Below, piece after piece: positions 1 to 64,000 of a DNA stretch of 64,000 nt. Positions within the stretch are counted from its first letter, which is position 1; each line of letters starts with the position of its first letter. Source of the stretch: Microbacterium sp. JZ31. Its GTDB lineage: Bacteria > Actinomycetota > Actinomycetes > Actinomycetales > Microbacteriaceae. The DNA is taken from the NCBI RefSeq assembly GCF_016805985.1, contig NZ_CP017661.1:310001-374000 (forward strand). Direction: 5' to 3'. The translations under genes and the position numbers were made by a program. The notes under the pieces are model-generated. The model saw nothing but the letters and a program-made list of their open reading frames with translations, did not search any database and had not been told where the DNA came from.

Positions 1-562
1 TCGAGATCCGGCCGAGGAAGCCCTTGAACAGCACGGAGAACAGGATGACGGCGGCGAGCGTGACCGTGGCGGTGAGCGCGTCGACCTTGTAGTTCAGCCA
101 CGCCGTGGGTGCGAGGTTGAAGCCGATCAGTGCCACGATCGCACCCGCGACCACCGGCGGCATGAGCTTGTCGACCCAGCCGAGACCCGCGACCTGCACC
201 ACGACGCCCACCAGGGCGAGCAGCACGCCCACCGCGACCACGCCCGCGAGCGCGGAGCCCATGCCGCCGGACGCCGTCGCGGCCGTGATCGGCGCAATGA
301 ACGCGAAGGAGGAGCCGAGGTAGCTGGGCAGGCGGTTGCGCGTGATGAGCAGGAACAGCAGCGTGCCGATACCGCTGAACAGCAGCGTGGTCGACACGGG
401 GAAGCCCGTGATGGTCGGCACGAGGAACGTGGCGCCGAACATCGCGACGACGTGCTGCACGCCCATCGCGACCGTCGCGGGCCAGTTCAGGCGCTCGCTC
501 GGCGCGACGACGCTGCCGGGCTCGACCGTGCGGCCGTTGCCGTGGAGTGTCCACAGGGGCAT
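1..562 (-). CDS. uraA: Uracil/nucleobase permease, NCS2 family (3' part beyond window edge)
   Basis: This is the N-terminal 187 codons of a membrane permease that reads out of the window at base 1. The translation begins MPLWTLHGNG and contains VAMFGATFLVP, LLFSGIGTLLF and SYLGSSFAFI, which closely parallel the first helices of E. coli UraA, a uracil:proton symporter. At least four hydrophobic segments are visible. The ATG at 562-560 is preceded by GAGGAG four bases upstream, which fixes the start. The gene diverges from the esterase at 783. A possible -10 (TATCGT, minus strand 609-604) lies upstream. Substrate specificity beyond uracil/xanthine-type nucleobases cannot be judged from this part. 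Confidence 0.88.
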   Translation of the reverse strand, partial: MPLWTLHGNGRTVEPGSVVAPSERLNWPATVAMGVQHVVAMFGATFLVPTITGFPVSTTLLFSGIGTLLFLLITRNRLPSYLGSSFAFIAPITAATASGGMGSALAGVVAVGVLLALVGVVVQVAGLGWVDKLMPPVVAGAIVALIGFNLAPTAWLNYKVDALTATVTLAAVILFSVLFKGFLGRIS

Positions 563-782
563 GAGGCTCCTCGGGGAAGGGGATCGGAGTGGGGAATCGA
601 TCCACGATACTTCCTGACGCGATCGCGCCCGCGGAGCGACGCGTCCCGCGCCCTCTCCCAGACACCGGGATCCCGCCCCCCCTCCTCGGGAACCTCTTCT
701 ATCCGGGAGCGCACGACGTGGCTAGCGTGTGACGCGTCGGCGCCACTCGGCCCGGTCATCGGTCGCGCAAGGGAGCGTCGCC

Positions 783-2438
783 ATGAAGAAGCAGCTGTCC
801 ACGTGGCTCGCGGCCGTCTCACTCGGCGCGTCGGCCGTCCTGCTCCTGACCGGCGGCGCCGTCGCCCCGGCCACGCCCGCCGCTCCGGTTGCGGGGGCGC
901 CGGCCGCGGCGACGCATCCCGATCCCGCCACGCGCAACAAGCCCGGTCCGCTGACGGAGCGGAAGTGCGCGTCGCTCGACGGCCACACGATCCGGGCGAG
1001 GGACATCGGCCTTCCCACGCGCGGCGCTGTCGTCGAGACCGCCACCTGGCAGGACGGATACTGCGCGGTCACGGGATGGATCCGCGCGGTCAGCGCGCCG
1101 CAGGACATGCAGTTCCGCGTCAACCTGCCCGCCCGGTGGAACGGACGCGCGCTGCAGTACGGCGGGGGCGGCTTCGACGGCACGCTCGTCACGGCGACCG
1201 GCCCCTACACGGCGCAGCCGTCCGGCACCCCCACGCCGCTGCAGCAGGGCTGGGTCACGCTCGGCAGCGACGGCGGTCACCAGGGCGGAGCCGGCTTCGA
1301 CGGCAGCTTCCAGACCGACCCGGAGTTGCTGCGGAACTTCGGGCAGTGGTCGGTGAAGAAGGCGCACGACGCCGCGTGGCACGTCATCCGCGCCGCGTAC
1401 GGCCAGACGCCGAAGTGGTCGTACTTCATCGGGGGCTCGCAGGGCGGTCACGAGGGGCTCGATGCCGCCGCGCGCTATCCGAAGGACTACGACGGCGTCA
1501 TCGCGAACTATCCCGCGTACAACGTCACGATGATGCACATCGGCGCCGTGAACTTCCGCGACGCGCTGCTGATCGACGGCGGCGCCGGATGGATGAACCC
1601 GGCCGAGGTGCGCACGCTCACCGACGCCGTATACGCGACGTGCGACCCCCTCGACGGCGCCGAGGACGGCATCGTGAGCGACGTCGAGGGCTGCGATGCG
1701 GTGTTCCACGCCGAGACGGTGCGGTGTCCCGGCGGCGCCGACACGGGGGATGACTGCCTCTCGGACAGCCAGCTCGCGGCGGTGGAGAAGATGAGCACCG
1801 ACTACGACCTCGGGATCGACATCGAGGGCAACAGCATCTTCGCCAAGAGCGCGCTGCTGCAGGGCGCGCTGTACCAGGGCTTCGCGGGGTTCGGCAGTGG
1901 CCCGTACGCCCAGGGGCTGCAGTTCTCGGTGCTCGACGCGACGTCGCGCTACGGCGTCTCGGGCGGAGACCCGGCCCACGACACGTACACGTTCGACCCG
2001 GCGGACCACGTCGAGCGGATCCAGGAGCTGGGCGAGATCATGGACGTCACGGACGTCTCCCTGCAGCGCTTCGCGGCGTACGGCGGCAAGGTGATCCTGA
2101 CGCACGGCACGATCGACGACTTCATCACGCCGCACAACACGGTGCAGTACTACGAGCGGCTGCAGGATCGGTACGGCAAGCGCCTCGATCGCTTCCTGAG
2201 GTTCTACATGGTGCCCGGCTGGGGACACGGCCAGGGCGTCTTCGCGGCGCAGTACGACGGCCTGTCCGCGATCGTCGACTGGGTCGAGAACCGGGACGCG
2301 CCCGAGCACCTCGTCGCGCGCGACGGCAACGTCGGCGCCGACCGCACGCGACCGATGTGCGAGTACCCCGCGTGGCCGCAGTACAAGGGCAGGGGATCGC
2401 TCGACACGGCGTCGTCCTTCCGGTGCGTGGAGGGCTGA
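783..2438 (+). CDS. Secreted tannase/feruloyl esterase family alpha/beta hydrolase
   Basis: A 551-residue exported serine esterase. Residues 1-35 form a signal peptide (MKKQLS, hydrophobic core, Ala-rich end). The catalytic serine sits in GGSQGG (Ser219), the acid is Asp445 or Asp446 in TIDDF and the base is His482 in PGWGHG, so the order and spacing match the tannase/feruloyl esterase family, whose members release gallate or ferulate from plant esters. The family hallmark of a cysteine just before the serine and just after the histidine is absent: both positions are glycine. The ATG at 783 is preferred over an in-frame ATG at 729 because GGGAG lies 8 bases upstream and the signal peptide then starts correctly. 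A TAGCGT -10-like box lies at 723-728. The gene stands alone, so no pathway context is visible. Confidence 0.85.
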   Translation: MKKQLSTWLAAVSLGASAVLLLTGGAVAPATPAAPVAGAPAAATHPDPATRNKPGPLTERKCASLDGHTIRARDIGLPTRGAVVETATWQDGYCAVTGWIRAVSAPQDMQFRVNLPARWNGRALQYGGGGFDGTLVTATGPYTAQPSGTPTPLQQGWVTLGSDGGHQGGAGFDGSFQTDPELLRNFGQWSVKKAHDAAWHVIRAAYGQTPKWSYFIGGSQGGHEGLDAAARYPKDYDGVIANYPAYNVTMMHIGAVNFRDALLIDGGAGWMNPAEVRTLTDAVYATCDPLDGAEDGIVSDVEGCDAVFHAETVRCPGGADTGDDCLSDSQLAAVEKMSTDYDLGIDIEGNSIFAKSALLQGALYQGFAGFGSGPYAQGLQFSVLDATSRYGVSGGDPAHDTYTFDPADHVERIQELGEIMDVTDVSLQRFAAYGGKVILTHGTIDDFITPHNTVQYYERLQDRYGKRLDRFLRFYMVPGWGHGQGVFAAQYDGLSAIVDWVENRDAPEHLVARDGNVGADRTRPMCEYPAWPQYKGRGSLDTASSFRCVEG

Positions 2439-2572
2439 TCACACCGCCTGCGCGGGATAACGGGGTTGCCACGATCCCGCCCCCGATATGAGATCGCGAG
2501 CGGATTTCCGTAGCGTGGGGAGAACCCGATCCCATACGTAACGCACGTTTCAATCGATAAGCGAGATGAAAA

Positions 2573-4525
2573 ATGGCCGATCAGCCGCGCCCTGGCGCCG
2601 GATCTCCGCCCGAGCGGAAGCCCGTCACCGACCTGGTGAGGGAGGTGACACACCCCGCCCTGATTCCCGGAATCGGCGTCGAGGACACCAACCGGACCTT
2701 CTCCACGAACTGGACCGTCTTCGGCATCGCGGGCGCCCTCGTCCTCGCGGTCGTGATCTGGGGATTCGCCGCGCCGCAGAGCATCAGCGACGCCGGATCC
2801 GCCTCGCTGGGCTGGGTCATGGAGAACTTCGGTTGGCTGTTCTCGCTGCTCGCGATCGCGGTCGTCGTCTTCATGATGGTCGTCGGATACGGACGCACGG
2901 GCGGCATCCGGCTGGGCGCCGATGACGAGGCGCCCGAGTTCTCCACGGTCTCGTGGATCGCGATGCTGTTCTCGGCAGGCATGGGCATCGGCCTGCTGTT
3001 CTGGGGACCGGCCGAGCCGCTGACGTACTTCCTCACGGTGCCGCCGGGCTTCGAGGCGGAGGCGGGCTCGCGTGACGCGATGCACCTCGCGCTCGCGCAG
3101 TCGTTCCTGCACTGGGGCCCGATGGCCTGGGCGTTCTACGCGCTGGTGGGCGGCGCGATCGCGTACGCCGCGTACCGCCGCGGCCGTGCGCCCCTGATCT
3201 CGGCGATCTTCTCGCCCATCTTCAAGGAGCGCACCGAGGGGTGGGCCGGCGCGATCATCGACGTGTTCGCGATCATCGTGACCCTGTTCGGCACGGCCGT
3301 CACGCTCGGCATGGGCGCGCTGCAGATCGCCCGCGGCGCCGAATTCGTCACGGGGATCGGCCCGCTCGGCAACGGCGCGATCATCGCGATCGTGACGGTC
3401 CTGACCGCCGCCTTCGTGATCTCGGCGGTCTCGGGCATCAAGCGCGGCATCCGCATCCTGTCCAACATCAACATGGTCATCGCCCTGGTGATCGGCGTGC
3501 TGCTGTTCGCGCTCGGGCCCGCGCTGCTCCTGCTGAACATGGTGCCCGCGTCGGTCTCGGCGCTCTTCGCGGAGCTGTGGACGATGCTCATGCGCAATCC
3601 CGCGCAGGGCGAGGACGCGGCCACCTTCGTCAACAGCTGGACCAACTACTACTGGGCGTGGTGGATCTCCTGGACGCCGTTCGTCGGCATGTTCATCGCG
3701 AAGATCTCGCGCGGCCGCACGCTGCGCGAGTTCATCACCGTCGTGATCGTCGTTCCCGCCGTCGTGTGCATCGTCTGGTTCGGCGTCATGGGCGGCTCGG
3801 CCATGTACTTCGACGAGCTCACGGGCACGGTCGGCCAGGCGATGGCCGACGGCGGCACGGAGGCCGTGCTGTTCGCGGTGCTCGACCAGTTGCCGATCGG
3901 TCTCCTGCTCTCGGTGCTGGCGATGATCTCGATCGTGCTGTTCTTCGTGACGTCGGCCGACTCGGCCGCGATCGTCATGGGATCCATGAGCCAGCGCGGC
4001 AAGCCCGAGCCGTCGACGTGGGTCACGATCACGTGGGGCGTGCTGCTCGGCGCCGCGGCGCTCGCGCTGCTGCTGGCGGGTGGCGAGACTGCGCTGTCCG
4101 GCCTGCAGTCGATCATGGTCGTCACGGCGCTGCCGTTCGCCGTGATCGTGATCGGCATCATGATCGCGTGGGCCCGGGAGCTCGCGACGGATCCGTACAT
4201 CATGCGGCGGCGCTTCGCCCGCGCGGCCATCGCGCAGGGCGTGCGCCTGGGCATCGAGGAGCACGGCGACGACTTCGTGTTCGGGGCGACCGAGGTCGCG
4301 CCGGATCAGGGCGCCGGTGCCGCGATCGACACCGAGGACCCGTCGCTCGTCGAGTGGTACACGACCGCGACCGAGCAGATCGACGTGCTGACGGCGGACG
4401 ACGTCAACCGCACGCTCGAGCCGGGGCGCGTCCAGCGGAAGGGGCCGGATCACCCGGAGCACACCGCGTCGGGTGAGGCGTCGCTCGTGGTCGGCGAGGA
4501 CCGGAAGAAGCCAGAGCGCACCTGA
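2573..4525 (+). CDS. BCCT family glycine betaine/choline/carnitine transporter
   Basis: A 650-residue secondary transporter for quaternary-ammonium osmolytes, driven by sodium or proton gradients. About twelve hydrophobic helices span residues 45-550. The BCCT signature with its tryptophan cluster is present as YYWAWWISWTPFVGMFIA followed by RISRGR-like basic residues, near residues 358-385, and an SADSA motif occurs in a later helix. The soluble C-terminal tail of roughly 100 residues is acidic and charged, as in osmosensing BCCT proteins such as BetP, but no sensor function can be proven here. A TAGCGT -10-like box at 2511-2516 would give a leader of about 50 bases. The RBS before the ATG is weak. 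A strong terminator follows at 4538. Confidence 0.9.
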   Translation: MADQPRPGAGSPPERKPVTDLVREVTHPALIPGIGVEDTNRTFSTNWTVFGIAGALVLAVVIWGFAAPQSISDAGSASLGWVMENFGWLFSLLAIAVVVFMMVVGYGRTGGIRLGADDEAPEFSTVSWIAMLFSAGMGIGLLFWGPAEPLTYFLTVPPGFEAEAGSRDAMHLALAQSFLHWGPMAWAFYALVGGAIAYAAYRRGRAPLISAIFSPIFKERTEGWAGAIIDVFAIIVTLFGTAVTLGMGALQIARGAEFVTGIGPLGNGAIIAIVTVLTAAFVISAVSGIKRGIRILSNINMVIALVIGVLLFALGPALLLLNMVPASVSALFAELWTMLMRNPAQGEDAATFVNSWTNYYWAWWISWTPFVGMFIAKISRGRTLREFITVVIVVPAVVCIVWFGVMGGSAMYFDELTGTVGQAMADGGTEAVLFAVLDQLPIGLLLSVLAMISIVLFFVTSADSAAIVMGSMSQRGKPEPSTWVTITWGVLLGAAALALLLAGGETALSGLQSIMVVTALPFAVIVIGIMIAWARELATDPYIMRRRFARAAIAQGVRLGIEEHGDDFVFGATEVAPDQGAGAAIDTEDPSLVEWYTTATEQIDVLTADDVNRTLEPGRVQRKGPDHPEHTASGEASLVVGEDRKKPERT

Positions 4526-4537
4526 GCGCCCTCGACG

Positions 4538-4585
4538 TGCCCCGAATGGTCGCCTTCTCGCCCGAGATGGCGGCCGTTCGGGGCA
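4538..4585. terminator. Bidirectional hairpin terminator between BCCT gene and purC
   Basis: Arms 4538-4554 and 4569-4585 pair over 17 positions, with only two G-U wobbles, around a 14-base loop. It lies between convergent genes, so it probably serves both strands. No long T-run follows, as is usual in high-GC actinobacteria. Confidence 0.7.
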
Positions 4586-4594
4586 AACGGCTTC

Positions 4595-5470
4595 TCAGGA
4601 CGTGAGCTTGCCGATCAGCTCGCGATAGCGCGCCACGGTGCGCTCGACGACCTCGGCGGGAAGCTCGGGCGGCGTGCCCTGCTTGTCCCAGTTCGCGGCG
4701 AGCCAGTCGCGCACGATCTGCTTGTCGAAGCTCGCCATGCGCTCCTTCGGGGTCGCACCGGTGCGCCATGCCTCGGCGTCCCAGTAGCGCGATGAGTCGC
4801 TCGTGAGCACCTCGTCCGCTAGGCGCAGGACGCCGTCCGCGTCCGTGCCGAATTCGAACTTGGTGTCGGCGAGGATGAGGCCGTGCGCCTCGGCGGTGGC
4901 GGCAGCGCGGCGATAGATCGCGAGCGACGTGTCGCGCAGCTCGGCCGCGCGCTCGGCGCCGACGAGCTCGACCGTCCTGTCGAACGAGATGTTCTCGTCG
5001 TGCTCGCCCATCGGCGCCTTGTACGCCGGGGTGAAGATCGGCTCGGGCAGGCGGACGCCGTCCTGCAGCCCCTCCGGCAGCGGGATGCCGCAGACGGTGC
5101 CGTGCTCGGTGTACTCGGCCCAGCCGGAACCGGTCAGGTAGCCGCGCACCACGCACTCCACGGGGAGCATGTCGAGCGAGCGCACGATCATGGCGCGCCC
5201 CGCCACCTCGCCGGGAACCGCCTCGCCCGTGAGGTGGTTCGGGATGACCTCGCCGCCGTCGGCGCCCGCGAGCTGGTCGAACCACCACATGCTGAGCGTC
5301 GTGAGCAGCGCGCCCTTGTCCGGGATGCCGGGGGAGAGCACGTAGTCGAACGCGCTCACGCGGTCGCTCGCGACCACGAGCATGCGCCCCGGATCGCCGT
5401 CGGCCGGCGCGTAGAGATCGCGCACCTTGCCGGAGTACGTGTGCTTCCAACCCGGGATATCGACAGTCAC
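4595..5470 (-). CDS. purC: Phosphoribosylaminoimidazole-succinocarboxamide synthase (SAICAR synthase)
   Basis: A 291-residue cytosolic enzyme of de novo purine synthesis that joins CAIR and aspartate using ATP. The N-terminus carries the SAICAR synthase opening HTYSGKVRDLY, and the nucleotide-binding VVASDRVSAFD follows near residues 34-44. CVVRGYLTGSGW (about 110-121) and DTKFEFG (near 207) are further family motifs. Length is typical of the monodomain enzyme. The start is GTG at 5470-5468, preceded by a GATGGGG-like ribosome site. It lies 70 bases downstream of purD on the same strand and is probably co-transcribed with it. Confidence 0.96.
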   Translation of the reverse strand: MTVDIPGWKHTYSGKVRDLYAPADGDPGRMLVVASDRVSAFDYVLSPGIPDKGALLTTLSMWWFDQLAGADGGEVIPNHLTGEAVPGEVAGRAMIVRSLDMLPVECVVRGYLTGSGWAEYTEHGTVCGIPLPEGLQDGVRLPEPIFTPAYKAPMGEHDENISFDRTVELVGAERAAELRDTSLAIYRRAAATAEAHGLILADTKFEFGTDADGVLRLADEVLTSDSSRYWDAEAWRTGATPKERMASFDKQIVRDWLAANWDKQGTPPELPAEVVERTVARYRELIGKLTS

Positions 5471-5540
5471 GGCCCCATCATCCCATCCGGCCGGTGGCGG
5501 GCTTGATCGCGCGGGCGAGACGCCCGGCGCCGTGGGCTGA

Positions 5541-6806
5541 CTACTCGACGCGGGCGGCGATGTCGGTGCGGTGGTGCGCGCCCTCGAGGCCGATGCGGCC
5601 GATCGCCTCGTACGCGCGCTCGCGCGCGGAGCGGAAGTCGGGCCCGAGCGCGACCACGTTCAGCACGCGGCCTCCCGTCGCCACGAGGCCGTCGCCCTCG
5701 CCGGCCGTCGCCGCGTGCGCGATGTGCACGCCCTCGACCGCCGCCGCCTCGGCGAGGCCGGTCAGCGCACGACCCGTGATCGGCTTCTCCGGGTAGCCCT
5801 CGCTCGCCAGCACGACCGTCACCGCGACGTCGTCCGCGAACTCCGGCTCGGGCTCGTCCTCGAGCGTGCCGGTCGCCGCCGCGAGCAGCAGCCGCGACAG
5901 CGGCGTCGTCAGGCGCGGCAGCACCACCTGCGTCTCGGGGTCGCCGAAGCGCGCGTTGAACTCGATCACGCGCACGCCGGCCGGGGTCAGGATGAGCCCG
6001 GCGTACAGCAGGCCGATGAAGGGCGTGCCCTCCTCGTCCAGGCGCCGGATGACCGGCAGCGCGACGGTCTCGGTGACGTGCGCGACGAATTCGGCCTCGG
6101 AGCCGAACTGCTCGGCGAGCCACGGCAGCGGCGAGTACGCGCCCATGCCGCCCGTGTTCGGGCCCGCGTCGCCGTCGAGCGCGCGCTTGAAGTCCTGCGC
6201 GGGGCTGAGCGCGCGCACCGTGTCGCCGTCGCTCAGGAAGAACAGCGACACCTCGGGGCCGGAGAGGAACTCCTCGATGAGGACGGCACCGCTCGGCAGG
6301 TACGTCTCGGCGTGCGCGAGCGCCGCCGCACGGTCCTCGGTCACGATGACGCCCTTGCCCGCCGCGAGTCCGTCGGCCTTCACGACATACGGCGCGCCGA
6401 ACTCGTCGAGCGCGGCGGCGACCTCGTCCCGCGTGCGCGCGTGCGTCGCGCGGCCCGTCGGCACCCCCGCGGCCGACATGATCCGCTTGGCGAACGCCTT
6501 GGAGCCCTCGAGCTGCGCCGCGGCGCGACCGGGTCCGAAGACCGGGATGCCCCGCTCGCGCAGCTCATCCGCGACGCCGGCGATGAGCGGCGCCTCGGGG
6601 CCCACGACGACGAGGTCGACGGCGTTCTCGATCGCGAATCCCGTGACGGCGACCGGATCGACCATGTCCACGTCGACGAGCGTCGCGTCACGTGCGATGC
6701 CCGCGTTGCCGGGGGCGGCGAGCAGCTCGTGGCCGGCCTCCTCCGAGCGCAGGGCGAGGACGAGGGCGTGCTCGCGCGCGCCGGAACCGAGGACCAGGAT
6801 CTTCAC
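5541..6806 (-). CDS. purD: Phosphoribosylamine-glycine ligase (GAR synthetase)
   Basis: A 421-residue ATP-grasp enzyme that makes GAR from phosphoribosylamine and glycine, the second step of purine synthesis. The N-terminus MKILVLGSGAREHAL is the conserved nucleotide-fold opening. ATP-grasp motifs include YVVKADGLAAGKGVIV (about 139-154) and EFNARFGDPETQ (about 287-298). The start is GTG at 6806-6804, exactly 6 bases after a TAGGCT -10 box (minus strand 6818-6813). No Shine-Dalgarno is evident, so the transcript is probably leaderless. It is the first gene of a purD-purC unit. Confidence 0.96.
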   Translation of the reverse strand: MKILVLGSGAREHALVLALRSEEAGHELLAAPGNAGIARDATLVDVDMVDPVAVTGFAIENAVDLVVVGPEAPLIAGVADELRERGIPVFGPGRAAAQLEGSKAFAKRIMSAAGVPTGRATHARTRDEVAAALDEFGAPYVVKADGLAAGKGVIVTEDRAAALAHAETYLPSGAVLIEEFLSGPEVSLFFLSDGDTVRALSPAQDFKRALDGDAGPNTGGMGAYSPLPWLAEQFGSEAEFVAHVTETVALPVIRRLDEEGTPFIGLLYAGLILTPAGVRVIEFNARFGDPETQVVLPRLTTPLSRLLLAAATGTLEDEPEPEFADDVAVTVVLASEGYPEKPITGRALTGLAEAAAVEGVHIAHAATAGEGDGLVATGGRVLNVVALGPDFRSARERAYEAIGRIGLEGAHHRTDIAARVE

Positions 6807-6812
6807 GCGCCC

Positions 6813-6818
6813 AGCCTA
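6813..6818 (-). promoter_or_regulatory. -10 box of leaderless purD promoter
   Basis: TAGGCT on the minus strand is followed by six bases and then the GTG start. This puts the expected transcription start at or next to the start codon. The -35 region is not recognisable. Confidence 0.5.
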
Positions 6819-6926
6819 TCGACCGGCCGCAGAGGGCCCCGGGCGGATCACGGCGCCTGGGCGTGGCGACGGAGGCGCGCGGTGCAGGACACTGCCGCCG
6901 CGGCCCGCCTTCGCTACGGTCGAGAG

Positions 6927-7421
6927 GTGGGTATGCACCGAACGGCCGCCCGATGCGCACGCGCCGTGACCGCGCTCGCGCTCGTCGCGGCGCTCACAAC
7001 CGGATGCGGGATCCGGATCCCGACGGATCCGGACGGCACGCTCGATCGCGTCGAGAACGGGCAGCTGCGGGCCGGCGCCTCGCCCGACGGCGACCGCGTG
7101 CACGTCGACGGCGACGACGTGGGCGGGCCGCTGCCCGAACTCGTGGAACAGTTCGCGGCGTCGGTCGACGCGGAGGTGGCCTGGACGGTCGCGAGCGAGG
7201 AGAGCCTCGTCACGGCGATCGAGGAGGGCGAGCTCGACCTCGCGGTCGGCGGCATGACCGACAGGACGCCGTGGACGAATCGCGTGGCGATCACGCGCGG
7301 ATTCACCGGCCTGCCGGGTGTCGACGACAAGCGGCCGGTCGTGCTGCTCGCCCCGCTCGGCGAGAACAGGTTCGTGAGCGAGCTCGAGACGTTCCTGGAT
7401 CAGCGGGCGAGCGCCGGATGA
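6927..7421 (+). CDS. Small lipoprotein with a partial solute-binding-protein-like fold
   Basis: A 164-residue predicted lipoprotein. The signal region ends in a lipobox (ALTTGC), so the cysteine would be lipidated and the protein tethered outside the membrane. The segment with SLVTAIEEGELDLAVGGMTD resembles the ligand-binding lobe of family-3 solute-binding proteins, but the protein is about half the length of a full binding protein. The GTG at 6927 lies 6 bases after TACGGT (6915-6920), which fits a leaderless start. The ATG at 6933, with GAGAGG upstream, is an alternative. Its stop overlaps the start of the CDF transporter gene (ATGA), so the two products are translationally coupled and probably act together. 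Function is unknown. Confidence 0.65.
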   Translation: MGMHRTAARCARAVTALALVAALTTGCGIRIPTDPDGTLDRVENGQLRAGASPDGDRVHVDGDDVGGPLPELVEQFAASVDAEVAWTVASEESLVTAIEEGELDLAVGGMTDRTPWTNRVAITRGFTGLPGVDDKRPVVLLAPLGENRFVSELETFLDQRASAG

Positions 7422-8398
7422 AGACGCGCCGCTTCGGACGCACGGATCTGCCCGCCGAGCAGGCGGAGGCGATGCGGAAGGCCATCGGCATCGAGGTCTT
7501 CACGATCTGCTACACGACGGTCACCATCACGCTGATCGCGCTCGTGGTCGGCAGCTCGCAGGCGATGCGCACGGCGTGGATCGAGGACATGCTCTCGCTG
7601 CTGCCGCAGATCGCCTTCCTCGTCGCGCTCATCTTCATCCGGCGGCGCCCCAGCCGGAGCTTCCCCTTCGGCATGCACCGCGCGATGGGCGTCGGGCACC
7701 TCGTCGCGGGCGTGGCGCTGCTGATCGTGGGCGGGAATCTGGCGGTCGAGGCCGTCAGCGGGTTCATCCGCGCCGAGCACCCCACGATCGGCACGGTGAA
7801 CCTGTTCGGCGTCACGATCTGGCAGGGCTGGCTGATGATGGGCGTGATGGCGCTGCTCGTCATCGCCCCGCCGTTCTACGGCCGCTACAAGGCGAAGCTC
7901 GCCGGTCCCCTGCACAACAAGCTGCTGCACGCGGACGCCGACATGGCGAAGGCCGACTGGCAGACCACGGTCGCCTCGATCGTCGGGGTCGCGGGCGTCG
8001 GCATCGGGCTGTGGTGGCTCGACTACGCGGCCGCGCTGTTCATCTCGCTCGGGATCCTGTGGGACGGCTGGCGCAACACGGTCAAGGCGGTCGAGGACCT
8101 CATCGACAAGCGCGCGACGACCTACGACGAGCGGTCGGTCCATCCGGTCATCGTCGACGTCCTCCGCCTGCTGCGCGGCACCCGTGGCGTGCGGGATGCC
8201 GCGGTGCGCGTGCGCGATCTCGGTCAGGTGCTGCACGTCGAGGCGTTCGTCGTGCCGCGCCGCGGCCGGATCGACGTCGATGAGCTGGAGCGCCTGCAGC
8301 ACCGGATCCTGGGGCTCGACTGGAAGATGCAGGATGTCGTCGTGATCCCGGTCTCCTCTCTTCCTCCCGAGGCCACGGCCCGGGTGGACGGCTCGTAA
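7418..8398 (+). CDS. Cation diffusion facilitator (CDF) family metal transporter
   Basis: A 326-residue inner-membrane metal/proton antiporter. Helices cover about residues 25-215: helix II has the variant [11 protein letters not shown] and helix V has [17 protein letters not shown], giving the CDF histidine-aspartate metal site. A cytosolic C-terminal dimerisation domain with the CDF pattern of valine and histidine residues follows ([16 protein letters not shown]). The usual helix II HxxxD site is degenerate in this branch, so the metal (Zn, Mn, Fe or Co) cannot be named. The ATG at 7418 overlaps the lipoprotein stop by four bases. The gene is followed closely by the sterol-carrier-like gene. 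Confidence 0.85.
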
Positions 8399-8409
8399 GC
8401 TGGATCGCC

Positions 8410-8775
8410 ATGCCCAGGATCGACACCGCCGCCGGACGCGACGCGCTCGCCGCGGTCGCGACGGCCGTCGCCGCCGGAGACAAGCCCGCTCGCCAGGCGC
8501 ACGCCACCGCCGTGCGCTACCTGCTGCAGCTGCTGGCGGAGAAGGCCCCGGGGAACAGCGTCGAGGTGCGCGTGCCGCCCTTCGGTGCGGCGCAGGTGAT
8601 CCAGGGGCCGCGGCACACGCGCGGCACGCCGCCCAACGTGGTCGAGATGGACCCGCAGACGTGGATCGAGCTCGCCACCGGTGCGCTCGCGTGGGCCGAC
8701 GCGGCCGTGTCCGGCCGGGTGCAGGCATCCGGTGTGCGAGCCGACCTCTCCGCCGTGCTTCCGCTGCGCCCCTGA
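8410..8775 (+). CDS. Sterol carrier family protein (small actinobacterial type)
   Basis: A 121-residue soluble protein of the actinobacterial 'sterol carrier family' set, common next to purine genes in Microbacteriaceae. Visible landmarks are [22 protein letters not shown] and [19 protein letters not shown], then a C-terminal [14 protein letters not shown] helix typical of SCP-x/MDMPI-like C-terminal domains. The name reflects fold similarity. No sterol or lipid role has been shown from this sequence. A TAAGCT box at 8396-8401 ends eight bases before the ATG, which would make it nearly leaderless. Confidence 0.75.
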
Positions 8776-8844
8776 ACGGTCGGATGGAGGATTCGGGCGG
8801 CGTACGCACGCCCGTCATTCAGGAACGGGTGGGAGGATGACGGC

Positions 8845-9198
8845 ATGTCCTCGCACGCCCCGTTCCCTGCCGAAGGGGGAGTCCCCGCCGACCAGCTCGT
8901 CTCCGAGCAGGTGACCGTGCGGCGGTCGCCGCGCTACGGCGTGTTCGCCGCGGTCGGCGCGGCGCTCGGCATCGTCGTCGCGATGATCCTCGCGACGGCT
9001 TTCGACGGCACGAGCGAGCCCAGCCCGTTCACCGAGGTCGTCTACTCGCCGTCGCAGGCGTTCGGCTTCATCCTGCTCTGGTGCGTTCCCGCGGGCATCC
9101 TGCTTGCGATGGTCGCCGCGCTCGTGCTCGAGTGGACGATCGGCCGTCGCACGCGCCGCGTCACGGTCCTGCACGAGACCGTCGCCGACCCGGAGTGA
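8845..9198 (+). CDS. Small membrane protein with two transmembrane helices, function unknown
   Basis: 117 residues, with a soluble N-terminus of about 33 residues, helices at about 37-57 and 78-100, and a short basic-then-acidic tail (RRTRRVTVLHETVADPE). GGGAGG lies upstream of the ATG. I recall such proteins in Microbacteriaceae under the name 'potassium transporter Trk', but two helices cannot form a Trk pore and I see no Trk motif, so that label should not be trusted. The gene is followed by two hairpins separating it from the convergent ridA operon. Confidence 0.7.
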   Translation: MSSHAPFPAEGGVPADQLVSEQVTVRRSPRYGVFAAVGAALGIVVAMILATAFDGTSEPSPFTEVVYSPSQAFGFILLWCVPAGILLAMVAALVLEWTIGRRTRRVTVLHETVADPE

Positions 9199-9214
9199 TC
9201 GCGTCGCGGGTCGC

Positions 9215-9291
9215 GGCGGGCTGATTCGGCCCGCCCGGCGATCCGGCCGCCGACGTTCGACGGTGCGCTCGGTCGGCGGGTGAGCCCGCCG
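9215..9291. terminator. Pair of hairpins between convergent units
   Basis: Two perfect 7-bp stems lie in the 125-base gap between the membrane-protein gene (+) and ridA (-): 9215-9221 with 9229-9235 (loop of 7), and 9274-9280 with 9285-9291 (loop of 4). They are probably terminators, one for each direction. Nothing else is visible in this gap. Confidence 0.5.
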
Positions 9292-9323
9292 GGAGCCACG
9301 TGCGCGGCCCCCGGCGGATGGCG

Positions 9324-9710
9324 TCACTTCGCGATGCGCGCGACGACGTCGATCTCGACGAGGATGTTCGCCAGCTGCGAGCCCACCGTGGTGCGCACGG
9401 GGTAGGGCTCCGAGAAGAACTCCCGGTAGGCCGCGTTGAACTCCTCGAAGTCGGCGAGGTCCGCGAGGTGCACGGTCGACTTCAGGACGTGGTCGAGCGT
9501 CGCTCCGTGCTGGGCGAGGACGGCCTGGATGTTGCGCAGCACCTGGCGCGTCTGATCCGCCACGTTCTCGGCCACGGCTCCGGTGGCCGGATCCTGGGGG
9601 CCGAAGCCCGCGGTGAACAGCAGGTCGCCGCTCACGATCCCCTGGCTGTACGGCCCGGCGGGTGCCGGCGCATCGGTGGTCTGGATGGCTTTCTTGGTCG
9701 CGTCGGTCAT
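9324..9710 (-). CDS. ridA: RidA family 2-iminopropanoate/2-aminoacrylate deaminase
   Basis: A 128-residue RidA/YjgF protein, which hydrolyses reactive enamine/imine intermediates released by PLP-dependent dehydratases. It has APAGPYSQGIVSGDLLFTAG near the N-terminus, and the C-terminal region reads NILVEIDVVARI. The conserved substrate-binding arginine is seen in EPYPVRTTVG, and the terminal glutamate in VEID. The ATG at 9710-9708 overlaps the stop of the D-aminoacylase gene (ATGA), so it is the third gene of an operon with the MFS transporter and deacylase. Its presence fits a partner PLP dehydratase, which is encoded in the neighbouring operon at 13631. Confidence 0.93.
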   Translation of the reverse strand: MTDATKKAIQTTDAPAPAGPYSQGIVSGDLLFTAGFGPQDPATGAVAENVADQTRQVLRNIQAVLAQHGATLDHVLKSTVHLADLADFEEFNAAYREFFSEPYPVRTTVGSQLANILVEIDVVARIAK

Positions 9711-11344
9711 GCGTCTCCCTTTCGTGATGGCGGAACTTCCGGGTGTGCGAGGGGTCGCCCCCGCGTCCCCGCGGGCGTGGCGCGGACGCCGCCACCCGGG
9801 TGTGCGCCGGTCAGCCTGCCTCCGGAGAGGACCGGCTGCCCGGCGACGAGTACATCCTCGACGCCTTCGGCCAGCAGGCCGGGGTCGTCGTAGGTGGCCC
9901 TGTCGGTCACGGCATGCGGATCGATCAGCGCGATGTCTGCGATGCCGCCGCGGCGGATCCGGCCGCGGTCGCCGAGGCGGAAGCGTTCGGCCGGCCCCGT
10001 CGAGAGGTGCCGCACCGCCTGAGGCCAGTCGAGGAAGCCGTGCTCGCGCAGGTACGTGGCGAGGTACGAGGCGAAGGCGCCGCGAGCGCGCGGATGCGGG
10101 TGGGCGCCGATGAAGATGCCGTCGGACCCTCCCAGGTGCGCGGGGTGGGCGATCAGTCTGCCGAGGTCCGACACCGGACGCTGGTCGCGCACGGCCATGA
10201 TCGCGTTCACCTCGAGCCGGGACGCGACGAGCAGATCCAGCGCGGCGTCGACGGCGTCGGTGCCGCGGCGCGCGGCGATGTGCGCGAGCGTCAGACCGTG
10301 CGCCCACGCGAACTCGGCCGACGCCGTGTGTCCGATCGTGATCAGCTCGGGCCACTGCTCGCCCAGGCTCGGGTACAGGGCGACGAGCGGGAACCACTCG
10401 CGGCGCAGGCGTTCGCGTTCGGCGGGCATGTCGATCCTGCGCGCGGCGTCGTCGGGCGGCAGGGCGTTCAGCTCGGGCGGCAGCAGCGTCATGCCCAGGA
10501 TCGAGCAGCCTCTCGTGTACGGGTAGGCGTCGAACGTCGCGCTCACGCCCCGGGAGGCGAGCAGGTCCATGAGCCGCCAGGCCTCGTCGGCACGGGTGTG
10601 GAAATGCGAGATGTGCACGCCGACGTCCGCGAGCTCCGCGATGCGCGCGACCTCCTCCACGCCGGCGTGCGAGTTGTCCTCGTATCCGCCGCGCATGTGG
10701 GTGACGTAGGGAAGTCCGGCGGCCGACAGCGGCGCGCACAGCGCGGCGATCTCCTCGGCGTCCGCGAACAGGCCGGGCACGTAGTCGAGGCCGGTGGACA
10801 GCCCCGCGGCGCCGTCGGCGATGCCCTCCGCCACCAGCGCGACCATGCGCGCCCGCTCGTCGGCGTCCGCCGGGCGCGGCACGGAGCCCATCACCTGCTG
10901 CCGGACGGTGCCGGCGGGGACGAGGTAGGCGACGCCGAGCGGGATACGCCCGTCGTACGTCGCGAGCAGGTCGGCGACGCGCGGCCCGCGATACGTGGGG
11001 TGAGGGCCGTTGATGGCGGCGAAGTAGGTCGACGCGTGCGCGCCGTCCCCGGGCGCGTACGAGATGCCGTCCTGCCCGCCGATCACCGTCGTGATGCCCT
11101 GACGCAGCAGGGCGAGCTGCACGGCTTCGTCGAAGACCGTCCCCTCGGCGTGGGCATGGGCGTCGATGAAGCCGGGGACGACGAGGCGGCCGTCCGCATC
11201 GATCACCGCGTCGGCGTCGGCGAGGCCGCCGGCGATCGTCCCGACTTCGACGATGCGGTCGTCCTCGACGCGCACGTCGGCGCGGACGGGGGAGTCCCCG
11301 TCCGCGCCGACGACCGTGCCGCCTCGGATGACGACGCGCGTCAC
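9707..11344 (-). CDS. N-acyl-D-amino-acid deacylase (D-aminoacylase family amidohydrolase)
   Basis: A 545-residue cytosolic amidohydrolase with a TIM-barrel metal site. The first metal motif is DAHAHAEG (Asp61, His63, His65). Later His residues occur in VGVHISHFH, and the D-aminoacylase signature with aspartate and HPR follows in GSDGIFIGAHPHPRARGAF. The usual cysteine in the GNCG-type loop is replaced: this protein reads IGGQDGISYAP there. The family removes N-acyl groups from D-amino acids. Here the genes for a KDG-forming pathway nearby suggest N-acetyl-D-glucosaminate as substrate (inference). The start is GTG at 11344-11342, overlapping the MFS stop by 4 bases. The C-terminal 30 residues are Pro/Arg-rich and divergent. 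Confidence 0.88.
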   Translation of the reverse strand: MTRVVIRGGTVVGADGDSPVRADVRVEDDRIVEVGTIAGGLADADAVIDADGRLVVPGFIDAHAHAEGTVFDEAVQLALLRQGITTVIGGQDGISYAPGDGAHASTYFAAINGPHPTYRGPRVADLLATYDGRIPLGVAYLVPAGTVRQQVMGSVPRPADADERARMVALVAEGIADGAAGLSTGLDYVPGLFADAEEIAALCAPLSAAGLPYVTHMRGGYEDNSHAGVEEVARIAELADVGVHISHFHTRADEAWRLMDLLASRGVSATFDAYPYTRGCSILGMTLLPPELNALPPDDAARRIDMPAERERLRREWFPLVALYPSLGEQWPELITIGHTASAEFAWAHGLTLAHIAARRGTDAVDAALDLLVASRLEVNAIMAVRDQRPVSDLGRLIAHPAHLGGSDGIFIGAHPHPRARGAFASYLATYLREHGFLDWPQAVRHLSTGPAERFRLGDRGRIRRGGIADIALIDPHAVTDRATYDDPGLLAEGVEDVLVAGQPVLSGGRLTGAHPGGGVRATPAGTRGRPLAHPEVPPSRKGDA

Positions 11345-12675
11345 GCGCGCTCCGCGTGGAGCTCGCGTGCCGGTTCGCCCGTCCCGGTGCCGATCCGGAA
11401 CGTCGCCGCCGCGGTGGCGACCGCTCCCACCGCGCAGATCACGACGACGTAGACCACGACCGGCCAGATCTCGCCCTGAGCCCAGCCGACGAGCGCCGTC
11501 GCGATGAGCGGCGCGAGACCGCCGCCGAGCGTGTTGGAGAGCTGATAGCCGATGTTCACGCCCGTCGTGCGCTGTTCGACGTCGAACATCTCGGTGAGCA
11601 TCGTCTGGAGCGTGCCCTGCATCGCGACGCCGGGGATCACGAAGCCGACGATCATGCCCAGCCAGATCAGCCACTCGTTGCCGGTGCCGTACAGAAGGAA
11701 GGTCGGCCAGACGAGCGCGGCGAAGCCGATGCAGCCGGCGATGTACACGGTGCGCCGTCCGATCCGGTCCGACAGCGCGCCGTACGACGGCGCGACGACG
11801 ATCTGGAGCGCGCCCACGATCATCGTGCCGATGAAGCCGACCTGCGCCGCCGTGCCCTCCGAGACCATGAAGGACAGCCCGAACGTGAGCACGACGTAGC
11901 CCGCGATCGACTGCGGCAGGCCGATCAGGATGCCGAGGACGGCGTTCTTGGGGTGACGCAGCACCTCCACGAGCGGCGCCGAGCGCTTCACCTGTCCGAT
12001 CGCGATCGCCTGCGTGTGCCGCGTGAACTCCTCGGACTCCTCGAGCTGACGGCGCAGCAGGATCGCGATGATCGCCAGGACCAGGGCGAACACGAACGGG
12101 ATGCGCCAGCCCCACGTCATGAAGAACGAGTCGGGGCCGAGGCCGAGGCCCGCCATCATGCCCGCGGAGGCGACGTTCGCGATGCCGGCGCCGCTGATCA
12201 GGAAGGCGCCGTAGAGGCCGCGCCGCCCGGCGGGCGCGTGCTCGACCACCATGGTCGCCGCCCCGCCCATCTCGCCGCCGACGAACAGGCCCTGCAGCAT
12301 GCGCAGGAACAGCAGCAGCAGCGGCGCCGCGAGGCCGATCATCGCGTCGGGCGGGATGAGGCCGATCGCGGCGGTGGTGATGCCCATGCCGATCACGGTC
12401 ACGAGGAGCGTCACCTTGCGGCCCAGCCGGTCGCCGATGTGGCCGAACACGAGACCGCCGACGGGACGCAGGATGAAGCCCACGGCGAAGGTCGCGAACG
12501 AGGACAGCTGCGCGACGAAGGGGTCCTCCTGGGAGAAGAAGACCGCGGGGAAGACCGTGGCCGACGCCAGCCCGTAGAGGTAGTAGTCGAAGTACTCCAT
12601 CAGCGTGCCGATGGAGCCGCCGGCGATCGTCCGCTTCTGCGCCCGGCTGAGCGGCACGCGCGTTCCGCGATTCAT
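11341..12675 (-). CDS. MFS transporter, metabolite:H+ symporter (MHS) type
   Basis: A 444-residue, 12-helix major facilitator protein. The MHS-type opening (GTLMEYFDYYLYGLAS) and the loop 2-3 motif GHIGDRLGRKVTLLVTVIGM are clear, and ALSDRIGRR repeats it in the second half. MHS members import organic acids, betaines and similar anions with protons. As first gene of an operon with the deacylase and RidA it probably brings in the operon's substrate, an acylated acidic compound. The start at 12675 has GGGGAG seven bases upstream. An in-frame ATG at 12795 would add 40 charged residues but lies inside the promoter/leader and is rejected. Confidence 0.88.
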   Translation of the reverse strand: MNRGTRVPLSRAQKRTIAGGSIGTLMEYFDYYLYGLASATVFPAVFFSQEDPFVAQLSSFATFAVGFILRPVGGLVFGHIGDRLGRKVTLLVTVIGMGITTAAIGLIPPDAMIGLAAPLLLLFLRMLQGLFVGGEMGGAATMVVEHAPAGRRGLYGAFLISGAGIANVASAGMMAGLGLGPDSFFMTWGWRIPFVFALVLAIIAILLRRQLEESEEFTRHTQAIAIGQVKRSAPLVEVLRHPKNAVLGILIGLPQSIAGYVVLTFGLSFMVSEGTAAQVGFIGTMIVGALQIVVAPSYGALSDRIGRRTVYIAGCIGFAALVWPTFLLYGTGNEWLIWLGMIVGFVIPGVAMQGTLQTMLTEMFDVEQRTTGVNIGYQLSNTLGGGLAPLIATALVGWAQGEIWPVVVYVVVICAVGAVATAAATFRIGTGTGEPARELHAERA

Positions 12676-12734
12676 GCGCCTGCTCCCCGGGCGTGCTGCT
12701 GTCGTGTCGTGTTCACAGGAATCCTCCCCGGAGG

Positions 12735-12784
12735 GGCTGGAGTACTCCAGCCGGACGTTCGGTGGGCGTCGCTCATCGAGCGAC
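12735..12784. repeat. Two perfect inverted repeats in the MFS operon leader
   Basis: An 18-base perfect palindrome (12735-12752, centre GGAGTACTCC) and a 7-bp stem with a 3-base loop (12768-12774 with 12778-12784) lie between the operon promoter and the MFS start. They could fold in the leader RNA or bind a dimeric protein. No terminator-like T-run follows. Confidence 0.45.
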
Positions 12785-12796
12785 GTTGCGAGCACG

Positions 12797-12842
12797 CTAA
12801 CAGCGACTTAACAGAAGTTCTAGTGTCTTAGCAGAAATTATA
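12797..12842 (-). promoter_or_regulatory. Promoter and repeated operator of MFS-deacylase-ridA operon
   Basis: On the minus strand a perfect TATAAT -10 occupies 12842-12837. Downstream of it, written on the plus strand, are CTTAGCAGAAATT (12827-12839) and CTTAACAGAAGTT (12807-12819). These match at 11 of 13 positions and are spaced exactly 20 bases, two helical turns. A shorter copy (CTAACAG) is at 12797-12803. This AT-rich block also separates the operon from the divergent regulator gene, whose product is the obvious candidate binder. The same motif recurs at the kinase operon promoter (16483). Confidence 0.6.
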
Positions 12843-12901
12843 TATACGAGTAACACCGGCGAAATGAGACAATGGCGGGACGGCGACGAACGGAGACACA
12901 C

Positions 12902-13582
12902 GTGCCCACGCTGCTGCCCGCCACGGATGCCCGCTTCGAGAGCGTCGAGGATCTCCATCGCGTCGTGGAGCCCGTCATGCGCGCGATCGCCGCCGCGGTC
13001 GGGTCCCACTGCGAGGTCGTGCTGCACGACCTCTCCTCGCGCGACCTCGACCACTCCATCTACGCGATCGTGAACGGCCATGTGAGCGGTCGCAGCGTCG
13101 GCGGCCCCTCGACGAACCTCGGGTTCGAGGTGCTGCGCGACGAGAGCGCCGACCACAACGCCTTCGGCTATCGCGGCCGCACGGTGGACGGGCGTGAGCT
13201 CGTCAGCTCGTCGGTCTACTACCGCGACCCCGCGGGGCGCATCCTCGCGGCGCTGTGCATCAACGTCGACCTCACGCCGATGCAGAGCGCGCTGAACGCG
13301 ATCGCCGCCCTCGCACCCGCACCGCAGGCCGAGGCGGAGGGGCCCAAGGAGGTCGTCGGCCCGGACATCGCCCGCGTCCTCGACGACATGATCTCGGAGG
13401 CCATCGCGACGGTCGGCAAGCCCACGCCCGACATGGGGAAGTCCGACCGGATCGAGGTCCTCCGTCTGCTCGACTCGCGCGGAGCGTTCCACATCAAGCG
13501 GGCCGCGGATCGGGTCTCCGCACGGCTCGGCGTCTCGCGCGTGACCGTCTACGGCTACCTGGACGAGGTGCGGCGCGGCTGA
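12902..13582 (+). CDS. YheO/DauR-like transcriptional regulator (PAS-like domain plus C-terminal HTH)
   Basis: A 226-residue regulator. Residues about 15-125 are a YheO-like PAS domain (VEPVMRAIAAAVGSHCEVVLHDL, then a GRSVGG region and CINVDLTPM). The C-terminal 60 residues form the DauR-type helix-turn-helix (AADRVSARLGVSRVTVYGYLDE). DauR in Pseudomonas controls D-arginine catabolism and relatives often sit beside D-amino-acid genes. GTG 12902 is chosen because GGAGA lies 5 bases upstream. ATG 12872, in frame, has a weak site and would add ten residues. It diverges from the MFS operon and faces the PLP-enzyme operon, so it probably controls both, sensing the pathway substrate or KDG. Confidence 0.85.
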   Translation: MPTLLPATDARFESVEDLHRVVEPVMRAIAAAVGSHCEVVLHDLSSRDLDHSIYAIVNGHVSGRSVGGPSTNLGFEVLRDESADHNAFGYRGRTVDGRELVSSSVYYRDPAGRILAALCINVDLTPMQSALNAIAALAPAPQAEAEGPKEVVGPDIARVLDDMISEAIATVGKPTPDMGKSDRIEVLRLLDSRGAFHIKRAADRVSARLGVSRVTVYGYLDEVRRG

Positions 13583-13630
13583 GCCGCCCCGCCCCATCCG
13601 CCCGTCCGACCCCAGCGGGGGCGCGCGGTC

Positions 13631-14848
13631 TCAGAAGAAGGTCTCGAGCGCCTCGGTGACGATGCCGTCGGCGCCGACGACCGGGATGAGCCGCCACTTG
13701 TCGAAGGCGGTGCAGGGGTGCGAGAGCCCGAGCCGCACGACGTCGCCGACGGCGACGGGAGACGATCCCTGCCAGCGCAGGAACGCGTGCTGGTCGTTCA
13801 GCGCGGTGATCTCGGCGCGCAGGGGCCGCTCCGCGCCGCCGAGAGCGCCCGCGACGCCGAGGGGCACCGGCAGTCCCTCGTCGAAGGGGAGGTCGCGCTT
13901 GCCCGCGTCGAGCAGGGCGAGGCCCGGCTCGGGCAGGGAGACCACGCGCGCGAAGCCGTGCATCGCGGGACGCAGGAACTCGGCGTCCTCGGCGCGAGCG
14001 GGATCGAGCGGGGAGATGCCCCGGTAGAAGCCGTCGTCGTGGACCACGTAGGCCCCCGAGCGCAGGATGGCGCGCGCGTCGCGCACGCGCGCGAGGCTCT
14101 CGGCCACCAGGTCGAAGTAAGCGCTGCCGCCCGCCGTGATCCAGGGCCTGCCGACGACGTGGGGCCGGACCCGCTCCACGAGTGCGGCGAGCTCGTCGCA
14201 GTACGCGCGGACGGCCGCGAGGGCGGCGGGCGAGCGGTCGTGGGCCAGGGCGCCCTCGTAGCCGGCGACGCCGCGCAGCTCCAGGACGTCCGACGCTGCG
14301 ACCCTCCGCGCGAGCTCGACGAGCTCGTCCGCGTCGCGGCAGCCGGTGCGCCCGCCTGCCGCGCCGAGCTCGACGAGCACGCCGAGCCTTGAGCCGTCGG
14401 GAAGCGCCGCCTCCAGCACGTCGATCGTCGCCGCGGAATCGGCCCAGCAGACCACCTCCTGGGCCGGATGATCCGCGAGCCATGCGGCGAGGCGGCGCAG
14501 CAGCGCGGGATCGGTGCACGCATTGGCGATCTGCACGGTGCCGACGCCCGCGCGCAGCGCGACGTCCGCCTGCCACCCGGTGGCGACCGTGATGCCGGTC
14601 GCGCCGGCCTCGAGCTGGCGCCGCCAGAGCACCGGCGCCATCGTGGTCTTGCCGTGCGGCATGAGCTCGAGGCCGCGCCGCGCGACCCAGGCGGCCATCG
14701 TGCGCACGTTGTGGGCGAGCGCATCGCCGTCGAGCGCCAGCAGGGGCGTGGAGAACTCGGCGAGCGGCGTGGCGAGGGCGGACGCGTCGTGTCCCTCCAG
14801 GCTCGCGGGGAAGGACTTGTCGAGCGGTCCGATGCGGCGGGTCGTCAT
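13631..14848 (-). CDS. D-serine dehydratase-like / D-threonine aldolase-like PLP enzyme (candidate D-glucosaminate deaminase)
   Basis: A 405-residue fold-type III PLP enzyme. The PLP lysine is Lys67 in PHGKTTMAP, and the C-terminal zinc pair of eukaryotic-type D-serine dehydratase is present as HPC (His377, Cys379) in LSHPCTAFDKW. Such enzymes eliminate ammonia from D-amino acids with a beta-hydroxyl. D-Glucosaminate has that same arrangement and would give 2-keto-3-deoxygluconate, the substrate of the kinase encoded two genes upstream. That substrate is inference; D-serine, D-threonine or hydroxy-D-aspartate remain possible. The ATG at 14848 overlaps the stop of the aldolase gene (ATGA). Last gene of its operon. 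Confidence 0.85.
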   Translation of the reverse strand: MTTRRIGPLDKSFPASLEGHDASALATPLAEFSTPLLALDGDALAHNVRTMAAWVARRGLELMPHGKTTMAPVLWRRQLEAGATGITVATGWQADVALRAGVGTVQIANACTDPALLRRLAAWLADHPAQEVVCWADSAATIDVLEAALPDGSRLGVLVELGAAGGRTGCRDADELVELARRVAASDVLELRGVAGYEGALAHDRSPAALAAVRAYCDELAALVERVRPHVVGRPWITAGGSAYFDLVAESLARVRDARAILRSGAYVVHDDGFYRGISPLDPARAEDAEFLRPAMHGFARVVSLPEPGLALLDAGKRDLPFDEGLPVPLGVAGALGGAERPLRAEITALNDQHAFLRWQGSSPVAVGDVVRLGLSHPCTAFDKWRLIPVVGADGIVTEALETFF

Positions 14849-15483
14849 CGGTCGAACACCTCCGCGAGGCGGGCGAGCTCCTCCGGATCCCCGAGCGCCG
14901 AGCCGACCGCGACGACCCGCACGCCGGCGTCGAGGAACCGCGAGGCGTTGGCCGCGCTGAGGCCGCCGGTCGCGACGAAATGCACGTCGGGGAACGGGCC
15001 GCGCATGGCGGTGAACCACTCGGTGCCCAGGGCGGATGCGGGGAAGGCCTTCAGCCAGCGCAGGCCGGCGACGGAGGCGCGCTGCACCTCGGACGCGGTG
15101 GCGACGCCGGGAAGCGACGGCATGCCTGCCGCCTCGCTCGCCTCGACCACCTCGAGGTCGAGGCCGGGGCTCACGGTGAAGGCGGCGCCCGCGTCGGCCG
15201 CCGTCCGCACGCCCGCGCGGTCGAGGATCGTTCCCGCTCCGACCTTCTTGCCGCGTTCCCTCCCCGCGGCGACCACGGCGGCGAGCGCCTCGACGTCCGT
15301 CGCCGACTGGAGCGGGACCTCGACCGCCTCGATGCCGAGATCCCATGCCGTACGGGCCAGCGCGAGGCTGCGTTCCACGCCCATGCCGCGCAGGATCGCC
15401 ATGAGCGGCGCCCCGGCGAAGATCTCGTCGAAGGCGCCGCGCTCGCCGCGTGCGCTCCCGGCCGCCGTGCTGTGATCCGTCAT
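14845..15483 (-). CDS. eda: 2-dehydro-3-deoxy-phosphogluconate (KDPG) aldolase family protein
   Basis: A 212-residue class I aldolase of the KDPG/KHG family, splitting KDPG into pyruvate and glyceraldehyde 3-phosphate. Motifs are PLMAILRGM with the ERSLALARTAWD helix, VGAGTILDRAG, FTVSPGLD, and the Schiff-base lysine in LRWLKAFPAS, followed by VATGGLS, the phosphate site. The ATG at 15483 has AGGAAG eight bases upstream. A GTG at 15492, overlapping the kinase stop as GTGA, is an alternative. Middle gene of the kinase-aldolase-deaminase operon. Confidence 0.9.
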   Translation of the reverse strand: MTDHSTAAGSARGERGAFDEIFAGAPLMAILRGMGVERSLALARTAWDLGIEAVEVPLQSATDVEALAAVVAAGRERGKKVGAGTILDRAGVRTAADAGAAFTVSPGLDLEVVEASEAAGMPSLPGVATASEVQRASVAGLRWLKAFPASALGTEWFTAMRGPFPDVHFVATGGLSAANASRFLDAGVRVVAVGSALGDPEELARLAEVFDR

Positions 15484-15488
15484 GACTC

Positions 15489-16460
15489 TCACTTCCTGCT
15501 CGTGGGGAGGGCTTCGCGCGATGCGCGTGGCTCCGGCGTCGACGGGGCCTGCTCATCCGCGGGCACGTCGTGCGTGCTGGACAGGGCGCGCGCGGCGAAG
15601 GCGTGGCCGCGGTAAAGGCGCTCGGCGGCGTCCGCGCCGCCCAGCAGGCCGTCGAGCCAGCCGGCGGCGAACGCGTCTCCCGCCCCCACGGGTTCCACGA
15701 CCTCGACCCGCCGCGCGGGGACGGCGATGCGCTCGTCGCGCGAGAACTCGACAGCTTCGACATCCGCGTCCTTGACGACGAGGTGGGGAGCGTCGGGGAA
15801 CAGCGCGCGCACGTCGTCGGCGGTCCCGGCGCCCCACAGGTCGGCGGCCTCGTCGCGGCCTGTCCACACGATGTCCGCACGTCGTGCCGCCGCGCCGATC
15901 ACCGTCGCGGCGGTCTCGACGTCCGGCCACAGCGCCGGGCGGTGGTTGACGTCGAAGCTCACCAGCACGTCGTGCGCCCGTGCCGCGTCGATCGCGGCGT
16001 CGACGAGGGCGCGGCAGTTCGCCGAGAGCGCCGGGGTGATCCCCGACAGGTGCAGGATGCGCACGTCGTCCCACGCGATCCTCGTCAGGTCGTCGGGAGA
16101 GAGACGGGACGCGGCCGAGCCACGGCGGTAGTAGCTCACGCCCGCTCCGGGATCCTTCACGTAGAGGCCCGTGGGGGCGGACGGGTCGAGGCGGACGGCG
16201 GCGGTGTCGACGCCTGCCCGGTCGAGGCGGGAGCGCACCCGCCTGCCCAGCGCGTCGTCCCCGAGTGCGCTCAGCCAGGCCGCTCGTCGCCCCGCTGCGG
16301 CGAGGTGGCACGCGACGTTCGACTCGGCACCGCCCGTCTCGATGCGGAAGTCCTCGGCCGCCTCGACGCGCTCGGCGCGGGCCGGCACCACGAGCGCCAT
16401 CGTCTCGCCGATGCTGAGGACGTCGACGCCTCTTGATCCGGGCGTTGCACGTGTCTGCAC
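15489..16460 (-). CDS. kdgK: PfkB family sugar kinase, probable 2-keto-3-deoxygluconate kinase
   Basis: A 323-residue ribokinase-type kinase. The N-terminal DVLSIGETMALVVP and TGGAESNVACHLAAAG are typical of KDG kinases, and the second PfkB signature EPVGAGDAFAAGW carries the catalytic Asp. The KDG assignment rests on this subfamily look and on the KDPG aldolase gene directly downstream. A fructokinase-like role is the main alternative. The start is GTG at 16460-16458, with GAGGT five bases upstream. It is the first gene of the operon, 26 bases after the expected transcription start. The last 30 residues are a Pro/Ser/Arg-rich extension. Confidence 0.85.
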   Translation of the reverse strand: MQTRATPGSRGVDVLSIGETMALVVPARAERVEAAEDFRIETGGAESNVACHLAAAGRRAAWLSALGDDALGRRVRSRLDRAGVDTAAVRLDPSAPTGLYVKDPGAGVSYYRRGSAASRLSPDDLTRIAWDDVRILHLSGITPALSANCRALVDAAIDAARAHDVLVSFDVNHRPALWPDVETAATVIGAAARRADIVWTGRDEAADLWGAGTADDVRALFPDAPHLVVKDADVEAVEFSRDERIAVPARRVEVVEPVGAGDAFAAGWLDGLLGGADAAERLYRGHAFAARALSSTHDVPADEQAPSTPEPRASREALPTSRK

Positions 16461-16482
16461 GGCGACCTCTCGTCTCGTCTAT

Positions 16483-16521
16483 CTTGACAAGAATTATTCG
16501 GCCTTTACCGAAATCATGCAA
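16483..16521 (-). promoter_or_regulatory. Promoter and operator of kdgK-eda-deaminase operon
   Basis: Minus-strand -35 TTGCAT (16521-16516), a 17-base spacer and -10 AATAAT (16498-16493). An inverted repeat TTCGG/CCGAA (16497-16501, 16508-16512) fills the spacer. Written on the plus strand, CTTGACAAGAATT (16483-16495) overlaps the -10 at the same offset as CTTAGCAGAAATT does at the MFS operon. This geometry suits repression at initiation. Confidence 0.6.
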
Positions 16522-16535
16522 GAGGTGCGGCGGGA

Positions 16536-17114
16536 TCAGCCCACTTCGCGCAGGATGGGCTGCATCGCGGCGTCGAACGCCGCGACGTCTCCGCGCAGGG
16601 TGTCGGACACCGCAATGGTGAGCGCGCCGATCCACCACACGCCGCGCTGCGCGAGTGGCAGCACCTGCACGTCGAGACGGAAGTCGTGCGCGCGGCGGCC
16701 CGCCCGGCGCTCGAACTCCACCACGGCGCCCGCGTAGCCCCGGTACGAGCGGCGCATCCGGTCGTACCGCACGGCCGCGTCGTGCGCGTACGCGAGGGCG
16801 TGCGGACCGTGCGGGGCGGCGGCCTGGCGCAGCGCATCCGCGTACGCCGGCAGCGCGACGTGGGTGCCGAACCCCTCGACCAGCTCGAGCGGCACGGGGG
16901 AGGGGTGGGCCTCGGGCTCGACCGTCATGTCCCAGTAGCGGCGCCACAGCCGCTCGACACCCTCGCTCGCCTCGGCACCGCGCTCCACGCCGCGGAGCTG
17001 AGGCAGCTCGTCCGGATGGCGCACGCCGAGCGCCTGACGCAGATAGAGCGCGACCAGCACCGAGGGGCTGCAGTCCTCGCGGACGTGCCAGTCGGGTGCC
17101 GTCATGCCCGCCAT
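16536..17114 (-). CDS. Hypothetical protein, Microbacteriaceae type
   Basis: 192 residues (189 if the ATG at 17105 is used), soluble, with no signal peptide or membrane segment. It is rich in Trp, Tyr and Arg: YLRQALGVRHPDELPQL near the N-terminus, LWRRYWDMTVEPEAHPSP in the middle, and RRAHDFRLDVQVLPLAQRGV toward the end. I do not recognise a family. It diverges from purM, with about 75 bases between them, and sits outside the kinase operon, whose promoter begins just after its 3' end. Codon use is like that of its neighbours, which supports it being a real gene. Confidence 0.65.
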   Translation of the reverse strand: MAGMTAPDWHVREDCSPSVLVALYLRQALGVRHPDELPQLRGVERGAEASEGVERLWRRYWDMTVEPEAHPSPVPLELVEGFGTHVALPAYADALRQAAAPHGPHALAYAHDAAVRYDRMRRSYRGYAGAVVEFERRAGRRAHDFRLDVQVLPLAQRGVWWIGALTIAVSDTLRGDVAAFDAAMQPILREVG

Positions 17115-17177
17115 TATTCCTGCCGCACGCACCGGCAGGGACGCGGCCGAGCGGCTCTCTCCCAGTATTCCGCCCGG

Positions 17178-17183
17178 TAGTCT
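17178..17183 (+). promoter_or_regulatory. -10 box of leaderless purM promoter
   Basis: TAGTCT is followed by exactly six bases and the GTG start at 17190, with no Shine-Dalgarno between. This is the same arrangement as at purD. Confidence 0.5.
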
Positions 17184-17189
17184 GGACGC

Positions 17190-18344
17190 GTGGCTGCCGC
17201 ACCCGCCGAAACCTCCCCTGCCCGCGCGTCGTCGAGCTACGCCGAGGCCGGTGTGGACACGGCCGCCGGCGATCTCGCCGTCGAGCTGATGAAGGCGTCC
17301 GTGAAGGCCACGCACGGCGCCGAGGTGCTCGGAGGCGTCGGCGGCTTCGCCGGGCTGTTCGACGCCGGTGCCCTCGTCGGGATGAAGCGCCCGCTGCTCG
17401 CGACCAGCACGGACGGCGTCGGCACCAAGGTCGCGATCGCGCAGGCGATCGACAAGCACGACACGATCGGCCACGACCTCGTCGGCATGGTCGTCGACGA
17501 CATCGTCGTGGTGGGCGCCAGGCCGCTGTTCATGACCGACTACATCGCCACGGGCAAGGTCTTCCCCGAGCGCATCGCCGACATCGTGCGCGGGATCGCC
17601 GAGGCGTGCGCGCTCACCGGCACGGCACTGGTCGGCGGCGAGACCGCCGAGCACCCCGGTCTGCTGGGCCAGAACGACTACGACGTGGCAGGCGCCGCGA
17701 CGGGAGTGGTCGAGGCCGACGAGGTTCTCGGTGCCGAGCGCGTGAAGGCGGGAGACGCGGTCATCGCCCTCGCCTCCAGCGGCATCCACTCCAACGGCTT
17801 CTCGCTCGTGCGCCACATCATCACGCGCGCGGGCATCTCCTACGGCGACCACGCGGCGGATTTCGGCGTCACGTGGGGTGAGGCGCTTCTCGAGCCGACG
17901 CGCCTGTACACCACGCCGCTGCTCGAACTCATCGCGAAGCTCGGCGACGACATCCACTCGCTCACGCACGTCACCGGCGGTGGCATCGCGGCGAACCTCG
18001 CGCGCGTTCTGCCCGTCGGCACCTGGGTCGACGTCGATCGCTCCACGTGGGCGCCTTCGGCCGTGTTCCAGGTGCTGAGCGACATCGCGGGCACCACGCT
18101 CGAGTCGAGCGAGGGCACGTGGAACCTCGGCATCGGCTTCATGGCCGTCGTCTCGGCCGACAAGGCCGCAGAGGCGATCGGCCTGATCGAGGACGCCGGG
18201 ATCCCCGCATGGCAGGTCGGCGTGGTGCGCGAGGGCGCGCTGCCCGAGGGCGGCGACGCATTCGAGCAGGGCGCCAAGGGCGTCGACGGCGGTGCCGTGC
18301 GCCTCGTCTCGACCTACGCGGAGAGCGCCCGCGGGCGCCTCTGA
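17190..18344 (+). CDS. purM: Phosphoribosylformylglycinamidine cyclo-ligase (AIR synthetase)
   Basis: A 384-residue enzyme making AIR from FGAM with ATP, the fifth purine step. SYAEAGVDTAAGD opens the catalytic region. TSTDGVGTKVAIAQ and HDLVGMVVDDIVV are the glycine-rich and dimer-interface motifs, and LVGGETAEHPG and VTGGGIAANLARVLP follow. The N-terminus has a short Ala/Ser-rich extension. The start is GTG, apparently leaderless. It is followed 26 bases later by purF in the same direction, forming a purM-purF unit separated from purD-purC by about 10 kb. Confidence 0.96.
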   Translation: MAAAPAETSPARASSSYAEAGVDTAAGDLAVELMKASVKATHGAEVLGGVGGFAGLFDAGALVGMKRPLLATSTDGVGTKVAIAQAIDKHDTIGHDLVGMVVDDIVVVGARPLFMTDYIATGKVFPERIADIVRGIAEACALTGTALVGGETAEHPGLLGQNDYDVAGAATGVVEADEVLGAERVKAGDAVIALASSGIHSNGFSLVRHIITRAGISYGDHAADFGVTWGEALLEPTRLYTTPLLELIAKLGDDIHSLTHVTGGGIAANLARVLPVGTWVDVDRSTWAPSAVFQVLSDIAGTTLESSEGTWNLGIGFMAVVSADKAAEAIGLIEDAGIPAWQVGVVREGALPEGGDAFEQGAKGVDGGAVRLVSTYAESARGRL

Positions 18345-18370
18345 GACAGAACGGATGAAGTAACACCCCT

Positions 18371-19843
18371 ATGTGCGGAATCGTCGGCATGGTCGGGCGC
18401 GCCCCGGTCAACCAGGACATCTACGACGCTCTCCTCCTCCTTCAGCACCGCGGTCAGGACGCGACAGGCATCGCGACCGCCGAGCCGAACGGCGTGATGC
18501 ACACGCACAAGGCGCAGGGCATGGTGCGCGAGGCCTTCCGCACGCGCGACATGCGCTCGCTGCTCGGCAACGTCGGCCTCGGTCACGTGCGCTACGCCAC
18601 GAAGGGCACCGCCTCCAGCGAGGAGGAGATGCAGCCGTTCTACGTGAACGCGCCGTACGGCATCATCCTGATCCACAACGGCAACCTCACGAACACGCGC
18701 GAGCTCACGATCGACATGGGGCAGCGCGACCGCCGGCACCTGAACTCCTCCAGCGACACCGAGCTGCTGCTGAACGTGCTCGCGAACGAGCTGCAGGCGA
18801 CGACGAGCCCCGTCGACCTCGAGCCCGAGCGCATCTTCGAGGCCGTCGCGCGGACGCACCGGCGCATCGAGGGCGCGTACGCCGTGATCTCGATCATCGC
18901 GGGCTACGGACTTCTCGCCTTCCGCGATCCGTACGGCATCCGCCCCCTCATCCTGGGCCGTCGCGTGGGCCCGGAAGGCGTGGACGACTGGGTGGTCACG
19001 AGCGAGTCGCTCGTGCTCGAGAACGCCGACTACGAGATCGTGCGCGAGGTCGAGCCCGGCGAGGCCGTGTTCATCTCGAGCGACGGCACGCTGCACACGA
19101 AGCAGTGCGCGGACGACCCGAAGCTGCTGCCGTGCTCGTTCGAGTACGTCTACCTGGCGCGTCCCGACTCGATCATGAACGGCGTGCCCGTGTACGAGTC
19201 GCGTCTGCGGATGGGCGCGAAGCTCGCCGCCACGATCGCCCGGCACGTTCCCGAGGGGCTGATCGACGTCGTCATGCCGATCCCGGACTCGTCGCGCCCC
19301 GCCGCGATGGAGGTCGCGCGCGTCCTCGGCATCGAGTACCGCGAGGGCTTCTACAAGAACCGCTACGTCGGCCGGACGTTCATCATGCCGGGCCAGGCGG
19401 TGCGCAAGAAGAGCGTGCGCCAGAAGCTCAACGCGATGTCGAGCGAGTTCCGCGGCAAGAACGTGCTGCTGATCGACGACTCGATCGTGCGCGGCACGAC
19501 GAGCAAGCAGATCGTCCAGATGGCGCGGGATGCGGGCGCGAAGTCGGTGACGTTCGCGTCGGCCGCGCCTCCCGTGCGCCATCCGCACGTGTACGGCATC
19601 AACATGCCGTCGCGCCACGAGCTCGTCGCGCACGGCCGCACCATCCCGGAGATCGCCGAGGAGCTCGGTGCCGACTACCTCGTCTACCAGGAGGTCGAGG
19701 ACCTCAAGGACGCCATCATCGAGAGCGCCCAGGGGGAGGCGACGTTCGAGGACCTCGACATGAGCTGCTTCGACGGGCGCTACGTGACCGGCACGGTCAC
19801 GCCTGAGTACCTCGCGTGGGTCGAGGGCACCCAGACCTCCTGA
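18371..19843 (+). CDS. purF: Amidophosphoribosyltransferase (glutamine PRPP amidotransferase)
   Basis: A 490-residue enzyme for the committed step of purine synthesis. After Met1 comes CGIVGMVG, so Cys2 is the glutaminase nucleophile. GHVRYATKG and the HNGNL region complete the glutaminase domain. VLLIDDSIVRGTTSKQIV is the PRPP-binding loop in the transferase domain. There is no propeptide, and no iron-sulphur cysteine set is obvious. It lies 26 bases after purM and ends before a strong hairpin at 19884. Confidence 0.97.
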   Translation: MCGIVGMVGRAPVNQDIYDALLLLQHRGQDATGIATAEPNGVMHTHKAQGMVREAFRTRDMRSLLGNVGLGHVRYATKGTASSEEEMQPFYVNAPYGIILIHNGNLTNTRELTIDMGQRDRRHLNSSSDTELLLNVLANELQATTSPVDLEPERIFEAVARTHRRIEGAYAVISIIAGYGLLAFRDPYGIRPLILGRRVGPEGVDDWVVTSESLVLENADYEIVREVEPGEAVFISSDGTLHTKQCADDPKLLPCSFEYVYLARPDSIMNGVPVYESRLRMGAKLAATIARHVPEGLIDVVMPIPDSSRPAAMEVARVLGIEYREGFYKNRYVGRTFIMPGQAVRKKSVRQKLNAMSSEFRGKNVLLIDDSIVRGTTSKQIVQMARDAGAKSVTFASAAPPVRHPHVYGINMPSRHELVAHGRTIPEIAEELGADYLVYQEVEDLKDAIIESAQGEATFEDLDMSCFDGRYVTGTVTPEYLAWVEGTQTS

Positions 19844-19883
19844 GCACGCGCGACGCGACGCCGGCCCGTTCACGGGCACGCGA

Positions 19884-19913
19884 AAGCGCCCGGTGCCGCG
19901 GCGCCGGGCGCTT
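19884..19913. terminator. GC-rich hairpin terminator between purF and the DUF3073 gene
   Basis: Arms 19884-19897 and 19900-19913 pair over 14 positions with one G-U pair; the innermost pairs must open to make a loop. It lies between convergent genes and could act in both directions. Confidence 0.65.
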
Positions 19914-19937
19914 CACTGCGCGAGAGTGAGAGAGGGT

Positions 19938-20138
19938 TCAGGCCTTCTGAGCCTGATACTCGTCCTCGTCCTCGTCGCTCTCGTCGCCGTACATGTCGGC
20001 CCACTTGTCGACGTACTCGCTGTCGTCGCTCGGGTGCCCGAGCTCGCGCTCCAGCGCCGAGTAGTTCACAGTCGGGCTGAACGACTTCAATTCGCGGGCG
20101 AGCTTCGTGTGCTTCGCCTTCTGACGGCCACGCCCCAT
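19938..20138 (-). CDS. DUF3073 family small protein
   Basis: A 66-residue actinobacterial protein of unknown function. The start MGRGRQKAKHTKLARELK is the family's conserved opening, so the ATG at 20138 is chosen over an upstream in-frame ATG at 20171. GGGGG precedes it by eight bases. The middle has FSPTVNYSALERELG and the C-terminal half is strongly acidic (YVDKWADMYGDESDEDED), giving a bipolar basic-acidic protein. Convergent with purF, divergent from the Usp gene. Confidence 0.85.
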   Translation of the reverse strand: MGRGRQKAKHTKLARELKSFSPTVNYSALERELGHPSDDSEYVDKWADMYGDESDEDEDEYQAQKA

Positions 20139-20282
20139 GCGCGAGACCCCCTCACGTCGAGCCGGGATCACTTTCCCTCGGCTGCTGCGGAAACCGGCAC
20201 GGAAGCCGGTGAAGAGTAGGATTCAGAATACCACGCGGCCTCGGCGCCTCGGCCGACCGCGCCACCGGGAAGGGGTTGCAGG

Positions 20283-20849
20283 ATGACCGATCAGCCGTCT
20301 ACCGATGAGCCGTCCGCGAGCGCGCGGGCCCAGCAGTCCGCCGTCGACGCCGCCCTGCGCGGCGCCGTGATCGCCGCGATCATCCCCGATCAGTCGCCGC
20401 GCGTGCTGCAGGAGGCGGCTCATTATGCGGCGCTGCTCGGCGCGCCGCTCGCCGTCGTGCACGTGGATGTCACGCGCTTCGTCACGTACGAGGACCCGGA
20501 CGGCTACGTGCACTCGGCCCCCGTCGACATCAACGTGCAGGCCGGCGAGGGCGAGCTCCAGGTCGTCCGGGCGAACGCGGAGTCCGTGCTCGTGAACAGC
20601 CCGGTGGCGTGGGAGGTGCGCCAGCTGGTGGGCGATCCCGCGCTCGCGATCAAGCACTTCGCCGACAAGATCGACGCCAAGCTCATCGTCGTGGGCACGC
20701 GCAAGCGGGGCTTCGGCGAGTCGATCCGGCAGTTCTTCACGGGATCAGTCGCGGCCCGGCTGTCCCATCGGCAGCACCGCGCGATCCTCGTCGTGCCCCA
20801 GGGCGAGCTGCTGCAGGACCACGAGGACTTCCCCGAGGTCGAGGGCTGA
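20283..20849 (+). CDS. Universal stress protein (UspA) family protein
   Basis: A 188-residue single Usp domain with an N-terminal disordered tail of 28 residues. The nucleotide-binding C-terminal part reads AKLIVVGTRKRGFGESI and then FFTGSVAARLSHRQHRAILVVP, close to the G-x2-G-x9-G(S/T) ATP motif but with shifted spacing, so ATP binding is uncertain. AAGGGG lies seven bases before the ATG. It stands alone and ends at a perfect hairpin. Confidence 0.87.
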   Translation: MTDQPSTDEPSASARAQQSAVDAALRGAVIAAIIPDQSPRVLQEAAHYAALLGAPLAVVHVDVTRFVTYEDPDGYVHSAPVDINVQAGEGELQVVRANAESVLVNSPVAWEVRQLVGDPALAIKHFADKIDAKLIVVGTRKRGFGESIRQFFTGSVAARLSHRQHRAILVVPQGELLQDHEDFPEVEG

Positions 20850-20865
20850 TCCCAGTCCGTCCCCG

Positions 20866-20901
20866 CATGCGAATGCCCCGGTGTCCCGGGGCATTCGCAT
20901 G
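20866..20901. terminator. Perfect 16-bp hairpin terminator
   Basis: Arms 20866-20881 and 20886-20901 are perfectly complementary around the loop TGTC. It lies 17 bases after the Usp stop and before the convergent PadR gene, so it is probably bidirectional. Confidence 0.8.
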
Positions 20902-20945
20902 TCGGCGGAGGCGCGGATCGGCGCCGCGACTCCGCCGCGCCGCGC

Positions 20946-21557
20946 TCAGCGGCGCAGCGACTCGCTGAGCGACGTCGCCGCGGCGTCGAGCCCGGCCTGC
21001 AGGGCGTCGACCACCGCGGCCTGCAGCTCGCCGCCCCGCGCGACGTGGGAGCGCAGCTCGGCCCGCACGCGGCCGCGGAAGTCGGCGATCGCCGCCTCGG
21101 CCCGGTGCAGCTCCTCGCGGGAGCGGACGCGCGCATCGTCCGCGCCGGGCGAGGACGACGTCGACGCGTCCGGCGCCTCGTTCGTGGCGGCCGCGAGGTC
21201 GGCGCGCAGGCTCTTCATCGCCTCGCGCACGCTCGTGCGCACCTCGTCGGCGATGAGCCGCACGGTGTCCGCGAGGCCCGCCTGGATGCCGGCGATGTCG
21301 TCGGCGCGGTCCTGCACCTCGGCCCGCCCGGCGTCCGTGATCTCGTAGACGGTCTTGCGGCCATCCGAGGTCTTGGTCACGAGCCCCTCCTCTTCGAGCT
21401 TGGCCAGGCGCGGATAGATCGTTCCCGCGCTGGGGGTGTACGTGCCGCCCGTGCGCTCGGCGAGGGACTGCATGATGTCGTAGCCGTGGCGCGGCGCCTC
21501 GGCGAGCAGGCTCAGCAGATACAGGCGCAGGTCGCCGTGGGAGAACACCGGGGGCAT
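20946..21557 (-). CDS. PadR family transcriptional regulator
   Basis: A 203-residue regulator. The N-terminal winged helix has the PadR motifs LRLYLLSLLAEAPRHGYDI, TPSAGTIYPRLAKLEEEGL and VYEITDAGRAEV. The C-terminal 110 residues are helical and charged, longer than in minimal PadR proteins. The ATG shares one base with the stop of the DUF4097 gene (TGATG), so the two are coupled. It probably represses its own operon through the ATATATC palindromes upstream of the first gene (22425-22469). Confidence 0.9.
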   Translation of the reverse strand: MPPVFSHGDLRLYLLSLLAEAPRHGYDIMQSLAERTGGTYTPSAGTIYPRLAKLEEEGLVTKTSDGRKTVYEITDAGRAEVQDRADDIAGIQAGLADTVRLIADEVRTSVREAMKSLRADLAAATNEAPDASTSSSPGADDARVRSREELHRAEAAIADFRGRVRAELRSHVARGGELQAAVVDALQAGLDAAATSLSESLRR

Positions 21558-22402
21558 CAGAGCGCCTCCTCCGCGGGGGCCGACGGCTCGGCGGGCGCCG
21601 AGGCGCGGCGACGCAGCACCGTGACATCGCCCGAGACCGTGTTGGCGCGCACGTCGACGAACGACCCCGACAGCTCGCCGACCGACGTGCTGACGTTGCT
21701 CGGTCCGCCCGAGGAGCGCACGACGCCGTCGAGCACGATCTTGCCGCCGGCCGTGCGGGCCACGTAGTTGGCGGGCAGGCCTTCGTCGAGCCGCACCGTG
21801 ACGGCGCCGCTGACGGTGTTCACGCCGACCTGGTCGATCGGGCCGTCGGCGTCGATCATCGTGGCGCCCGAGACGGAGTCGACCGATGCGCGGCGGATGC
21901 GGCCCGTGACGGTGACGTCGCCCGAGACCGTGTTGGCCGAGAAGGCGCCCTCGAGCCCGCGGGCCTGCACGTCGCCCGAGACCGCGTTGGCGGTGAGGTC
22001 GGCCGCGAGGCCGTCGACGAGCACGTCGCCCGAGACGGTGTTGACACGCGCCTCGGCGGCGAGGCCCGCCACCAGGGCGCCGGCGCTGACGACGCCCAGC
22101 GTGAGCGCGACGCTGCGAGGCACGGCCACGCTGATCTCGGCGCGAGGCCCGCCCGAGCCGAAGTTGCGGAAGACCTCGAGGAAGTTGTCCCACCGCAGCT
22201 GCGGGTGGTCGATCTCGAGCTCGTCGCCCGTGATCTCGATCCGCAGGTCCTTGACCGTGACGCCGTGCACCTCGACGCGCGTCCCCGGCTCGTCGTGTCC
22301 GATGATGTCGATCTGCCCGCCGGCGAGGCCCACCTTCAGGCGGCGGACGCCCTCGACGTCGATCACCCGGGTCTGGCCGGGCTGGACGATCCATTTCTCC
22401 AC
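21557..22402 (-). CDS. DUF4097 family beta-strand repeat protein
   Basis: A 281-residue protein of adhesin-like parallel beta repeats. From about residue 110 the motif NTVSGDV, in variants such as NAVSGDVQARGL and DSVSGATMIDADG, recurs about every 18-20 residues, at least six times, as expected for a beta-helix. There is no signal peptide or membrane segment, so it is probably cytoplasmic, unlike many relatives. GTG 22402 with AAGGG upstream is the start. It is paired with PadR in one operon, a combination common in Gram-positive bacteria. Function is unknown, possibly envelope-stress related. Confidence 0.87.
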   Translation of the reverse strand: MEKWIVQPGQTRVIDVEGVRRLKVGLAGGQIDIIGHDEPGTRVEVHGVTVKDLRIEITGDELEIDHPQLRWDNFLEVFRNFGSGGPRAEISVAVPRSVALTLGVVSAGALVAGLAAEARVNTVSGDVLVDGLAADLTANAVSGDVQARGLEGAFSANTVSGDVTVTGRIRRASVDSVSGATMIDADGPIDQVGVNTVSGAVTVRLDEGLPANYVARTAGGKIVLDGVVRSSGGPSNVSTSVGELSGSFVDVRANTVSGDVTVLRRRASAPAEPSAPAEEAL

Positions 22403-22424
22403 TGTTGCGATCCCTTCGGTGAAC

Positions 22425-22469
22425 TCGAGATATATCTCGATGTGATGAGTAGAACACGATATATCTCGA
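22425..22469. promoter_or_regulatory. Two ATATATC palindromic operator candidates
   Basis: A perfect 16-base palindrome TCGAGATATATCTCGA is at 22425-22440, and GATATATCTCGA recurs at 22458-22469, 29 bases on. They lie between the DUF4097-padR operon and the divergent MerR gene. AT-rich palindromes of this type suit PadR dimers, so autoregulation is likely. Confidence 0.6.
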
Positions 22470-22508
22470 ATGTCGAGGGCTCCGTCGAAATCGTCGCTCT
22501 CGCCGGGC

Positions 22509-22539
22509 TTGACCTTGACGCAACGTCAACCTCTAGCGT
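22509..22539 (+). promoter_or_regulatory. MerR-type promoter with 19-base spacer and central dyad
   Basis: TTGACC (22509-22514) and TAGCGT (22534-22539) are 19 bases apart, the long spacer typical of MerR-activated promoters. The spacer holds the perfect dyad TTGACG-CAA-CGTCAA (22515-22529). Transcription would begin near 22546, just ahead of AAGGAAGG and the ATG at 22565. This implies autoactivation. Confidence 0.65.
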
Positions 22540-22564
22540 CGGAGGCGAAAGGAAGGACCCACGG

Positions 22565-23320
22565 ATGGACTGGTCGATCCAGCAGGTCGCGAAGCTCGCG
22601 GGCACCACGAGCCGCGCCCTGCGGCACTACGGCGACCTCGGAGTGCTGCCGCCGTCGCGCGTCGGCGCGAACGGCTATCGCTACTACGACGAACGCGCGC
22701 TCGTGCGCCTGCAGCGCATCCTGCTGCTGCGCGAACTCGGGCTCGGACTGCCGCAGATCTCGGCGGTCCTCGCGCGCGAGACCGACGAGCGGCGCGCACT
22801 CGAGGCGCACCTCGAGTGGCTGCGCGGCGAGCGGGAGCGGATCGGGCGGCAGATCGCCGCGGTGACGGGCACCATCCGCGGACTCGAGGAACAGGAGGAA
22901 CTCATGGCAGAGAAGATGTTCGACGGCTTCGACCACACGCAGTACAAGCACGAGGTCGAGCAGCGCTGGGGTGCCGAGGCGTACGCCCGCAGCGACGCCT
23001 GGTGGCGGGGCATGAGCGACGACGACCGTCGTGGCTGGCAGGAGCGGGCTGCCGCCCTGTCGCGCGACTGGGCGGCAGCGGCCGAGGAGGGCGCCGATCC
23101 CGCGTCCGAGCAGGCGCAGGAGCTCGCCCGCCGGCACGTCGAATGGCTGCGGGGCATTCCGGGCACGCCCGCCGCCGATCGCGGCGACATCGCGGGCTAC
23201 GTGACGGGACTCGCCGACATGTACGTGGCGGACGAGCGGTTCGCGCGGAACTACGGCGGCGTCGACGGCGCGACGTTCGTGCGCGACGCGCTGCGCGTCT
23301 ACGCCGAGCGCAGCCTGTGA
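22565..23320 (+). CDS. MerR family regulator with TipAS-like antibiotic-recognition domain
   Basis: A 251-residue TipAL-like protein. The MerR winged helix (SIQQVAKLAGTTSRALRHYG, NGYRYYDE) is followed by a long coiled dimerisation helix at about 75-115. The C-terminal domain starts after EELMAEKMFDGFDHTQYKHE, a hallmark of TipAS domains that bind thiopeptides and similar ligands. In other species this half is also made alone from an internal start; here the internal ATG at 22903 in EELMAEKMF could serve, with AGGAGG-like bases upstream. No drug exporter is adjacent. Confidence 0.9.
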   Translation: MDWSIQQVAKLAGTTSRALRHYGDLGVLPPSRVGANGYRYYDERALVRLQRILLLRELGLGLPQISAVLARETDERRALEAHLEWLRGERERIGRQIAAVTGTIRGLEEQEELMAEKMFDGFDHTQYKHEVEQRWGAEAYARSDAWWRGMSDDDRRGWQERAAALSRDWAAAAEEGADPASEQAQELARRHVEWLRGIPGTPAADRGDIAGYVTGLADMYVADERFARNYGGVDGATFVRDALRVYAERSL

Positions 23321-23357
23321 GGCGCGAGCGGATCGACGCGAAGCGATCGCCGCGGAG

Positions 23358-24221
23358 TCAGCGCCCGAACAGGTCGTCGAGACCGGGAAGGCCGAAGCTC
23401 GACCCCAGGTCTCCGAGCGCCCCGCCGGCCTCGGAGACCTGGTCGCCGACGCCCTGGACGTAGTCCCCCGCTCCGGAGACGAAGCCGTCGGCGCTCTCGG
23501 CGAGGGAGCCCATGTCGAGGCTCTCCGCCATGGCGTCGAAGTCGACGCCCGAGGTGAGCGCGTCGCCGATCAGGGAGGCGCCGACGCCCGTGACGATGGC
23601 GCCGCCCGCGACGGTCGCGAGCAGGCCACCGACGGCGACGCCGCCCGCGATCCCGCCGCTGCGGGCCAGGATGCCCCGCAGCCGGCCGGGCTGCATGGCC
23701 TCCGCGCGGGCCGCCGTGCGCGCGAGCTCCGGGGCGTCGGCCGAGCGCGGGCGCTCGTGCGGCGGCAGCTCGGACCGCATGCGCTCCGCCACCTGCGCGC
23801 GCTGGTCGGGTGTCAGGCGGGCGAACGCCTCGCGGTGCACCTGCTCGATCTGATCCGGACGAGCGGTCTGCAGCAGGTAGTCGTAGCGCGCGATGGCGGC
23901 GCGATCCTGGGGCGATCCGGACGGGGCCGCGCCGCCCCGGTGCGGTGCCCGCGCTCCCGCCGCGGCAGGCGGCTGCAGGGGAGTGGAGGGCGCACGTCCG
24001 CCGACGCGATCGCCGGGGGTGCCGAACCGGTCGGACGACGGCGGCGCCGCGTGACCTCGCTGGCCGCCCGACGACTGCGTGTCCCCGAGCAGCGACTCCA
24101 CGGCGCCGCGGGCCTTGTTCATCCAGTCACCCTGTGAGGAGCTCCCTCGATGCGACGAGGAGGAGGCGCCGGAGTCCATCGCCTTCTTGGCGAGCGAGAT
24201 GAAGCGGTCGAGCTTGCTCAT
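23358..24221 (-). CDS. Hypothetical protein with Pro/Gly-rich linker and glycine-rich membrane segment
   Basis: 287 residues. The N-terminus (MSKLDRFISLAKKAMDSG) is amphipathic. Residues 20-110 are a disordered Ser/Pro/Gly region with DWMNKARGAVESLLG. Residues about 112-170 are helical and charged (YDYLLQTARPDQIEQVHREA, LTPDQRAQVAERMRSELP). Residues about 188-220 form a glycine-rich hydrophobic hairpin (GGIAGGVAVGGLLATVAGG). The acidic C-terminus ends in GLPGLDDLFGR. I recall homologues named 'cation-transporting ATPase', but no P-type or ABC motif is present. AGAGGAC precedes the ATG. Function is unknown. Confidence 0.75.
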   Translation of the reverse strand: MSKLDRFISLAKKAMDSGASSSSHRGSSSQGDWMNKARGAVESLLGDTQSSGGQRGHAAPPSSDRFGTPGDRVGGRAPSTPLQPPAAAGARAPHRGGAAPSGSPQDRAAIARYDYLLQTARPDQIEQVHREAFARLTPDQRAQVAERMRSELPPHERPRSADAPELARTAARAEAMQPGRLRGILARSGGIAGGVAVGGLLATVAGGAIVTGVGASLIGDALTSGVDFDAMAESLDMGSLAESADGFVSGAGDYVQGVGDQVSEAGGALGDLGSSFGLPGLDDLFGR

Positions 24222-24427
24222 GAGGTCCTCTCGGAAGGGTCGGCGCAGCCGACGTCTGCCAAAGTCTCCTTCGCTCCGCCGCCGGAGCCGGCGACCCGGG
24301 ACTCGAAGACGAGTCCGTATTGACGGATCCACCGCGTGGAAGTACTCCCTCTGTGCTCCCGAAGGTACGGGCGCAGGCTATGGGGGAGGTGAGAGCCGCG
24401 CTCGCCGGCGTCGCGGTTCGCCCCGCC

Positions 24428-24433
24428 TAGGCT
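24428..24433 (+). promoter_or_regulatory. -10 box of leaderless crcB pair promoter
   Basis: TAGGCT is followed by six bases and the GTG start at 24440. The remaining gap (24222-24427) shows no other element I can support. Confidence 0.45.
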
Positions 24434-24439
24434 GATCGC

Positions 24440-24840
24440 GTGATCCCGTGGAGGCTGCTGCCGCTCGTCGTGGCCGGGGGCGTGCTCGGGGTCGCGCTGC
24501 GTCAGGCGCTGCTGCTGCCGTTCAGCGGCGAAAGCGCCTTCGACGCGCTGATCGCCACGATCGCGATCAACGTGCTGGGATCCGGCGTGCTGGGCGTCGT
24601 CGTCGGGGCCTCGGCGACCGCGGCCCCGCCCGGCGGGCGTTCCTCGGCACCGGGGTGCTCGGCGGATTCACGACGTACAGCGGGTTCGCCGTGCTGCTGG
24701 CCGACGTCGGCCGCACCGGCCTGGCGCTCGCCGCGATGCTGCTCGCCGGCGTGGCGCTGCTCGCGGCGGGAGGTGCGGCGATCGCCGGCGTGCGAGCGGG
24801 GGCGGCGATCGCCCGACGGCGAGGAGGGCGGGCCGCATGA
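24440..24840 (+). pseudogene. crcB: First CrcB/Fluc fluoride channel subunit, interrupted by a frameshift
   Basis: The first about 60 codons encode a normal CrcB N-terminus (GGVLGVALRQALLLPF, then TIAINVLGSGVLGVVVGA). The rest of the channel, GTGVLGGFTTYSGFAVLLAD and two helices, continues only in the -1 frame from about base 24630-24645, ending at 24840. Adding one base in the C/G run near 24633-24650 restores a protein of about 132 residues, the usual size. No canonical slippery heptamer is visible, so this is a one-base deletion or a sequencing indel rather than programmed frameshifting. The reconstructed 3' end overlaps the second crcB gene by ATGA, as expected for a two-gene heterodimeric channel. 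Confidence 0.8.
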
Positions 24841-25214
24841 CGCCGCTGCTGTTCGCCGGCGTCGCGCTCGCGGGCGGGGCGGGCGCGGGTCTGAGATGGC
24901 TCGCGGACGTCGCGCTGTCGCGCCGGCTGCCCGAGCGGTTCCCCTGGGCGATCCTGCTCGTCAACGTCTCCGGCTCCTTCGCCCTGGGGCTCGTCACGGG
25001 GCTCGCGCTGGATCAGGCATTGGTGGCAGTGCTCGGGACGGGGCTCCTCGGCGGGTACACGACCTTCAGCACGGTCGCGGTCGACGGCGCACTCCTCGCG
25101 CGGGAGGGACGGCGGAGGGCGGCGTGGGGCAACGCGCTCGGCACGCTCGCGCTCACGGTCGCCGCCGCACTGGCGGGCGCCGCGCTCGGCGCGGCATTCA
25201 CGGCAGAGCCATAG
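24837..25214 (+). CDS. crcB: Fluoride efflux channel subunit CrcB/Fluc
   Basis: A 125-residue, four-helix membrane protein of the Fluc family, which lets fluoride leave the cell. FPWAILLVNVSGSFALGLVTG carries the conserved Asn of the pore, and LGTGLLGGYTTFSTVAVD holds the GGxTTFSTF motif with the central sodium-binding turn and pore phenylalanines. Many Gram-positive bacteria encode two unequal subunits that form a heterodimer; this is the intact partner of the preceding frameshifted copy. Confidence 0.93.
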   Translation: MTPLLFAGVALAGGAGAGLRWLADVALSRRLPERFPWAILLVNVSGSFALGLVTGLALDQALVAVLGTGLLGGYTTFSTVAVDGALLAREGRRRAAWGNALGTLALTVAAALAGAALGAAFTAEP

Positions 25215-25325
25215 AAAGGCGGCGCGGGGCCCGCGCCGGCCTCATGCCAGAATGAGCGTGGATACAGCACCGTATCGGCGCTTTTCGCCGTCGGCGCCCC
25301 CCACCTCCCCCAACGAGAGATTCCC

Positions 25326-28300
25326 GTGTCGAGACTCGCCGTCCTCAGTCTGAAGAACCGCGCCCTCATCGCGCTGATCACGATCTGCGCCGCCATCTTC
25401 GGCGGCCTGTCCCTCACGACGCTCAAGCAGGAGCTGATCCCGGCCATCGAGCTGCCGCAGCTGCTCGTGATGACGACGTACCCGGGTGCGTCGCCCGAGG
25501 TCGTCGAGAACGACGTGTCCACGCCGATCGAGACCGCGATCCAGGGCGTCGCCGGGCTCGACGGCACGAGCGCGACCAGCACCACCAACTCCTCGATCGT
25601 GCAGGCGTCGTTCGCCTACGGCACCGACCTCGCCACGGCCGAGCAGAAGATGCAGCAGGCGATCAACCGCATCTCCGGCCAGCTGCCCGAGGATGTCGAC
25701 CCCCAGGTGCTGTCGGTGAGCATCGACGACCTGCCGGTGATCCAGATCGCCGTCACCGGCTTCGACGACGTCGAGACCGCGCAGGCGGATCTCGAGGCGA
25801 CCGCCATCCCGGACATCGAGGACATCGACGGCGTCGGCTCCGCGTCGATCGTGGGCGGCATCGGCCAGCGGATCACGATCACGCCGGATCAGGCGGCGCT
25901 CGCCGCGCGCGGGCTCTCGCAGCAGGCGATCAGCGACGCACTCGATCAGAACGGCGTCCTGTTCCCCGGCGGTGAGATCACCGAGGACGGCTCGACCTTC
26001 ACGGTCCAGACGGGCATCAAGCTGACCTCGGCCGAGGACATCGCCGCGCTGCCGCTGCTCGGCGCGCAGGGCGGGCAGCCGGGCGACGTCCCGACGATCT
26101 CGGACGTCGCCGACGTCGCCCTGACCACGGATCCGGTCTCGTCGATTTCGCGCGTGAACGGCGAGGATGCGCTGTCGATCGCGGTGACCAAGCTGCCCGC
26201 GGCCAACACGGTCGAGGTCTCCGACGGCGTGCTCGGCGTGCTGCCGCAGCTCGAGGAGACGTTCCCGGATGCGCAGTTCACGGTCGTGTTCGACCAGGCG
26301 CCCTTCATCACGCAGTCGATCGAGACGCTCGCGACCGAGGGCCTGCTCGGACTCGTCTTCGCGGTCGTCGTCATCCTCGTGTTCCTGCTGTCCATCCGCT
26401 CGACGCTCGTGACGGCGATCTCGATCCCGACGAGCGTGCTGATCACCTTCATCGGGCTGCAGGCGTTCGGCTACTCGCTCAACATGCTGACGCTCGGCGC
26501 GCTCACGATCGCGATCGGTCGCGTCGTGGACGACTCGATCGTCGTGATCGAGAACATCAAGCGCCACTACGTCGAGGGGGCCGACAAGGGGGACGCGATC
26601 CGCCTCGCCGTGCGCGAGGTCGCCATGGCGATCACGGCGTCCACCCTCACGACGGTCGCTGTGTTCCTGCCGATCGTGTTCGTCGGCGACATGGTAGGGG
26701 AGCTCTTCCGGCCCTTCGCCATGACCGTGACGATCGCCATGGCGGCATCGCTGCTCGTGGCGCTCACGATCGTGCCCGTTCTGGCCTACTGGTTCCTCCG
26801 CCCCGGCAAGCCGCTGCTGGACGAGAACGGGAACCGCATCGACCCGGAGTCGCCGGCCGCGCCGCCGTCCCGTCTGCAGCGGGCGTACCTGCCGGTCCTG
26901 CGCTGGACGCTCACGCACTCCTGGATCACGCTGCTGCTCGCCGTGATCGTGATGGGCGGCACGGTCGCGGCCGCTCCGCTCATGAAGGTGAACTTCCTGG
27001 GCGACACGGGACAGAACACCCTGACCATCTCGCAGGAGCTCGAGACGACCGCGAGCCTCGAGACCGCCGATGCGGCCGCGCAGCGGGTGGAGGAGGCGCT
27101 CGAGGGCATCGAGGGCATCGAGACCGTGCAGGCCTCGATCGGATCGAGCGGATCGCCGCTGCGCGACGCCTTCTCCGGCGGCGGCAGCGTGACCTACTCG
27201 ATCGTGACCGACGAGGCCGTCGACCAGGAGGCGCTGCGCGCCGACGTGCAGGACGCCCTCGACGGTCTGGAGGACGTCGGCGAGCTGTCGGTGAACGCGG
27301 CCGCCGGCTTCGGTTCCACCGACATCGAGGTCACCGTCACCGCGCCGGGGCCCGACGAGCTGCAGCAGGCGACCGAGGACATCGTCGCCGCGCTGGACGG
27401 CCGCGACGGCATCGGCCAGGTGAGCGACGACCTCGCCGCCTCGCTGCCCTACATCGCGGTCGAGGTCGACAGGGAGCAGGCCGCCGCGCGCGGTCTCTCG
27501 GAGGTCGCCGTGGGCGGCATCGTGTCCGGTGCCATGCGGCCGCAGCAGGCCGGATCGGTCGAGATCGACGGCACGTCGCTCACGGTCTACATCGCGACGG
27601 AGGAGCCGCCGGCGACGATCGAGGAGCTGCGCGACCTCGTCATCCCGACCGCGGCCGGCCCCGTGCGGCTCGAGCAGGTCGCGAGCGTCGAGATGGCCGA
27701 CAGCCCGACGTCGATCACGACCCAGCAGGGGCGCCGCACGGCGACCATCGCCGTCCCGCCCGTGGGCGACAACCTGGCGGAGGCGACCGCTGCGGTGGAC
27801 GCCGCGCTCGCGGACGTCGACCTGCCCGACGGCGCGGACGCCGAGGTGGGCGGCGTCGCCGAGGACCAGGCCGAGTCGTTCTCGCAGCTGGGACTGGCGA
27901 TGCTGGCCGCCATCCTGATCGTGTACGTGATCATGGTCGCGACCTTCAAGTCGCTGCGTCAGCCGCTGCTGCTGCTCGTGTCGGTGCCGTTCGCGGCGAC
28001 CGGCGCCATCCTACTGCAGATCGCGACGGGCGTGCCGCTCGGCGTCGCGTCGCTGATCGGCGTGCTGATGCTGATCGGCATCGTCGTCACGAACGCGATC
28101 GTGCTCGTCGACCTCGTCAACCAGTACCGCGAGAAGGGGCTGACGGTGCACGACTCGACGGTCGCGGGCGCCTCGAACCGTCTGCGCCCGATCCTCATGA
28201 CGGCGCTCGCGACGATCTTCGCGCTCACTCCGATGGCGCTGGGCATCACGGGGCACAGCGGCTTCATCTCGCAGCCGCTCGCGATCGTGGTGATCGGCGG

Positions 28301-28586
28301 TCTGCTGTCGTCCACCGTGCTGACGCTCATCGTCCTCCCGACGCTCTACAACCTCGTCGAGGGCGCGCGTGAGCGCAGGAACGGCCGGCGCCGTGCGGCC
28401 GACGGCGATGCGCAGCCGGACGCGGATGCCGGCGCGGCACGGAGCGAGTCGGACGAGCGGGAGCCGCTCACGGCGCCCGCCGGGACCGGCCCCGCGGCGA
28501 CGACCCCGGCCGAGCCGCACGGCTCGCTGCCCACGGCCTCGCACGTCCAGGCGCCGCTGCGACGCCGGGACAACCGGGACGCCTGA
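25326..28586 (+). CDS. RND superfamily efflux transporter permease (AcrB/SwrC-like)
   Basis: A 1086-residue proton-driven exporter. It has the RND double arrangement: one helix, a large extracytoplasmic loop (about 35-330), helices 2-6 (about 335-500), a second large loop (about 570-850) and helices 8-12 (about 860-1010). The helix-4 proton-relay region reads GRVVDDSIVVIENIKRH with the paired aspartates, and NQYREKGL follows in the second half. The C-terminal 75 residues are disordered. The start is GTG with CGAGAGA upstream. No membrane-fusion or outer-membrane partner gene is nearby, as in the B. subtilis SwrC/YerP type. Substrate is unknown. Confidence 0.9.
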   Translation: MSRLAVLSLKNRALIALITICAAIFGGLSLTTLKQELIPAIELPQLLVMTTYPGASPEVVENDVSTPIETAIQGVAGLDGTSATSTTNSSIVQASFAYGTDLATAEQKMQQAINRISGQLPEDVDPQVLSVSIDDLPVIQIAVTGFDDVETAQADLEATAIPDIEDIDGVGSASIVGGIGQRITITPDQAALAARGLSQQAISDALDQNGVLFPGGEITEDGSTFTVQTGIKLTSAEDIAALPLLGAQGGQPGDVPTISDVADVALTTDPVSSISRVNGEDALSIAVTKLPAANTVEVSDGVLGVLPQLEETFPDAQFTVVFDQAPFITQSIETLATEGLLGLVFAVVVILVFLLSIRSTLVTAISIPTSVLITFIGLQAFGYSLNMLTLGALTIAIGRVVDDSIVVIENIKRHYVEGADKGDAIRLAVREVAMAITASTLTTVAVFLPIVFVGDMVGELFRPFAMTVTIAMAASLLVALTIVPVLAYWFLRPGKPLLDENGNRIDPESPAAPPSRLQRAYLPVLRWTLTHSWITLLLAVIVMGGTVAAAPLMKVNFLGDTGQNTLTISQELETTASLETADAAAQRVEEALEGIEGIETVQASIGSSGSPLRDAFSGGGSVTYSIVTDEAVDQEALRADVQDALDGLEDVGELSVNAAAGFGSTDIEVTVTAPGPDELQQATEDIVAALDGRDGIGQVSDDLAASLPYIAVEVDREQAAARGLSEVAVGGIVSGAMRPQQAGSVEIDGTSLTVYIATEEPPATIEELRDLVIPTAAGPVRLEQVASVEMADSPTSITTQQGRRTATIAVPPVGDNLAEATAAVDAALADVDLPDGADAEVGGVAEDQAESFSQLGLAMLAAILIVYVIMVATFKSLRQPLLLLVSVPFAATGAILLQIATGVPLGVASLIGVLMLIGIVVTNAIVLVDLVNQYREKGLTVHDSTVAGASNRLRPILMTALATIFALTPMALGITGHSGFISQPLAIVVIGGLLSSTVLTLIVLPTLYNLVEGARERRNGRRRAADGDAQPDADAGAARSESDEREPLTAPAGTGPAATTPAEPHGSLPTASHVQAPLRRRDNRDA

Positions 28587-28590
28587 GCGC

Positions 28591-28622
28591 CGAGATCGCC
28601 CGCGTCCTCGCGGGCGATCTCG
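28591..28622 (+). terminator. Perfect 14-bp hairpin terminator after the RND gene
   Basis: Arms 28591-28604 and 28609-28622 are perfectly complementary with a TCCT loop, five bases after the stop codon. A GGTTT stretch follows. Confidence 0.8.
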
Positions 28623-28746
28623 CGCGGGCGGTTTCCCAGGCGGACTCGGTATCCTGAAGGGTCGGCTTGGGATGCCGCGTCGTATGCGCGGGTGTGTGTG
28701 GTCCTGACAGGCCGCATGACACCTATGGAAGGTGCGTTACTTTCGC

Positions 28747-30819
28747 ATGCCCAAGAACAAGAAGCCCGCGGGCGGTCGACCCGCCCAGAACTTCGATCCC
28801 CGCTACGCCAAGAAGAAGACCGGCGGCCCGTTCCGCGGTCTCGACGGCCGCGGCAGCGACGGATCGCGCGGTGCACGTCGCGAGGACGGCGCCGGTCGTC
28901 CGGACCGCGCCGAGCGTCCGCGCTTCGAGCGCGACGCGCGTCCGGCCCGGGGCGGCGAGCGCCGCTTCGAGCGGACGGATCGTCCCCGCGCCGACCGTCC
29001 CTTCACCGAGCGCAACGACCGTCCCGCGCGCAGCTGGGAGTCGCGCGACGGCGAGCGCCGCTTCGACCGCGCCGACCGTCCCGCCCGCGCCGAGCGTCCG
29101 CGCTTCGACCGGGACGCCCGTCCTGCGCGTGACGGCGAGCGCCGCTTCGACCGCAGCGACCGTCCGCGCTTCGAGCGCGACGACCGCCCGCGTTTCCGCC
29201 GCGACGAGCGCCCCGCCCGCGACGGTGAGCGCCGTTCGTTCGACCGCCCCGCCCGCGACGGCGAGCGCCGTTCGTTCGACCGCGAGGATCGTCCGCGCTT
29301 CGACCGCGCCGAGCGCCCGCGCTTCGAGCGCGAGGACCGCTCCCGCTTCGCGCGCGACGAGCGTCCTGCGCGCGACGAGCGTCCCCGCTTCAACCGCGAC
29401 GAGCGTCCTGCGCGCGACGAGCGCCCGCGCTTCAACCGCGACGAGCGTCCGCGTTTCGACCGCGACGAGCGTCCTGCCCGCGACGAGCGTCCGCGCTTCC
29501 GCACCGACGGCGAGCGCAAGTGGGCCGAGCGCCGCGACGAGCGTCCCGCCCGTTCGCAGTCGCAGGAGGACCGCATCGACGTCGTGCACGAGCGCCTCGA
29601 GGCGCAGGCCGTGCAGGCGGACGAGGTCGCCGAGGTGACCTTCGCCGACCTCGGTCTGGGCGACAACATCGTTCGCGCCCTCGCCGCACTCGGCGCCGAG
29701 AAGCCGTTCCCGATCCAGGCCTCCACCGCGCCCGCGATCCTCGACGGGCGCGACGTGCTCGCCCGTGGCCGCACCGGTTCGGGTAAGACGATCGCGTTCG
29801 GCGCTCCGCTCGTGGAGAGGATCCTGCGCGCGAAGGCGGGCACCAAGCGCGAGTTCGGCCGCGCGCCGGTCGCGCTGATCATGGCGCCCACGCGCGAGCT
29901 CGCGCTGCAGATCGACCGCACGGTGCAGGCGATCGCCCGCAGCGTCGGCCTCTTCACCACGCAGATCTACGGCGGCGTGCCGCAGGCGCGCCAGGTGGGC
30001 GCCCTCAAGAAGGGCGTCGACATCGTGATCGGCACGCCGGGCCGCATCGGCGACCTGCAGCGTCAGGGCAAGCTCGACCTCTCGCAGATCCAGGTGTCGG
30101 TGCTCGACGAGGCCGACCACATGTGTGAGCTCGGCTTCCTCGAGCCGGTGCAGGAGATCCTGCGCCTCACGGCCGAGGGCGGTCAGAAGCTGCTCTTCTC
30201 CGCGACGCTCGACCGCGAGGTCGCCGCGCTCGTCGACGAGTTCCTCGTCGACCCGCAGGTGTACGAGGTCGCCGGCGAGACGCAGGAGACCGGAACGATC
30301 GAGCACCGCGTGCTCGTCGTGGAGCACCGCGCGAAGCCCGAGATCCTCGACTCGCTCGTCGACCGCGAGGGCAAGACACTCGTCTTCACCCGCACGCGGG
30401 CGTACGCCGAGATGCTCGCCGAGCAGTTCGACGGCGCCGGCATCGACGCGATCGCGCTGCACGGCGATCTGAACCAGGCGAAGCGCACGCGCAACATCGA
30501 GCGCTTCTCGAAGGGGCGCGCGCGCGTGCTCGTCGCGACCGATGTCGCGGCCCGCGGCATCCACGTCGACGACGTCGACCTCGTGATCCAGGCCGACGCG
30601 CCCGACGAGTACAAGACGTACCTGCACCGTGCCGGCCGCACGGGTCGTGCCGGCCGCACGGGTCGCGTCGTGACGCTCATCCCGCGCCAGCGCCGCCGCC
30701 GCATGACCGAGATGCTCGAGCGTGCCGAGATCGAGGCGCCGTTCGACGAGGTGCGTCCCGGCGACGACCTGCTCGACGAGCTGACCGGCGGTCCGACCCT
30801 CGCGGAGCTCACCGCCTGA
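28747..30819 (+). CDS. DEAD-box RNA helicase with a 270-residue arginine-rich N-terminal tail
   Basis: 690 residues. The helicase core spans about 295-660: Q motif FPIQASTAPAILDGRDVLA, Walker A RTGSGKT (about 342), PTRELALQ, DEAD (about 453-456), SATL, and motif VI HRAGRTGRAGRTGR (about 628). Residues 1-270 are almost wholly Arg, Asp, Glu, Pro and Phe in short units such as RPRFERD, RPARDGERRFDR and RPARDERPRFNRD, a charged, disordered tail. Most bacterial DEAD proteins of this type carry their basic tail at the C-terminus. The ATG at 28747 (MPKNKKPAGG) matches the usual family start; a GTG at 28732 is an alternative. It probably remodels RNA or ribosome precursors. Confidence 0.93.
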   Translation: MPKNKKPAGGRPAQNFDPRYAKKKTGGPFRGLDGRGSDGSRGARREDGAGRPDRAERPRFERDARPARGGERRFERTDRPRADRPFTERNDRPARSWESRDGERRFDRADRPARAERPRFDRDARPARDGERRFDRSDRPRFERDDRPRFRRDERPARDGERRSFDRPARDGERRSFDREDRPRFDRAERPRFEREDRSRFARDERPARDERPRFNRDERPARDERPRFNRDERPRFDRDERPARDERPRFRTDGERKWAERRDERPARSQSQEDRIDVVHERLEAQAVQADEVAEVTFADLGLGDNIVRALAALGAEKPFPIQASTAPAILDGRDVLARGRTGSGKTIAFGAPLVERILRAKAGTKREFGRAPVALIMAPTRELALQIDRTVQAIARSVGLFTTQIYGGVPQARQVGALKKGVDIVIGTPGRIGDLQRQGKLDLSQIQVSVLDEADHMCELGFLEPVQEILRLTAEGGQKLLFSATLDREVAALVDEFLVDPQVYEVAGETQETGTIEHRVLVVEHRAKPEILDSLVDREGKTLVFTRTRAYAEMLAEQFDGAGIDAIALHGDLNQAKRTRNIERFSKGRARVLVATDVAARGIHVDDVDLVIQADAPDEYKTYLHRAGRTGRAGRTGRVVTLIPRQRRRRMTEMLERAEIEAPFDEVRPGDDLLDELTGGPTLAELTA

Positions 30820-30830
30820 CGGATGCCGAC

Positions 30831-30865
30831 CGGATGCCGTCCTCGCTCGTCGAGGGCGGCATCCG
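30831..30865. terminator. 15-bp hairpin terminator between helicase and P450 genes
   Basis: Arms 30831-30845 and 30851-30865 pair at all 15 positions, with one G-U. It lies between convergent genes. Confidence 0.75.
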
Positions 30866-30870
30866 TCGTG

Positions 30871-32121
30871 TCAGGCGCCGAAGACGACGATCATGCCGTC
30901 CTCCGGTTCCGCGGGCATCCGCCGCAGGCTGATCCGCAGATCCTGCTCGGGAACCGCGTACGCGGGCCCCTGCGTGAGCATCTCGAGCGTCGCGACGAGC
31001 AGGTCGGTGGTGGCGAGCTCTCCGGGACAGCGATGCGCGGCGAGGTGATCGCCCACGCCCTGGGCGACGACGCTGAGCGGCGAAGCGGTCGCGAAGCGGC
31101 CCGGGTTGAACACATCGGGGCGCTCCCACAGCTCGGGGGAGTGATCCGTGCCGTACAGGTCGAGCAGCATCCACTGTCCGTCCTCGAACCACTCGCCGTG
31201 CAGGCCGAACGGCTCGCTCGCGATGCCGCCGACCATGGGGAAGAACGGATAGAAGCGGCGGATCTCATCGGCTGCCCATCGTGTCGCCGCGGGTTCACCC
31301 CCGCGGATCTGGGACGCCCAGTCCGGATGCATGCGCAGCGCATGCACGGCGAACGCGATGAATCTCGCGACCGCGACGGTCGGGCGCAGCAGGTTCAGCA
31401 GCTCGATCGCGGCCGTGCGCTCGTCGAGGGGCCGACCCTCGTCCTCATGATGCGCGAGGCCGCCGGCGACCGATGCGCGGTCGCCGCGGGCGCGCAGATC
31501 CTGCACGACCTCTGTCGCCCACGCCTCCGTGCGCTGTCGACGCGCCCGCGCGACCCAGTTGAGCGGGCCGATCGCGCCCGCTCGCGAGACCATGGCGTCG
31601 AAATCGCCGCTGAGCGCCTGCTCTCGCGCGGAATCCACGGCGATGCCCGCCCACGCGAGCGCCGCGCGGGTCAGGGCCAGCGACGCGACCTCCCGCACCG
31701 GCACGGGGCGATGCGCGTACTCTGCCGCGACCTGCGGCCACGCGTCCCGGAAGGCGTCGACGAGCCCGGCGCGCTCCTCCTGTGCGAGATCGAGCATGAT
31801 CCGCTTGCGCGACGCGTGGCGCTGTCCCTCCAGCTGCTGCACGCTCCCGTCGTCCTGCAGCAGGTGCACCACCGACCGAGGGATCGCGCCACGCCGCTCG
31901 AACGCGTCCGGCTGGCCGAACACGTGCGCGGCCTCCGCCCCGCGTGCGACGACGACCTCTCGCCCCATCAGGCGCGTGTGGAACGCGTCCGCCCCGACCT
32001 GGCGGTAGCCGCGGAGGCCGAACGCGTATCCGTCGCGCGCGAGGCGCCAGGTCGCATCCGGCCCCGGAAGGTCCGGGATGCCCGCCCATCGGGCGCGTGC
32101 GGGCTCACTCGTGCGGCTCAT
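30871..32121 (-). CDS. Cytochrome P450, CYP152-type fatty acid peroxygenase
   Basis: A 416-residue P450. The haem cysteine is Cys365 in AAHRCPGE, preceded by a widened loop (QGVGDHLAAH) as in CYP152 enzymes. The I-helix region lacks the acid-threonine pair. Instead ADEIRRFYPFFPMVGG supplies the Arg-Pro that binds the fatty-acid carboxylate in BS-beta, SP-alpha and OleT. SVQQLEGQRHASRKRIM aligns with the distal segment of BS-beta. Gln95 falls where BS-beta has Gln85 and OleT has His85, which predicts hydroxylation rather than decarboxylation. Such enzymes use hydrogen peroxide and need no reductase, and none is encoded nearby. The gene diverges from galM. Confidence 0.88.
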   Translation of the reverse strand: MSRTSEPARARWAGIPDLPGPDATWRLARDGYAFGLRGYRQVGADAFHTRLMGREVVVARGAEAAHVFGQPDAFERRGAIPRSVVHLLQDDGSVQQLEGQRHASRKRIMLDLAQEERAGLVDAFRDAWPQVAAEYAHRPVPVREVASLALTRAALAWAGIAVDSAREQALSGDFDAMVSRAGAIGPLNWVARARRQRTEAWATEVVQDLRARGDRASVAGGLAHHEDEGRPLDERTAAIELLNLLRPTVAVARFIAFAVHALRMHPDWASQIRGGEPAATRWAADEIRRFYPFFPMVGGIASEPFGLHGEWFEDGQWMLLDLYGTDHSPELWERPDVFNPGRFATASPLSVVAQGVGDHLAAHRCPGELATTDLLVATLEMLTQGPAYAVPEQDLRISLRRMPAEPEDGMIVVFGA

Positions 32122-32142
32122 GCTCTCAGGCCATCACGCGGG

Positions 32143-32159
32143 CGCTCCCCGCGGGAGCG
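32143..32159. repeat. Inverted repeat in the P450-galM divergent gap
   Basis: CGCTCCC and GGGAGCG (7-bp arms, 3-base centre) lie 21 bases upstream of the P450 start and next to a TTGACA at 32162-32167. It is a possible operator; nothing more can be said. Confidence 0.3.
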
Positions 32160-32191
32160 GCTTGACAACGGTGCCCCGCCGCCGGGCTGAG

Positions 32192-32197
32192 TAGGCT
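32192..32197 (+). promoter_or_regulatory. -10 box of galM promoter
   Basis: TAGGCT is followed by six bases (CGGAGG) and the ATG at 32204, so the transcript is probably leaderless even though a Shine-Dalgarno-like run fills the gap. Confidence 0.45.
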
Positions 32198-32203
32198 CGG
32201 AGG

Positions 32204-33127
32204 ATGAACGAGCGCATCGATCCCACCGGCGCCCAGACGCACCTCCGCCGCGACGGCGACGCAGGCACGGTCACCGCCCACATCGCCCAGGTCGGCGCTG
32301 CGCTGCGCGGGCTGTCGGTCGGCGGCGTCGACATCGTCGCCCGCTACCCGGAGGGCACGTCCGCCCCGTTCGGCAGCGGCATCGTGCTGTCGCCGTGGCC
32401 CAACCGCATTCGCGACGGCCGCTGGAGCGACGGCGGCACGACCCGGCAGCTCGACCTCACCGAGCCCGACCGCAGCAACGCGATCCATGGGCTCCTCCGC
32501 AACACGCCCTACGAGATCATCGAGACCCGCGACGAGGCCGTGACGCTGCGTGCGATGGTCTTCCCGCAGCACGGCTATCCGTACACGCTGCGCACGAGCG
32601 TGACCTATGCGCTGACCGACACCGGCGTCGAGGTGACGCACGAGATCGTCAACGTCGGCGACGGCGACGCTCCGGTCGCGCTCGGCACGCACCCGTTCTT
32701 CTGCATCGGCGGCGTGCCGACGGCCGACCTGACCCTCACGCTGCCGGCCGCGAGCGTGTTCGAGGTCGACGACCGCCTGCTCCCGACCGCCGAGGTGCCG
32801 GTGTCGGGCGTCTTCGACCTGCGCGGCGGTGCCCGCGTCGGCGACCTCGAGCTCGACACGGGGTTCGGATCGCTCGCGCGCGATCCCGACGGGCGCGTGC
32901 GGACGACGCTCACGGCGCCGTATGGCAGGCGCGTGACGATGTGGCAGGACGAGAACTGGGGGTACATCCAGGCGTTCGTCACCGACGCCTACCCGGGCCA
33001 CCCGGTGGCGATCGCGATCGAGCCGATGACCGCGCCCACCGACGCCTTCAACTCGGGTCAGGATCTGCGGCGCCTCGCGCCGGGCGAGACCTGGACCGCG
33101 CGCTGGGGCGTGGAGTTCGCCGCGTAG
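32204..33127 (+). CDS. galM: Aldose 1-epimerase family protein
   Basis: A 307-residue mutarotase-fold enzyme interconverting alpha and beta anomers of sugars. LSPWPNRIRDGRW is the conserved substrate loop with the arginine. NAIHGLLR supplies one catalytic histidine and GTHPFFCIGG the second. AIAIEPMTAPTDAFNSG contains the catalytic glutamate. Length matches the bacterial COG2017 type often annotated without a fixed sugar. It stands alone, about 5 kb from the YtfQRT-like sugar transporter. Confidence 0.93.
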   Translation: MNERIDPTGAQTHLRRDGDAGTVTAHIAQVGAALRGLSVGGVDIVARYPEGTSAPFGSGIVLSPWPNRIRDGRWSDGGTTRQLDLTEPDRSNAIHGLLRNTPYEIIETRDEAVTLRAMVFPQHGYPYTLRTSVTYALTDTGVEVTHEIVNVGDGDAPVALGTHPFFCIGGVPTADLTLTLPAASVFEVDDRLLPTAEVPVSGVFDLRGGARVGDLELDTGFGSLARDPDGRVRTTLTAPYGRRVTMWQDENWGYIQAFVTDAYPGHPVAIAIEPMTAPTDAFNSGQDLRRLAPGETWTARWGVEFAA

Positions 33128-33203
33128 TCCCGCCGCCGGCCTCGACGCGGACGGCGCGCCGGGGCAGCGGTTCCCCGCGACACGCTCAGGTGCCGGGGAG
33201 ACA

Positions 33204-34157
33204 ATGGAGCGCATGAGCTACGCCCAGCGGGTCGCCGCCCGACGCCGGGCGGTGTTCCTGCGCCGCGCCCGGCGGGTGGCGGTCATCGCGCTCGCGGCGG
33301 CGACCATGCTCGTGGCCGAGGTGTCGCTCATCTCGCAGCTCGTCGACCGCGGAGAGGCCGCGGCGGTCGTGCGCGAAGGCGCGCCCGAGGCGCCCGCCGC
33401 GCTCATCCCCGTGCCCGTGATCGAGCAGGTCGAGGCGGCGGATCCGCCCGAGGGCTGCGCCGCCGATGCCGCCCTCCGGGCGAAGGACCCCGCCGCGCTC
33501 ATGAAGGCGTTCGGGGGCGCGGCGGCGATGCACGCGGCGGTTCGCGCCGGAGACGCACCGTGCGTGTCGCTCGACGATCCGGCGCTGCCGTGGGTCGTGG
33601 TGAACAAGCAGCGCCCGCTCGATCCGATCCACTACGCCCCGGCCGAGCTGCGGGTGCCGCCGTCGCATGTGACCGACGCCAGCCTGCGCGCCGACGTGGT
33701 GGACTCGTTCGAGCAGCTCGTCGCGGAGGCGGCGAACGCTGGCGCGGGCAGCCTCTCGCTCTTCAGCGGCTACCGGTCCTACGACACGCAGGTGAGCACC
33801 TACGACTCGCAGGTCGGCGCGCGCGGGCAGCAGAAGGCCGATGCGCTCTCGGCGCGACCGGGTTTCAGCGAGCACCAGCTCGGGCTCGCGGCCGACGTCG
33901 TCGCGTGCGGTGCCGCGGGCTGCGGCACGATCTACGAGTTGGGCGGGACGCCGCAGGGCGAGTGGCTCGCGCAGAACTCGTGGCGCTTCGGCTGGATTAT
34001 CCGCTACGAGCACGGCCACACGCACGCCACGGGGTACGAGCCCGAGCCGTGGCACCTGCGGTACATCGGCCCCGAGCTCGCCGCGGTCTATCACGAGGGC
34101 GGCTATCACTCGCTCGAGGAGTTCTTCGGCCTGCCCGCCGCCCCCGACTACCGCTGA
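33204..34157 (+). CDS. VanY-type D-alanyl-D-alanine carboxypeptidase (peptidase M15)
   Basis: A 317-residue membrane-anchored or exported peptidoglycan peptidase. A basic start and hydrophobic segment (about 20-42) form a signal anchor. The zinc site of M15B is clear: SGYRSYDTQ, then SEHQLGLAADVV with its His and Asp, and EPWHLRYIG with the catalytic Glu and the third ligand His. The region from about 45 to 150 links membrane and domain. The start may be 33204 or the ATG at 33213. The enzyme trims the terminal D-Ala from stem peptides; a vancomycin-resistance role is not implied because no vanHAX-type genes are near. Confidence 0.92.
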   Translation: MERMSYAQRVAARRRAVFLRRARRVAVIALAAATMLVAEVSLISQLVDRGEAAAVVREGAPEAPAALIPVPVIEQVEAADPPEGCAADAALRAKDPAALMKAFGGAAAMHAAVRAGDAPCVSLDDPALPWVVVNKQRPLDPIHYAPAELRVPPSHVTDASLRADVVDSFEQLVAEAANAGAGSLSLFSGYRSYDTQVSTYDSQVGARGQQKADALSARPGFSEHQLGLAADVVACGAAGCGTIYELGGTPQGEWLAQNSWRFGWIIRYEHGHTHATGYEPEPWHLRYIGPELAAVYHEGGYHSLEEFFGLPAAPDYR

Positions 34158-34286
34158 TCCGATCCGGCGCGTCGGCCTGTGATGCCGCGCCGGCGAGCGT
34201 GTACGGAGTACTGTCTGCCTCGACAAGCCCGGACACCGTCCCGGGCGCGCCCGGACGCACGACGTCCCCTGACCTCTGGAGAGACG

Positions 34287-36200
34287 ATGAAGTTCTTCCA
34301 ACGACTCGGCCGGTCGCTGATGCTGCCGGTCGCCGTGCTGCCCGTCGCGGCGATCCTGTCCGGCATCGGCTACTGGATCGCCGGAGCCGCCGGCGAGAAC
34401 GTCGCATCGGCGTTCTTCGCCGCGGCCGGCGGTGCGCTCCTCGACAACATGGCGCTGCTGTTCGCGGTCGGTGTCGCGATCGGCATGTCCGACAAGTCCG
34501 ACGGCACCTCCGCGCTCGCCGGTCTCGTCTCGTGGCTGACGGTGACGACGATGCTCAAGCCCGAGACCGTGCAGGTGCTGACCGGCGCGGCGGAGCTGGA
34601 GGCCGTCGACCCCGCGTTCGACAGGGTGCAGAACGTGTTCGTCGGCATCCTGTGCGGCCTGATCGGCGCCTGGGCGTACAACCGCTTCAAGAACACGAAG
34701 CTGCCCGATTGGCTCTCGTTCTTCTCGGGCAAGCGCTCGGTCGCCATCGTGAGCGCCGGGATCTCGCTGCTCGTCGCGATCGCGCTGTTCTTCGTGTGGC
34801 CCCTCGTGTTCGGAGGCCTCGTGACCTTCGGCGAATGGATCCTGACCCTCGGTCCGGTGGGCGCGGGCATCTACGGCATGATGAACCGCCTGCTCATCCC
34901 GCTCGGTCTGCACCACGCGCTCAACTCGGTGTTCTGGTTCGACATCGCGGGCATCAACGACCTGCAGAACTTCCTGGACGGCGCGGGCGGCGACGGCGTG
35001 TACGGCGTCACGGGGCAGTACATGACGGGCTTCTTCCCGATCATGATGTTCGGTCTGCCGGGCGCGGCCCTGGCGATGTACGTGACGGCGAAGAGCACGC
35101 GGAAGAAGGTGGTGGGCGGCATCCTGCTGTCGGCGGGTGTGGCGTCGTTCTTCGTCGGCGTCACCGAGCCCCTTGAGTTCGCGTTCCTGTTCTTGGCACC
35201 CTGGCTGTACGTCATCCACGCGGTGTTCATGGGCATCTCGCTGGCGATCTCGGCGCTGCTGCCGGTGCGCATGGGCTTCGGCTTCTCGGGCGGCTTCATC
35301 GATCTGGTGCTGGGCTGGGTCAATCCGCTCGCGCAGAACCCGTGGCTGATCCCGGTCATGGGCGTCGCCTGGTTCGTGATCTACTTCCTCGTGTTCCGCT
35401 TCGTCATCCTGAGGTTCCGGCTGAAGACGCCGGGTCGCGAGGACGACGAGGACCTGACGACCGACACGGGAAGCGTGGGCGACGCGCGGTTCGCGGCCAC
35501 GGCCGAGCGCTTCATCGCGGGCCTGGGCGGCAAGGACAACATCGTCTCGCTGGACAACTGCGCCACGCGCCTGCGGTTGGAGGTGGCGGATCCCGCGAGG
35601 GTCGATGAAGCCGCCCTGCGGCGCGCCGGCGCCGCGGGCACCATGAAGCCGGGCGGGAAGAGCGTGCAGGTCGTCTACGGCCTGAACGTGCAGTTCGTGA
35701 AGGACGCCATGGAGGATCTGATGGCGGGGCGGGAGCCCGCGGCGACGACGGCCTCGGGCGTCACGCCGCATGCGCCCGTGGCCACGCTCGCACCGGCGGT
35801 CGTCACGCTCCGGCAGCCCATCGCGGGGCGCGTGCTGCCGCTGTCGGAGGTCCCCGATCCGATGTTCGCGGAGGCGACGATGGGTCCGGGCGTCGCGATC
35901 GAGCCGACCGGCGACACGGTGGTCGCACCGGCCGACGGCATCGTGACGACGATGTTCCCGACGGCGCATGCGGTGGGGATGACGCTCCCCGACGGCACCG
36001 AGCTGCTGATCCACATCGGCATCGACACCGTGCGACTCAAGGGCGACGGGTTCCGTCCGCTCGTGGCCCAGGGTGCCGAGGTAAAGGCGGGCGAGCCGCT
36101 CGTGTCGTTCGATCCGGCGAGCATCCGCGCGGCGGGGCTGTCGCTCATCACGCCGGTGATCGTCGTCAACAACGAGGACGCGACGATCCGCTTCTCCTGA
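34287..36200 (+). CDS. PTS transporter subunit IIC-IIB-IIA, N-acetylglucosamine type (NagE-like)
   Basis: A 637-residue fused phosphotransferase permease that imports and phosphorylates an amino sugar or glucose. The IIC domain (1-385) has the loop GLHHALNSVFWFDIAGINDL, which resembles NagE rather than PtsG, and the GVTEPLEFAF signature. IIB follows, with phospho-cysteine in DNCATRLRLEV (about 430). The IIA domain has the active histidine in LLIHIGIDTVRLKGDGF (about 575). The ATG at 34287 has GGAGAG just upstream; upstream in-frame codons belong to the leader. N-acetylglucosamine is the likeliest substrate, which fits chitin use suggested elsewhere in the window. Confidence 0.92.
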   Translation: MKFFQRLGRSLMLPVAVLPVAAILSGIGYWIAGAAGENVASAFFAAAGGALLDNMALLFAVGVAIGMSDKSDGTSALAGLVSWLTVTTMLKPETVQVLTGAAELEAVDPAFDRVQNVFVGILCGLIGAWAYNRFKNTKLPDWLSFFSGKRSVAIVSAGISLLVAIALFFVWPLVFGGLVTFGEWILTLGPVGAGIYGMMNRLLIPLGLHHALNSVFWFDIAGINDLQNFLDGAGGDGVYGVTGQYMTGFFPIMMFGLPGAALAMYVTAKSTRKKVVGGILLSAGVASFFVGVTEPLEFAFLFLAPWLYVIHAVFMGISLAISALLPVRMGFGFSGGFIDLVLGWVNPLAQNPWLIPVMGVAWFVIYFLVFRFVILRFRLKTPGREDDEDLTTDTGSVGDARFAATAERFIAGLGGKDNIVSLDNCATRLRLEVADPARVDEAALRRAGAAGTMKPGGKSVQVVYGLNVQFVKDAMEDLMAGREPAATTASGVTPHAPVATLAPAVVTLRQPIAGRVLPLSEVPDPMFAEATMGPGVAIEPTGDTVVAPADGIVTTMFPTAHAVGMTLPDGTELLIHIGIDTVRLKGDGFRPLVAQGAEVKAGEPLVSFDPASIRAAGLSLITPVIVVNNEDATIRFS

Positions 36201-36218
36201 GCCATCGGGGCTCGCGCG

Positions 36219-37337
36219 TCAGAACAGGCGCGCGGGCTCCGGTGCCTGCGGGCGGACCTTCGCCGCGGCGCGGCCGCGCGAGGTCGTGATGATCCGTGCC
36301 GGGTTCGGCTGCGCTGAGCCCGGCTGCCCCTGTGCGGGCCCTGCTCCCGCGGTCACGGGCCGGCGCCACGGATCCTCGTCCGAACGGCCGTAGAGCCCGT
36401 GCGACCGCACGAGGGGGCGGATGCGCTGCGCGAGCATCGAGCGATATGCCTGCGGCGCGTTGACCGAGGCCCCGGGGTAGAGGCCGCGATACACCGGCAG
36501 CAGCTCGGGATGCTCGCGCGCCAGCCACTGCATGAACCACGGCTTGACCCCCGGACGCAGGTGCAGAGCACCGTGCACGACCCGCGCCGCGCCGGCGGCC
36601 CTGACCCGCGCGAGCGCCGCGTCCAGCGCCTCGGGCGAGTCGGTGAGGTGGGGCAGGATCGGCATCATGAACACCGAGACCGGGAACCCGGCGTCTGCCG
36701 CGGCCTTCACGGTGTCGAGGCGGGCCTGCGCGGTCGGCGTCCCGGGCTCGATCGCCTGCTGCAGCTCGTCGTCGTAGACGGCGATCGACATCGCGATCGA
36801 GATCGGCACCTGATCGTGCAGCCGGGTCAGCAGCGGCAGGTCGCGGCGCAGCAGCGATCCCTTCGTCAGGATCGAGAACGGCGTTCCCGACTCCGCGAGA
36901 GCGGTCGCGATGCCGGGCATCAGCTTGTAACGGCCCTCGGCCCGCTGATACGGGTCGGTGTTCGTGCCGAGCGCCACGTGCTCGCGGTTCCAGCTCGGCC
37001 GCGCGAGCTCGCGCCGCAGCACCTCGTCGACGTTGACCTTCACGACGATCTGCGAGTCGAAGTCCTTGCCGGCGTCGAGGTCGAGGTACTCGTGCGTCCC
37101 GCGGGCGAAGCAGTAGACGCACGCATGCGTGCATCCCCGGTAGGGATTGATCGTCCAGTCGAACGGCATGCTGCTCGAGCGCGGCACGTGGTTGAGGGCC
37201 GACTTCGCCGCGACCTCGTGGAACGTGACGCCCGCGAACTCGGGCGTCGTCACGCTGCGCACGAGGCCGTCGAGCACCTCCATGCCGGGCAGCGCGTTCG
37301 CGTCCGCCATTCCCAGTTCCTGTCCCTGCCACCGCAT
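36219..37337 (-). CDS. Rv2578c family radical SAM protein
   Basis: A 372-residue radical SAM protein. NPYRGCTHACVYCFAR carries the CX3CX2C iron-sulphur cysteines (about residues 69-76). ALGTNTDPYQRAEG, FSILTKGSLLRRD and the helical C-terminal region with PWFMQWL match the actinobacterial Rv2578c group, related to spore-photoproduct-lyase-like SplB proteins. The start at 37337 (MRWQGQEL) is the family's usual start and lies 6 bases after a TCGACT -10 with TTGACA at 17-base spacing. Function is unproven, perhaps nucleic-acid repair or modification. The tail is Pro/Gln/Arg-rich. Confidence 0.9.
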   Translation of the reverse strand: MRWQGQELGMADANALPGMEVLDGLVRSVTTPEFAGVTFHEVAAKSALNHVPRSSSMPFDWTINPYRGCTHACVYCFARGTHEYLDLDAGKDFDSQIVVKVNVDEVLRRELARPSWNREHVALGTNTDPYQRAEGRYKLMPGIATALAESGTPFSILTKGSLLRRDLPLLTRLHDQVPISIAMSIAVYDDELQQAIEPGTPTAQARLDTVKAAADAGFPVSVFMMPILPHLTDSPEALDAALARVRAAGAARVVHGALHLRPGVKPWFMQWLAREHPELLPVYRGLYPGASVNAPQAYRSMLAQRIRPLVRSHGLYGRSDEDPWRRPVTAGAGPAQGQPGSAQPNPARIITTSRGRAAAKVRPQAPEPARLF

Positions 37338-37343
37338 GCGATC

Positions 37344-37372
37344 AGTCGAACAAAACTACGAAGCGATGTCAA
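37344..37372 (-). promoter_or_regulatory. Leaderless promoter of the radical SAM gene
   Basis: TTGACA (minus 37372-37367), a 17-base spacer and TCGACT (37349-37344) end six bases before the ATG. A consensus -35 makes this one of the better-supported promoters here. Confidence 0.55.
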
Positions 37373-37431
37373 GAAGGTTCGAAGAGAAATCCGGCAGGCA
37401 TCGATCCGCGACCGCTCTTTCGCCTGCATTC

Positions 37432-37445
37432 TGTGAGCGCTAACA
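37432..37445. promoter_or_regulatory. LacI-family operator before the sugar ABC operon
   Basis: TGTGAGCGCTAACA is a near-perfect dyad around the central GC-CG step, with one mismatch, and matches the TGTTAGCGCTAACA type recognised by actinobacterial LacI-family sugar repressors. A TAACAT -10-like box (37441-37446) overlaps it. No lacI-type gene is in the window, so the repressor is encoded elsewhere. Confidence 0.65.
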
Positions 37446-37526
37446 TCTCGACACGAGATCGCTCCCACGATCCCGCCCCGTGCACCGCCCGAGCAACGCC
37501 GCCCGGGTTTCTCAAGGAGGAGAAAC

Positions 37527-38534
37527 ATGGCACGTCATCACCACATCATCCGCACGGCGCTCGCGATCGCGGGTGCCGCCTCGCTCGTCGCGCTCGCCGC
37601 CTGCAGCTCGGCGCCCCCCGCAGAACCCGGCGCGAGCGGCGAACCGGCCGCAGGGGGCGGCGAGACGATCACGGTCGGCTTCTCGCAGGTCGGCGCGGAG
37701 TCGGGTTGGCGCGCGGCCAACACGAAGTCCATCCAGGACACGCTCACGACCGAGAACGGGTTCGAGCTGAGCTTCTCGGACGCTCAGCAGAAGCAGGAGA
37801 ACCAGATCTCCGCGATCCGCAATTACATCGCGCAGGGAGTGGACGTGATCGCGTTCTCGCCCGTCGTCGAGACCGGATGGGATGCCGTCCTGCAGGAGGC
37901 GAAGTCGGCGGGCATCCCGGTCGTGCTCACCGACCGCGCCGTCGACACGACGGTCGAGGACGCATACGTGTCGTTCATCGGATCGGACTTCATTCTCGAG
38001 GGCGAGATGGCCGGTGAGTGGGCCGCCGAGCAGTACGACGGCGAGGGCTACAAGGTCGTGGAGCTGCAGGGCACGACCGGATCCGCTCCCGCGATCGACC
38101 GCAAGGAGGGCTTCGCGGCCGCGATCGACGGCACCGACCTGGAGATCATCGACTCGCAGACCGGCGACTTCACGCGCGACGGCGGCAAGAAGGTCATGGA
38201 GGGCTTCCTGACCGCGCACGACGACATCGACCTGGTGTTCGCGCACAACGATGACATGGGTCTGGGCGCGATCGAGGCGATCGAGGCCGCCGGCAAGGTG
38301 CCGGGCGAGGACATCAAGATCATCACGATCGACGCGGTCAAGGACGGCATGCAGGCCCTCGCCGACGGCAAGATCAACTACATCGTCGAGTGCAACCCGC
38401 TGCTGGGCCCCGACCTCGCCGACGTCATCAAGAAGGTGGTCGCGGGCGAGGAGGTCGAGGAGCGCATCGTCGTGAAGGACGAGGCGTTCGACCAGGAGGC
38501 CGCGAAGGCGGCCCTTCCGGACCGCCAGTACTGA
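37527..38534 (+). CDS. ytfQ: Sugar ABC transporter substrate-binding lipoprotein, YtfQ-like
   Basis: A 335-residue binding protein. The lipobox is ALAACSS, followed by a short Ala/Gly/Pro linker. The mature domain is strikingly similar to galactofuranose-binding YtfQ: GFSQVGAESGWRAANTKSIQ, QQKQENQISAIRNYIAQGVD, FSPVVETGWDAVL, VVELQGTTGSAPAIDRKEGF and FAHNDDMGLGAIEAI. It should therefore bind a pentose- or galactofuranose-type sugar outside the cell. GGAGGAG precedes the ATG by 5 bases, a strong site. First gene of the four-gene operon, followed by a stem-loop. Confidence 0.92.
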   Translation: MARHHHIIRTALAIAGAASLVALAACSSAPPAEPGASGEPAAGGGETITVGFSQVGAESGWRAANTKSIQDTLTTENGFELSFSDAQQKQENQISAIRNYIAQGVDVIAFSPVVETGWDAVLQEAKSAGIPVVLTDRAVDTTVEDAYVSFIGSDFILEGEMAGEWAAEQYDGEGYKVVELQGTTGSAPAIDRKEGFAAAIDGTDLEIIDSQTGDFTRDGGKKVMEGFLTAHDDIDLVFAHNDDMGLGAIEAIEAAGKVPGEDIKIITIDAVKDGMQALADGKINYIVECNPLLGPDLADVIKKVVAGEEVEERIVVKDEAFDQEAAKAALPDRQY

Positions 38535-38541
38535 GTTCACC

Positions 38542-38580
38542 CGTTCGGGCGGGTCGGTGCCCCCGCGGCCCGCCCGAACG
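38542..38580 (+). other. Intercistronic stem-loop after the binding-protein gene
   Basis: Arms 38542-38553 and 38569-38580 are perfectly complementary (12 bp, loop of 15) between ytfQ and ytfR. Such stems often protect the binding-protein mRNA or cause partial termination so that it is made in excess over the transporter. Confidence 0.55.
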
Positions 38581-38597
38581 CCGACGAAGGCGCTCGC

Positions 38598-40127
38598 ATG
38601 ACACACAGCACAGCAGCACCCGTCGTGGAACTCACCGGCATCACGGTCGAGTTTCCGCCGGTCACCGTTCTGAACGGCGTGGACTTCCGCCTGCGGCCCG
38701 GCGAGATCCACGCGCTCATGGGCGAGAACGGCGCGGGCAAGTCGACCCTCATCAAGGCGCTCACGGGCGTGTACGCGATCGCGTCCGGCAGCATCCTGGT
38801 CGGCGGAGAGGATCGGCGCTTCACAGGACCCGCGGATGCCCGTGCGCACGGCATCAGCACGGTGTACCAGGAGGTCAACCTCTGCGGCAATCTCACGGTC
38901 GCCGAGAACATCATGCTCGGTGCCGAGCCGCGCGTTCTCGGCGTGATCGACGGACGGCGGATGCGCCGGCAGGCGGCCGAGCACCTGCGACGCATGGGCC
39001 TCGACATCGACCCCGGCTCCTCTCTCGACTCCCACTCGCTCGCGGTGCAGCAGCTGGTGGCAATCTGCCGCGCGACGGTCGGCGATTGCCGCGTCCTGAT
39101 CCTCGACGAGCCGACATCCAGTCTCGACGCGGGCGAGGTGGAGCGGCTGTTCGACGTGATGCGGCGCTTGCGTGACGATGGGGTGGCCATCCTGTTCGTC
39201 TCGCACTTCCTCGACCAGGTCTACGCGGTGTGCGACCGGCTCACCGTGCTGCGCAACGGGACGCTCGTCGGCGAATTCCTCACCTCGGAGCTGCCCGCCG
39301 GCGAGCTGGTGGCCCACATGATTGGGCGCGCGGCCGCCGTGCTCGAGGACGTCGAGCGCGTGCGAGACGAAACCGCCGAGCGCCCTGCGCCATCAACGCC
39401 TCGGCTGCGCGCGCTGGGACTCGGACGACGCGGGTCGGTCGAGGCGTTCGACCTCGACGTGCACGAGGGCGAGATCGTGGGGCTCGCGGGCCTGCTCGGA
39501 TCCGGCCGCACCGAAGTCGCGCGCCTGATCACGGGCGCCGAACGCGCCGATGAGGGCGAGCTGCTCATCGAGGGGTCGTCGGTACGGCTCGCGAGTCCGC
39601 GCGCCGCCATGGACCTGGGCATCGCCTACACGTCGGAGGATCGCAAGGGCGAGGGGATCGTCGACGGTCTCACGGTGCGCGAGAACATCGTGCTCGGGCT
39701 GCAGGCCGCGCGCGGCTGGCTGCGGCCCGTGCCGCGCGCGCAGGCCGACAAGATCGTCGCGCAGTACATCCGCTCGCTCGGCATCCGCCCCGCGGATCCC
39801 GACGCGCTGCTGCGGAACCTGTCCGGCGGCAACCAGCAGAAGGTGCTGCTCGCACGCTGGCTGGCCACCGCGCCGCGCGTGCTCGTGCTGGACGAGCCGA
39901 CGCGCGGCATCGACGTCGGCGCGAAGGCCGAGATCCAGAAGCTCGTGACCGAGCTCGCGACCCAGGGCATGTCGGTCGTCTTCATCTCGGCCGAGTTGGA
40001 GGAGGTGCTGCGCCTCAGCCATCGGATCGCGGTGATGCGGGACCGCCGGATGGTCGGCGAGGTCGCGGCGGAGGACGCCGATATGGATCGCGTCGTCGGC
40101 ATGATCGCGGGAGGGACGGCGGCGTGA
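38598..40127 (+). CDS. ytfR: Sugar ABC transporter ATP-binding protein, YtfR-like (double ATPase)
   Basis: 509 residues, two ABC domains in one chain as in the CUT2 family. Domain 1 has Walker A GENGAGKST (about 42-50), a Q-loop TVYQEVNL, a degenerate signature LAVQQLVAICRA, and Walker B VLILDEPTSSLD. Domain 2 has a degenerate P-loop GLLGSGRTEVARL, an intact signature SGGNQQKVLLAR and VLVLDEPTRGID. Unequal sites are normal for CUT2 ATPases. The start is ATG 38598 with GAAGG upstream. Its stop overlaps the next start (GTGA). Confidence 0.93.
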   Translation: MTHSTAAPVVELTGITVEFPPVTVLNGVDFRLRPGEIHALMGENGAGKSTLIKALTGVYAIASGSILVGGEDRRFTGPADARAHGISTVYQEVNLCGNLTVAENIMLGAEPRVLGVIDGRRMRRQAAEHLRRMGLDIDPGSSLDSHSLAVQQLVAICRATVGDCRVLILDEPTSSLDAGEVERLFDVMRRLRDDGVAILFVSHFLDQVYAVCDRLTVLRNGTLVGEFLTSELPAGELVAHMIGRAAAVLEDVERVRDETAERPAPSTPRLRALGLGRRGSVEAFDLDVHEGEIVGLAGLLGSGRTEVARLITGAERADEGELLIEGSSVRLASPRAAMDLGIAYTSEDRKGEGIVDGLTVRENIVLGLQAARGWLRPVPRAQADKIVAQYIRSLGIRPADPDALLRNLSGGNQQKVLLARWLATAPRVLVLDEPTRGIDVGAKAEIQKLVTELATQGMSVVFISAELEEVLRLSHRIAVMRDRRMVGEVAAEDADMDRVVGMIAGGTAA

Positions 40128-41149
40128 TGCGCGTGCTCAGGCACCATCTGTTCTGGCCCGTCGCGGCGCTCGCGATCCTCGTGACCGCCAACACGATCGT
40201 GCGCCCCTCCTTCCTGCGCATCACCGTCCAGGACGGCCACCTGTTCGGCGCGCCCATCGACATCCTGCGCGCCGCCGCGCCCCTGCTGCTGATCGCGCTC
40301 GGGATGACGCTCGTGGTCGCGACGCGCGGCATCGACCTGTCGGTCGGCGCGGTCGTGGCCGTGTCGGGCGCCGTCGCGCTGCAGCTCGTGGCTGGCAGTG
40401 CGGATCCGGGAAGCCCGGTCACCGTGCTGCTCGCGTGCGGTGTCGCCGTCGGGCTCGCGCTCGTGCTCGGGGTGTGGAACGGGTTCCTCGTCACCGTCGT
40501 CGGGCTGCAGCCGATCGTCGCGACGCTCGTGCTGATGACTGTCGGCCGCGGGATCGCGATGCTCATCACCGGAGGCTTCGTCGCGACCGTGAGCAGCGCG
40601 CCCTACAAGGTGATGGGATCGGGCTTCTGGCTCGGCCTGCCGGTCGCGGTCTGGATCGCGTTCGGCCTGTTCGCCGTCGTCGCCGTGCTCGTGCGACGCA
40701 CGGCGCTCGGCATGCTGCTCGAGGCGACGGGCATCAATCCGGCCGCGAGCCGTCTGTCGGGCGTGCGCTCCCGGGCACTGACCTGGATCGTCTACGCCGT
40801 CTCGGGGCTTCTCGCCGGCGCCGCGGGCCTGCTGATCAGCGCCGACACGATGGCCGCGGACGCCAACAACGCCGGCCTGTTCATCGAGCTCGACGCGATC
40901 CTCGCGGTGGTGATCGGCGGCACCGCCCTGACGGGCGGCAAGTTCAATCTCCTCGGCACGCTCGCGGGCGTGCTCGTGATCGCGACGCTCGAGCGCACCG
41001 TCACGGTGATCGGGATCTCGCCGCACGCGACCCCGCTGTTCATGGCGATCGTCGTGATCGCCGTCACCCTGCTGCAGTCGCCGCGGGCGCGCGAGGCGTT
41101 CGCCCTCGCTGGCTGGCGCCGCCGCGCGACGAAGGAGGCGACCGGATGA
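40124..41149 (+). CDS. ytfT: Sugar ABC transporter permease, YtfT-like
   Basis: A 341-residue CUT2 permease of about 9-10 helices. The family motif is visible as GMTLVVATRGIDLSVGAVVAVSG near residues 58-80, and the conserved ELDAILAVVIGGTALTGGKF region is the ATPase-facing EAA-like segment. The GTG at 40124 is seven bases after GGGAGGG and overlaps the ATPase stop; the ATG at 40127 is next in frame. Forms the channel with the YjfF-like partner. Confidence 0.92.
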   Translation: MMRVLRHHLFWPVAALAILVTANTIVRPSFLRITVQDGHLFGAPIDILRAAAPLLLIALGMTLVVATRGIDLSVGAVVAVSGAVALQLVAGSADPGSPVTVLLACGVAVGLALVLGVWNGFLVTVVGLQPIVATLVLMTVGRGIAMLITGGFVATVSSAPYKVMGSGFWLGLPVAVWIAFGLFAVVAVLVRRTALGMLLEATGINPAASRLSGVRSRALTWIVYAVSGLLAGAAGLLISADTMAADANNAGLFIELDAILAVVIGGTALTGGKFNLLGTLAGVLVIATLERTVTVIGISPHATPLFMAIVVIAVTLLQSPRAREAFALAGWRRRATKEATG

Positions 41150-42171
41150 GCGTGCTGGAGAAGCAGCGCACGCCCGGATCCGGGACCGCTTCCGGGGGGC
41201 ACGAGACGCGAGGGCGCGGGCGACGTCTCGACCGCCGCTATCTGCCGGTGGTCGGCACGTTCGCGGTGCTCATCCTGATGCTGGCGACCGGCGGCATCCG
41301 GTATGACAACTTCCTCACGCCCGCGGTCTTCTCGAACCTGTTCATCAACAACGCGCACCTGATCGTGCTGGCCGTGGGCATGACGTTCGTGATCCTGACG
41401 GGCGGCATCGACCTCTCCGTAGGGTCGGTGCTGGCGCTGTCGAGCGTGCTGACGGCCGTGCTGCTGCAGGCGGGCGTGCCGGTCGCGCTCGTGCTGCCGA
41501 TCGCGGTGCTCTCGGGCACGGCGATCGGCCTCGCACACGGGGCGATCATCCACTGGTTCGGCGTGCAGCCGTTCGTCACGACGCTCGCCGGCATGTTCTT
41601 CGCGCGCGGCCTGTGCTTTGTGATCGCGCCCGAGTCGGTGCCGATCAAGGACCCGGGCTTCACCGCGATCGCCGACTGGACATCCTGGATGGGGTACTTC
41701 CGCACCACGTCCGCGGTCGTGATCGCGCTCGTGGTCGTGGCGATCGCGTTCGTACTCCTGCATGTCACGCGCTTGGGCCGCACGGTCTACGCGATCGGCG
41801 GCGGCGAGCAGTCCGCCCTGCTGATGGGCCTGCCCGTCGCGCGCACCAAGGTGCTCGCGTACGTCGTGAGCGGCACGTGCGGGGGCCTCGGCGGCGTGCT
41901 GTTCGCGATGTACAGCCGCTCCGGCTACGCCCTCACGGGCATCGGGATGGAGCTCGACGCGATCGCGGCCGCGGTGATCGGCGGCACCCTGCTCACGGGC
42001 GGCACCGGCTTCGTCCTCGGCTCGATGCTGGGCGTGCTCGTGCTGGGGCTCATCCAGACGGCGATTCAGTTCGAGGGCACCCTCAGCTCGTGGTGGACGA
42101 AGATCGTGATCGGCGCGCTGCTGCTGGTGTTCGTCGTGCTCCAGCGGGTGTTCACGCTGCGACGAAGGTGA
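41146..42171 (+). CDS. yjfF: Sugar ABC transporter permease, YjfF-like
   Basis: A 341-residue second CUT2 permease. A basic N-terminal tail of about 28 residues precedes the helices. GMTFVILTGGIDLSVGSVLALS and ELDAIAAAVIGGTLLTGGTG are the matching motifs to those in the first permease. The ATG at 41146 overlaps the preceding stop (ATGA). Gene order binding protein, double ATPase, permease, permease equals that of E. coli ytfQ-ytfR-ytfT-yjfF. In the 104-base gap after it I see only a weak 6-bp hairpin (42174-42193). Confidence 0.92.
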   Translation: MSVLEKQRTPGSGTASGGHETRGRGRRLDRRYLPVVGTFAVLILMLATGGIRYDNFLTPAVFSNLFINNAHLIVLAVGMTFVILTGGIDLSVGSVLALSSVLTAVLLQAGVPVALVLPIAVLSGTAIGLAHGAIIHWFGVQPFVTTLAGMFFARGLCFVIAPESVPIKDPGFTAIADWTSWMGYFRTTSAVVIALVVVAIAFVLLHVTRLGRTVYAIGGGEQSALLMGLPVARTKVLAYVVSGTCGGLGGVLFAMYSRSGYALTGIGMELDAIAAAVIGGTLLTGGTGFVLGSMLGVLVLGLIQTAIQFEGTLSSWWTKIVIGALLLVFVVLQRVFTLRRR

Positions 42172-42275
42172 TCGGCCCGTCGTCATGCGGGCCCCGCTGC
42201 CCGCGGGCGCACGGTCACCGCAACGCCCGCGCGGTGCAGTGGTCGGCGATCACGATGCCCAGAGCCGCCGCTACG

Positions 42276-44837
42276 TCAGGAGAGGGCCGGGACCAACAGG
42301 AACATCCCGGCGGTCGCGGTCCAGAACAGCAGGACGAACACGGGATCGCGCCTCCGCAGCGGCACGGGGTGCCGCTCGGTGCGCGTGGGGAAGGCGCCGA
42401 ACGCGCGCGCATCCATCGCCAGGGCGACGCGCTCGGCATGCCGGATGGCGCTCGCGAGCAGCGGCACGATGTAGCCCCACGCGCGGGAGAGCCGTCCGAG
42501 CGGGCCGCGGCTGCCGTGACCGCGCACGCGGTGCGCGGCGCGGATCACCTCGAGCTCGTGCCCGAACCGCGGTACGAACCGGTAGGCGGCGAGCGCGGCG
42601 TACCCGATCCGGTACGGCACCCGCAGGTGCTGGATCGCAGCGCGCACGAGGTCGGGGCCGGATGTCGCGGCGCCGCCCAGCACCGCGAGCACGACGATGG
42701 CGGTCAGCCGCAGCGCGGTGGCGAATCCCGTCTCGAGCGCACCCCGATGTAGGGCCCATCCGCCGATCCGCAGCACCTCGGGGGTGGCGGCGACCTGGGC
42801 CGGATCGACCCAGACGGAGAACGACAGGCCGACCGCCGCCATCCCGAGCGGCACGCCCACGAGCAGCCCGGCGGCCAGCCGGCGCGGCAGACGCGCGCCG
42901 ACCGCGAGCACGATCGCGGCCAGGACCAGCATCGCGAGGGGGATCGTCAGGCCGCGCGCGAAGACGAGCAGGACGATCGCGGGCGCGACCGCGACGATGG
43001 CGGTGAGCGGATTGAGGTGATGGAGGAAGCGCCAGGCGGGGGCCGGCGGCCGCGGCGCGTACGGGTCGGGCTGCGCCTCCCGCGACGACACGGGCCGCGT
43101 CCCGCGCGGCGCCGGCAGGGGCCAGCGCTGGGCGGGCGCGCCCTCGCGACCGCCGACCGGCACCGCCGCGCCCCCGCGCAGCGCCCGGTGCACGGGCGGC
43201 AGCCGCAGCCCCGCCTGCTCGAGCAGCGCCTCGTCGGCGAACACCTCGGCCCTGGGCGCCGCGGCGACGACCCGGCCCTGTGCGACCACGACGACGTGCG
43301 TGGCGTGCTCGGCGACGAGCGGGAGATCGTGCGTGACGATCACGACCGTGGTGCCCTCGGCGTGCAGCTCGCGCAGCAGAGCGAGCAGCTCGGCCGCGCG
43401 GGCGCGATCCTGTCCGAAGGTGGGCTCGTCCAGAGCGAGCAGCACAGGGCCGCGGTCGGCTCCAGCGATCAGGGCGGTGCCGACCGACAGCCGGCGCTTC
43501 TGGCCGCCCGAGAGGAGGAACGGATGCGCGTCCGCGCGTTCGGTGAGGCCGAACCGCTCGAGCATCTCGTCGACGCGGGCGCGGATCTCGTCGTCCGGCA
43601 CACCGCGCAGGCGCGGGCCGTGCGCGAGCTCGTCGAACACGGTGTGCGCCACGAACTGGTGCTCAGGGTTCTGGAAGACGAAGCCGATCCGGGCGGCGAG
43701 CTCGCGCGGCGACGCGGTCGCGGAGTCCACGCCCGCCACGGACACCCGCCCGCGCGGGGGAGCGGTCACGCCCGCGATCGCCTGCACCAGGGTCGTCTTG
43801 CCCGCCCCGTTCGGCCCGATCACGGCGGTGAAGGATCCGGCCGGGATGTCCAGATCGACGTCGCGCAGCACCTCGACGTCGTGTCGCCGCAGCGTGAGGC
43901 TTCGCACGCGCACGAGCGGCTCGCCGCCGGTGCCGCTCGGTGCCTCCCGCACCAGCAGACTCGCCGCCGCCTCGCGCGCGGCCGGCTCGAGCGCGTCGCG
44001 CAGCTCGGCGGGGGTGAGCGGCAGCGGCTCGAGCACGTGCCCCGCGTCGCGCAGCCGCAGCGCCGCGAGCGTCGCGGCGGGAAGCCAGACGCCCCTCGCG
44101 AGCAGGGTCTCGGCGTGGTCCCGCAGCACCTCGGTCACAGGGCCGTCGAACGCGAGGCGTCCCTCGTGATCGAGCACGACGACGCGCGTCGCGAGCTCGA
44201 CCGCGGCGTCGAGGTTGTGCTCGACGAGGACGATGCCCCGCTCGCCCGCGGCGACGACGTCCGCGAGCGCCGCGTACACGTCGTCGATGCCGACGGGGTC
44301 GAGGTTCGCGGTGGGCTCGTCGAGCACGAGCAGCGGCGATCCCATCGCGAGCGCGCAGGCGATCGCGAGCCGCTGCCGCCCGCCTCCCGAGAGCCGGTCG
44401 GGGTTCCACGCGCGGCGCTGCCACAGCCCCATCCGGCGCAGTGCATCCTCCGCGCGCGCGAGGACCTCCGCGGCGGGGAGTCGGAGATTCTCGAGGCCGA
44501 ACGCGACCTCGTCGAGCAGGGTCCCGGCGACCAGCTGCGCATCCGGATCCTGGAACACCATCGCCACGTGCGTGCTCAGCTCGGCGACGGTGCTCGTGGC
44601 CGTGTCGAGGCCGCACACCTCGATCGTGCCCTCGAGCGTCGCCGGAAGCGCGTGCGGGATCAGGCCGTTCAGCGCCAGCGCGAGCGTCGACTTGCCGCAG
44701 CCGCTCGGGCCGAGCAGCAGCACGACCTCGCCGCGGCGCACCTCGAACGAGACCTCCCGCGGCGTCGCCCGCGCGGCGTCGGGATGCGTGATCGAGACGC
44801 GGCTGAGGCGCAGCAGGGCGGGGTCGGGCGGTGACAC
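42276..44837 (-). CDS. Fused ECF transporter energising module (ATPase-ATPase-EcfT)
   Basis: An 853-residue single chain joining two ABC ATPases and the transmembrane EcfT. Domain 1 (about 8-240) has Walker A GPSGCGKST, Walker B LLVLDEPTANLDP and signature LSGGGRQRLAIA. Domain 2 (about 310-525) has GPNGAGKTT, LSGGQKRRLSV and LLALDEPTFGQD. After a Pro/Arg-rich linker (about 540-610), five or six helices form the T part, with charged coupling motifs AHRVRGHGSRG and AMDARAFGAF. B. subtilis has the same parts as separate YkoD (double ATPase) and YkoC. The S-component gene upstream is YkoE-like, so thiamine or hydroxymethylpyrimidine is the likely substrate. Confidence 0.88.
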   Translation of the reverse strand: MSPPDPALLRLSRVSITHPDAARATPREVSFEVRRGEVVLLLGPSGCGKSTLALALNGLIPHALPATLEGTIEVCGLDTATSTVAELSTHVAMVFQDPDAQLVAGTLLDEVAFGLENLRLPAAEVLARAEDALRRMGLWQRRAWNPDRLSGGGRQRLAIACALAMGSPLLVLDEPTANLDPVGIDDVYAALADVVAAGERGIVLVEHNLDAAVELATRVVVLDHEGRLAFDGPVTEVLRDHAETLLARGVWLPAATLAALRLRDAGHVLEPLPLTPAELRDALEPAAREAAASLLVREAPSGTGGEPLVRVRSLTLRRHDVEVLRDVDLDIPAGSFTAVIGPNGAGKTTLVQAIAGVTAPPRGRVSVAGVDSATASPRELAARIGFVFQNPEHQFVAHTVFDELAHGPRLRGVPDDEIRARVDEMLERFGLTERADAHPFLLSGGQKRRLSVGTALIAGADRGPVLLALDEPTFGQDRARAAELLALLRELHAEGTTVVIVTHDLPLVAEHATHVVVVAQGRVVAAAPRAEVFADEALLEQAGLRLPPVHRALRGGAAVPVGGREGAPAQRWPLPAPRGTRPVSSREAQPDPYAPRPPAPAWRFLHHLNPLTAIVAVAPAIVLLVFARGLTIPLAMLVLAAIVLAVGARLPRRLAAGLLVGVPLGMAAVGLSFSVWVDPAQVAATPEVLRIGGWALHRGALETGFATALRLTAIVVLAVLGGAATSGPDLVRAAIQHLRVPYRIGYAALAAYRFVPRFGHELEVIRAAHRVRGHGSRGPLGRLSRAWGYIVPLLASAIRHAERVALAMDARAFGAFPTRTERHPVPLRRRDPVFVLLFWTATAGMFLLVPALS

Positions 44838-44862
44838 GGCCTCACCTTACGGTAAGGGCGTC

Positions 44863-45435
44863 CTAACCTTCGCGCGGGCTCCGGATGCGCGCCTCGGTCG
44901 ACTGCGCGAGACCGGCGCGCCCGAGGGCCGCCGCGACGCTCAGCCCGGCGATCGTCCAGCCGATCGGTCCCGCGACGCCGAGAGCGATGTACAGCGCCTG
45001 CGCCCACGGGGCGAGCGAGCCGAGGTCGGCGGCGAAGGCCACGGCGACCGCGACGACGGCGCCGATCACGACCGCCGTGGCGAGCGAGCGCACCGGCGAC
45101 CACGAGCGGTACCGTCCGAGGGCGGCCGACGCCTCCTGGATACCGCCGAACAGGACGGCGGTCGCGACGAACTGCCAGACGTACATCGGCGCGAACGCGC
45201 TCGAGACGAGCGACGCGAGCACGTGGGTCGCGATCGCGACACCGGGCAGGCGCAGCAGGCGCTGCGCGATCACTCCGGGAAGCACATGCGCGCCGAGGAC
45301 GAACCCGTAGACGACCGGCACGGTCGCGAGCACGGCGATCGTGATCCATCCGGCTGCGGCGCCGAGCAGCCCGGTCGCGACGCCGATCGCCGCGCACACG
45401 AGCAGCGTGCGCGTCGAGAGCGTCGTGCGGGGCAT
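44863..45435 (-). CDS. ECF transporter S component, YkoE-like
   Basis: A 190-residue protein of about six hydrophobic helices. VPVVYGFVLGAHVLPGVIAQ and LVSSAFAPMYVWQFVATAVLFGGIQE resemble the YkoE substrate-binding family, linked by comparative genomics to thiamine precursors. The ATG at 45435 lies six bases after TAGGCT, so it has its own leaderless promoter although pirin ends only 55 bases upstream. There is no room for a TPP riboswitch. It ends 25 bases before the fused A-A-T gene, with which it forms the complete transporter. Confidence 0.83.
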   Translation of the reverse strand: MPRTTLSTRTLLVCAAIGVATGLLGAAAGWITIAVLATVPVVYGFVLGAHVLPGVIAQRLLRLPGVAIATHVLASLVSSAFAPMYVWQFVATAVLFGGIQEASAALGRYRSWSPVRSLATAVVIGAVVAVAVAFAADLGSLAPWAQALYIALGVAGPIGWTIAGLSVAAALGRAGLAQSTEARIRSPREG

Positions 45436-45441
45436 GCCGCG

Positions 45442-45447
45442 AGCCTA
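45442..45447 (-). promoter_or_regulatory. -10 box of leaderless ECF S-component promoter
   Basis: TAGGCT on the minus strand, then GCGGGC-like spacing of six bases to the ATG. No Shine-Dalgarno is seen. Confidence 0.5.
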
Positions 45448-45490
45448 TGGCACGCGCGCGGCCGGACGTCCGGCGAGGGTGCCGAGGCGC

Positions 45491-46465
45491 TCAGAGCCGC
45501 CGGCGCCGCGGGGTCAGTCGCACGTGCGGCAGGGGCGGGGCGGGGATGCGCTCCAGACCGTGCGCGACGACGCGACCGAAGCGCTCGGATCCGGCCTCCC
45601 ATTCGTCGCGTGCTCGGGCGATCTCGTCGTGGCCGCGCCCGACGAAGTTCCACCACATCACGAGGTCCTCGGCGAAGGGCTCGCCGCCGAGCAGGAACAG
45701 CAAGGCGCCGCTGTCGGTGGCGACCTCGACGCCGTCGCGGTTCACGCCCAGATAGAAGAGGTCGAGAGGTCCGAGCTCGGTCGGCTCCCCGTGGCGTCCG
45801 GCGTGCACCGCGGCGGAGCCCTCGACGAGCGTGATCGCGTGCTCCCACTCGGGACGCAGCGGCAGGCGCACGCGTGCACCCGGCTGCAGCACGAGCTCCG
45901 CGCCGACGATCGGGGTGTGCACGGTCGCGGGGGAGGTGACGCCCGCGAACTCGCCGACGACGACCGTGGCGGTCGCCCCCGTGAGTGCGATGGTGGGCAG
46001 ATCCTCGTGGCGCTCGAAGTCCGGATCGCCGTGGCGTCGGCCCTCCGGCAGGACGATCCACAGCTGCAGCGCGTCGAGAGGGCCGGGCTCGTCTCCCAGC
46101 GAGTACTCCGAGTGCGAGATGCCGCGGCCCGAGGTCATGATGTTCAGCGCGCCGCGGCGGATGGTGACGTCGCTGCCCACACTGTCGCGATGCCTGATCT
46201 CGCCCACGAGCGGCCAGGTCACGGTCTGCAGGCCGATGTGCGGATGCGGATCGACGCGCATCACGGCGTCCTGCGGCCCGAAGCGGTCGAAGAAGCACCA
46301 GGCGCCGACGGTCGGCAGGTCGCGCTGCGGCAGCGAGCGGTGCACGGCCATCGCCCGGACGCCGCCCAGGGGGACCTCGCGCGGCTCGAGCAGCAGCTCC
46401 CGCGGGCCGTCGCAGGTGTCGGAGGAGAGGTCGGTCTCGTCCGTGCCGACGTCGAGTCTCGTCAC
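45491..46465 (-). CDS. Pirin family protein
   Basis: A 324-residue double-cupin protein. The N-terminal cupin has DPHPHIGLQTVTW and SGRGISHSEYS with the metal-binding histidines of pirin, and the C-terminal cupin has GSAAVHAGR and LDLFYLG. Bacterial pirins include quercetinases and regulators of pyruvate metabolism; no choice can be made here. The GTG at 46465 overlaps the stop of the GNAT gene (GTGA), so it is co-translated with it. Confidence 0.9.
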   Translation of the reverse strand: MTRLDVGTDETDLSSDTCDGPRELLLEPREVPLGGVRAMAVHRSLPQRDLPTVGAWCFFDRFGPQDAVMRVDPHPHIGLQTVTWPLVGEIRHRDSVGSDVTIRRGALNIMTSGRGISHSEYSLGDEPGPLDALQLWIVLPEGRRHGDPDFERHEDLPTIALTGATATVVVGEFAGVTSPATVHTPIVGAELVLQPGARVRLPLRPEWEHAITLVEGSAAVHAGRHGEPTELGPLDLFYLGVNRDGVEVATDSGALLFLLGGEPFAEDLVMWWNFVGRGHDEIARARDEWEAGSERFGRVVAHGLERIPAPPLPHVRLTPRRRRL

Positions 46466-46809
46466 TCCGGTGACTCTCCCTGCGTCGCCGAGTCGAGCGG
46501 GGTGTCGCCGGGCCAGTCGACGACGGCGCCCGCGACCTCGTTCTTCTGCAGGTAGCTCGCGATGAAGGGACACACGGGCACGATCGCGTCGCCGCGGCGC
46601 GCCGCGTCGGCGAGCGCCTCGGAGGCGAGCGTGTCGCCCAGGCCCTTCCCACGGAACGCCGGATCGATCTCCGTCGCGATGAAGCGGATCCGTCCCGTCC
46701 GCTGGTCGAAGCGCGTCCAGCCGGCGAGGACGTCGCGGTGCGTGTCATCGGTGAGGCGCAGCTCGTAACGGCTCTCCGCGTCGTTCCTCGTCACCCTGAG
46801 ATCGGTCAT
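46462..46809 (-). CDS. Small GNAT family N-acetyltransferase (YjdJ-like)
   Basis: A 115-residue acetyltransferase of the short COG2388 type. FRGKGLGDTLASEAL holds the acetyl-CoA pyrophosphate loop, and IVPVCPFIASYLQKN is the family's C-terminal motif. The C-terminal extension is acidic. The ATG is six bases after TAGCGT, with no leader. Substrate unknown. Confidence 0.9.
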   Translation of the reverse strand: MTDLRVTRNDAESRYELRLTDDTHRDVLAGWTRFDQRTGRIRFIATEIDPAFRGKGLGDTLASEALADAARRGDAIVPVCPFIASYLQKNEVAGAVVDWPGDTPLDSATQGESPE

Positions 46810-46815
46810 GCAGCC

Positions 46816-46821
46816 ACGCTA
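46816..46821 (-). promoter_or_regulatory. -10 box of leaderless GNAT-pirin promoter
   Basis: TAGCGT on the minus strand, six bases, then the ATG at 46809. It faces away from the recQ promoter 80 bases further on. Confidence 0.5.
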
Positions 46822-46901
46822 CGACGGCCGGGGGCACTCGTCCACAGTGCGGCCCGCCGCTGCGTGCCATCCCGTCCGGGGGTGGCGTCCGACCCGGCGC
46901 C

Positions 46902-46907
46902 TAGACT
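46902..46907 (+). promoter_or_regulatory. -10 box of recQ promoter
   Basis: TAGACT is followed by seven bases and the GTG start at 46915. A GGAGG run in between is too close to the start to be a normal ribosome site, so leaderless translation is more likely. Confidence 0.5.
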
Positions 46908-46914
46908 CGGAGGC

Positions 46915-48927
46915 GTGACTCCGAACGCTCCCGAATCCGGCACCGGCTGGGGTTCGTGGGCGCCCGCCGACCCCTCGGTGGACGGCGGACCGGGCGACTG
47001 GGTGCCGTACCCGGACGAGCCTCCGTACGACCCGTACGACGACATCGCGCCGCCCGAGCCGGCGTTTCCCGCCGCGCCCGCGGCGACCGGCGGGTCGCGC
47101 GCCGCTCCGTCCCGTTACGCCACGCCGCTCGAGGCGCTCGAGACCGTCTACGGCTACAGCGCGTTCCGGGGCGACCAGAAGGCGATCGTCGAGCACGTCG
47201 TCGCGGGCGGCGACGCGGTCGTCCTGATGCCGACGGGCGGAGGCAAGAGCGTCTGCTACCAGGTGCCCGCGCTCGTGCGCGAGGGCACGGGACTCGTCGT
47301 CTCGCCGCTCATCGCGCTCATGCACGACCAGGTCGACGCGCTCGTCGCCAACGGCGTGCGCGCGGCGTATCTCAACTCCACGCAGGCGCCGGATGAGCGG
47401 GCGCGCGTCGAGAACGCGTATCTCGCGGGCGAGCTCGACCTGCTGTACGTGGCGCCGGAGCGGCTCAACGGCGAGCAGACGCTGCGCCTCCTCGAGCGCG
47501 GCACCCTGAGCGTGATCGCGATCGACGAGGCGCACTGCGTGTCGCAGTGGGGACACGACTTCCGCCCCGACTATCTCGCGCTGGGCGGCCTCGCCGAACG
47601 GTTCCCCGGCGTTCCGCGCCTCGCACTGACGGCGACGGCGACGCCCGCCACGCACCGCGAGATCACCGAGCGGCTGCGTCTTCCCGACGCGCGACACTTC
47701 GTCGCCAGCTTCGACCGGCCGAACATCCGCTACCGGATCGAGGCGAAGACCGAGCCGCGCGCGCAGCTGCTGTCGTTCATCCGCTCCCAGCCCGAGGGCT
47801 CCGCGGGCATCGTGTACGCCCTCAGCCGCAACTCCGTCGAGCAGACGGCCGAGTACCTCGCGCGGCACGGCATCGACGCGATCTCCTATCACGCGGGACT
47901 CGACGCGGCCACGCGCGCCAGGCACCAGTCGCGCTTCCTGCGGGAGGACGGCGTCGTGGTCGTGGCGACGATCGCGTTCGGCATGGGCATCGACAAGCCG
48001 GACGTCCGGTTCGTCGCGCACATCGACCTGCCGAAGTCGGTCGAGGGCTACTACCAGGAGACGGGCCGGGCGGGCCGCGACGGCGAGCCCGCGCAGGCGT
48101 GGATGGCCTACGGCCTCGGCGACGTCGTGCAGCAGCGGCGGCTCATCCAGCAGGGGGACGGAGACCGCGCCATCCAGCAGCGCCAGGGGCAGCACCTCGA
48201 CGCGATGCTCGCGCTGTGCGAGACCGTCGGCTGCCGTCGCCAGAATCTGCTCGCGTACTTCGGGCAGGCGTCGGAGCCGTGCGGCAACTGCGACACGTGC
48301 CTGACGCCGCCCGACACATGGGACGGCCTCGTCCCATCGCAGAAGCTCCTCTCGACCGTCGTGCGGCTCAAGCGCGAGCGCAATCAGGCGTTCGGTGCGG
48401 GGCAGCTGATCGACATCCTGCGGGGCGCCTCGACCGAGCGCATCCGCAAGCTGGGGCATGAGTCGATCGCCACCTACGGCATCGGCGCCGACCTGTCCGA
48501 GCAGGACTGGCGCAGCGTGATCCGCCAGCTTTTCGCCCGGGGCCTGCTCGTGGCCCAGGGGGAGTACGGCACGCTCGCGCTGAGCGAGGCGAGCGGCGGA
48601 GTGCTGCGGGGGGAGACGCCCGTTCCGCTCCGCCGCGACGTCATCGGCCGCGTCTCGCGCGGGAGCGGCGGAGCGCGCAAGGCGTCAGTGGCCGACCAGC
48701 TCGCGCCCGAGCACCGCGGGCTCTTCGAGGCGCTGCGGGCATGGCGTGCCGAGCAGGCGCGCGAGCAGGGCGTCCCCGCCTACATCGTGTTCGGCGACGC
48801 GACCCTCCGCGCTCTCGCGGAGCACCGACCGGCGAACCTCGACGGCCTCGCCGGCATCCCCGGAATCGGCGAGCGCAAGCGCGAGGCGTACGGCGACGCC
48901 GTGCTCGCGGTAATCGCGGCGAACTGA
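46915..48927 (+). CDS. recQ: RecQ family ATP-dependent DNA helicase
   Basis: 670 residues. A disordered Pro/Asp-rich N-terminus of about 65 residues precedes the core. Walker A is MPTGGGKSVCYQVPA (about 105-118), DEAH is in IAIDEAHCVSQWGHDFRPDY (about 203), and GRAGRDG is motif VI. The zinc cysteines lie in CRRQNLLAYFG and CGNCDTC (about 440-463). A winged helix and a C-terminal HRDC domain (LRAWRAEQAREQGVPAYIVF) complete the RecQ layout. It unwinds 3'-5' and acts in recombination and fork repair. The start is GTG 46915. Confidence 0.94.
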   Translation: MTPNAPESGTGWGSWAPADPSVDGGPGDWVPYPDEPPYDPYDDIAPPEPAFPAAPAATGGSRAAPSRYATPLEALETVYGYSAFRGDQKAIVEHVVAGGDAVVLMPTGGGKSVCYQVPALVREGTGLVVSPLIALMHDQVDALVANGVRAAYLNSTQAPDERARVENAYLAGELDLLYVAPERLNGEQTLRLLERGTLSVIAIDEAHCVSQWGHDFRPDYLALGGLAERFPGVPRLALTATATPATHREITERLRLPDARHFVASFDRPNIRYRIEAKTEPRAQLLSFIRSQPEGSAGIVYALSRNSVEQTAEYLARHGIDAISYHAGLDAATRARHQSRFLREDGVVVVATIAFGMGIDKPDVRFVAHIDLPKSVEGYYQETGRAGRDGEPAQAWMAYGLGDVVQQRRLIQQGDGDRAIQQRQGQHLDAMLALCETVGCRRQNLLAYFGQASEPCGNCDTCLTPPDTWDGLVPSQKLLSTVVRLKRERNQAFGAGQLIDILRGASTERIRKLGHESIATYGIGADLSEQDWRSVIRQLFARGLLVAQGEYGTLALSEASGGVLRGETPVPLRRDVIGRVSRGSGGARKASVADQLAPEHRGLFEALRAWRAEQAREQGVPAYIVFGDATLRALAEHRPANLDGLAGIPGIGERKREAYGDAVLAVIAAN

Positions 48928-49012
48928 GGCGATCGACGCCTTGAGGCGCCGGCACGACTGTGGCGCCCGCACATCGGGTTCTCGCACCGTCCGCCGACCT
49001 CCTGTGGAGACA

Positions 49013-49052
49013 CCACAAGCTGTTTCGCCGCCGCTTGTGGCGGTCCTACGGT
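49013..49052 (+). promoter_or_regulatory. Promoter with inverted repeat upstream of the acyl-CoA oxidase-like gene
   Basis: CCACAAGC (49013-49020) and GCTTGTGG (49033-49040) are perfect inverted repeats with a 12-base centre. They bracket the expected -35 position ahead of TACGGT (49047-49052). This looks like a TetR-type operator, plausible for a fatty-acid repressor. The remaining part of the gap 48928-49012 shows nothing I can support. Confidence 0.45.
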
Positions 49053-49121
49053 TGTGGGGAACGCCCGCGTCCGCCCGGCGGCGCGGCGACTCCACCCACA
49101 TTCAGCCGTTGAGAGGCAGAC

Positions 49122-51209
49122 ATGGCAGACACCGCTGTTCGCCCGAAAGCGACCGACGCCGCGCGCGCCCACCAGGCAGTCGCCGACGCTCCGAAGCTCG
49201 ACATCCCGCTCGTCACCGACAGGCTGCTCGGCACGTGGGCCGACATCCGCCGCACGGCGCGCGAGATGATCAAGGACTCCGCGTTCTGGCGCATCGACGG
49301 CCAAACGCACCACGAGCATCGCGAACGCGTCTTCAGCCAGCTCGGCCTGCTCGTGCAGCACGGCGCGATCTCGCGTGCCTTCCCCACCGAGTACGGCGGC
49401 CAGAACAACAACGGCGGCAACCTCGCGAGCTTCGAGGAGCTCGTGCTCGCCGACCCGAGCCTGCAGATCAAGGCCGGCGTGCAGTGGGGCCTGTTCACCT
49501 CCGCGATCTACCAGCTCGGCACCAAGAAGCACTGGGACAAGTGGCTGCGCGGCGCCATCTCGCTCGAGATCCCCGGCGCGTTCGCGATGACCGAGACGGG
49601 TCACGGATCGGATGTCGCCGCGATCGGCACCACCGCGACGTACGACGCCGAGACCGAGGAATTCGTCATCCACACGCCGTTCCGCGGCGCGTGGAAGGAC
49701 TACCTCGGCAACGCCGCCGTGCACGGCAAGGCCGCGACGGTGTTCGCCCAGCTGATCACGGGCGGGGTCAACTACGGCGTGCACTGCTTCTTCGTCCCGA
49801 TCCGCGACGAGAACGGCGAGTTCCTGCCGGGTGTCGGCGGCGAGGACGACGGCGTCAAGGGCGGCCTCAACGGCATCGACAACGGCCGCCTGCACTTCAC
49901 CCAGGTGCGCGTGCCGCGCGAGAACCTCCTGAACCGCTACGGCGATGTCGCTGCCGACGGCAGCTACTCGAGCCCGATCGCGAGCCCCGGCCGCCGCTTC
50001 TTCACGATGCTCGGTGCGCTCGTGCAGGGACGCGTCTCGCTCGACGGCGCGGCGACGAACGCATCGGCGCTCGCCCTGAACATCGCCGTCACGTACGGCA
50101 ACCAGCGGCGCCAGTTCGCCGGAGCGAGCGGCGCCGAGTCCGTGCTGCTCGACTACGGCAAGCACCAGCGCCGCCTGCTGCCGCGTTTGGCGACGACCTA
50201 CGCGCAGGCATTCGCGCACGACGAGCTGCTGCAGAAGTTCGACGCGGTCTTCGGCGGCACGAACGACACCGAGGAGAGCCGCGAGGACCTCGAGACGCTC
50301 GCCGCCGCGCTGAAGTCGCTGTCGACCTGGCACGCGCTCGACACGATCCAGGAGGCGCGTGAGGCGTGCGGCGGAGCCGGCTTCCTCGCCGAGAACCGGC
50401 TCGTGAGCCTGCGCGCCGACCTCGACGTCTACGTGACGTTCGAGGGCGACAACAACGTGCTGCTGCAGCTCGTCGGCAAGCGGCTGCTGGGCGACTACGC
50501 GAAGCAGTTCAAGGGCAAGGACTCCAAGGAGATCGCCGCGTTCGTGGTCGGCCAGACCGCCGGCAAGGTGTTCCACGGCGCGGGCCTGCGTCAGTTCGGT
50601 CAGGCGGTCGCGGACCTCGGACAGGTCGCGCGCTCGGTCGAGCTGGGTCTGCGGGCGAAGGACCAGCACGAGCTGCTCACCGCCCGGGTGCAGCGCATGG
50701 TCGCCGACGTGGCGGGCCGCCTGCGCGCGGCGTCCAAGCTCGGTCCCGAGGCGGCCGAGGCGCTGTTCAACGAGAACCAGAGCGAGCTGCTCGAGGCGGC
50801 GCGCGCGCACGCCGAGCTGCTGCAGTGGGAGGCGTTCACCGACGCGGTGGCCGCCATCGACGACCCCGGCACCAAGCAGATCCTCGGCTGGCTGCGCGAC
50901 CTGTTCGGACTCGGCCTGATCGAGAAGCACCTGTCGTGGCACCTCATGCACGGCCGCCTCTCCAACCAGCGCGCGATCGCCCTCACGCGCTACATCGATC
51001 GGCTCTGCCTGCGCCTGCGCCCTCACGCGCAGGACCTCGTCGACGCGTTCGGCTTCGCGCCCGAGCACGTGCGCGCCCCCATCGCATCGGGCGCCGAGCA
51101 GCAGCGTCAGCAGGAGGCCGCCGCCCACTACGCCGAGCTCGCGGCGAGCGGCGAGGCGCCGATCAAGGAGAAGAAGCCTGCGAAGGAGAGGAAGCCCGGC
51201 AAGCGCTGA
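49122..51209 (+). CDS. Acyl-CoA oxidase/dehydrogenase family protein
   Basis: A 695-residue flavoenzyme, longer than acyl-CoA dehydrogenases (about 380) and of acyl-CoA oxidase size. FAMTETGHGSDVAAI is the FAD-binding loop, REACGGAGF and TFEGDNNVLLQL are the C-terminal FAD and catalytic-base motifs, with Glu in FEGDN as in acyl-CoA oxidases. After residue 450 there is a second helical domain. The end (KEKKPAKERKPGKR) is a lysine-rich tail. It would catalyse the first step of fatty acyl-CoA beta-oxidation. It stands alone with its own promoter and terminator. Confidence 0.9.
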   Translation: MADTAVRPKATDAARAHQAVADAPKLDIPLVTDRLLGTWADIRRTAREMIKDSAFWRIDGQTHHEHRERVFSQLGLLVQHGAISRAFPTEYGGQNNNGGNLASFEELVLADPSLQIKAGVQWGLFTSAIYQLGTKKHWDKWLRGAISLEIPGAFAMTETGHGSDVAAIGTTATYDAETEEFVIHTPFRGAWKDYLGNAAVHGKAATVFAQLITGGVNYGVHCFFVPIRDENGEFLPGVGGEDDGVKGGLNGIDNGRLHFTQVRVPRENLLNRYGDVAADGSYSSPIASPGRRFFTMLGALVQGRVSLDGAATNASALALNIAVTYGNQRRQFAGASGAESVLLDYGKHQRRLLPRLATTYAQAFAHDELLQKFDAVFGGTNDTEESREDLETLAAALKSLSTWHALDTIQEAREACGGAGFLAENRLVSLRADLDVYVTFEGDNNVLLQLVGKRLLGDYAKQFKGKDSKEIAAFVVGQTAGKVFHGAGLRQFGQAVADLGQVARSVELGLRAKDQHELLTARVQRMVADVAGRLRAASKLGPEAAEALFNENQSELLEAARAHAELLQWEAFTDAVAAIDDPGTKQILGWLRDLFGLGLIEKHLSWHLMHGRLSNQRAIALTRYIDRLCLRLRPHAQDLVDAFGFAPEHVRAPIASGAEQQRQQEAAAHYAELAASGEAPIKEKKPAKERKPGKR

Positions 51210-51221
51210 GTGCACTCCCAT

Positions 51222-51252
51222 GAGGACCCGGGGCACGCCGCCCCGGGTCCTC
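51222..51252 (+). terminator. Perfect 13-bp hairpin terminator
   Basis: Arms 51222-51234 and 51240-51252 are perfectly complementary around ACGCC, twelve bases after the stop codon. Confidence 0.8.
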
Positions 51253-51307
51253 TTCGTGCGGGCAGAGGTGCCCCGGGAACGGGTTCTTCGCCGAAAGACC
51301 AGCCGAT

Positions 51308-51313
51308 TAGGAT
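51308..51313 (+). promoter_or_regulatory. Candidate -10 box of the giant surface-protein operon
   Basis: TAGGAT lies just before the tandem repeat. Transcription would start near 51320, inside the first repeat copy. The -35 (TTCTTC, 51284-51289) is poor. Confidence 0.35.
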
Positions 51314-51314
51314 A

Positions 51315-51350
51315 TCCGCCAGGAACACGGAGTCCGCCAGGAACACGGAG
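51315..51350 (+). repeat. Exact 18-bp tandem duplication in the leader of the giant gene
   Basis: TCCGCCAGGAACACGGAG occurs twice back to back (51315-51332, 51333-51350) with no mismatch. The second copy runs directly into the GGAGGGGG ribosome site used by the GTG at 51361. The unit itself contains Shine-Dalgarno-like AGGAA and GGAG. Confidence 0.9.
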
Positions 51351-51360
51351 GGGGTGTCTG

Positions 51361-54300
51361 GTGAGCGCGATGTCGTGGCTGCACGTCCGTCCGCGCACGC
51401 TCGCGGGCGCCGCGATCGTGACCGCGGCGGCGATCGGCATCACCACCATGGCCTTCGCCTACGAGGGCAACCCGACGACGGAGCTCGAGCTGCACGACGG
51501 CTCGGTGTGGATCACCAAAGCGGAGGCGAGCCTCGTCGGCCACTTCAACGCCGAGTCCCGCGTTCTCGACGGTCAGCTCGGGTCGCCGAGCGCCGACTAC
51601 GACGTGTTGCAGGACGGCGGCACCGTCCTCGTCCATCAGACGAGCGCCGCGACCGTCGGCCTGGTGGACACGGCCGCCGTCACGCTCGGCGACGGGGTCC
51701 AGCTGCCGGGCGACGCCGAGCTCGACTACTCCGCGCGCACCGTCGCCGTCCTGGATCCGAAGAAGGGCGCGGTCTACGTCGTCCCCGTCGGCGGCCTGTC
51801 GTCGTTCTCCTCGGCGGAGGCGAAGCCCGTGCTCGAGAAGCTCGGCGACGGGGCACACGTCACGGTCGGCCGCGACGGCACGGTCCACGTCGCCTCGGCC
51901 GCGAAGGCCACCGTGTACACGGTGCCGGTCACCCCGGAAGGCGCTTTCGACGAGGACGCCGGCATCGCCGAGCAGAAGCTCGAGGGCGTGGACGAAAAGT
52001 CCGCGCTGTCGGTGAGCTCGGTCGGCGAGCGTCCCGTCGTGCTCGACGCGACGACGGGCGCCGTGCACATCCCGGGCAGGAGCCGGTCACGCTGGAGGAG
52101 CCCGAGGACGCCACGCTCGCGCTCGACGCGGCCGACGGCGAAGCCGTGCTCGTCGCGACGCGCACCGAGCTGCTGAGCCTCCCGCTCGACGGCTCCGAGC
52201 CCACCGCGACCGAGGCGGGCGGGTTCACGGGCAAGCCGACTGCGCCCGTCTGGCTCAACGGCTGCGCATACGGCGCCTGGATGGAATCCGGCCGGTTCAT
52301 GCGCGACTGCATCGGCGAGGGCAGCGACCTCGACATGCCGATCGACAAGTACCGCGCGGACGGCGAGCTGCGGTTCCGCGTGAACCGCGACGTCGTGATG
52401 CTCAACAACGTCTTCAGCGGTGCGGCGTGGCTGGCGAGCGACCAGCTGCAGAAGGTCGACAACTGGAACGACCTGACGCCGCCCAAGAGCGAGGACGGCG
52501 TCGAGAACCCCGACCCGACGACCGTGCAGGTGCCGGATCCGTCCCCGCCGGACCGCGGCCCGGACAACACCAAGCCCGAGGCGGCGAACGACCGCTTCGG
52601 CGTCCGCGCGGGCGGTTCGACGATCCTGCCCGTGCTCACCGGCTACGAGGGCGATCCGGAGGGCGGCGGCACCCAGGGCGCGGACAGCGACCCCGACGGC
52701 GACGTGCTCGTCGTGAGCCTCACCGACGACGTGCCGAGGAACGTCACCGTGGTGCCGGTCAACAACGGCAACGCGCTGCAGATCACGGTGCCCGAGGACG
52801 TCACGACGGTCGAGCCGTTCACGTACCAGGTGGACGACGGTCGCGGCGGCGTCGACGAGGCCCAGGTCACGATCGACGTGCGACCGGAGGACGAAAACAC
52901 CGGCCCGCAGCAGCTGCGCAAGATCGCGGTGCCCGTGGAGACGGGCAACGCCGTGACCTACAACGTCCTGCCGGACTGGATCGATCCGGACGGCGACAAC
53001 ATCTTCCTGCAGAGCGTCACCGCCGCCGAGGGCGACGAGGTCGAGTTCACGGCCGACGGCCGGATCACGTACCGGGCGATCTCGGGCACCCAGGGCATCG
53101 TCGAGGTGAACATCACGGTGTCGGACGGGCACACGAGCGTGACCGGCGTCTTCCCGCTCGACATCCGACCGGCGTCCTCGCAGCCGCCGATCGCGACGCC
53201 CGACCACCTGGTCGTGCGCGCGGGCCAGCAGGGCACCGCCACGCCGCTGGCGAACGACCTCAGCGCGAGCAAGGAGCCGCTCGAGCTGACGCAGGTGAGC
53301 GAGGTCGAGGGCGCCACGATCGTCGCCGACTTCACGGACGACTCGTTCACCTTCAAGTCCAACACCGCCGGCACGTACTACGTCGACTATCTCGTCGCCA
53401 CCTCCGGCACCAGCCCCGTGAACGGCCTCGTGCGCGTCGACGTGCTCGAGCCGGTCGAGAAGGCGGAGCCGCCCGTCGCGGTGCGTGATGTCGCGCTGCT
53501 GCCCGCGGGCGGTGATGCGCTGGTGAACGTGCTCGCGAACGATTCCGATCCGGCGGGCGGTGTGCTCGTCGTCCAGAGCGTCAGCGTCGAGCCGGACAGC
53601 GGCATCGCGGTCTCGGTGCTCGGTCACGAGACGCTGCGCGTGGCCGACACGGGGATGACGGGACGGGAGCCCGCTCAGGCGACGGTCCGGTACACGATCT
53701 CGAACGGCGCGGAGACGGCGGAGGGCGAGGTCGTCGTCCTCGCGATGCCCAAGCAGGCGAAGGTGCGGCCGCCGATCGCCAACGACGACACCGCAAAGGT
53801 GCGCGTGGGCGACGTCGTGACGATCCCCGTGCTGGAGAACGACAACCACCCGAACGGCGAGGAGTTCCACGTCGCGTCCGAGCTCGGCGAGCAGCCGGCG
53901 GCCGGTGAGGCGTTCGTGTCGCAGGACACGATCCGCTACCGCGCCGGCGACGAGCCGGGTGCCGTGCAGTTCACGTATCGCGCGGTCGACGCCAACGGGC
54001 AGCACAACTCGGCGCTCGTCAAGGTCCAGATCCTGGCCCTGGATGAGGAGAACAACAACGCTCCTCGGCCGAAGGACATCGAGGCGCGGACGCTCGAGGA
54101 CACCCTCTCGACGATCGAGGTGCCGCTGGACGGCATCGACCCCGACGGCGACTCCGTCGACCTGATCGGCGTCACGGGAGCCGGGGCCAAGAAGGGCACG
54201 GTGAACCTGAACGAGTCCGGTCAGTTCGAGTACACCGCCCACGACGACGTCTCGGGCGTGGACACCTTCACCTACCGGGTGCGCGACGCGCTCGGTGCCG

Positions 54301-57300
54301 AGGCCGAGGCGACCATCCGGGTGGGCATCGCGCCGCAGACCACCGACAACCAGGCGCCGTTCGCGGTGCGGGACACGCTCGCCATGCGACCGGACCGTGT
54401 CGTCGCGGCGCCCGTGACCGACAACGACAACGATCCGGACGGCGATCGCTTCTCTCTCGTGCCCGGCGAGGACGGCCTGATCCTGGGAGAGGATCCGCAG
54501 ATCGAGGCCGAGGCGGCGGCGGACCTGGTGCGGGTGACGTCGCCCGATCAGGAGCTCGAGACCTCGCTGCAGTACACGATCGAGGACGAGCGGGGCGCGC
54601 GCGCTCGCGGCGTGCTCTCGATCGTCGTCGACGAGGACGTGCCGCTCCAGGCGCCGATCGCGCGCGATGATCGCATCCGGATCCAGGACGTCGACATCGA
54701 CACCGGCATGGCGGAGATCAACCTGCTCGCCAACGACGAGGACCCCGACGGCGTCGTGGAGGAGCTGACCGTCGAGGTCGACGAGGAGCAGGGCGTCACG
54801 GTCGACGAGGACGGCCTCGCGCGGGTCGAGATCGGTGAGGAGCGCCGCCTCGTCGGCTACCGGATCACCGACGCGGACGACAACACGGCCCGGGCGTTCC
54901 TCCGCGTGCCCGGTGAGCAGGATCTGCGTCCCTACCTGATCTCGACGACGCCTGAGCGCGTGAAGAGCGGCGAGACGATCGAGCTCCCGCTGGCGGAATA
55001 CGTCACGGCGCCGAGCGGCAAGGACATCCGGATCACGACGGCCGAGAACGTCTCCGCCGCGCACAGCAACGGACAGAACCTCGTTGTCGACGCGCAGACG
55101 CTGACCTACACGTCGGCCGACCGGTTCGCCGGCAACGACGCGATCACGTTCGAGGTGACCGACGGATCCGGGCCGGACGATCCGAACGGGCGCGTCTCGA
55201 CGCTGTCGATCCCCATCCTCGTGACGCCGCCGGACAACCTGCCGCCCGAGATGAGCGGAGCGTCCGTGAGCGTCGGTGCGGGCGACTCCGAGCCCGGCAC
55301 GGTCGATCTCGCGGGTCTCGCGACCGACATCGACGATGATCCCGTGTCCTTCCAGGTGCAGGAGGCCCCGGCGGGCATCAGCGCGGAGATCGACGGCACG
55401 ACGCTGCAGGTGCGCGCGGACGCGGACCAGAAGGGCACGGTCGTCAACATCGTCGTGCTCGCCGACGACGGCCAGGCCAACCCGACCAGCCCGGAGCCGG
55501 TCACCGCGAACATCGAGGTGACCGTGACGGCCTCGACGCGCGAGCTCCCCGTGGCCACGGACGACACGGTGTCCGAGTGGAACCAGGGCGAGACGCTGTC
55601 GCACGACGTCCTGTCGAACGACATCAACCCCTTCGCCGGCGAGGCGCCGCTCGAGGTGATCGGCGCGACGCTCGAGACCGGCGCGGCCGGGGACGCGGAG
55701 GTCTCGTTCGACGCCGGGCACGTGATCGTGACCCCCGCCGCGGACTTCCATGGCCGCCTCGTCGTGCGCTACGAGGTGCAGGACATGACCGGCGACCCCG
55801 AGCGCACGGCCGAGGGCCGGTTGAACCTCACGGTGCAGGGCGTGCCGGATGCGCCCGGCAAGCCGACCGTGTCGGACGTGCAGAGCCGTCAGGTGACGCT
55901 GTCGTGGCAGTCGCCTCCCGACAACGGCGCCGCGATCACGGAGTACCGCGTGCAGGCGACGAAGGGCGGCGACTACTCCACGGTCTGCCCCGAGACCACC
56001 TGCACGCTGCAGGGGCTCACGAACAACGTGACGTACGGCTTCACGGTCACGGCCGTGAACCGCGTCGGCGAGGGGGATCCGTCTCCGGTGAGCCAGGATG
56101 CGCGCCCCGACGTGCGTCCCGAGACGCCGGTGGCGCCGCAGCTGCCGGAGTTCCGCGACAGCGGGCTGCTCGTGACGTGGAAGGCGCCGCGCACCGAGGG
56201 GTCGCCGATCACGAAGTACGAGCTCGAGATCACCCCCACGCCGCCCAACGGCGTCAACGTGCGCGAGGTGCCCGCGGGCAACACGCAGCTGTGGTGGGAC
56301 GGGCTCGTGAACGGCACCGCGTACACGGTGCGGGTGCGCGCGCACAACAGCGCGCCGGACCCGTCGGAGTGGAGCGGCCAGTCGGCGACCAACATTCCGG
56401 CCAAGCCGCCGGAGGCTCCGGGCGCGCCCACGGCGACGCGCCAGTCGGCGATCGGACCTGAGCCGGGCGGCATCCAGGTGACGTGGCCCGGAGTGGAGGG
56501 CCCCGCGAACGGCGGCGACGCGGTCGACGCCTACCGTGTCCAGGCCTACCAGGGGGACGCCCCGTACGGCGATCCCCAGACGACCTCGGGCACCTCGGCC
56601 GTGTTCTCGCTGCCGGCAAGCAGGTCCGACTACACGTTCCGGGTGACAGCGCGAAACAAGGCCGGCTGGGGTGCGCAGAGCGCGCCGAGCGCGGGCTTGC
56701 GGCAGTTCACGTCGCCGACCGCGCCCGGGACGCCGACGGTGACGGAAGGCGACCGGCAGATCCAGGCCTCCTGGTCGCCCGCCACGGCGCAGGGCGCCGA
56801 TGAGGTCCGCTACCAGTACAACGTGAATGGGAGCGGCTGGCAGGAGGCGGGAACCGCGACGTCGGCGACCATCGGCGGGCTGACGAACGGTAAGGAGTAC
56901 CGCGTCGCGGTGCGCGCATACGCGGTGGCGAACGGGACGAACTCCGAACCCGGGCCGTCGTCCGCGCAGTCGCAGGGCGCGGTGCCTTATGGGCCACCGC
57001 ATGCGCCGATCGTGCGAGCTGAGCGCGTCAACGGGGGAACGCAGATCCAGTGCTCGTGGAACGCAAACGGCTCGTCGAATGGACGTCCGATCGGTGCCGT
57101 CCAGGCGCGTTTCAACGACGGCGGCTGGGAGGACGTCAACTCCACGGGCAGCAGGATCTGCGCCGAAGGCTACTCCGCACGGGGCAAGGTGGAGGTGCAG
57201 GTCACGTCCGCAGGCAAGACGTCGAGCGCGCAAGCGGCTGAGCGGACCGTCGACCCGCCGCCCCCGTCGGCCAACGTCAGAAACTCCGGGGTGAGCGCCG

Positions 57301-57560
57301 CCGGGCAGCCGAACTGCAGGACGGGAAACTGCTACTTCCTGCAGCTGAACTACGCCAACTTCCCCGGCGGGGACTACCACGTCTCATGTCACGACGAGGA
57401 CAGCGCACCCGGCGGATTCGCCGGTAGGACGTACCGACTGCGCACCGAAGGCAGCGAGCGGTTGGGCTGCTATTACGGCTTCGCCGGGCATCAGGTGCGC
57501 CTGCACATCAGCGGGCCGGGCGTCGACATGTGGACCGACTGGTGGACCTGGCAGCAGTGA
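51361..57560 (+). CDS. Giant secreted Ig-like (tandem-95) and fibronectin type III repeat protein, with one frameshift
   Basis: About 2066 residues once a one-base deletion near 52074 is repaired. Before that point the reading frame runs from GTG 51361; after it, the -1 frame is open to 57560 (the frame break falls in IPG/QEPVTLEEP). Residues 1-34 are a signal peptide ending TMAFAYEG. About 35-400 contain short beta repeats (DGTVHVASAAKATVY). From about 403 to 1490 there are eleven Ig-like repeats about 98 residues apart, each opening like PPIANDD and ending LENDN or ANDSDPDG. About 1496-1965 are five FN3 domains (GKPTVSDVQSRQVTLSWQSP). The last 100 residues contain four cysteines and end in WTDWWTWQQ. 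There is no LPXTG or C-terminal helix. It probably acts as an extracellular adhesin or scaffold matured with the downstream MoxR/DUF58 genes. Confidence 0.8.
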
Positions 57561-57600
57561 TCACCTCCAGAGCAGCGACAGCGATGACAAGGACGAACGA

Positions 57601-58584
57601 ATGACGATGACGCCCGAGCAGGCGGCCTGGTTCCAGGGCACCTTCAGCCGCCTTGTCGACAACGTCGACAGGGCCCTGATGGGCAAGCGCGAGGTCGTGA
57701 GCCTCGTGCTCGCGGCGATGCTCGCCGAGGGCCACGTGCTGCTCGAGGACGCGCCGGGAACCGGCAAGACGAGCCTCGCGAAGGCACTCGCCGCCACCGT
57801 GCAGGGCACGTCGAACCGCATCCAGTTCACGCCCGACCTGCTGCCGAGCGACGTGACGGGTGTCACGATCTACGACCAGCAGTCGCACACGTTCGAGTTC
57901 CACCGCGGGCCGGTGTTCGCCTCGATCGTCCTCGCGGACGAGATCAACCGCGCGTCGCCCAAGACGCAGTCGGCGCTGCTCGAGGTCATGGAGGAGTCGC
58001 GCGTGACGGTCGACGGCACGCCGCACGAGGTGGGCCGTCCGTTCCTCGTGATCGCGACGCAGAACCCGATCGAGCAGGCGGGTACGTACAAGCTGCCCGA
58101 GGCCCAGCTCGACCGCTTCCTCGTCAAGACCTCGATCGGCTACCCGACGCTCGAGGTGACCGAGCGCATCCTGGCCGGGTCCGCGGATCGCAACCCCTCG
58201 GCGAGCCTCACGCCGATCATCACGACGAGCGCGGTGTCCGACATGGCCGACCTCGCGGCGTCCGCGCACGTCGAGCCCGCTGTGCTGCGCTACGCGGCCG
58301 AGCTCGCGGAGACCACCCGCTCCGACAAGGACACGCGGCTGGGCGTCTCGGTGCGCGGCGCGATCGCGATCGTGCGCCTGGCGAAGGTGTGGGCCGCGGC
58401 CCAGGGCCGCCATTACGTGATCCCCGACGACATCAAGGCGCTCGCGCAGCCCGTCTGGGCCCACCGCCTGGTCATGGACCCCGAGGCCGAGTTCGTCGGC
58501 ACCACCCCGGAGACCGTGATCGTGCGGGTGCTCGAGCGGGTGTCGGCGCCACAGACCCGCGCGGCCGGCGTGACCACCGGATGA
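57601..58584 (+). CDS. MoxR family AAA+ ATPase
   Basis: A 327-residue AAA+ chaperone. Walker A is EDAPGTGKTSLAKAL (about 50-64), Walker B is LADEINRASPKTQSALLEVM, and sensor 1 is VIATQNPIEQAGTY; the C-terminal lid domain is present. MoxR proteins typically help mature or activate partner proteins together with DUF58/VWA proteins. It starts 40 bases after the giant gene's stop and 14 bases before the DUF58 gene, so all three are probably one transcript. Confidence 0.94.
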   Translation: MTMTPEQAAWFQGTFSRLVDNVDRALMGKREVVSLVLAAMLAEGHVLLEDAPGTGKTSLAKALAATVQGTSNRIQFTPDLLPSDVTGVTIYDQQSHTFEFHRGPVFASIVLADEINRASPKTQSALLEVMEESRVTVDGTPHEVGRPFLVIATQNPIEQAGTYKLPEAQLDRFLVKTSIGYPTLEVTERILAGSADRNPSASLTPIITTSAVSDMADLAASAHVEPAVLRYAAELAETTRSDKDTRLGVSVRGAIAIVRLAKVWAAAQGRHYVIPDDIKALAQPVWAHRLVMDPEAEFVGTTPETVIVRVLERVSAPQTRAAGVTTG

Positions 58585-58598
58585 TCTGAGCACCATCC

Positions 58599-59897
58599 AT
58601 GACCACCGCACCCGTCACCGACGGCGAGGCGACGCCCGCCCCGCCGCCGGTTCGCGCGCCCGAGCGCGAGGAGGCGCCGTCGCAGGCGAGCTGGCGCGAG
58701 GTGGCGGCGTACCTGCTCGGCCGCGTCGGCGCGGGTGTGCGCCGTGCCGCGAAGGTGGTGCGTCCGATCGGCTGGGTCGTGATCGGGCTCGCCGTCGTGC
58801 TGTGGCTCGTGGGTCCCTGGCTGGGCTGGCGCGAGATCACGACCGCCGCGGTCGTCGCGACCGCGGTGATCGTGCTGTGCCTGCTGTTCCTGATCGGGCG
58901 CACCACGTACGACGTCGCGCTCGACCTGACGCGCACGCGCGTGGTCGTCGGCGAGCGCGCGTTCGGCGCGCTCACGCTCGCGAACTCCGGCACGCGCGCG
59001 ATCCTGCCCTCCCGCGTCGTGCTGCCCGTCGGCAGCGGGCGCGGCGTGTTCGGCATCAGGCACCTCGCTCCCGGCGACCAGGTGGAGGAGCTCTTCGCGA
59101 TCCCGACCACCCGCCGCGCTGTCGTGCCGGTCGGCCCTGTCAGCATCGTGCGCGGCGATCCGCTCGGGCTCTTCGAGCGCATCGACAGCCGGGACGAGCC
59201 CGTCGACCTCTACGTGCATCCCAAGACGGTGCGCTTCGACGGGCAATCGCTGGGCTTCGTGCGCGACCTCGAGGGCATGACCTCGCGCGACCTGGCACGC
59301 GACGACATCGCCTTCCACGCCCTGTCGGAGTACCAGCCGGGGGACGACCTGCGCCACGTGCACTGGCGGTCGACCGCGCGCACCGGCACGCTCATGATGC
59401 GCACGTACGAGCAGACGCGCCGCTCGCACTTTGTGATCGGCGTGTCGACGCATCCGGGCGAGTACGCCGATCCGGACGAGTTCGAGCTCGCGATCTCGGC
59501 GGCCGGATCGCTCGGCCTCCGCGCCCTGCGCGACTCGTATCGCGTGGAGGTCCGCACGCAGACGGGCAAGCTCCGCACCGAAACCCAGAAGCACCTGCTC
59601 GACGCGCTGTCGGGTGTGGAGAACTCCCGCGCACGCGAGGGCGGCGCCACCGCGCTGGCCGGCACGATCGCCTCGAACGCGCCGGCCGCGAGCGTCGTCG
59701 TGCTCGCGTGCGGCAGCCGCGTCACCGCGTCGCAGCTGCAGTCGGCGGTGTCGCGCCTGCCCGTCGGATCGCGCGCGCTCGTCATCGTGGCGGCGCTGGG
59801 GCAGGAGGCCGGCCGCCGCCGCATCGGCGAGGCGGACGTGATCACGATCGGCGCGCTCGAGCACCTGCCGCCGTCGCTCAGGCGGGTGCTCGGATGA
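58599..59897 (+). CDS. DUF58 domain-containing membrane protein
   Basis: 432 residues. A Pro/Glu-rich N-terminus (1-35) and an amphipathic basic stretch lead to two membrane helices (about 53-72, 77-97). The DUF58 core has RVVLPVGSGRGVFG and the signature EYQPGDDLRHVHWRSTARTG (about 247-266), followed by a VWA-like fold. DUF58 proteins accompany MoxR ATPases. The stop TGA overlaps an ATG at 59894, the first of three repeated start contexts before the transglutaminase-like gene. Confidence 0.93.
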   Translation: MTTAPVTDGEATPAPPPVRAPEREEAPSQASWREVAAYLLGRVGAGVRRAAKVVRPIGWVVIGLAVVLWLVGPWLGWREITTAAVVATAVIVLCLLFLIGRTTYDVALDLTRTRVVVGERAFGALTLANSGTRAILPSRVVLPVGSGRGVFGIRHLAPGDQVEELFAIPTTRRAVVPVGPVSIVRGDPLGLFERIDSRDEPVDLYVHPKTVRFDGQSLGFVRDLEGMTSRDLARDDIAFHALSEYQPGDDLRHVHWRSTARTGTLMMRTYEQTRRSHFVIGVSTHPGEYADPDEFELAISAAGSLGLRALRDSYRVEVRTQTGKLRTETQKHLLDALSGVENSRAREGGATALAGTIASNAPAASVVVLACGSRVTASQLQSAVSRLPVGSRALVIVAALGQEAGRRRIGEADVITIGALEHLPPSLRRVLG

Positions 59898-59964
59898 GCG
59901 CCGTCACGCGAACGGGTGCTCGGATGAGCGCCGTCAAACAGAGGGTGCTCGGATGAGCGCCGTC
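59884..59964 (+). repeat. Triplicated start-codon context between the DUF58 and transglutaminase-like genes
   Basis: The same 22-23-base unit, running from GGGTGCTCGG through ATGAGCGCCGTC, occurs at 59884-59906, 59914-59936 and 59943-59964, with periods of 30 and 29 bases. Each copy contains an ATGA. Because 30 plus 29 is not a multiple of three, the first ATG is out of frame with the downstream gene and only the third opens it. Confidence 0.95.
59894..59956 (+). CDS. 20-codon coupling micro-ORF formed by the start-context repeats
   Basis: Starting at the ATG that overlaps the DUF58 stop, the frame reads MSAVTRTGARMSAVKQRVLG and stops at a TGA that overlaps the ATG of the transglutaminase-like gene. 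ATGA junctions at both ends mean ribosomes could pass from DUF58 through this short frame into the next gene. It is probably a by-product of repeat expansion rather than a functional peptide. Whether it is translated is unknown. Confidence 0.3.
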   Translation: MSAVTRTGARMSAVKQRVLG

Positions 59965-62358
59965 CTCACGCCTCCGATCGAGTCGCCGGACGCGGCCGAC
60001 GCGCCGCCGGTTCCCGCGCCTACGCGCCGCGGGAACCGCGCGCCCGCGAGCGCACCGCTCGAGCCGCGCCGCTGGGCGCTCGACCTCGGCGCCGTCGCGC
60101 TGCTGATGCTCGTGCCGGTGATCGGCTTCTGGCCCACGTTCGACGGCCCGGTCGTGCTGCTGCCCGGCCTGGGTGCGCTCGTGGTCGGCCTGGGCATCGC
60201 GGCACTCGCCGCCCTGCAGCGCTGGGGCATCCTGCTGATCGCCGCCGCGGTCGTCGTCGCGTACTTCCTGCTGGGCGGACTCTTCGCGCTGCCCCACACG
60301 GCCATCCTGGGCGTCATCCCGTCGGTCGAGACGGTGCAGAAGCTGGCGCTCGGCGTCGTCACGTCCTGGAAGTCGCTGCTCACCACGGTCGCGCCGGTCG
60401 CGGCGGACGACGGGCACCTGATCGTGCCGTTCCTGCTGATCCTCGTGTTCACAGTGATCACGACGAGCCTCGCGCTGCGCGTTGAGCCGCCGGCGTGGGC
60501 CCTGCTGCCCGCGGCCGCGTGCCTGGCCCTGCAGATCGCGCTGGGCACGTCGCAGCCCGCGCTGCCCGCCGTGCAGGGCATCCTGCTCGCGGTCGTCGCG
60601 ATCGTGTGGCTCGCGGTGCGGGCGGCCTGGGCGCCGACGCGCAGCGCGGTCGCGCTGTCGTCGACGGACGAGCAGACCGAGGACCGGCGCCATCTCCTGC
60701 GCCGCATGGCCGCGGCCGGCGGCGTGCTCGCGATCGCCGCGGCGGCGGGCGGGATCTCGACCCTGACCGCGCCCCCGCACGAGGTGCGCTACGTCATCCG
60801 CGACGTGATCATCCCGCCGTTCGACATCCGTCAGTACGCCAGCCCGCTGCAGGACTTCCGCATCTACGTGGACGAGTACGCGAACGAGCCGCTCTTCACC
60901 GTGACGGGGCTGCCCGCCGGGTCCCGCGTCCGGCTCGGCACGATGGACACCTACTCGGGTGTCGTGTACAACGTGTCCGACTCGTCGAGCGCCTTCACCC
61001 CGCTGCGCTCCAACATGGCGGCGGACGTCGAGGGCCAGCGGGCCGACGTACGCGTCGAGATCGGCCAGTACGCCGACGTCTGGCTTCCCGATGTGGGGCA
61101 CGTCGACGCGCTCGAGTTCGAGGGGCCCGACGCTGAGGCGCTGCGCCGCGCGACCTACTACAACCCGTCGAGCGGCACCGGCGTGGTGACCACGGGGCTG
61201 AAGGCGGGCGATTCCTACACGTTCAGCACCGTGGTGCCGCCCGCGCCGGACGAGGCGGACCTCGCCGAGGACCGCTTCGCCGCGGTCGAGATCCCCGAGC
61301 CCGAGGCCGTGCCCGAGAAGCTGCGCGAGGTCGCGGCGGATGCGATCTCCGACGCCGAGGCGAAGACGCCGTTCGAGAAGGTGCAGGCGCTGCGCACGTA
61401 CCTCGTCGAGTCGGGATTCTTCAGCCACGGCCTGAAGGAGGAGGAGTTCTCGCCCTCCGGCCACGGCTCCGCGCGTCTTGGCGGCATGGCCGCGGCCGAG
61501 CAGATGGTCGGCGACGACGAGCAGTACGCCGCGCTCATGGCGCTCATGGCCTACGAGGTCGGCATCCCCGCGCGCGTGGTGATGGGCTTCCACGCCGAGA
61601 GCTCCTCCGGGCAGCTCGTCGCGAACGGCGACAACCTGCACGCCTGGGTCGAGGTCGCGTTCGAGGAGGCCGGCTGGGTGCCGATCGATCCGACGCCGGA
61701 TGAGGACAAGGAGCCCAAGGACCAGACGACCCAGCCCAAGACCGACCCGCAGCCCATGCCGCTGCAGCCGCCGCCCCCGCCGAAGGAGGAGGCGGACGAG
61801 CCACCGCTCGTGCCGGACGACCGTGAGGCGGAGGACGAGGCCGAGCCGCTGCCCGGCTACCTGGGCGTGCTGCTCGCGATCGGGGGGATCAGCCTCGGCA
61901 CGGTCGCGCTGCTGCTCGCGCCGTTCGTGATCATCGGCGGCATCAAGGCCTCGCGCCGGCGCAAGCGCCGCGAGGCGCCGCTGCCGGCCGACCGGATCAG
62001 CGGAGGCTGGGACGAGCTGATGGATCGCGCGGTCGACTTCGGCCGCGCCGTGCCCGTGGGCGCGACGCGCTACGAGCAGTCGGCGCAGCTGGTGGCGACG
62101 CTCGAGGAGCCGCGCGTGCAGAGCATCGCGGTGCGGGCGGACGCCGGGGTGTTCGGGCCGGGCGAACCCACGCCCGAGGAGATCGAGGCGTTCTGGGCCG
62201 AGGTCGACGGGGTCGTGGGCGGCATGAACCGGAAGGCCTCGTTCTGGAAGCGGCTCGCAGCACGGCTCAACCTGCGCTCGCTGACCCAGGGCTCTTCATT
62301 GACGAAACGTGTGCGGTCTCTTCGCGAGACGGTCTCCGCACGACGGAAGGATGGCTGA
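59953..62358 (+). CDS. TgpA-like membrane protein with transglutaminase-like domain lacking the catalytic cysteine
   Basis: 801 residues. After a Pro/Ala-rich start there are six or seven helices (about 40-235, including VALLMLVPVIGFWPTF), an extracytoplasmic part with the transglutaminase-like fold (about 430-585), a Pro/Glu-rich linker, one more helix (about 640-665) and a charged cytosolic tail (about 670-801). In the transglutaminase core, the usual GDCEQ becomes GDDEQYA with Asp522 at the cysteine position. His563 (NLHAW) and Asp579 (PIDPTPDED) are kept. It is therefore probably not a protease or crosslinker but could bind protein. Only the third repeated ATG (59953) is in frame. Confidence 0.88.
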   Translation: MSAVLTPPIESPDAADAPPVPAPTRRGNRAPASAPLEPRRWALDLGAVALLMLVPVIGFWPTFDGPVVLLPGLGALVVGLGIAALAALQRWGILLIAAAVVVAYFLLGGLFALPHTAILGVIPSVETVQKLALGVVTSWKSLLTTVAPVAADDGHLIVPFLLILVFTVITTSLALRVEPPAWALLPAAACLALQIALGTSQPALPAVQGILLAVVAIVWLAVRAAWAPTRSAVALSSTDEQTEDRRHLLRRMAAAGGVLAIAAAAGGISTLTAPPHEVRYVIRDVIIPPFDIRQYASPLQDFRIYVDEYANEPLFTVTGLPAGSRVRLGTMDTYSGVVYNVSDSSSAFTPLRSNMAADVEGQRADVRVEIGQYADVWLPDVGHVDALEFEGPDAEALRRATYYNPSSGTGVVTTGLKAGDSYTFSTVVPPAPDEADLAEDRFAAVEIPEPEAVPEKLREVAADAISDAEAKTPFEKVQALRTYLVESGFFSHGLKEEEFSPSGHGSARLGGMAAAEQMVGDDEQYAALMALMAYEVGIPARVVMGFHAESSSGQLVANGDNLHAWVEVAFEEAGWVPIDPTPDEDKEPKDQTTQPKTDPQPMPLQPPPPPKEEADEPPLVPDDREAEDEAEPLPGYLGVLLAIGGISLGTVALLLAPFVIIGGIKASRRRKRREAPLPADRISGGWDELMDRAVDFGRAVPVGATRYEQSAQLVATLEEPRVQSIAVRADAGVFGPGEPTPEEIEAFWAEVDGVVGGMNRKASFWKRLAARLNLRSLTQGSSLTKRVRSLRETVSARRKDG

Positions 62359-62359
62359 C

Positions 62360-63730
62360 ATGACGACGCCGAACCCCTACGGGGCCCCCGCGCCGGGAGC
62401 CTACCCGCCGCCGCAGCACGGAGCGCCGGCCTACCCGTCGGCTCCCGCACCGCACGCCGGCGCCGCCTTCCCGGCGCCCGGACTCGGCGCGCATCCCGGG
62501 CCCGCTCCCGTGGGGGCGCCGATGCCGGGCACGCCGGCATCGCTCGCGCGCCGCGTGGGCGCGTACGCGATCGACGTCGCCGTGATCGCGGTGGCCGTCG
62601 CGCTGTGGATCGGCATCGGCATGCTCCTCGCGCAGGCGCTCGGCTCCGCCGTCATCGTGATCTTCGCGATCACCGCGTGGGTCCTCGCCGTCGCGTGGTT
62701 CCTCGTCTACACCGCGATGCAGGGCCGGCACGGCTCGATCGGCATGCGACTCCTGAAGCTGCGGCTCGTGCGCCTCGACGGCGGCGCGCCGCTCGGCTTC
62801 GGCGGCGCCTTCCTCCGCAACATCATCTGGTCGCTGGGGGCGGCGATCATCGTCGGCTACTTCTCGGTGTTCTTCGACAGGACGGGCCGCAACCAGGGCT
62901 GGCACGACAAGGTCGCGCACGCGTTCATGCGGGACGCGTCCGGCGAGGAGCGCGCCGGGACCTCCGGCACCGCCTCGCGCCCGGCCTCCGCTCCCGGCCC
63001 GGTGTCGCCCGTGGTCCCGGCCTATGGCGGCGGGACGTCGGCGGCTCCCGTGCCCGCGCCTCCCGCTGCCGCCCCGGCCGCGTCCGGCACCCCGGTGTTC
63101 GGCGGCCCCGTTCCCCCGCGCCCCCCGCTTCCTCCGCTGATCCCGCAGGCGGCGTCCGCCGCGCGTCCCGCCGTCGCGCCGCCCGCGGCCGGGCCCGCCG
63201 CGGCACCGGCGCCGGCAGGCGACGGGCTGATCGCGTTCGTGCCGGGGATCACGCAGGATCCGCCGGCGCCCGCGGGGTCGGCGGCACCGCAGCCGGCCGC
63301 TCCCGTCGCGGTGGACGACCTCGACGACGACACGATCCTCGTCCGTCCGACCCCCGCGACCCCCGAGCCCGAGCCGGACGTCGAGGACACGCGCCTCGTC
63401 AGCCGCGCGCGTCCCGCAGTGCTCGAGTGGGACGACGGAACGCGGCACACGGTCGCCGAGCGCGCCGTGTTCGGACGCAATCCCTCCGCCCCGGAGGGCG
63501 CCGAGGCGGTCATCGTGCGCGACGAGACCCTGTCGCTGTCGAAGACCCACTTCGAGATCGTCGTGGCCGAGGCCGACGTGTCCGTGGTCGACCACCACTC
63601 GACCAACGGCGTCACGATCGTCCGCGCGGGAGAGCGGCTCACCGCCGCCCCCGGCGAGGCGATCCCGCTCGAGGCGGATGACGCGCTCGAGATCGGCGAC
63701 CGCATCGTGACGTTCAAGGGGCGCGGGTGA
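62360..63730 (+). CDS. RDD-FHA domain membrane protein
   Basis: 456 residues. A Pro/Gly/Ala-rich N-terminus (1-50) leads to an RDD domain with three helices (about 57-190; RRVGAYAIDVAVIAVAVAL, GSIGMRLLKLRLVRLDGG, NQGWHDKVAHAFM). A long Pro/Ala-rich linker follows to about 340. The C-terminal FHA domain has the phosphothreonine-binding pattern: FGRN, SLSKTHFEI and HHSTNG. It should link the membrane complex to Ser/Thr phosphorylation. The start at 62360 is nine bases after GGAAGG; the ATG at 62351 is too close to it. One base separates it from the preceding stop. Confidence 0.9.
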   Translation: MTTPNPYGAPAPGAYPPPQHGAPAYPSAPAPHAGAAFPAPGLGAHPGPAPVGAPMPGTPASLARRVGAYAIDVAVIAVAVALWIGIGMLLAQALGSAVIVIFAITAWVLAVAWFLVYTAMQGRHGSIGMRLLKLRLVRLDGGAPLGFGGAFLRNIIWSLGAAIIVGYFSVFFDRTGRNQGWHDKVAHAFMRDASGEERAGTSGTASRPASAPGPVSPVVPAYGGGTSAAPVPAPPAAAPAASGTPVFGGPVPPRPPLPPLIPQAASAARPAVAPPAAGPAAAPAPAGDGLIAFVPGITQDPPAPAGSAAPQPAAPVAVDDLDDDTILVRPTPATPEPEPDVEDTRLVSRARPAVLEWDDGTRHTVAERAVFGRNPSAPEGAEAVIVRDETLSLSKTHFEIVVAEADVSVVDHHSTNGVTIVRAGERLTAAPGEAIPLEADDALEIGDRIVTFKGRG

Positions 63731-64000
63731 GCGGCCCGATCGTCGCCCTGAGCGGCGCGGCCACGGACGCGGGGCTGCGGCGCTCCCTCAACGAGGACGC
63801 TTTCCTGTCCGTGCCGCCCGTGTTCCTCGTCGCCGACGGCATGGGCGGGCACGACCGGGGCGAGGTCGCATCGGCGACCGCGATCTCGGAGTTCGCGCCG
63901 TTCGCGGGGCGGGAGAGCCTGACGATCGACGACGTCCGCGAGGCGCTGCACCGCGCGCGTGTGCGCGTCGACGGGCTCTCGGGCGGCACGCAGGCCGGCG
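63727..64000 (+). CDS. PP2C family serine/threonine protein phosphatase (5' part, cut by window end)
   Basis: The first 91 codons of a phosphatase. TDAGLRRSLNEDAFL is the first PP2C motif and FLVADGMGGHDRGEVAS is the metal-binding DGMGGH motif. The GTG at 63727 overlaps the FHA gene stop (GTGA). A metal-dependent phosphatase next to an FHA protein suggests the operon is controlled by reversible Ser/Thr phosphorylation. A matching kinase would be expected just beyond the window. Confidence 0.9.
   Translation, partial: MSGPIVALSGAATDAGLRRSLNEDAFLSVPPVFLVADGMGGHDRGEVASATAISEFAPFAGRESLTIDDVREALHRARVRVDGLSGGTQAG

Follow-up and report, generated by a model that had tools for sequence, protein, structure and literature searches.

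Which compound is degraded by a gene cluster of Microbacterium sp. JZ31 in which a D-aminoacylase-fold deacylase and a fold-III PLP enzyme lie together with a PfkB-family kinase and a KDPG-type aldolase? We propose that its two operons serve to break down an N-acetyl-D-hexosaminate, with N-acetyl-D-glucosaminate (GlcNAc1A) as the likeliest compound, a reading to which we assign a probability of roughly 0.6.

Organization of the gene cluster

The whole stretch analyzed (the window) comprises 64,000 nt of contig NZ_CP017661.1 (positions 310,001 to 374,000; assembly GCF_016805985.1), and the cluster spans window positions 9324-16460:

9324..9710, minus strand: RidA/YjgF-family protein, 128 aa (PF01042, E 5e-32; TIGR00004, 115.9 bits, above the cut-off of 106.25)
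9707..11344, minus strand: deacylase, a D-aminoacylase-fold amidohydrolase of the "GQDG" (Asp-for-Cys) group, 545 aa (Amidohydro_3, PF07969)
11341..12675, minus strand: MHS-type MFS importer, 444 aa from the ATG at 12675 (MFS_1, PF07690)
12872..13582, plus strand: YheO-like PAS and HTH_22 (DauR-type) regulator, 236 aa (PAS_6, PF08348, and HTH_22, PF13309, both above cut-off)
13631..14848, minus strand: fold-III PLP enzyme, OngC-like, 405 aa (Ala_racemase_N, PF01168, and D-ser_dehydrat, PF14031)
14845..15492, minus strand: KDPG-type aldolase, 215 aa (KDPG/KHG aldolase, PF01081, E 1e-35; Glu58, Lys148, Thr175)
15489..16460, minus strand: PfkB-family kinase, 323 aa (PF00294, E 6e-43; GAGD with Asp262)

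All of these are open frames of the families given (Pfam), which bears out the original prediction in genes, positions, and families. With the starts chosen, overlaps of 4 bp link RidA to the deacylase, the deacylase to the MHS importer, the PLP gene to the aldolase, and the aldolase to the kinase, such that the PLP gene is situated in the same operon as kinase and aldolase. The frame of the MHS importer has a longer alternative start at 12795, and its product reaches 362.8 bits against TIGR00883 (metabolite/H+ symporter), under the cut-off of 443.45.

The substrates, reactions, and metal geometry of the following route are predicted from sequence. The MHS importer would bring in the acid, and the deacylase, a proposed N-acetyl-D-hexosaminate deacetylase, would release acetate, with a metal site of two His and Asp92 and with Asp408 as general base/acid. 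From the free 2-amino acid, the PLP enzyme would eliminate water at C2-C3, and the released enamine/imine would be hydrolyzed, with RidA as the probable helping hydrolase, to ammonia and 2-keto-3-deoxygluconate (KDG), which the PfkB kinase would convert to KDPG and the aldolase would then cleave to pyruvate and glyceraldehyde 3-phosphate.

Comparison with known pathways

The Pseudoalteromonas route for GlcNAc1A mentioned in the original prediction matches the ong pathway of Pseudoalteromonas prydzensis, proven genetically and biochemically (PMC9537276). As described there, the ong cluster shares with the window a deacylase, a fold-III PLP deaminase, RidA, and a PfkB kinase in one cluster, and the ong clusters of Vibrio, Klebsiella, and Serratia also contain a KDPG aldolase, as does the window; identity between the window and OngD of an ong cluster (L106) amounts to 26%. 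Concerning transport and regulation, the ong cluster has an SSS symporter and the RpiR-type OngR, whereas the window has an MHS importer and a YheO/DauR-type regulator (relatives often IclR). Unlike the ong cluster, the window lacks a TBDR and OngA, and the two deacylases belong to different groups. Complete ong pathways are reported there for Gammaproteobacteria and one Betaproteobacterium, whereas the window belongs to the Actinobacteria. True OngB was found in none of 296 sampled actinomycete genomes at E 1e-80 in a search without positive control, and the titles and abstract openings listed from open-licence PMC contained no actinobacterial or Streptomyces version of the pathway, which shows little. 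A haloarchaeal GlcNAc route via D-glucosaminate, reported as a prediction only (PMC12343721), likewise leads from an oxidized amino sugar to KDPG, but by a CE14 deacetylase, a glucose dehydrogenase, and a different ammonia-lyase.

The reading of the cluster as a GlcNAc1A pathway stands as far as the same superfamilies in the same order as in the ong pathway, and N-acetylhexosamine-acid genes in relatives, are concerned; it is weakened by a deacylase that is no OngB orthologue and by the genome content described below.

The deacylase

PpOngB (PDB 9kb1, 9kb3), the GlcNAc1A deacetylase, possesses a subtype V metal site (Cys97/His222/His252), the catalytic Asp368 with His68 and His70, and the carboxylate anchors Lys254, Tyr285, and Arg379, contacts the sugar hydroxyls through Ser290, Glu226, and Gln298, and has Ser292 and Gln298 as specificity residues; it hydrolyzes GlcNAc1A (kcat/Km 0.6-1.6 per mM per s, Table 1 therein), but not N-acetyl-D-amino acids (PMC12017989). 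The window deacylase, 29% identical to OngB, has D408, H63, and H65 for the catalytic Asp368, His68, and His70. Both metal His are kept as well, whereas Cys97 is replaced by Asp92, which would complete the metal site; Asp occupies this position in 73 of the 77 aligned relatives, the remaining four being Cys types. Tyr285 and Arg379 are retained as Tyr274 and Arg419, whereas Lys254 is His249, a position mostly His or Thr in the actinobacterial Asp-type group. Further changes are Glu226 to Tyr221, Ala193 to Asp187, Ser290 to Gly279, and Ser291 to Cys280; Ser292 corresponds to Ser281 (Thr in many relatives), the column of Gln298 contains Leu in a loop where the alignment is uncertain, and the loop after the second metal His is shorter. 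The two kept carboxylate anchors count in favor of an N-acetylhexosaminate as substrate; the loss of the Cys and Lys of OngB and the D-aminoacylases and the changes at Ser290, Glu226, and probably Gln298 count against it.

In the unrooted deacylase tree (41 of the 73 Asp types, all four Cys types, 17 of 80 ong-type loci, AfDam, and 9g5m), a branch (100/98) separates the 41 Asp rows from the remainder, in which the OngB rows form a group (98/98 with 9g5m, 100/100 once AfDam was added). A different set of 54 deacylase rows, which also bears on the catalytic and carboxylate-anchor residues, comprised 34 locus rows picked from the Asp types and 19 search matches unchecked beforehand. Orthology with OngB is ruled out by this placement and by the residues (Cys97 to Asp, Lys254 to His), and the deacylase comes from a branch without a previously known role in such catabolism. 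Among the D-aminoacylases, AfDam (1m7j) has the fold and, as aligned, most catalytic residues in common with the window deacylase, whereas for BbDam (3gip) the likeness is by fold only. The Cys ligand and the Lys missing from the window protein are present in AfDam, and where the D-aminoacylase signature has a Cys/His/His metal site, Lys, and Thr at 292, the window has Asp92, His249, and Ser281.

The PLP enzyme

The PLP Lys and the zinc His-x-Cys named in the original prediction (Lys67, His377, Cys379) match exactly and are invariant in 39 PLP-enzyme sequences. They are also common to OngC and to PDB 3gwq (labelled D-serine deaminase), which are 35-40% identical to the window enzyme (OngC 35%). 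In a tree built by a quick method from ong-type and actinobacterial rows, with other D-serine deaminase branches left out, 75 ong-type rows and 3gwq form one group (100), and the window enzyme falls outside the OngC clade, in a set of 60 actinobacterial rows (91). The other three of the 63 actinobacterial rows lie beside ong rows (L254), beside D-threonine aldolase (L251), or are unplaced (L231), and long branches were flagged. The notion of an actinobacterial sister clade of OngC was dropped, the supported group being on the ong side only. As OngC also deaminates D-Ser and D-Thr (PMC9537276), kinship does not fix the substrate; we propose that the window enzyme would act as D-glucosaminate (2-amino-2-deoxyaldonate) dehydratase/deaminase.

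Kinase and aldolase

The closest PDB relative of the kinase is the KDG kinase 1v19 (E 7e-41), and identity to KdgK of the ong cluster L106 is 28%. It falls below all NCBIfam KDG-kinase cut-offs (145.3 vs 440, 124.9 vs 400, and 78.9 vs 400 bits); as PpKdgK itself falls short (251.5 vs 400 bits), this cut-off is strict, and the kinase is a proposed KDG kinase. The aldolase reaches 146.1 bits against TIGR01182 (NCBIfam eda), under the cut-off of 156.05, and keeps the catalytic Glu58 and Lys148.

The same chemistry might act on another hexosaminate, chiefly N-acetyl-D-galactosaminate, by way of 2-keto-3-deoxygalactonate and cleavage of KDPGal. This strikes us as unlikely, though the likeliest of the alternatives. 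In its favor, a D-specific PLP enzyme would not need to distinguish C4 epimers, and clusters of relatives with an SDR and a lactonase suggest that a hexosamine may be oxidized inside the cell, not only by an LPMO. At the stereoselectivity positions, taken from PMC4915726, the aldolase is mixed: strand 1 (MAIL) resembles its counterpart in the KDPGal aldolase of E. coli more than that in Vibrio KdgA (IPVI), whereas strand 7 has Thr175 (the Thr161 equivalent), as in the KDPG type, and not Val. Strand 1 of the form A-x-L is found in a further aldolase chain compared, which we take to derive from the T. maritima KDPG aldolase, and a scan of 50 chosen neighbor proteins brought up no gene specific to galactosamine.

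Recurrence of the gene set

Returning to N-acetyl-D-glucosaminate, the gene set recurs, rearranged, across many other actinobacterial genomes and therefore represents more than a chance neighborhood. Two listings supplied the regions: from the first, 37 of 39 deacylase places were taken with up to 20 kb of sequence each, together with three PLP-only regions; from the second, 40 places were selected, non-randomly, according to score and manual choice. In the host family, 34 of 35 regions with an Asp-type deacylase have a PLP gene no more than 8 kb away, 30 have RidA, and 20 have kinase and aldolase together; beyond this family, 13 of 38 regions are without the PLP gene and 32 without the kinase-aldolase pair. 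Over all 73 Asp-type regions, a RidA relative occurs within 8 kb in 54, kinase and aldolase in 26 (several gene orders), and an MHS gene in 5. Of the 35 Asp-type genomes, 31 have a member of the KDPG-aldolase family, compared with 76 of the 163 other genomes (p 3.5e-6 without phylogenetic correction). The four Asp-type genomes lacking it carry either a clustered DHDPS-family gene (tblastn for L077, Pfam for L079) or a lactonase-like gene and an SDR (L071, L072); a DHDPS-family protein replaces kinase and aldolase in some relatives. The lactonase family PF10282 was found in L092 and L095, with 28-29% relatives in L071 and L072, and the lactonases of L072 and L092 and the DHDPS protein of L079 reach no NCBIfam cut-off. 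In L232, whose genome (G440) also has an AA10 LPMO, the deacylase gene is immediately preceded by a GH20 gene (E 2e-97), with an overlap of 4 bp in our own gene calls, and a sugar-type ABC binding protein is encoded within the L064 cluster. The GH20, lactonase, SDR, or DHDPS-family neighbors point to a putative N-acetylhexosaminate substrate.

The argument that a kinase and an aldolase would be pointless for D-amino acids loses force, as neither gene is nearby in 15 of the 35 host-family regions. An operon for scavenging N-acyl-D-amino acids (deacylase, D-Ser/D-Thr deaminase, RidA, MHS importer, DauR-like regulator) beside an unrelated KDG operon would agree with the activities of OngC on D-Ser and D-Thr (PMC9537276), with several source names labelling the deacylase as N-acyl-D-amino-acid deacylase, and with clusters such as L087, L088, and L090, in which only deacylase, PLP enzyme, and RidA were found of the genes probed. 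We consider it rather improbable, as the window PLP gene belongs to the kinase/aldolase operon, the pair accompanies the deacylase in several gene orders elsewhere, and the Lys254 and Cys97 common to D-aminoacylases are absent from the window deacylase. A deacylase for another aldonate or sugar-acid amide (N-formyl, N-glycolyl, lactam), with the downstream route still via KDG, would suit the distinct metal ligand, pocket residues, and shorter loop, but is very improbable given the GH20 gene adjoining the deacylase gene in L232 and the GlcNAc PTS of the host, which favor the acetyl form.

Relation to chitin degradation

The original prediction placed the cluster in a chitin diet. For this genome, the link fails: in the complete 3.19-Mb sequence, neither an AA10 LPMO (PF03067) nor a GH18 chitinase was found, and the host was rejected as a chitin degrader on the absence of both; one GH20 gene (two matches within one 495-aa frame) lies outside the cluster. 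The NagE-like gene (ORF 34179-36200) is confirmed (595.1 bits against TIGR01998, the GlcNAc-specific PTS IIBC, cut-off 553.2), but a GlcNAc PTS by itself does not show use of oxidized chitin.

Concerning relatives, the expected link to LPMO or chitinase genes does not hold within the host family: an LPMO occurs in 2 of 37 genomes with the deacylase (one of the two a Cys type) vs 3 of 161 without (p 0.23), and GH18 in 12 of 37 vs 40 of 161 (p 0.41). It holds class-wide by count, with an LPMO in 51 of 82 actinomycete genomes with the deacylase vs 34 of 214 without (p 3e-14, phylogenetically confounded), assuming that both searches covered the same 296 genomes and including any Cys-type matches; the deacylase itself is present in about 82 of the 296, a few Cys types included. 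Excluding family f26, the counts are 25 of 56 vs 33 of 213 (p 1e-5). In one actinomycete family (genomes of about 6-11 Mb), which we take to be Streptomyces, 26 of 27 LPMO-bearing genomes have the deacylase. As the class-wide link follows families f26 and f24, it is not independent evidence.

Actinobacteria are important chitin degraders in soil. It is conceivable, and we put it forward tentatively, that the GQDG group is an independently evolved family of GlcNAc1A deacetylases with Asp for the subtype V Cys ligand, making oxidized-amino-sugar catabolism a common actinobacterial trait, fed in some lineages by intracellular C1 oxidation (SDR and lactonase) and not by LPMOs. If true, the same pathway would have arisen with a second branch of a single amidohydrolase family, in which a metal ligand is altered, many proteins now named N-acyl-D-amino-acid deacylase would have to be renamed, and the fate of LPMO-oxidized chitin ends in soil would become directly testable.

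Regulatory genes and operators

The YheO/DauR-type regulator gene of the window is divergent from the MHS operon; such a regulator is present in 5 of the 73 Asp-type regions, and an IclR gene, not found in the window cluster, in 36. An operator shared by the two window operons was considered and dropped, the pattern searched (ACANNNTNTCTA) having 0 matches in the window. Inspection by eye of upstream sequence from five loci showed a weak ACAnnnTGTCTA-like box ahead of the regulator gene in L063, L067, and L217.

Organization of the gene cluster

The host genome is complete (one contig of 3,194,418 bases), and the G+C content of the window lies between 69 and 74% in 4-kb steps. Family assignment of the window genes, based on Pfam, NCBIfam and PDB sequences, yields the following set:

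Genes of the cluster (window coordinates)
ending at 11341, minus strand: MHS importer, operon 1, first gene
11344-9707, minus strand: deacylase, operon 1, second gene
9710-9324, minus strand: RidA, operon 1, third gene
12872-13582, plus strand: regulator of the YheO-PAS + HTH_22 type (Pfam), divergent from operon 1
16460-15489, minus strand: kinase, operon 2, first gene
15492-14845, minus strand: KDPG aldolase, operon 2, second gene
14848-13631, minus strand: PLP enzyme, operon 2, third gene

Four gene junctions are 4-bp overlaps, depending on the starts chosen. The deacylase and the PLP enzyme have their closest named relatives in Microbacterium sp. (91% and 88%, respectively), and we therefore regard the host as a Microbacterium. 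Lys67, His377 and Cys379, which the original prediction had assigned to the PLP enzyme, are all found exactly as numbered. For the regulator type, we take DauR to be the corresponding name. By eye, repeats resembling TTGCAAC/AATTGCA precede the kinase in two clusters possessing an IclR gene (L067 and L217); at 16461-16520 of the window a TTGCAT-ATTT part is kept, yet this cluster lacks an IclR gene.

Comparison with the ong pathway

In Pseudoalteromonas prydzensis, OngB (deacetylase), OngC (fold-III PLP enzyme) and KdgK convert N-acetyl-D-glucosaminate (GlcNAc1A) to KDG 6-phosphate, as described from knock-outs and enzyme assays; OngD (RidA) is reported as essential with unknown role, and clusters of Vibrio, Klebsiella and Serratia additionally contain a KDPG aldolase (PMC9537276). 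The reading frames of a P. prydzensis region (L106) match the ong cluster, including an OngD of 127 aa in agreement with PMC9537276. Identities of the window proteins to those of L106 amount to 35% (OngC), 29% (OngB), 28% (KdgK) and 26% (OngD), so that the window holds distant members of the same superfamily set. The window cluster probably carries out the ong chemistry, with substrates that we infer throughout. It differs from the ong cluster in its deacylase, a member of a distinct group whose metal site is changed, in its transporter and regulator, and in its location in another phylum.

Concerning OngB itself, its structure and the residues separating it from D-aminoacylases are given in PMC12017989. 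The Klebsiella pneumoniae 'N-acyl-D-amino-acid deacylase' PDB 9g5m/9gv8 (Ser290/291/292, Gln298, Ala193, Ala256) groups with OngB-type proteins and looks like OngB under a different name. PDB 3gwq, a 'putative D-serine deaminase' of Burkholderia xenovorans, falls inside the OngC group beside Paraburkholderia genes located near OngB-like genes, and may be a solved OngC. An OngB-fragment query was used to fetch the best 80 loci of a longer list; Burkholderiaceae are numerous among these, whereas PMC9537276 names one betaproteobacterium. On an Acidobacteriaceae MAG contig (L145), OngB-like and OngC-like genes are accompanied by RidA, which goes beyond the proteobacterial range described in that paper.

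Recurrence of the gene set

At thresholds of E 1e-60 (deacylase) and E 1e-30 (PLP enzyme), the deacylase occurs in 37 and the PLP enzyme in 61 of 198-199 sampled genomes of the host's family. The 35 family regions with an Asp-type deacylase (Asp in place of the zinc-ligand Cys of OngB) contain, with gene centres no more than 8 kb away, the PLP enzyme in 34 cases, RidA in 30, kinase and aldolase together in 20, IclR in 20, and MHS and the YheO-type regulator in 4 each. Among 38 hand-picked Asp-type regions outside the family, the PLP enzyme is near in 25, RidA in 24, the kinase in 16, and both kinase and aldolase in 6. Strand and gene order differ between clusters, which argues for selection on the gene set and not for one frozen operon inherited. 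The entire set, including MHS and regulator, is found in the host's own genus (L217), in a genome also possessing an AA10 LPMO (G381). Brachybacterium contigs with lengths of 256163, 260394 and 3720646 turn up in both the deacylase and the PLP-enzyme protein searches, and the two genes probably lie on the same contigs there.

Six genomes of about 7-10 Mb, from one family and genus, probably Streptomyces (L235-L240), share a block of deacylase, PLP enzyme and IclR; PfkB was detected in five of them (not in L239).

Neighbouring genes and substrate

In two clusters (L079, by Pfam, and L077) a DHDPS-family gene is present, 78% identical between them, and kinase and KDPG aldolase are absent. A PF10282 lactonase occurs in L092 and L095; L071 and L072 each have a relative of it at 28-29%. 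An SDR is placed between PLP enzyme and deacylase in L071, L072 and L219. For the NCBI 'glucose 1-dehydrogenase' subfamily (cut-off 215), the SDR of L072 passes (235.2) and that of L219 stays narrowly below (210.1); the lactonases of L092 and L072 score below every NCBIfam cut-off, as does the L079 DHDPS protein. In L232, from a genome also with an AA10 LPMO, a GH20 hexosaminidase gene overlaps into the deacylase gene, and a weaker GH20 match in L064 adjoins a sugar-type ABC importer. Within the host's family, 31 of the 35 genomes with an Asp-type deacylase have a KDPG aldolase, compared with 76 of the remaining 163. Taken together, these patterns fit a C1-oxidised N-acetylhexosamine entering via KDG or a KDG epimer; contrary to this, kinase and aldolase are not nearby in 15 of the 35 family regions.

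Concerning stereochemistry, the strand-7 site is Thr161 in KDPG aldolases and Val154 in KDPGal aldolases (PMC4915726). The window aldolase has Thr at this site, but its strand 1 differs from the E. coli KDPG type. As substrate, GlcNAc1A is favoured, with N-acetyl-D-galactosaminate as a possible alternative.

Possible link to chitin

Of the chitin diet originally proposed, the GlcNAc-specific PTS gene is real (34179-36200, plus strand; TIGR01998 over cut-off), whereas the complete host genome contains neither AA10 LPMO nor GH18; it has one GH20 gene. The host could take up GlcNAc1A produced by others. In the host's family, AA10 LPMO (5/198) and GH18 (52/198) are both unlinked to the deacylase, whereas class-wide AA10 is associated with it (51 of 82 deacylase-positive versus 34 of 214 deacylase-negative genomes among 296 actinomycetes), mostly from two families. 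Some parts of the actinomycete class may thus plausibly live on chitin, a conclusion that does not extend to this host. OngB-grade matches numbered 0 among the 296 genomes in a search run without positive control.

In one genome (G085, contig C4, 116252-118123), GH18 and AA10 domains lie about 400 bases apart in frames of the same 755-aa open length; the gene cluster of this genome is on a different contig (L066). The window further encodes a relative of LdcB/DacB-like LD-carboxypeptidases scoring below cut-off (33204-34157, plus strand) and a radical SAM protein of the Rv2578c family above the NCBI equivalog cut-off (36219-37337, minus strand).
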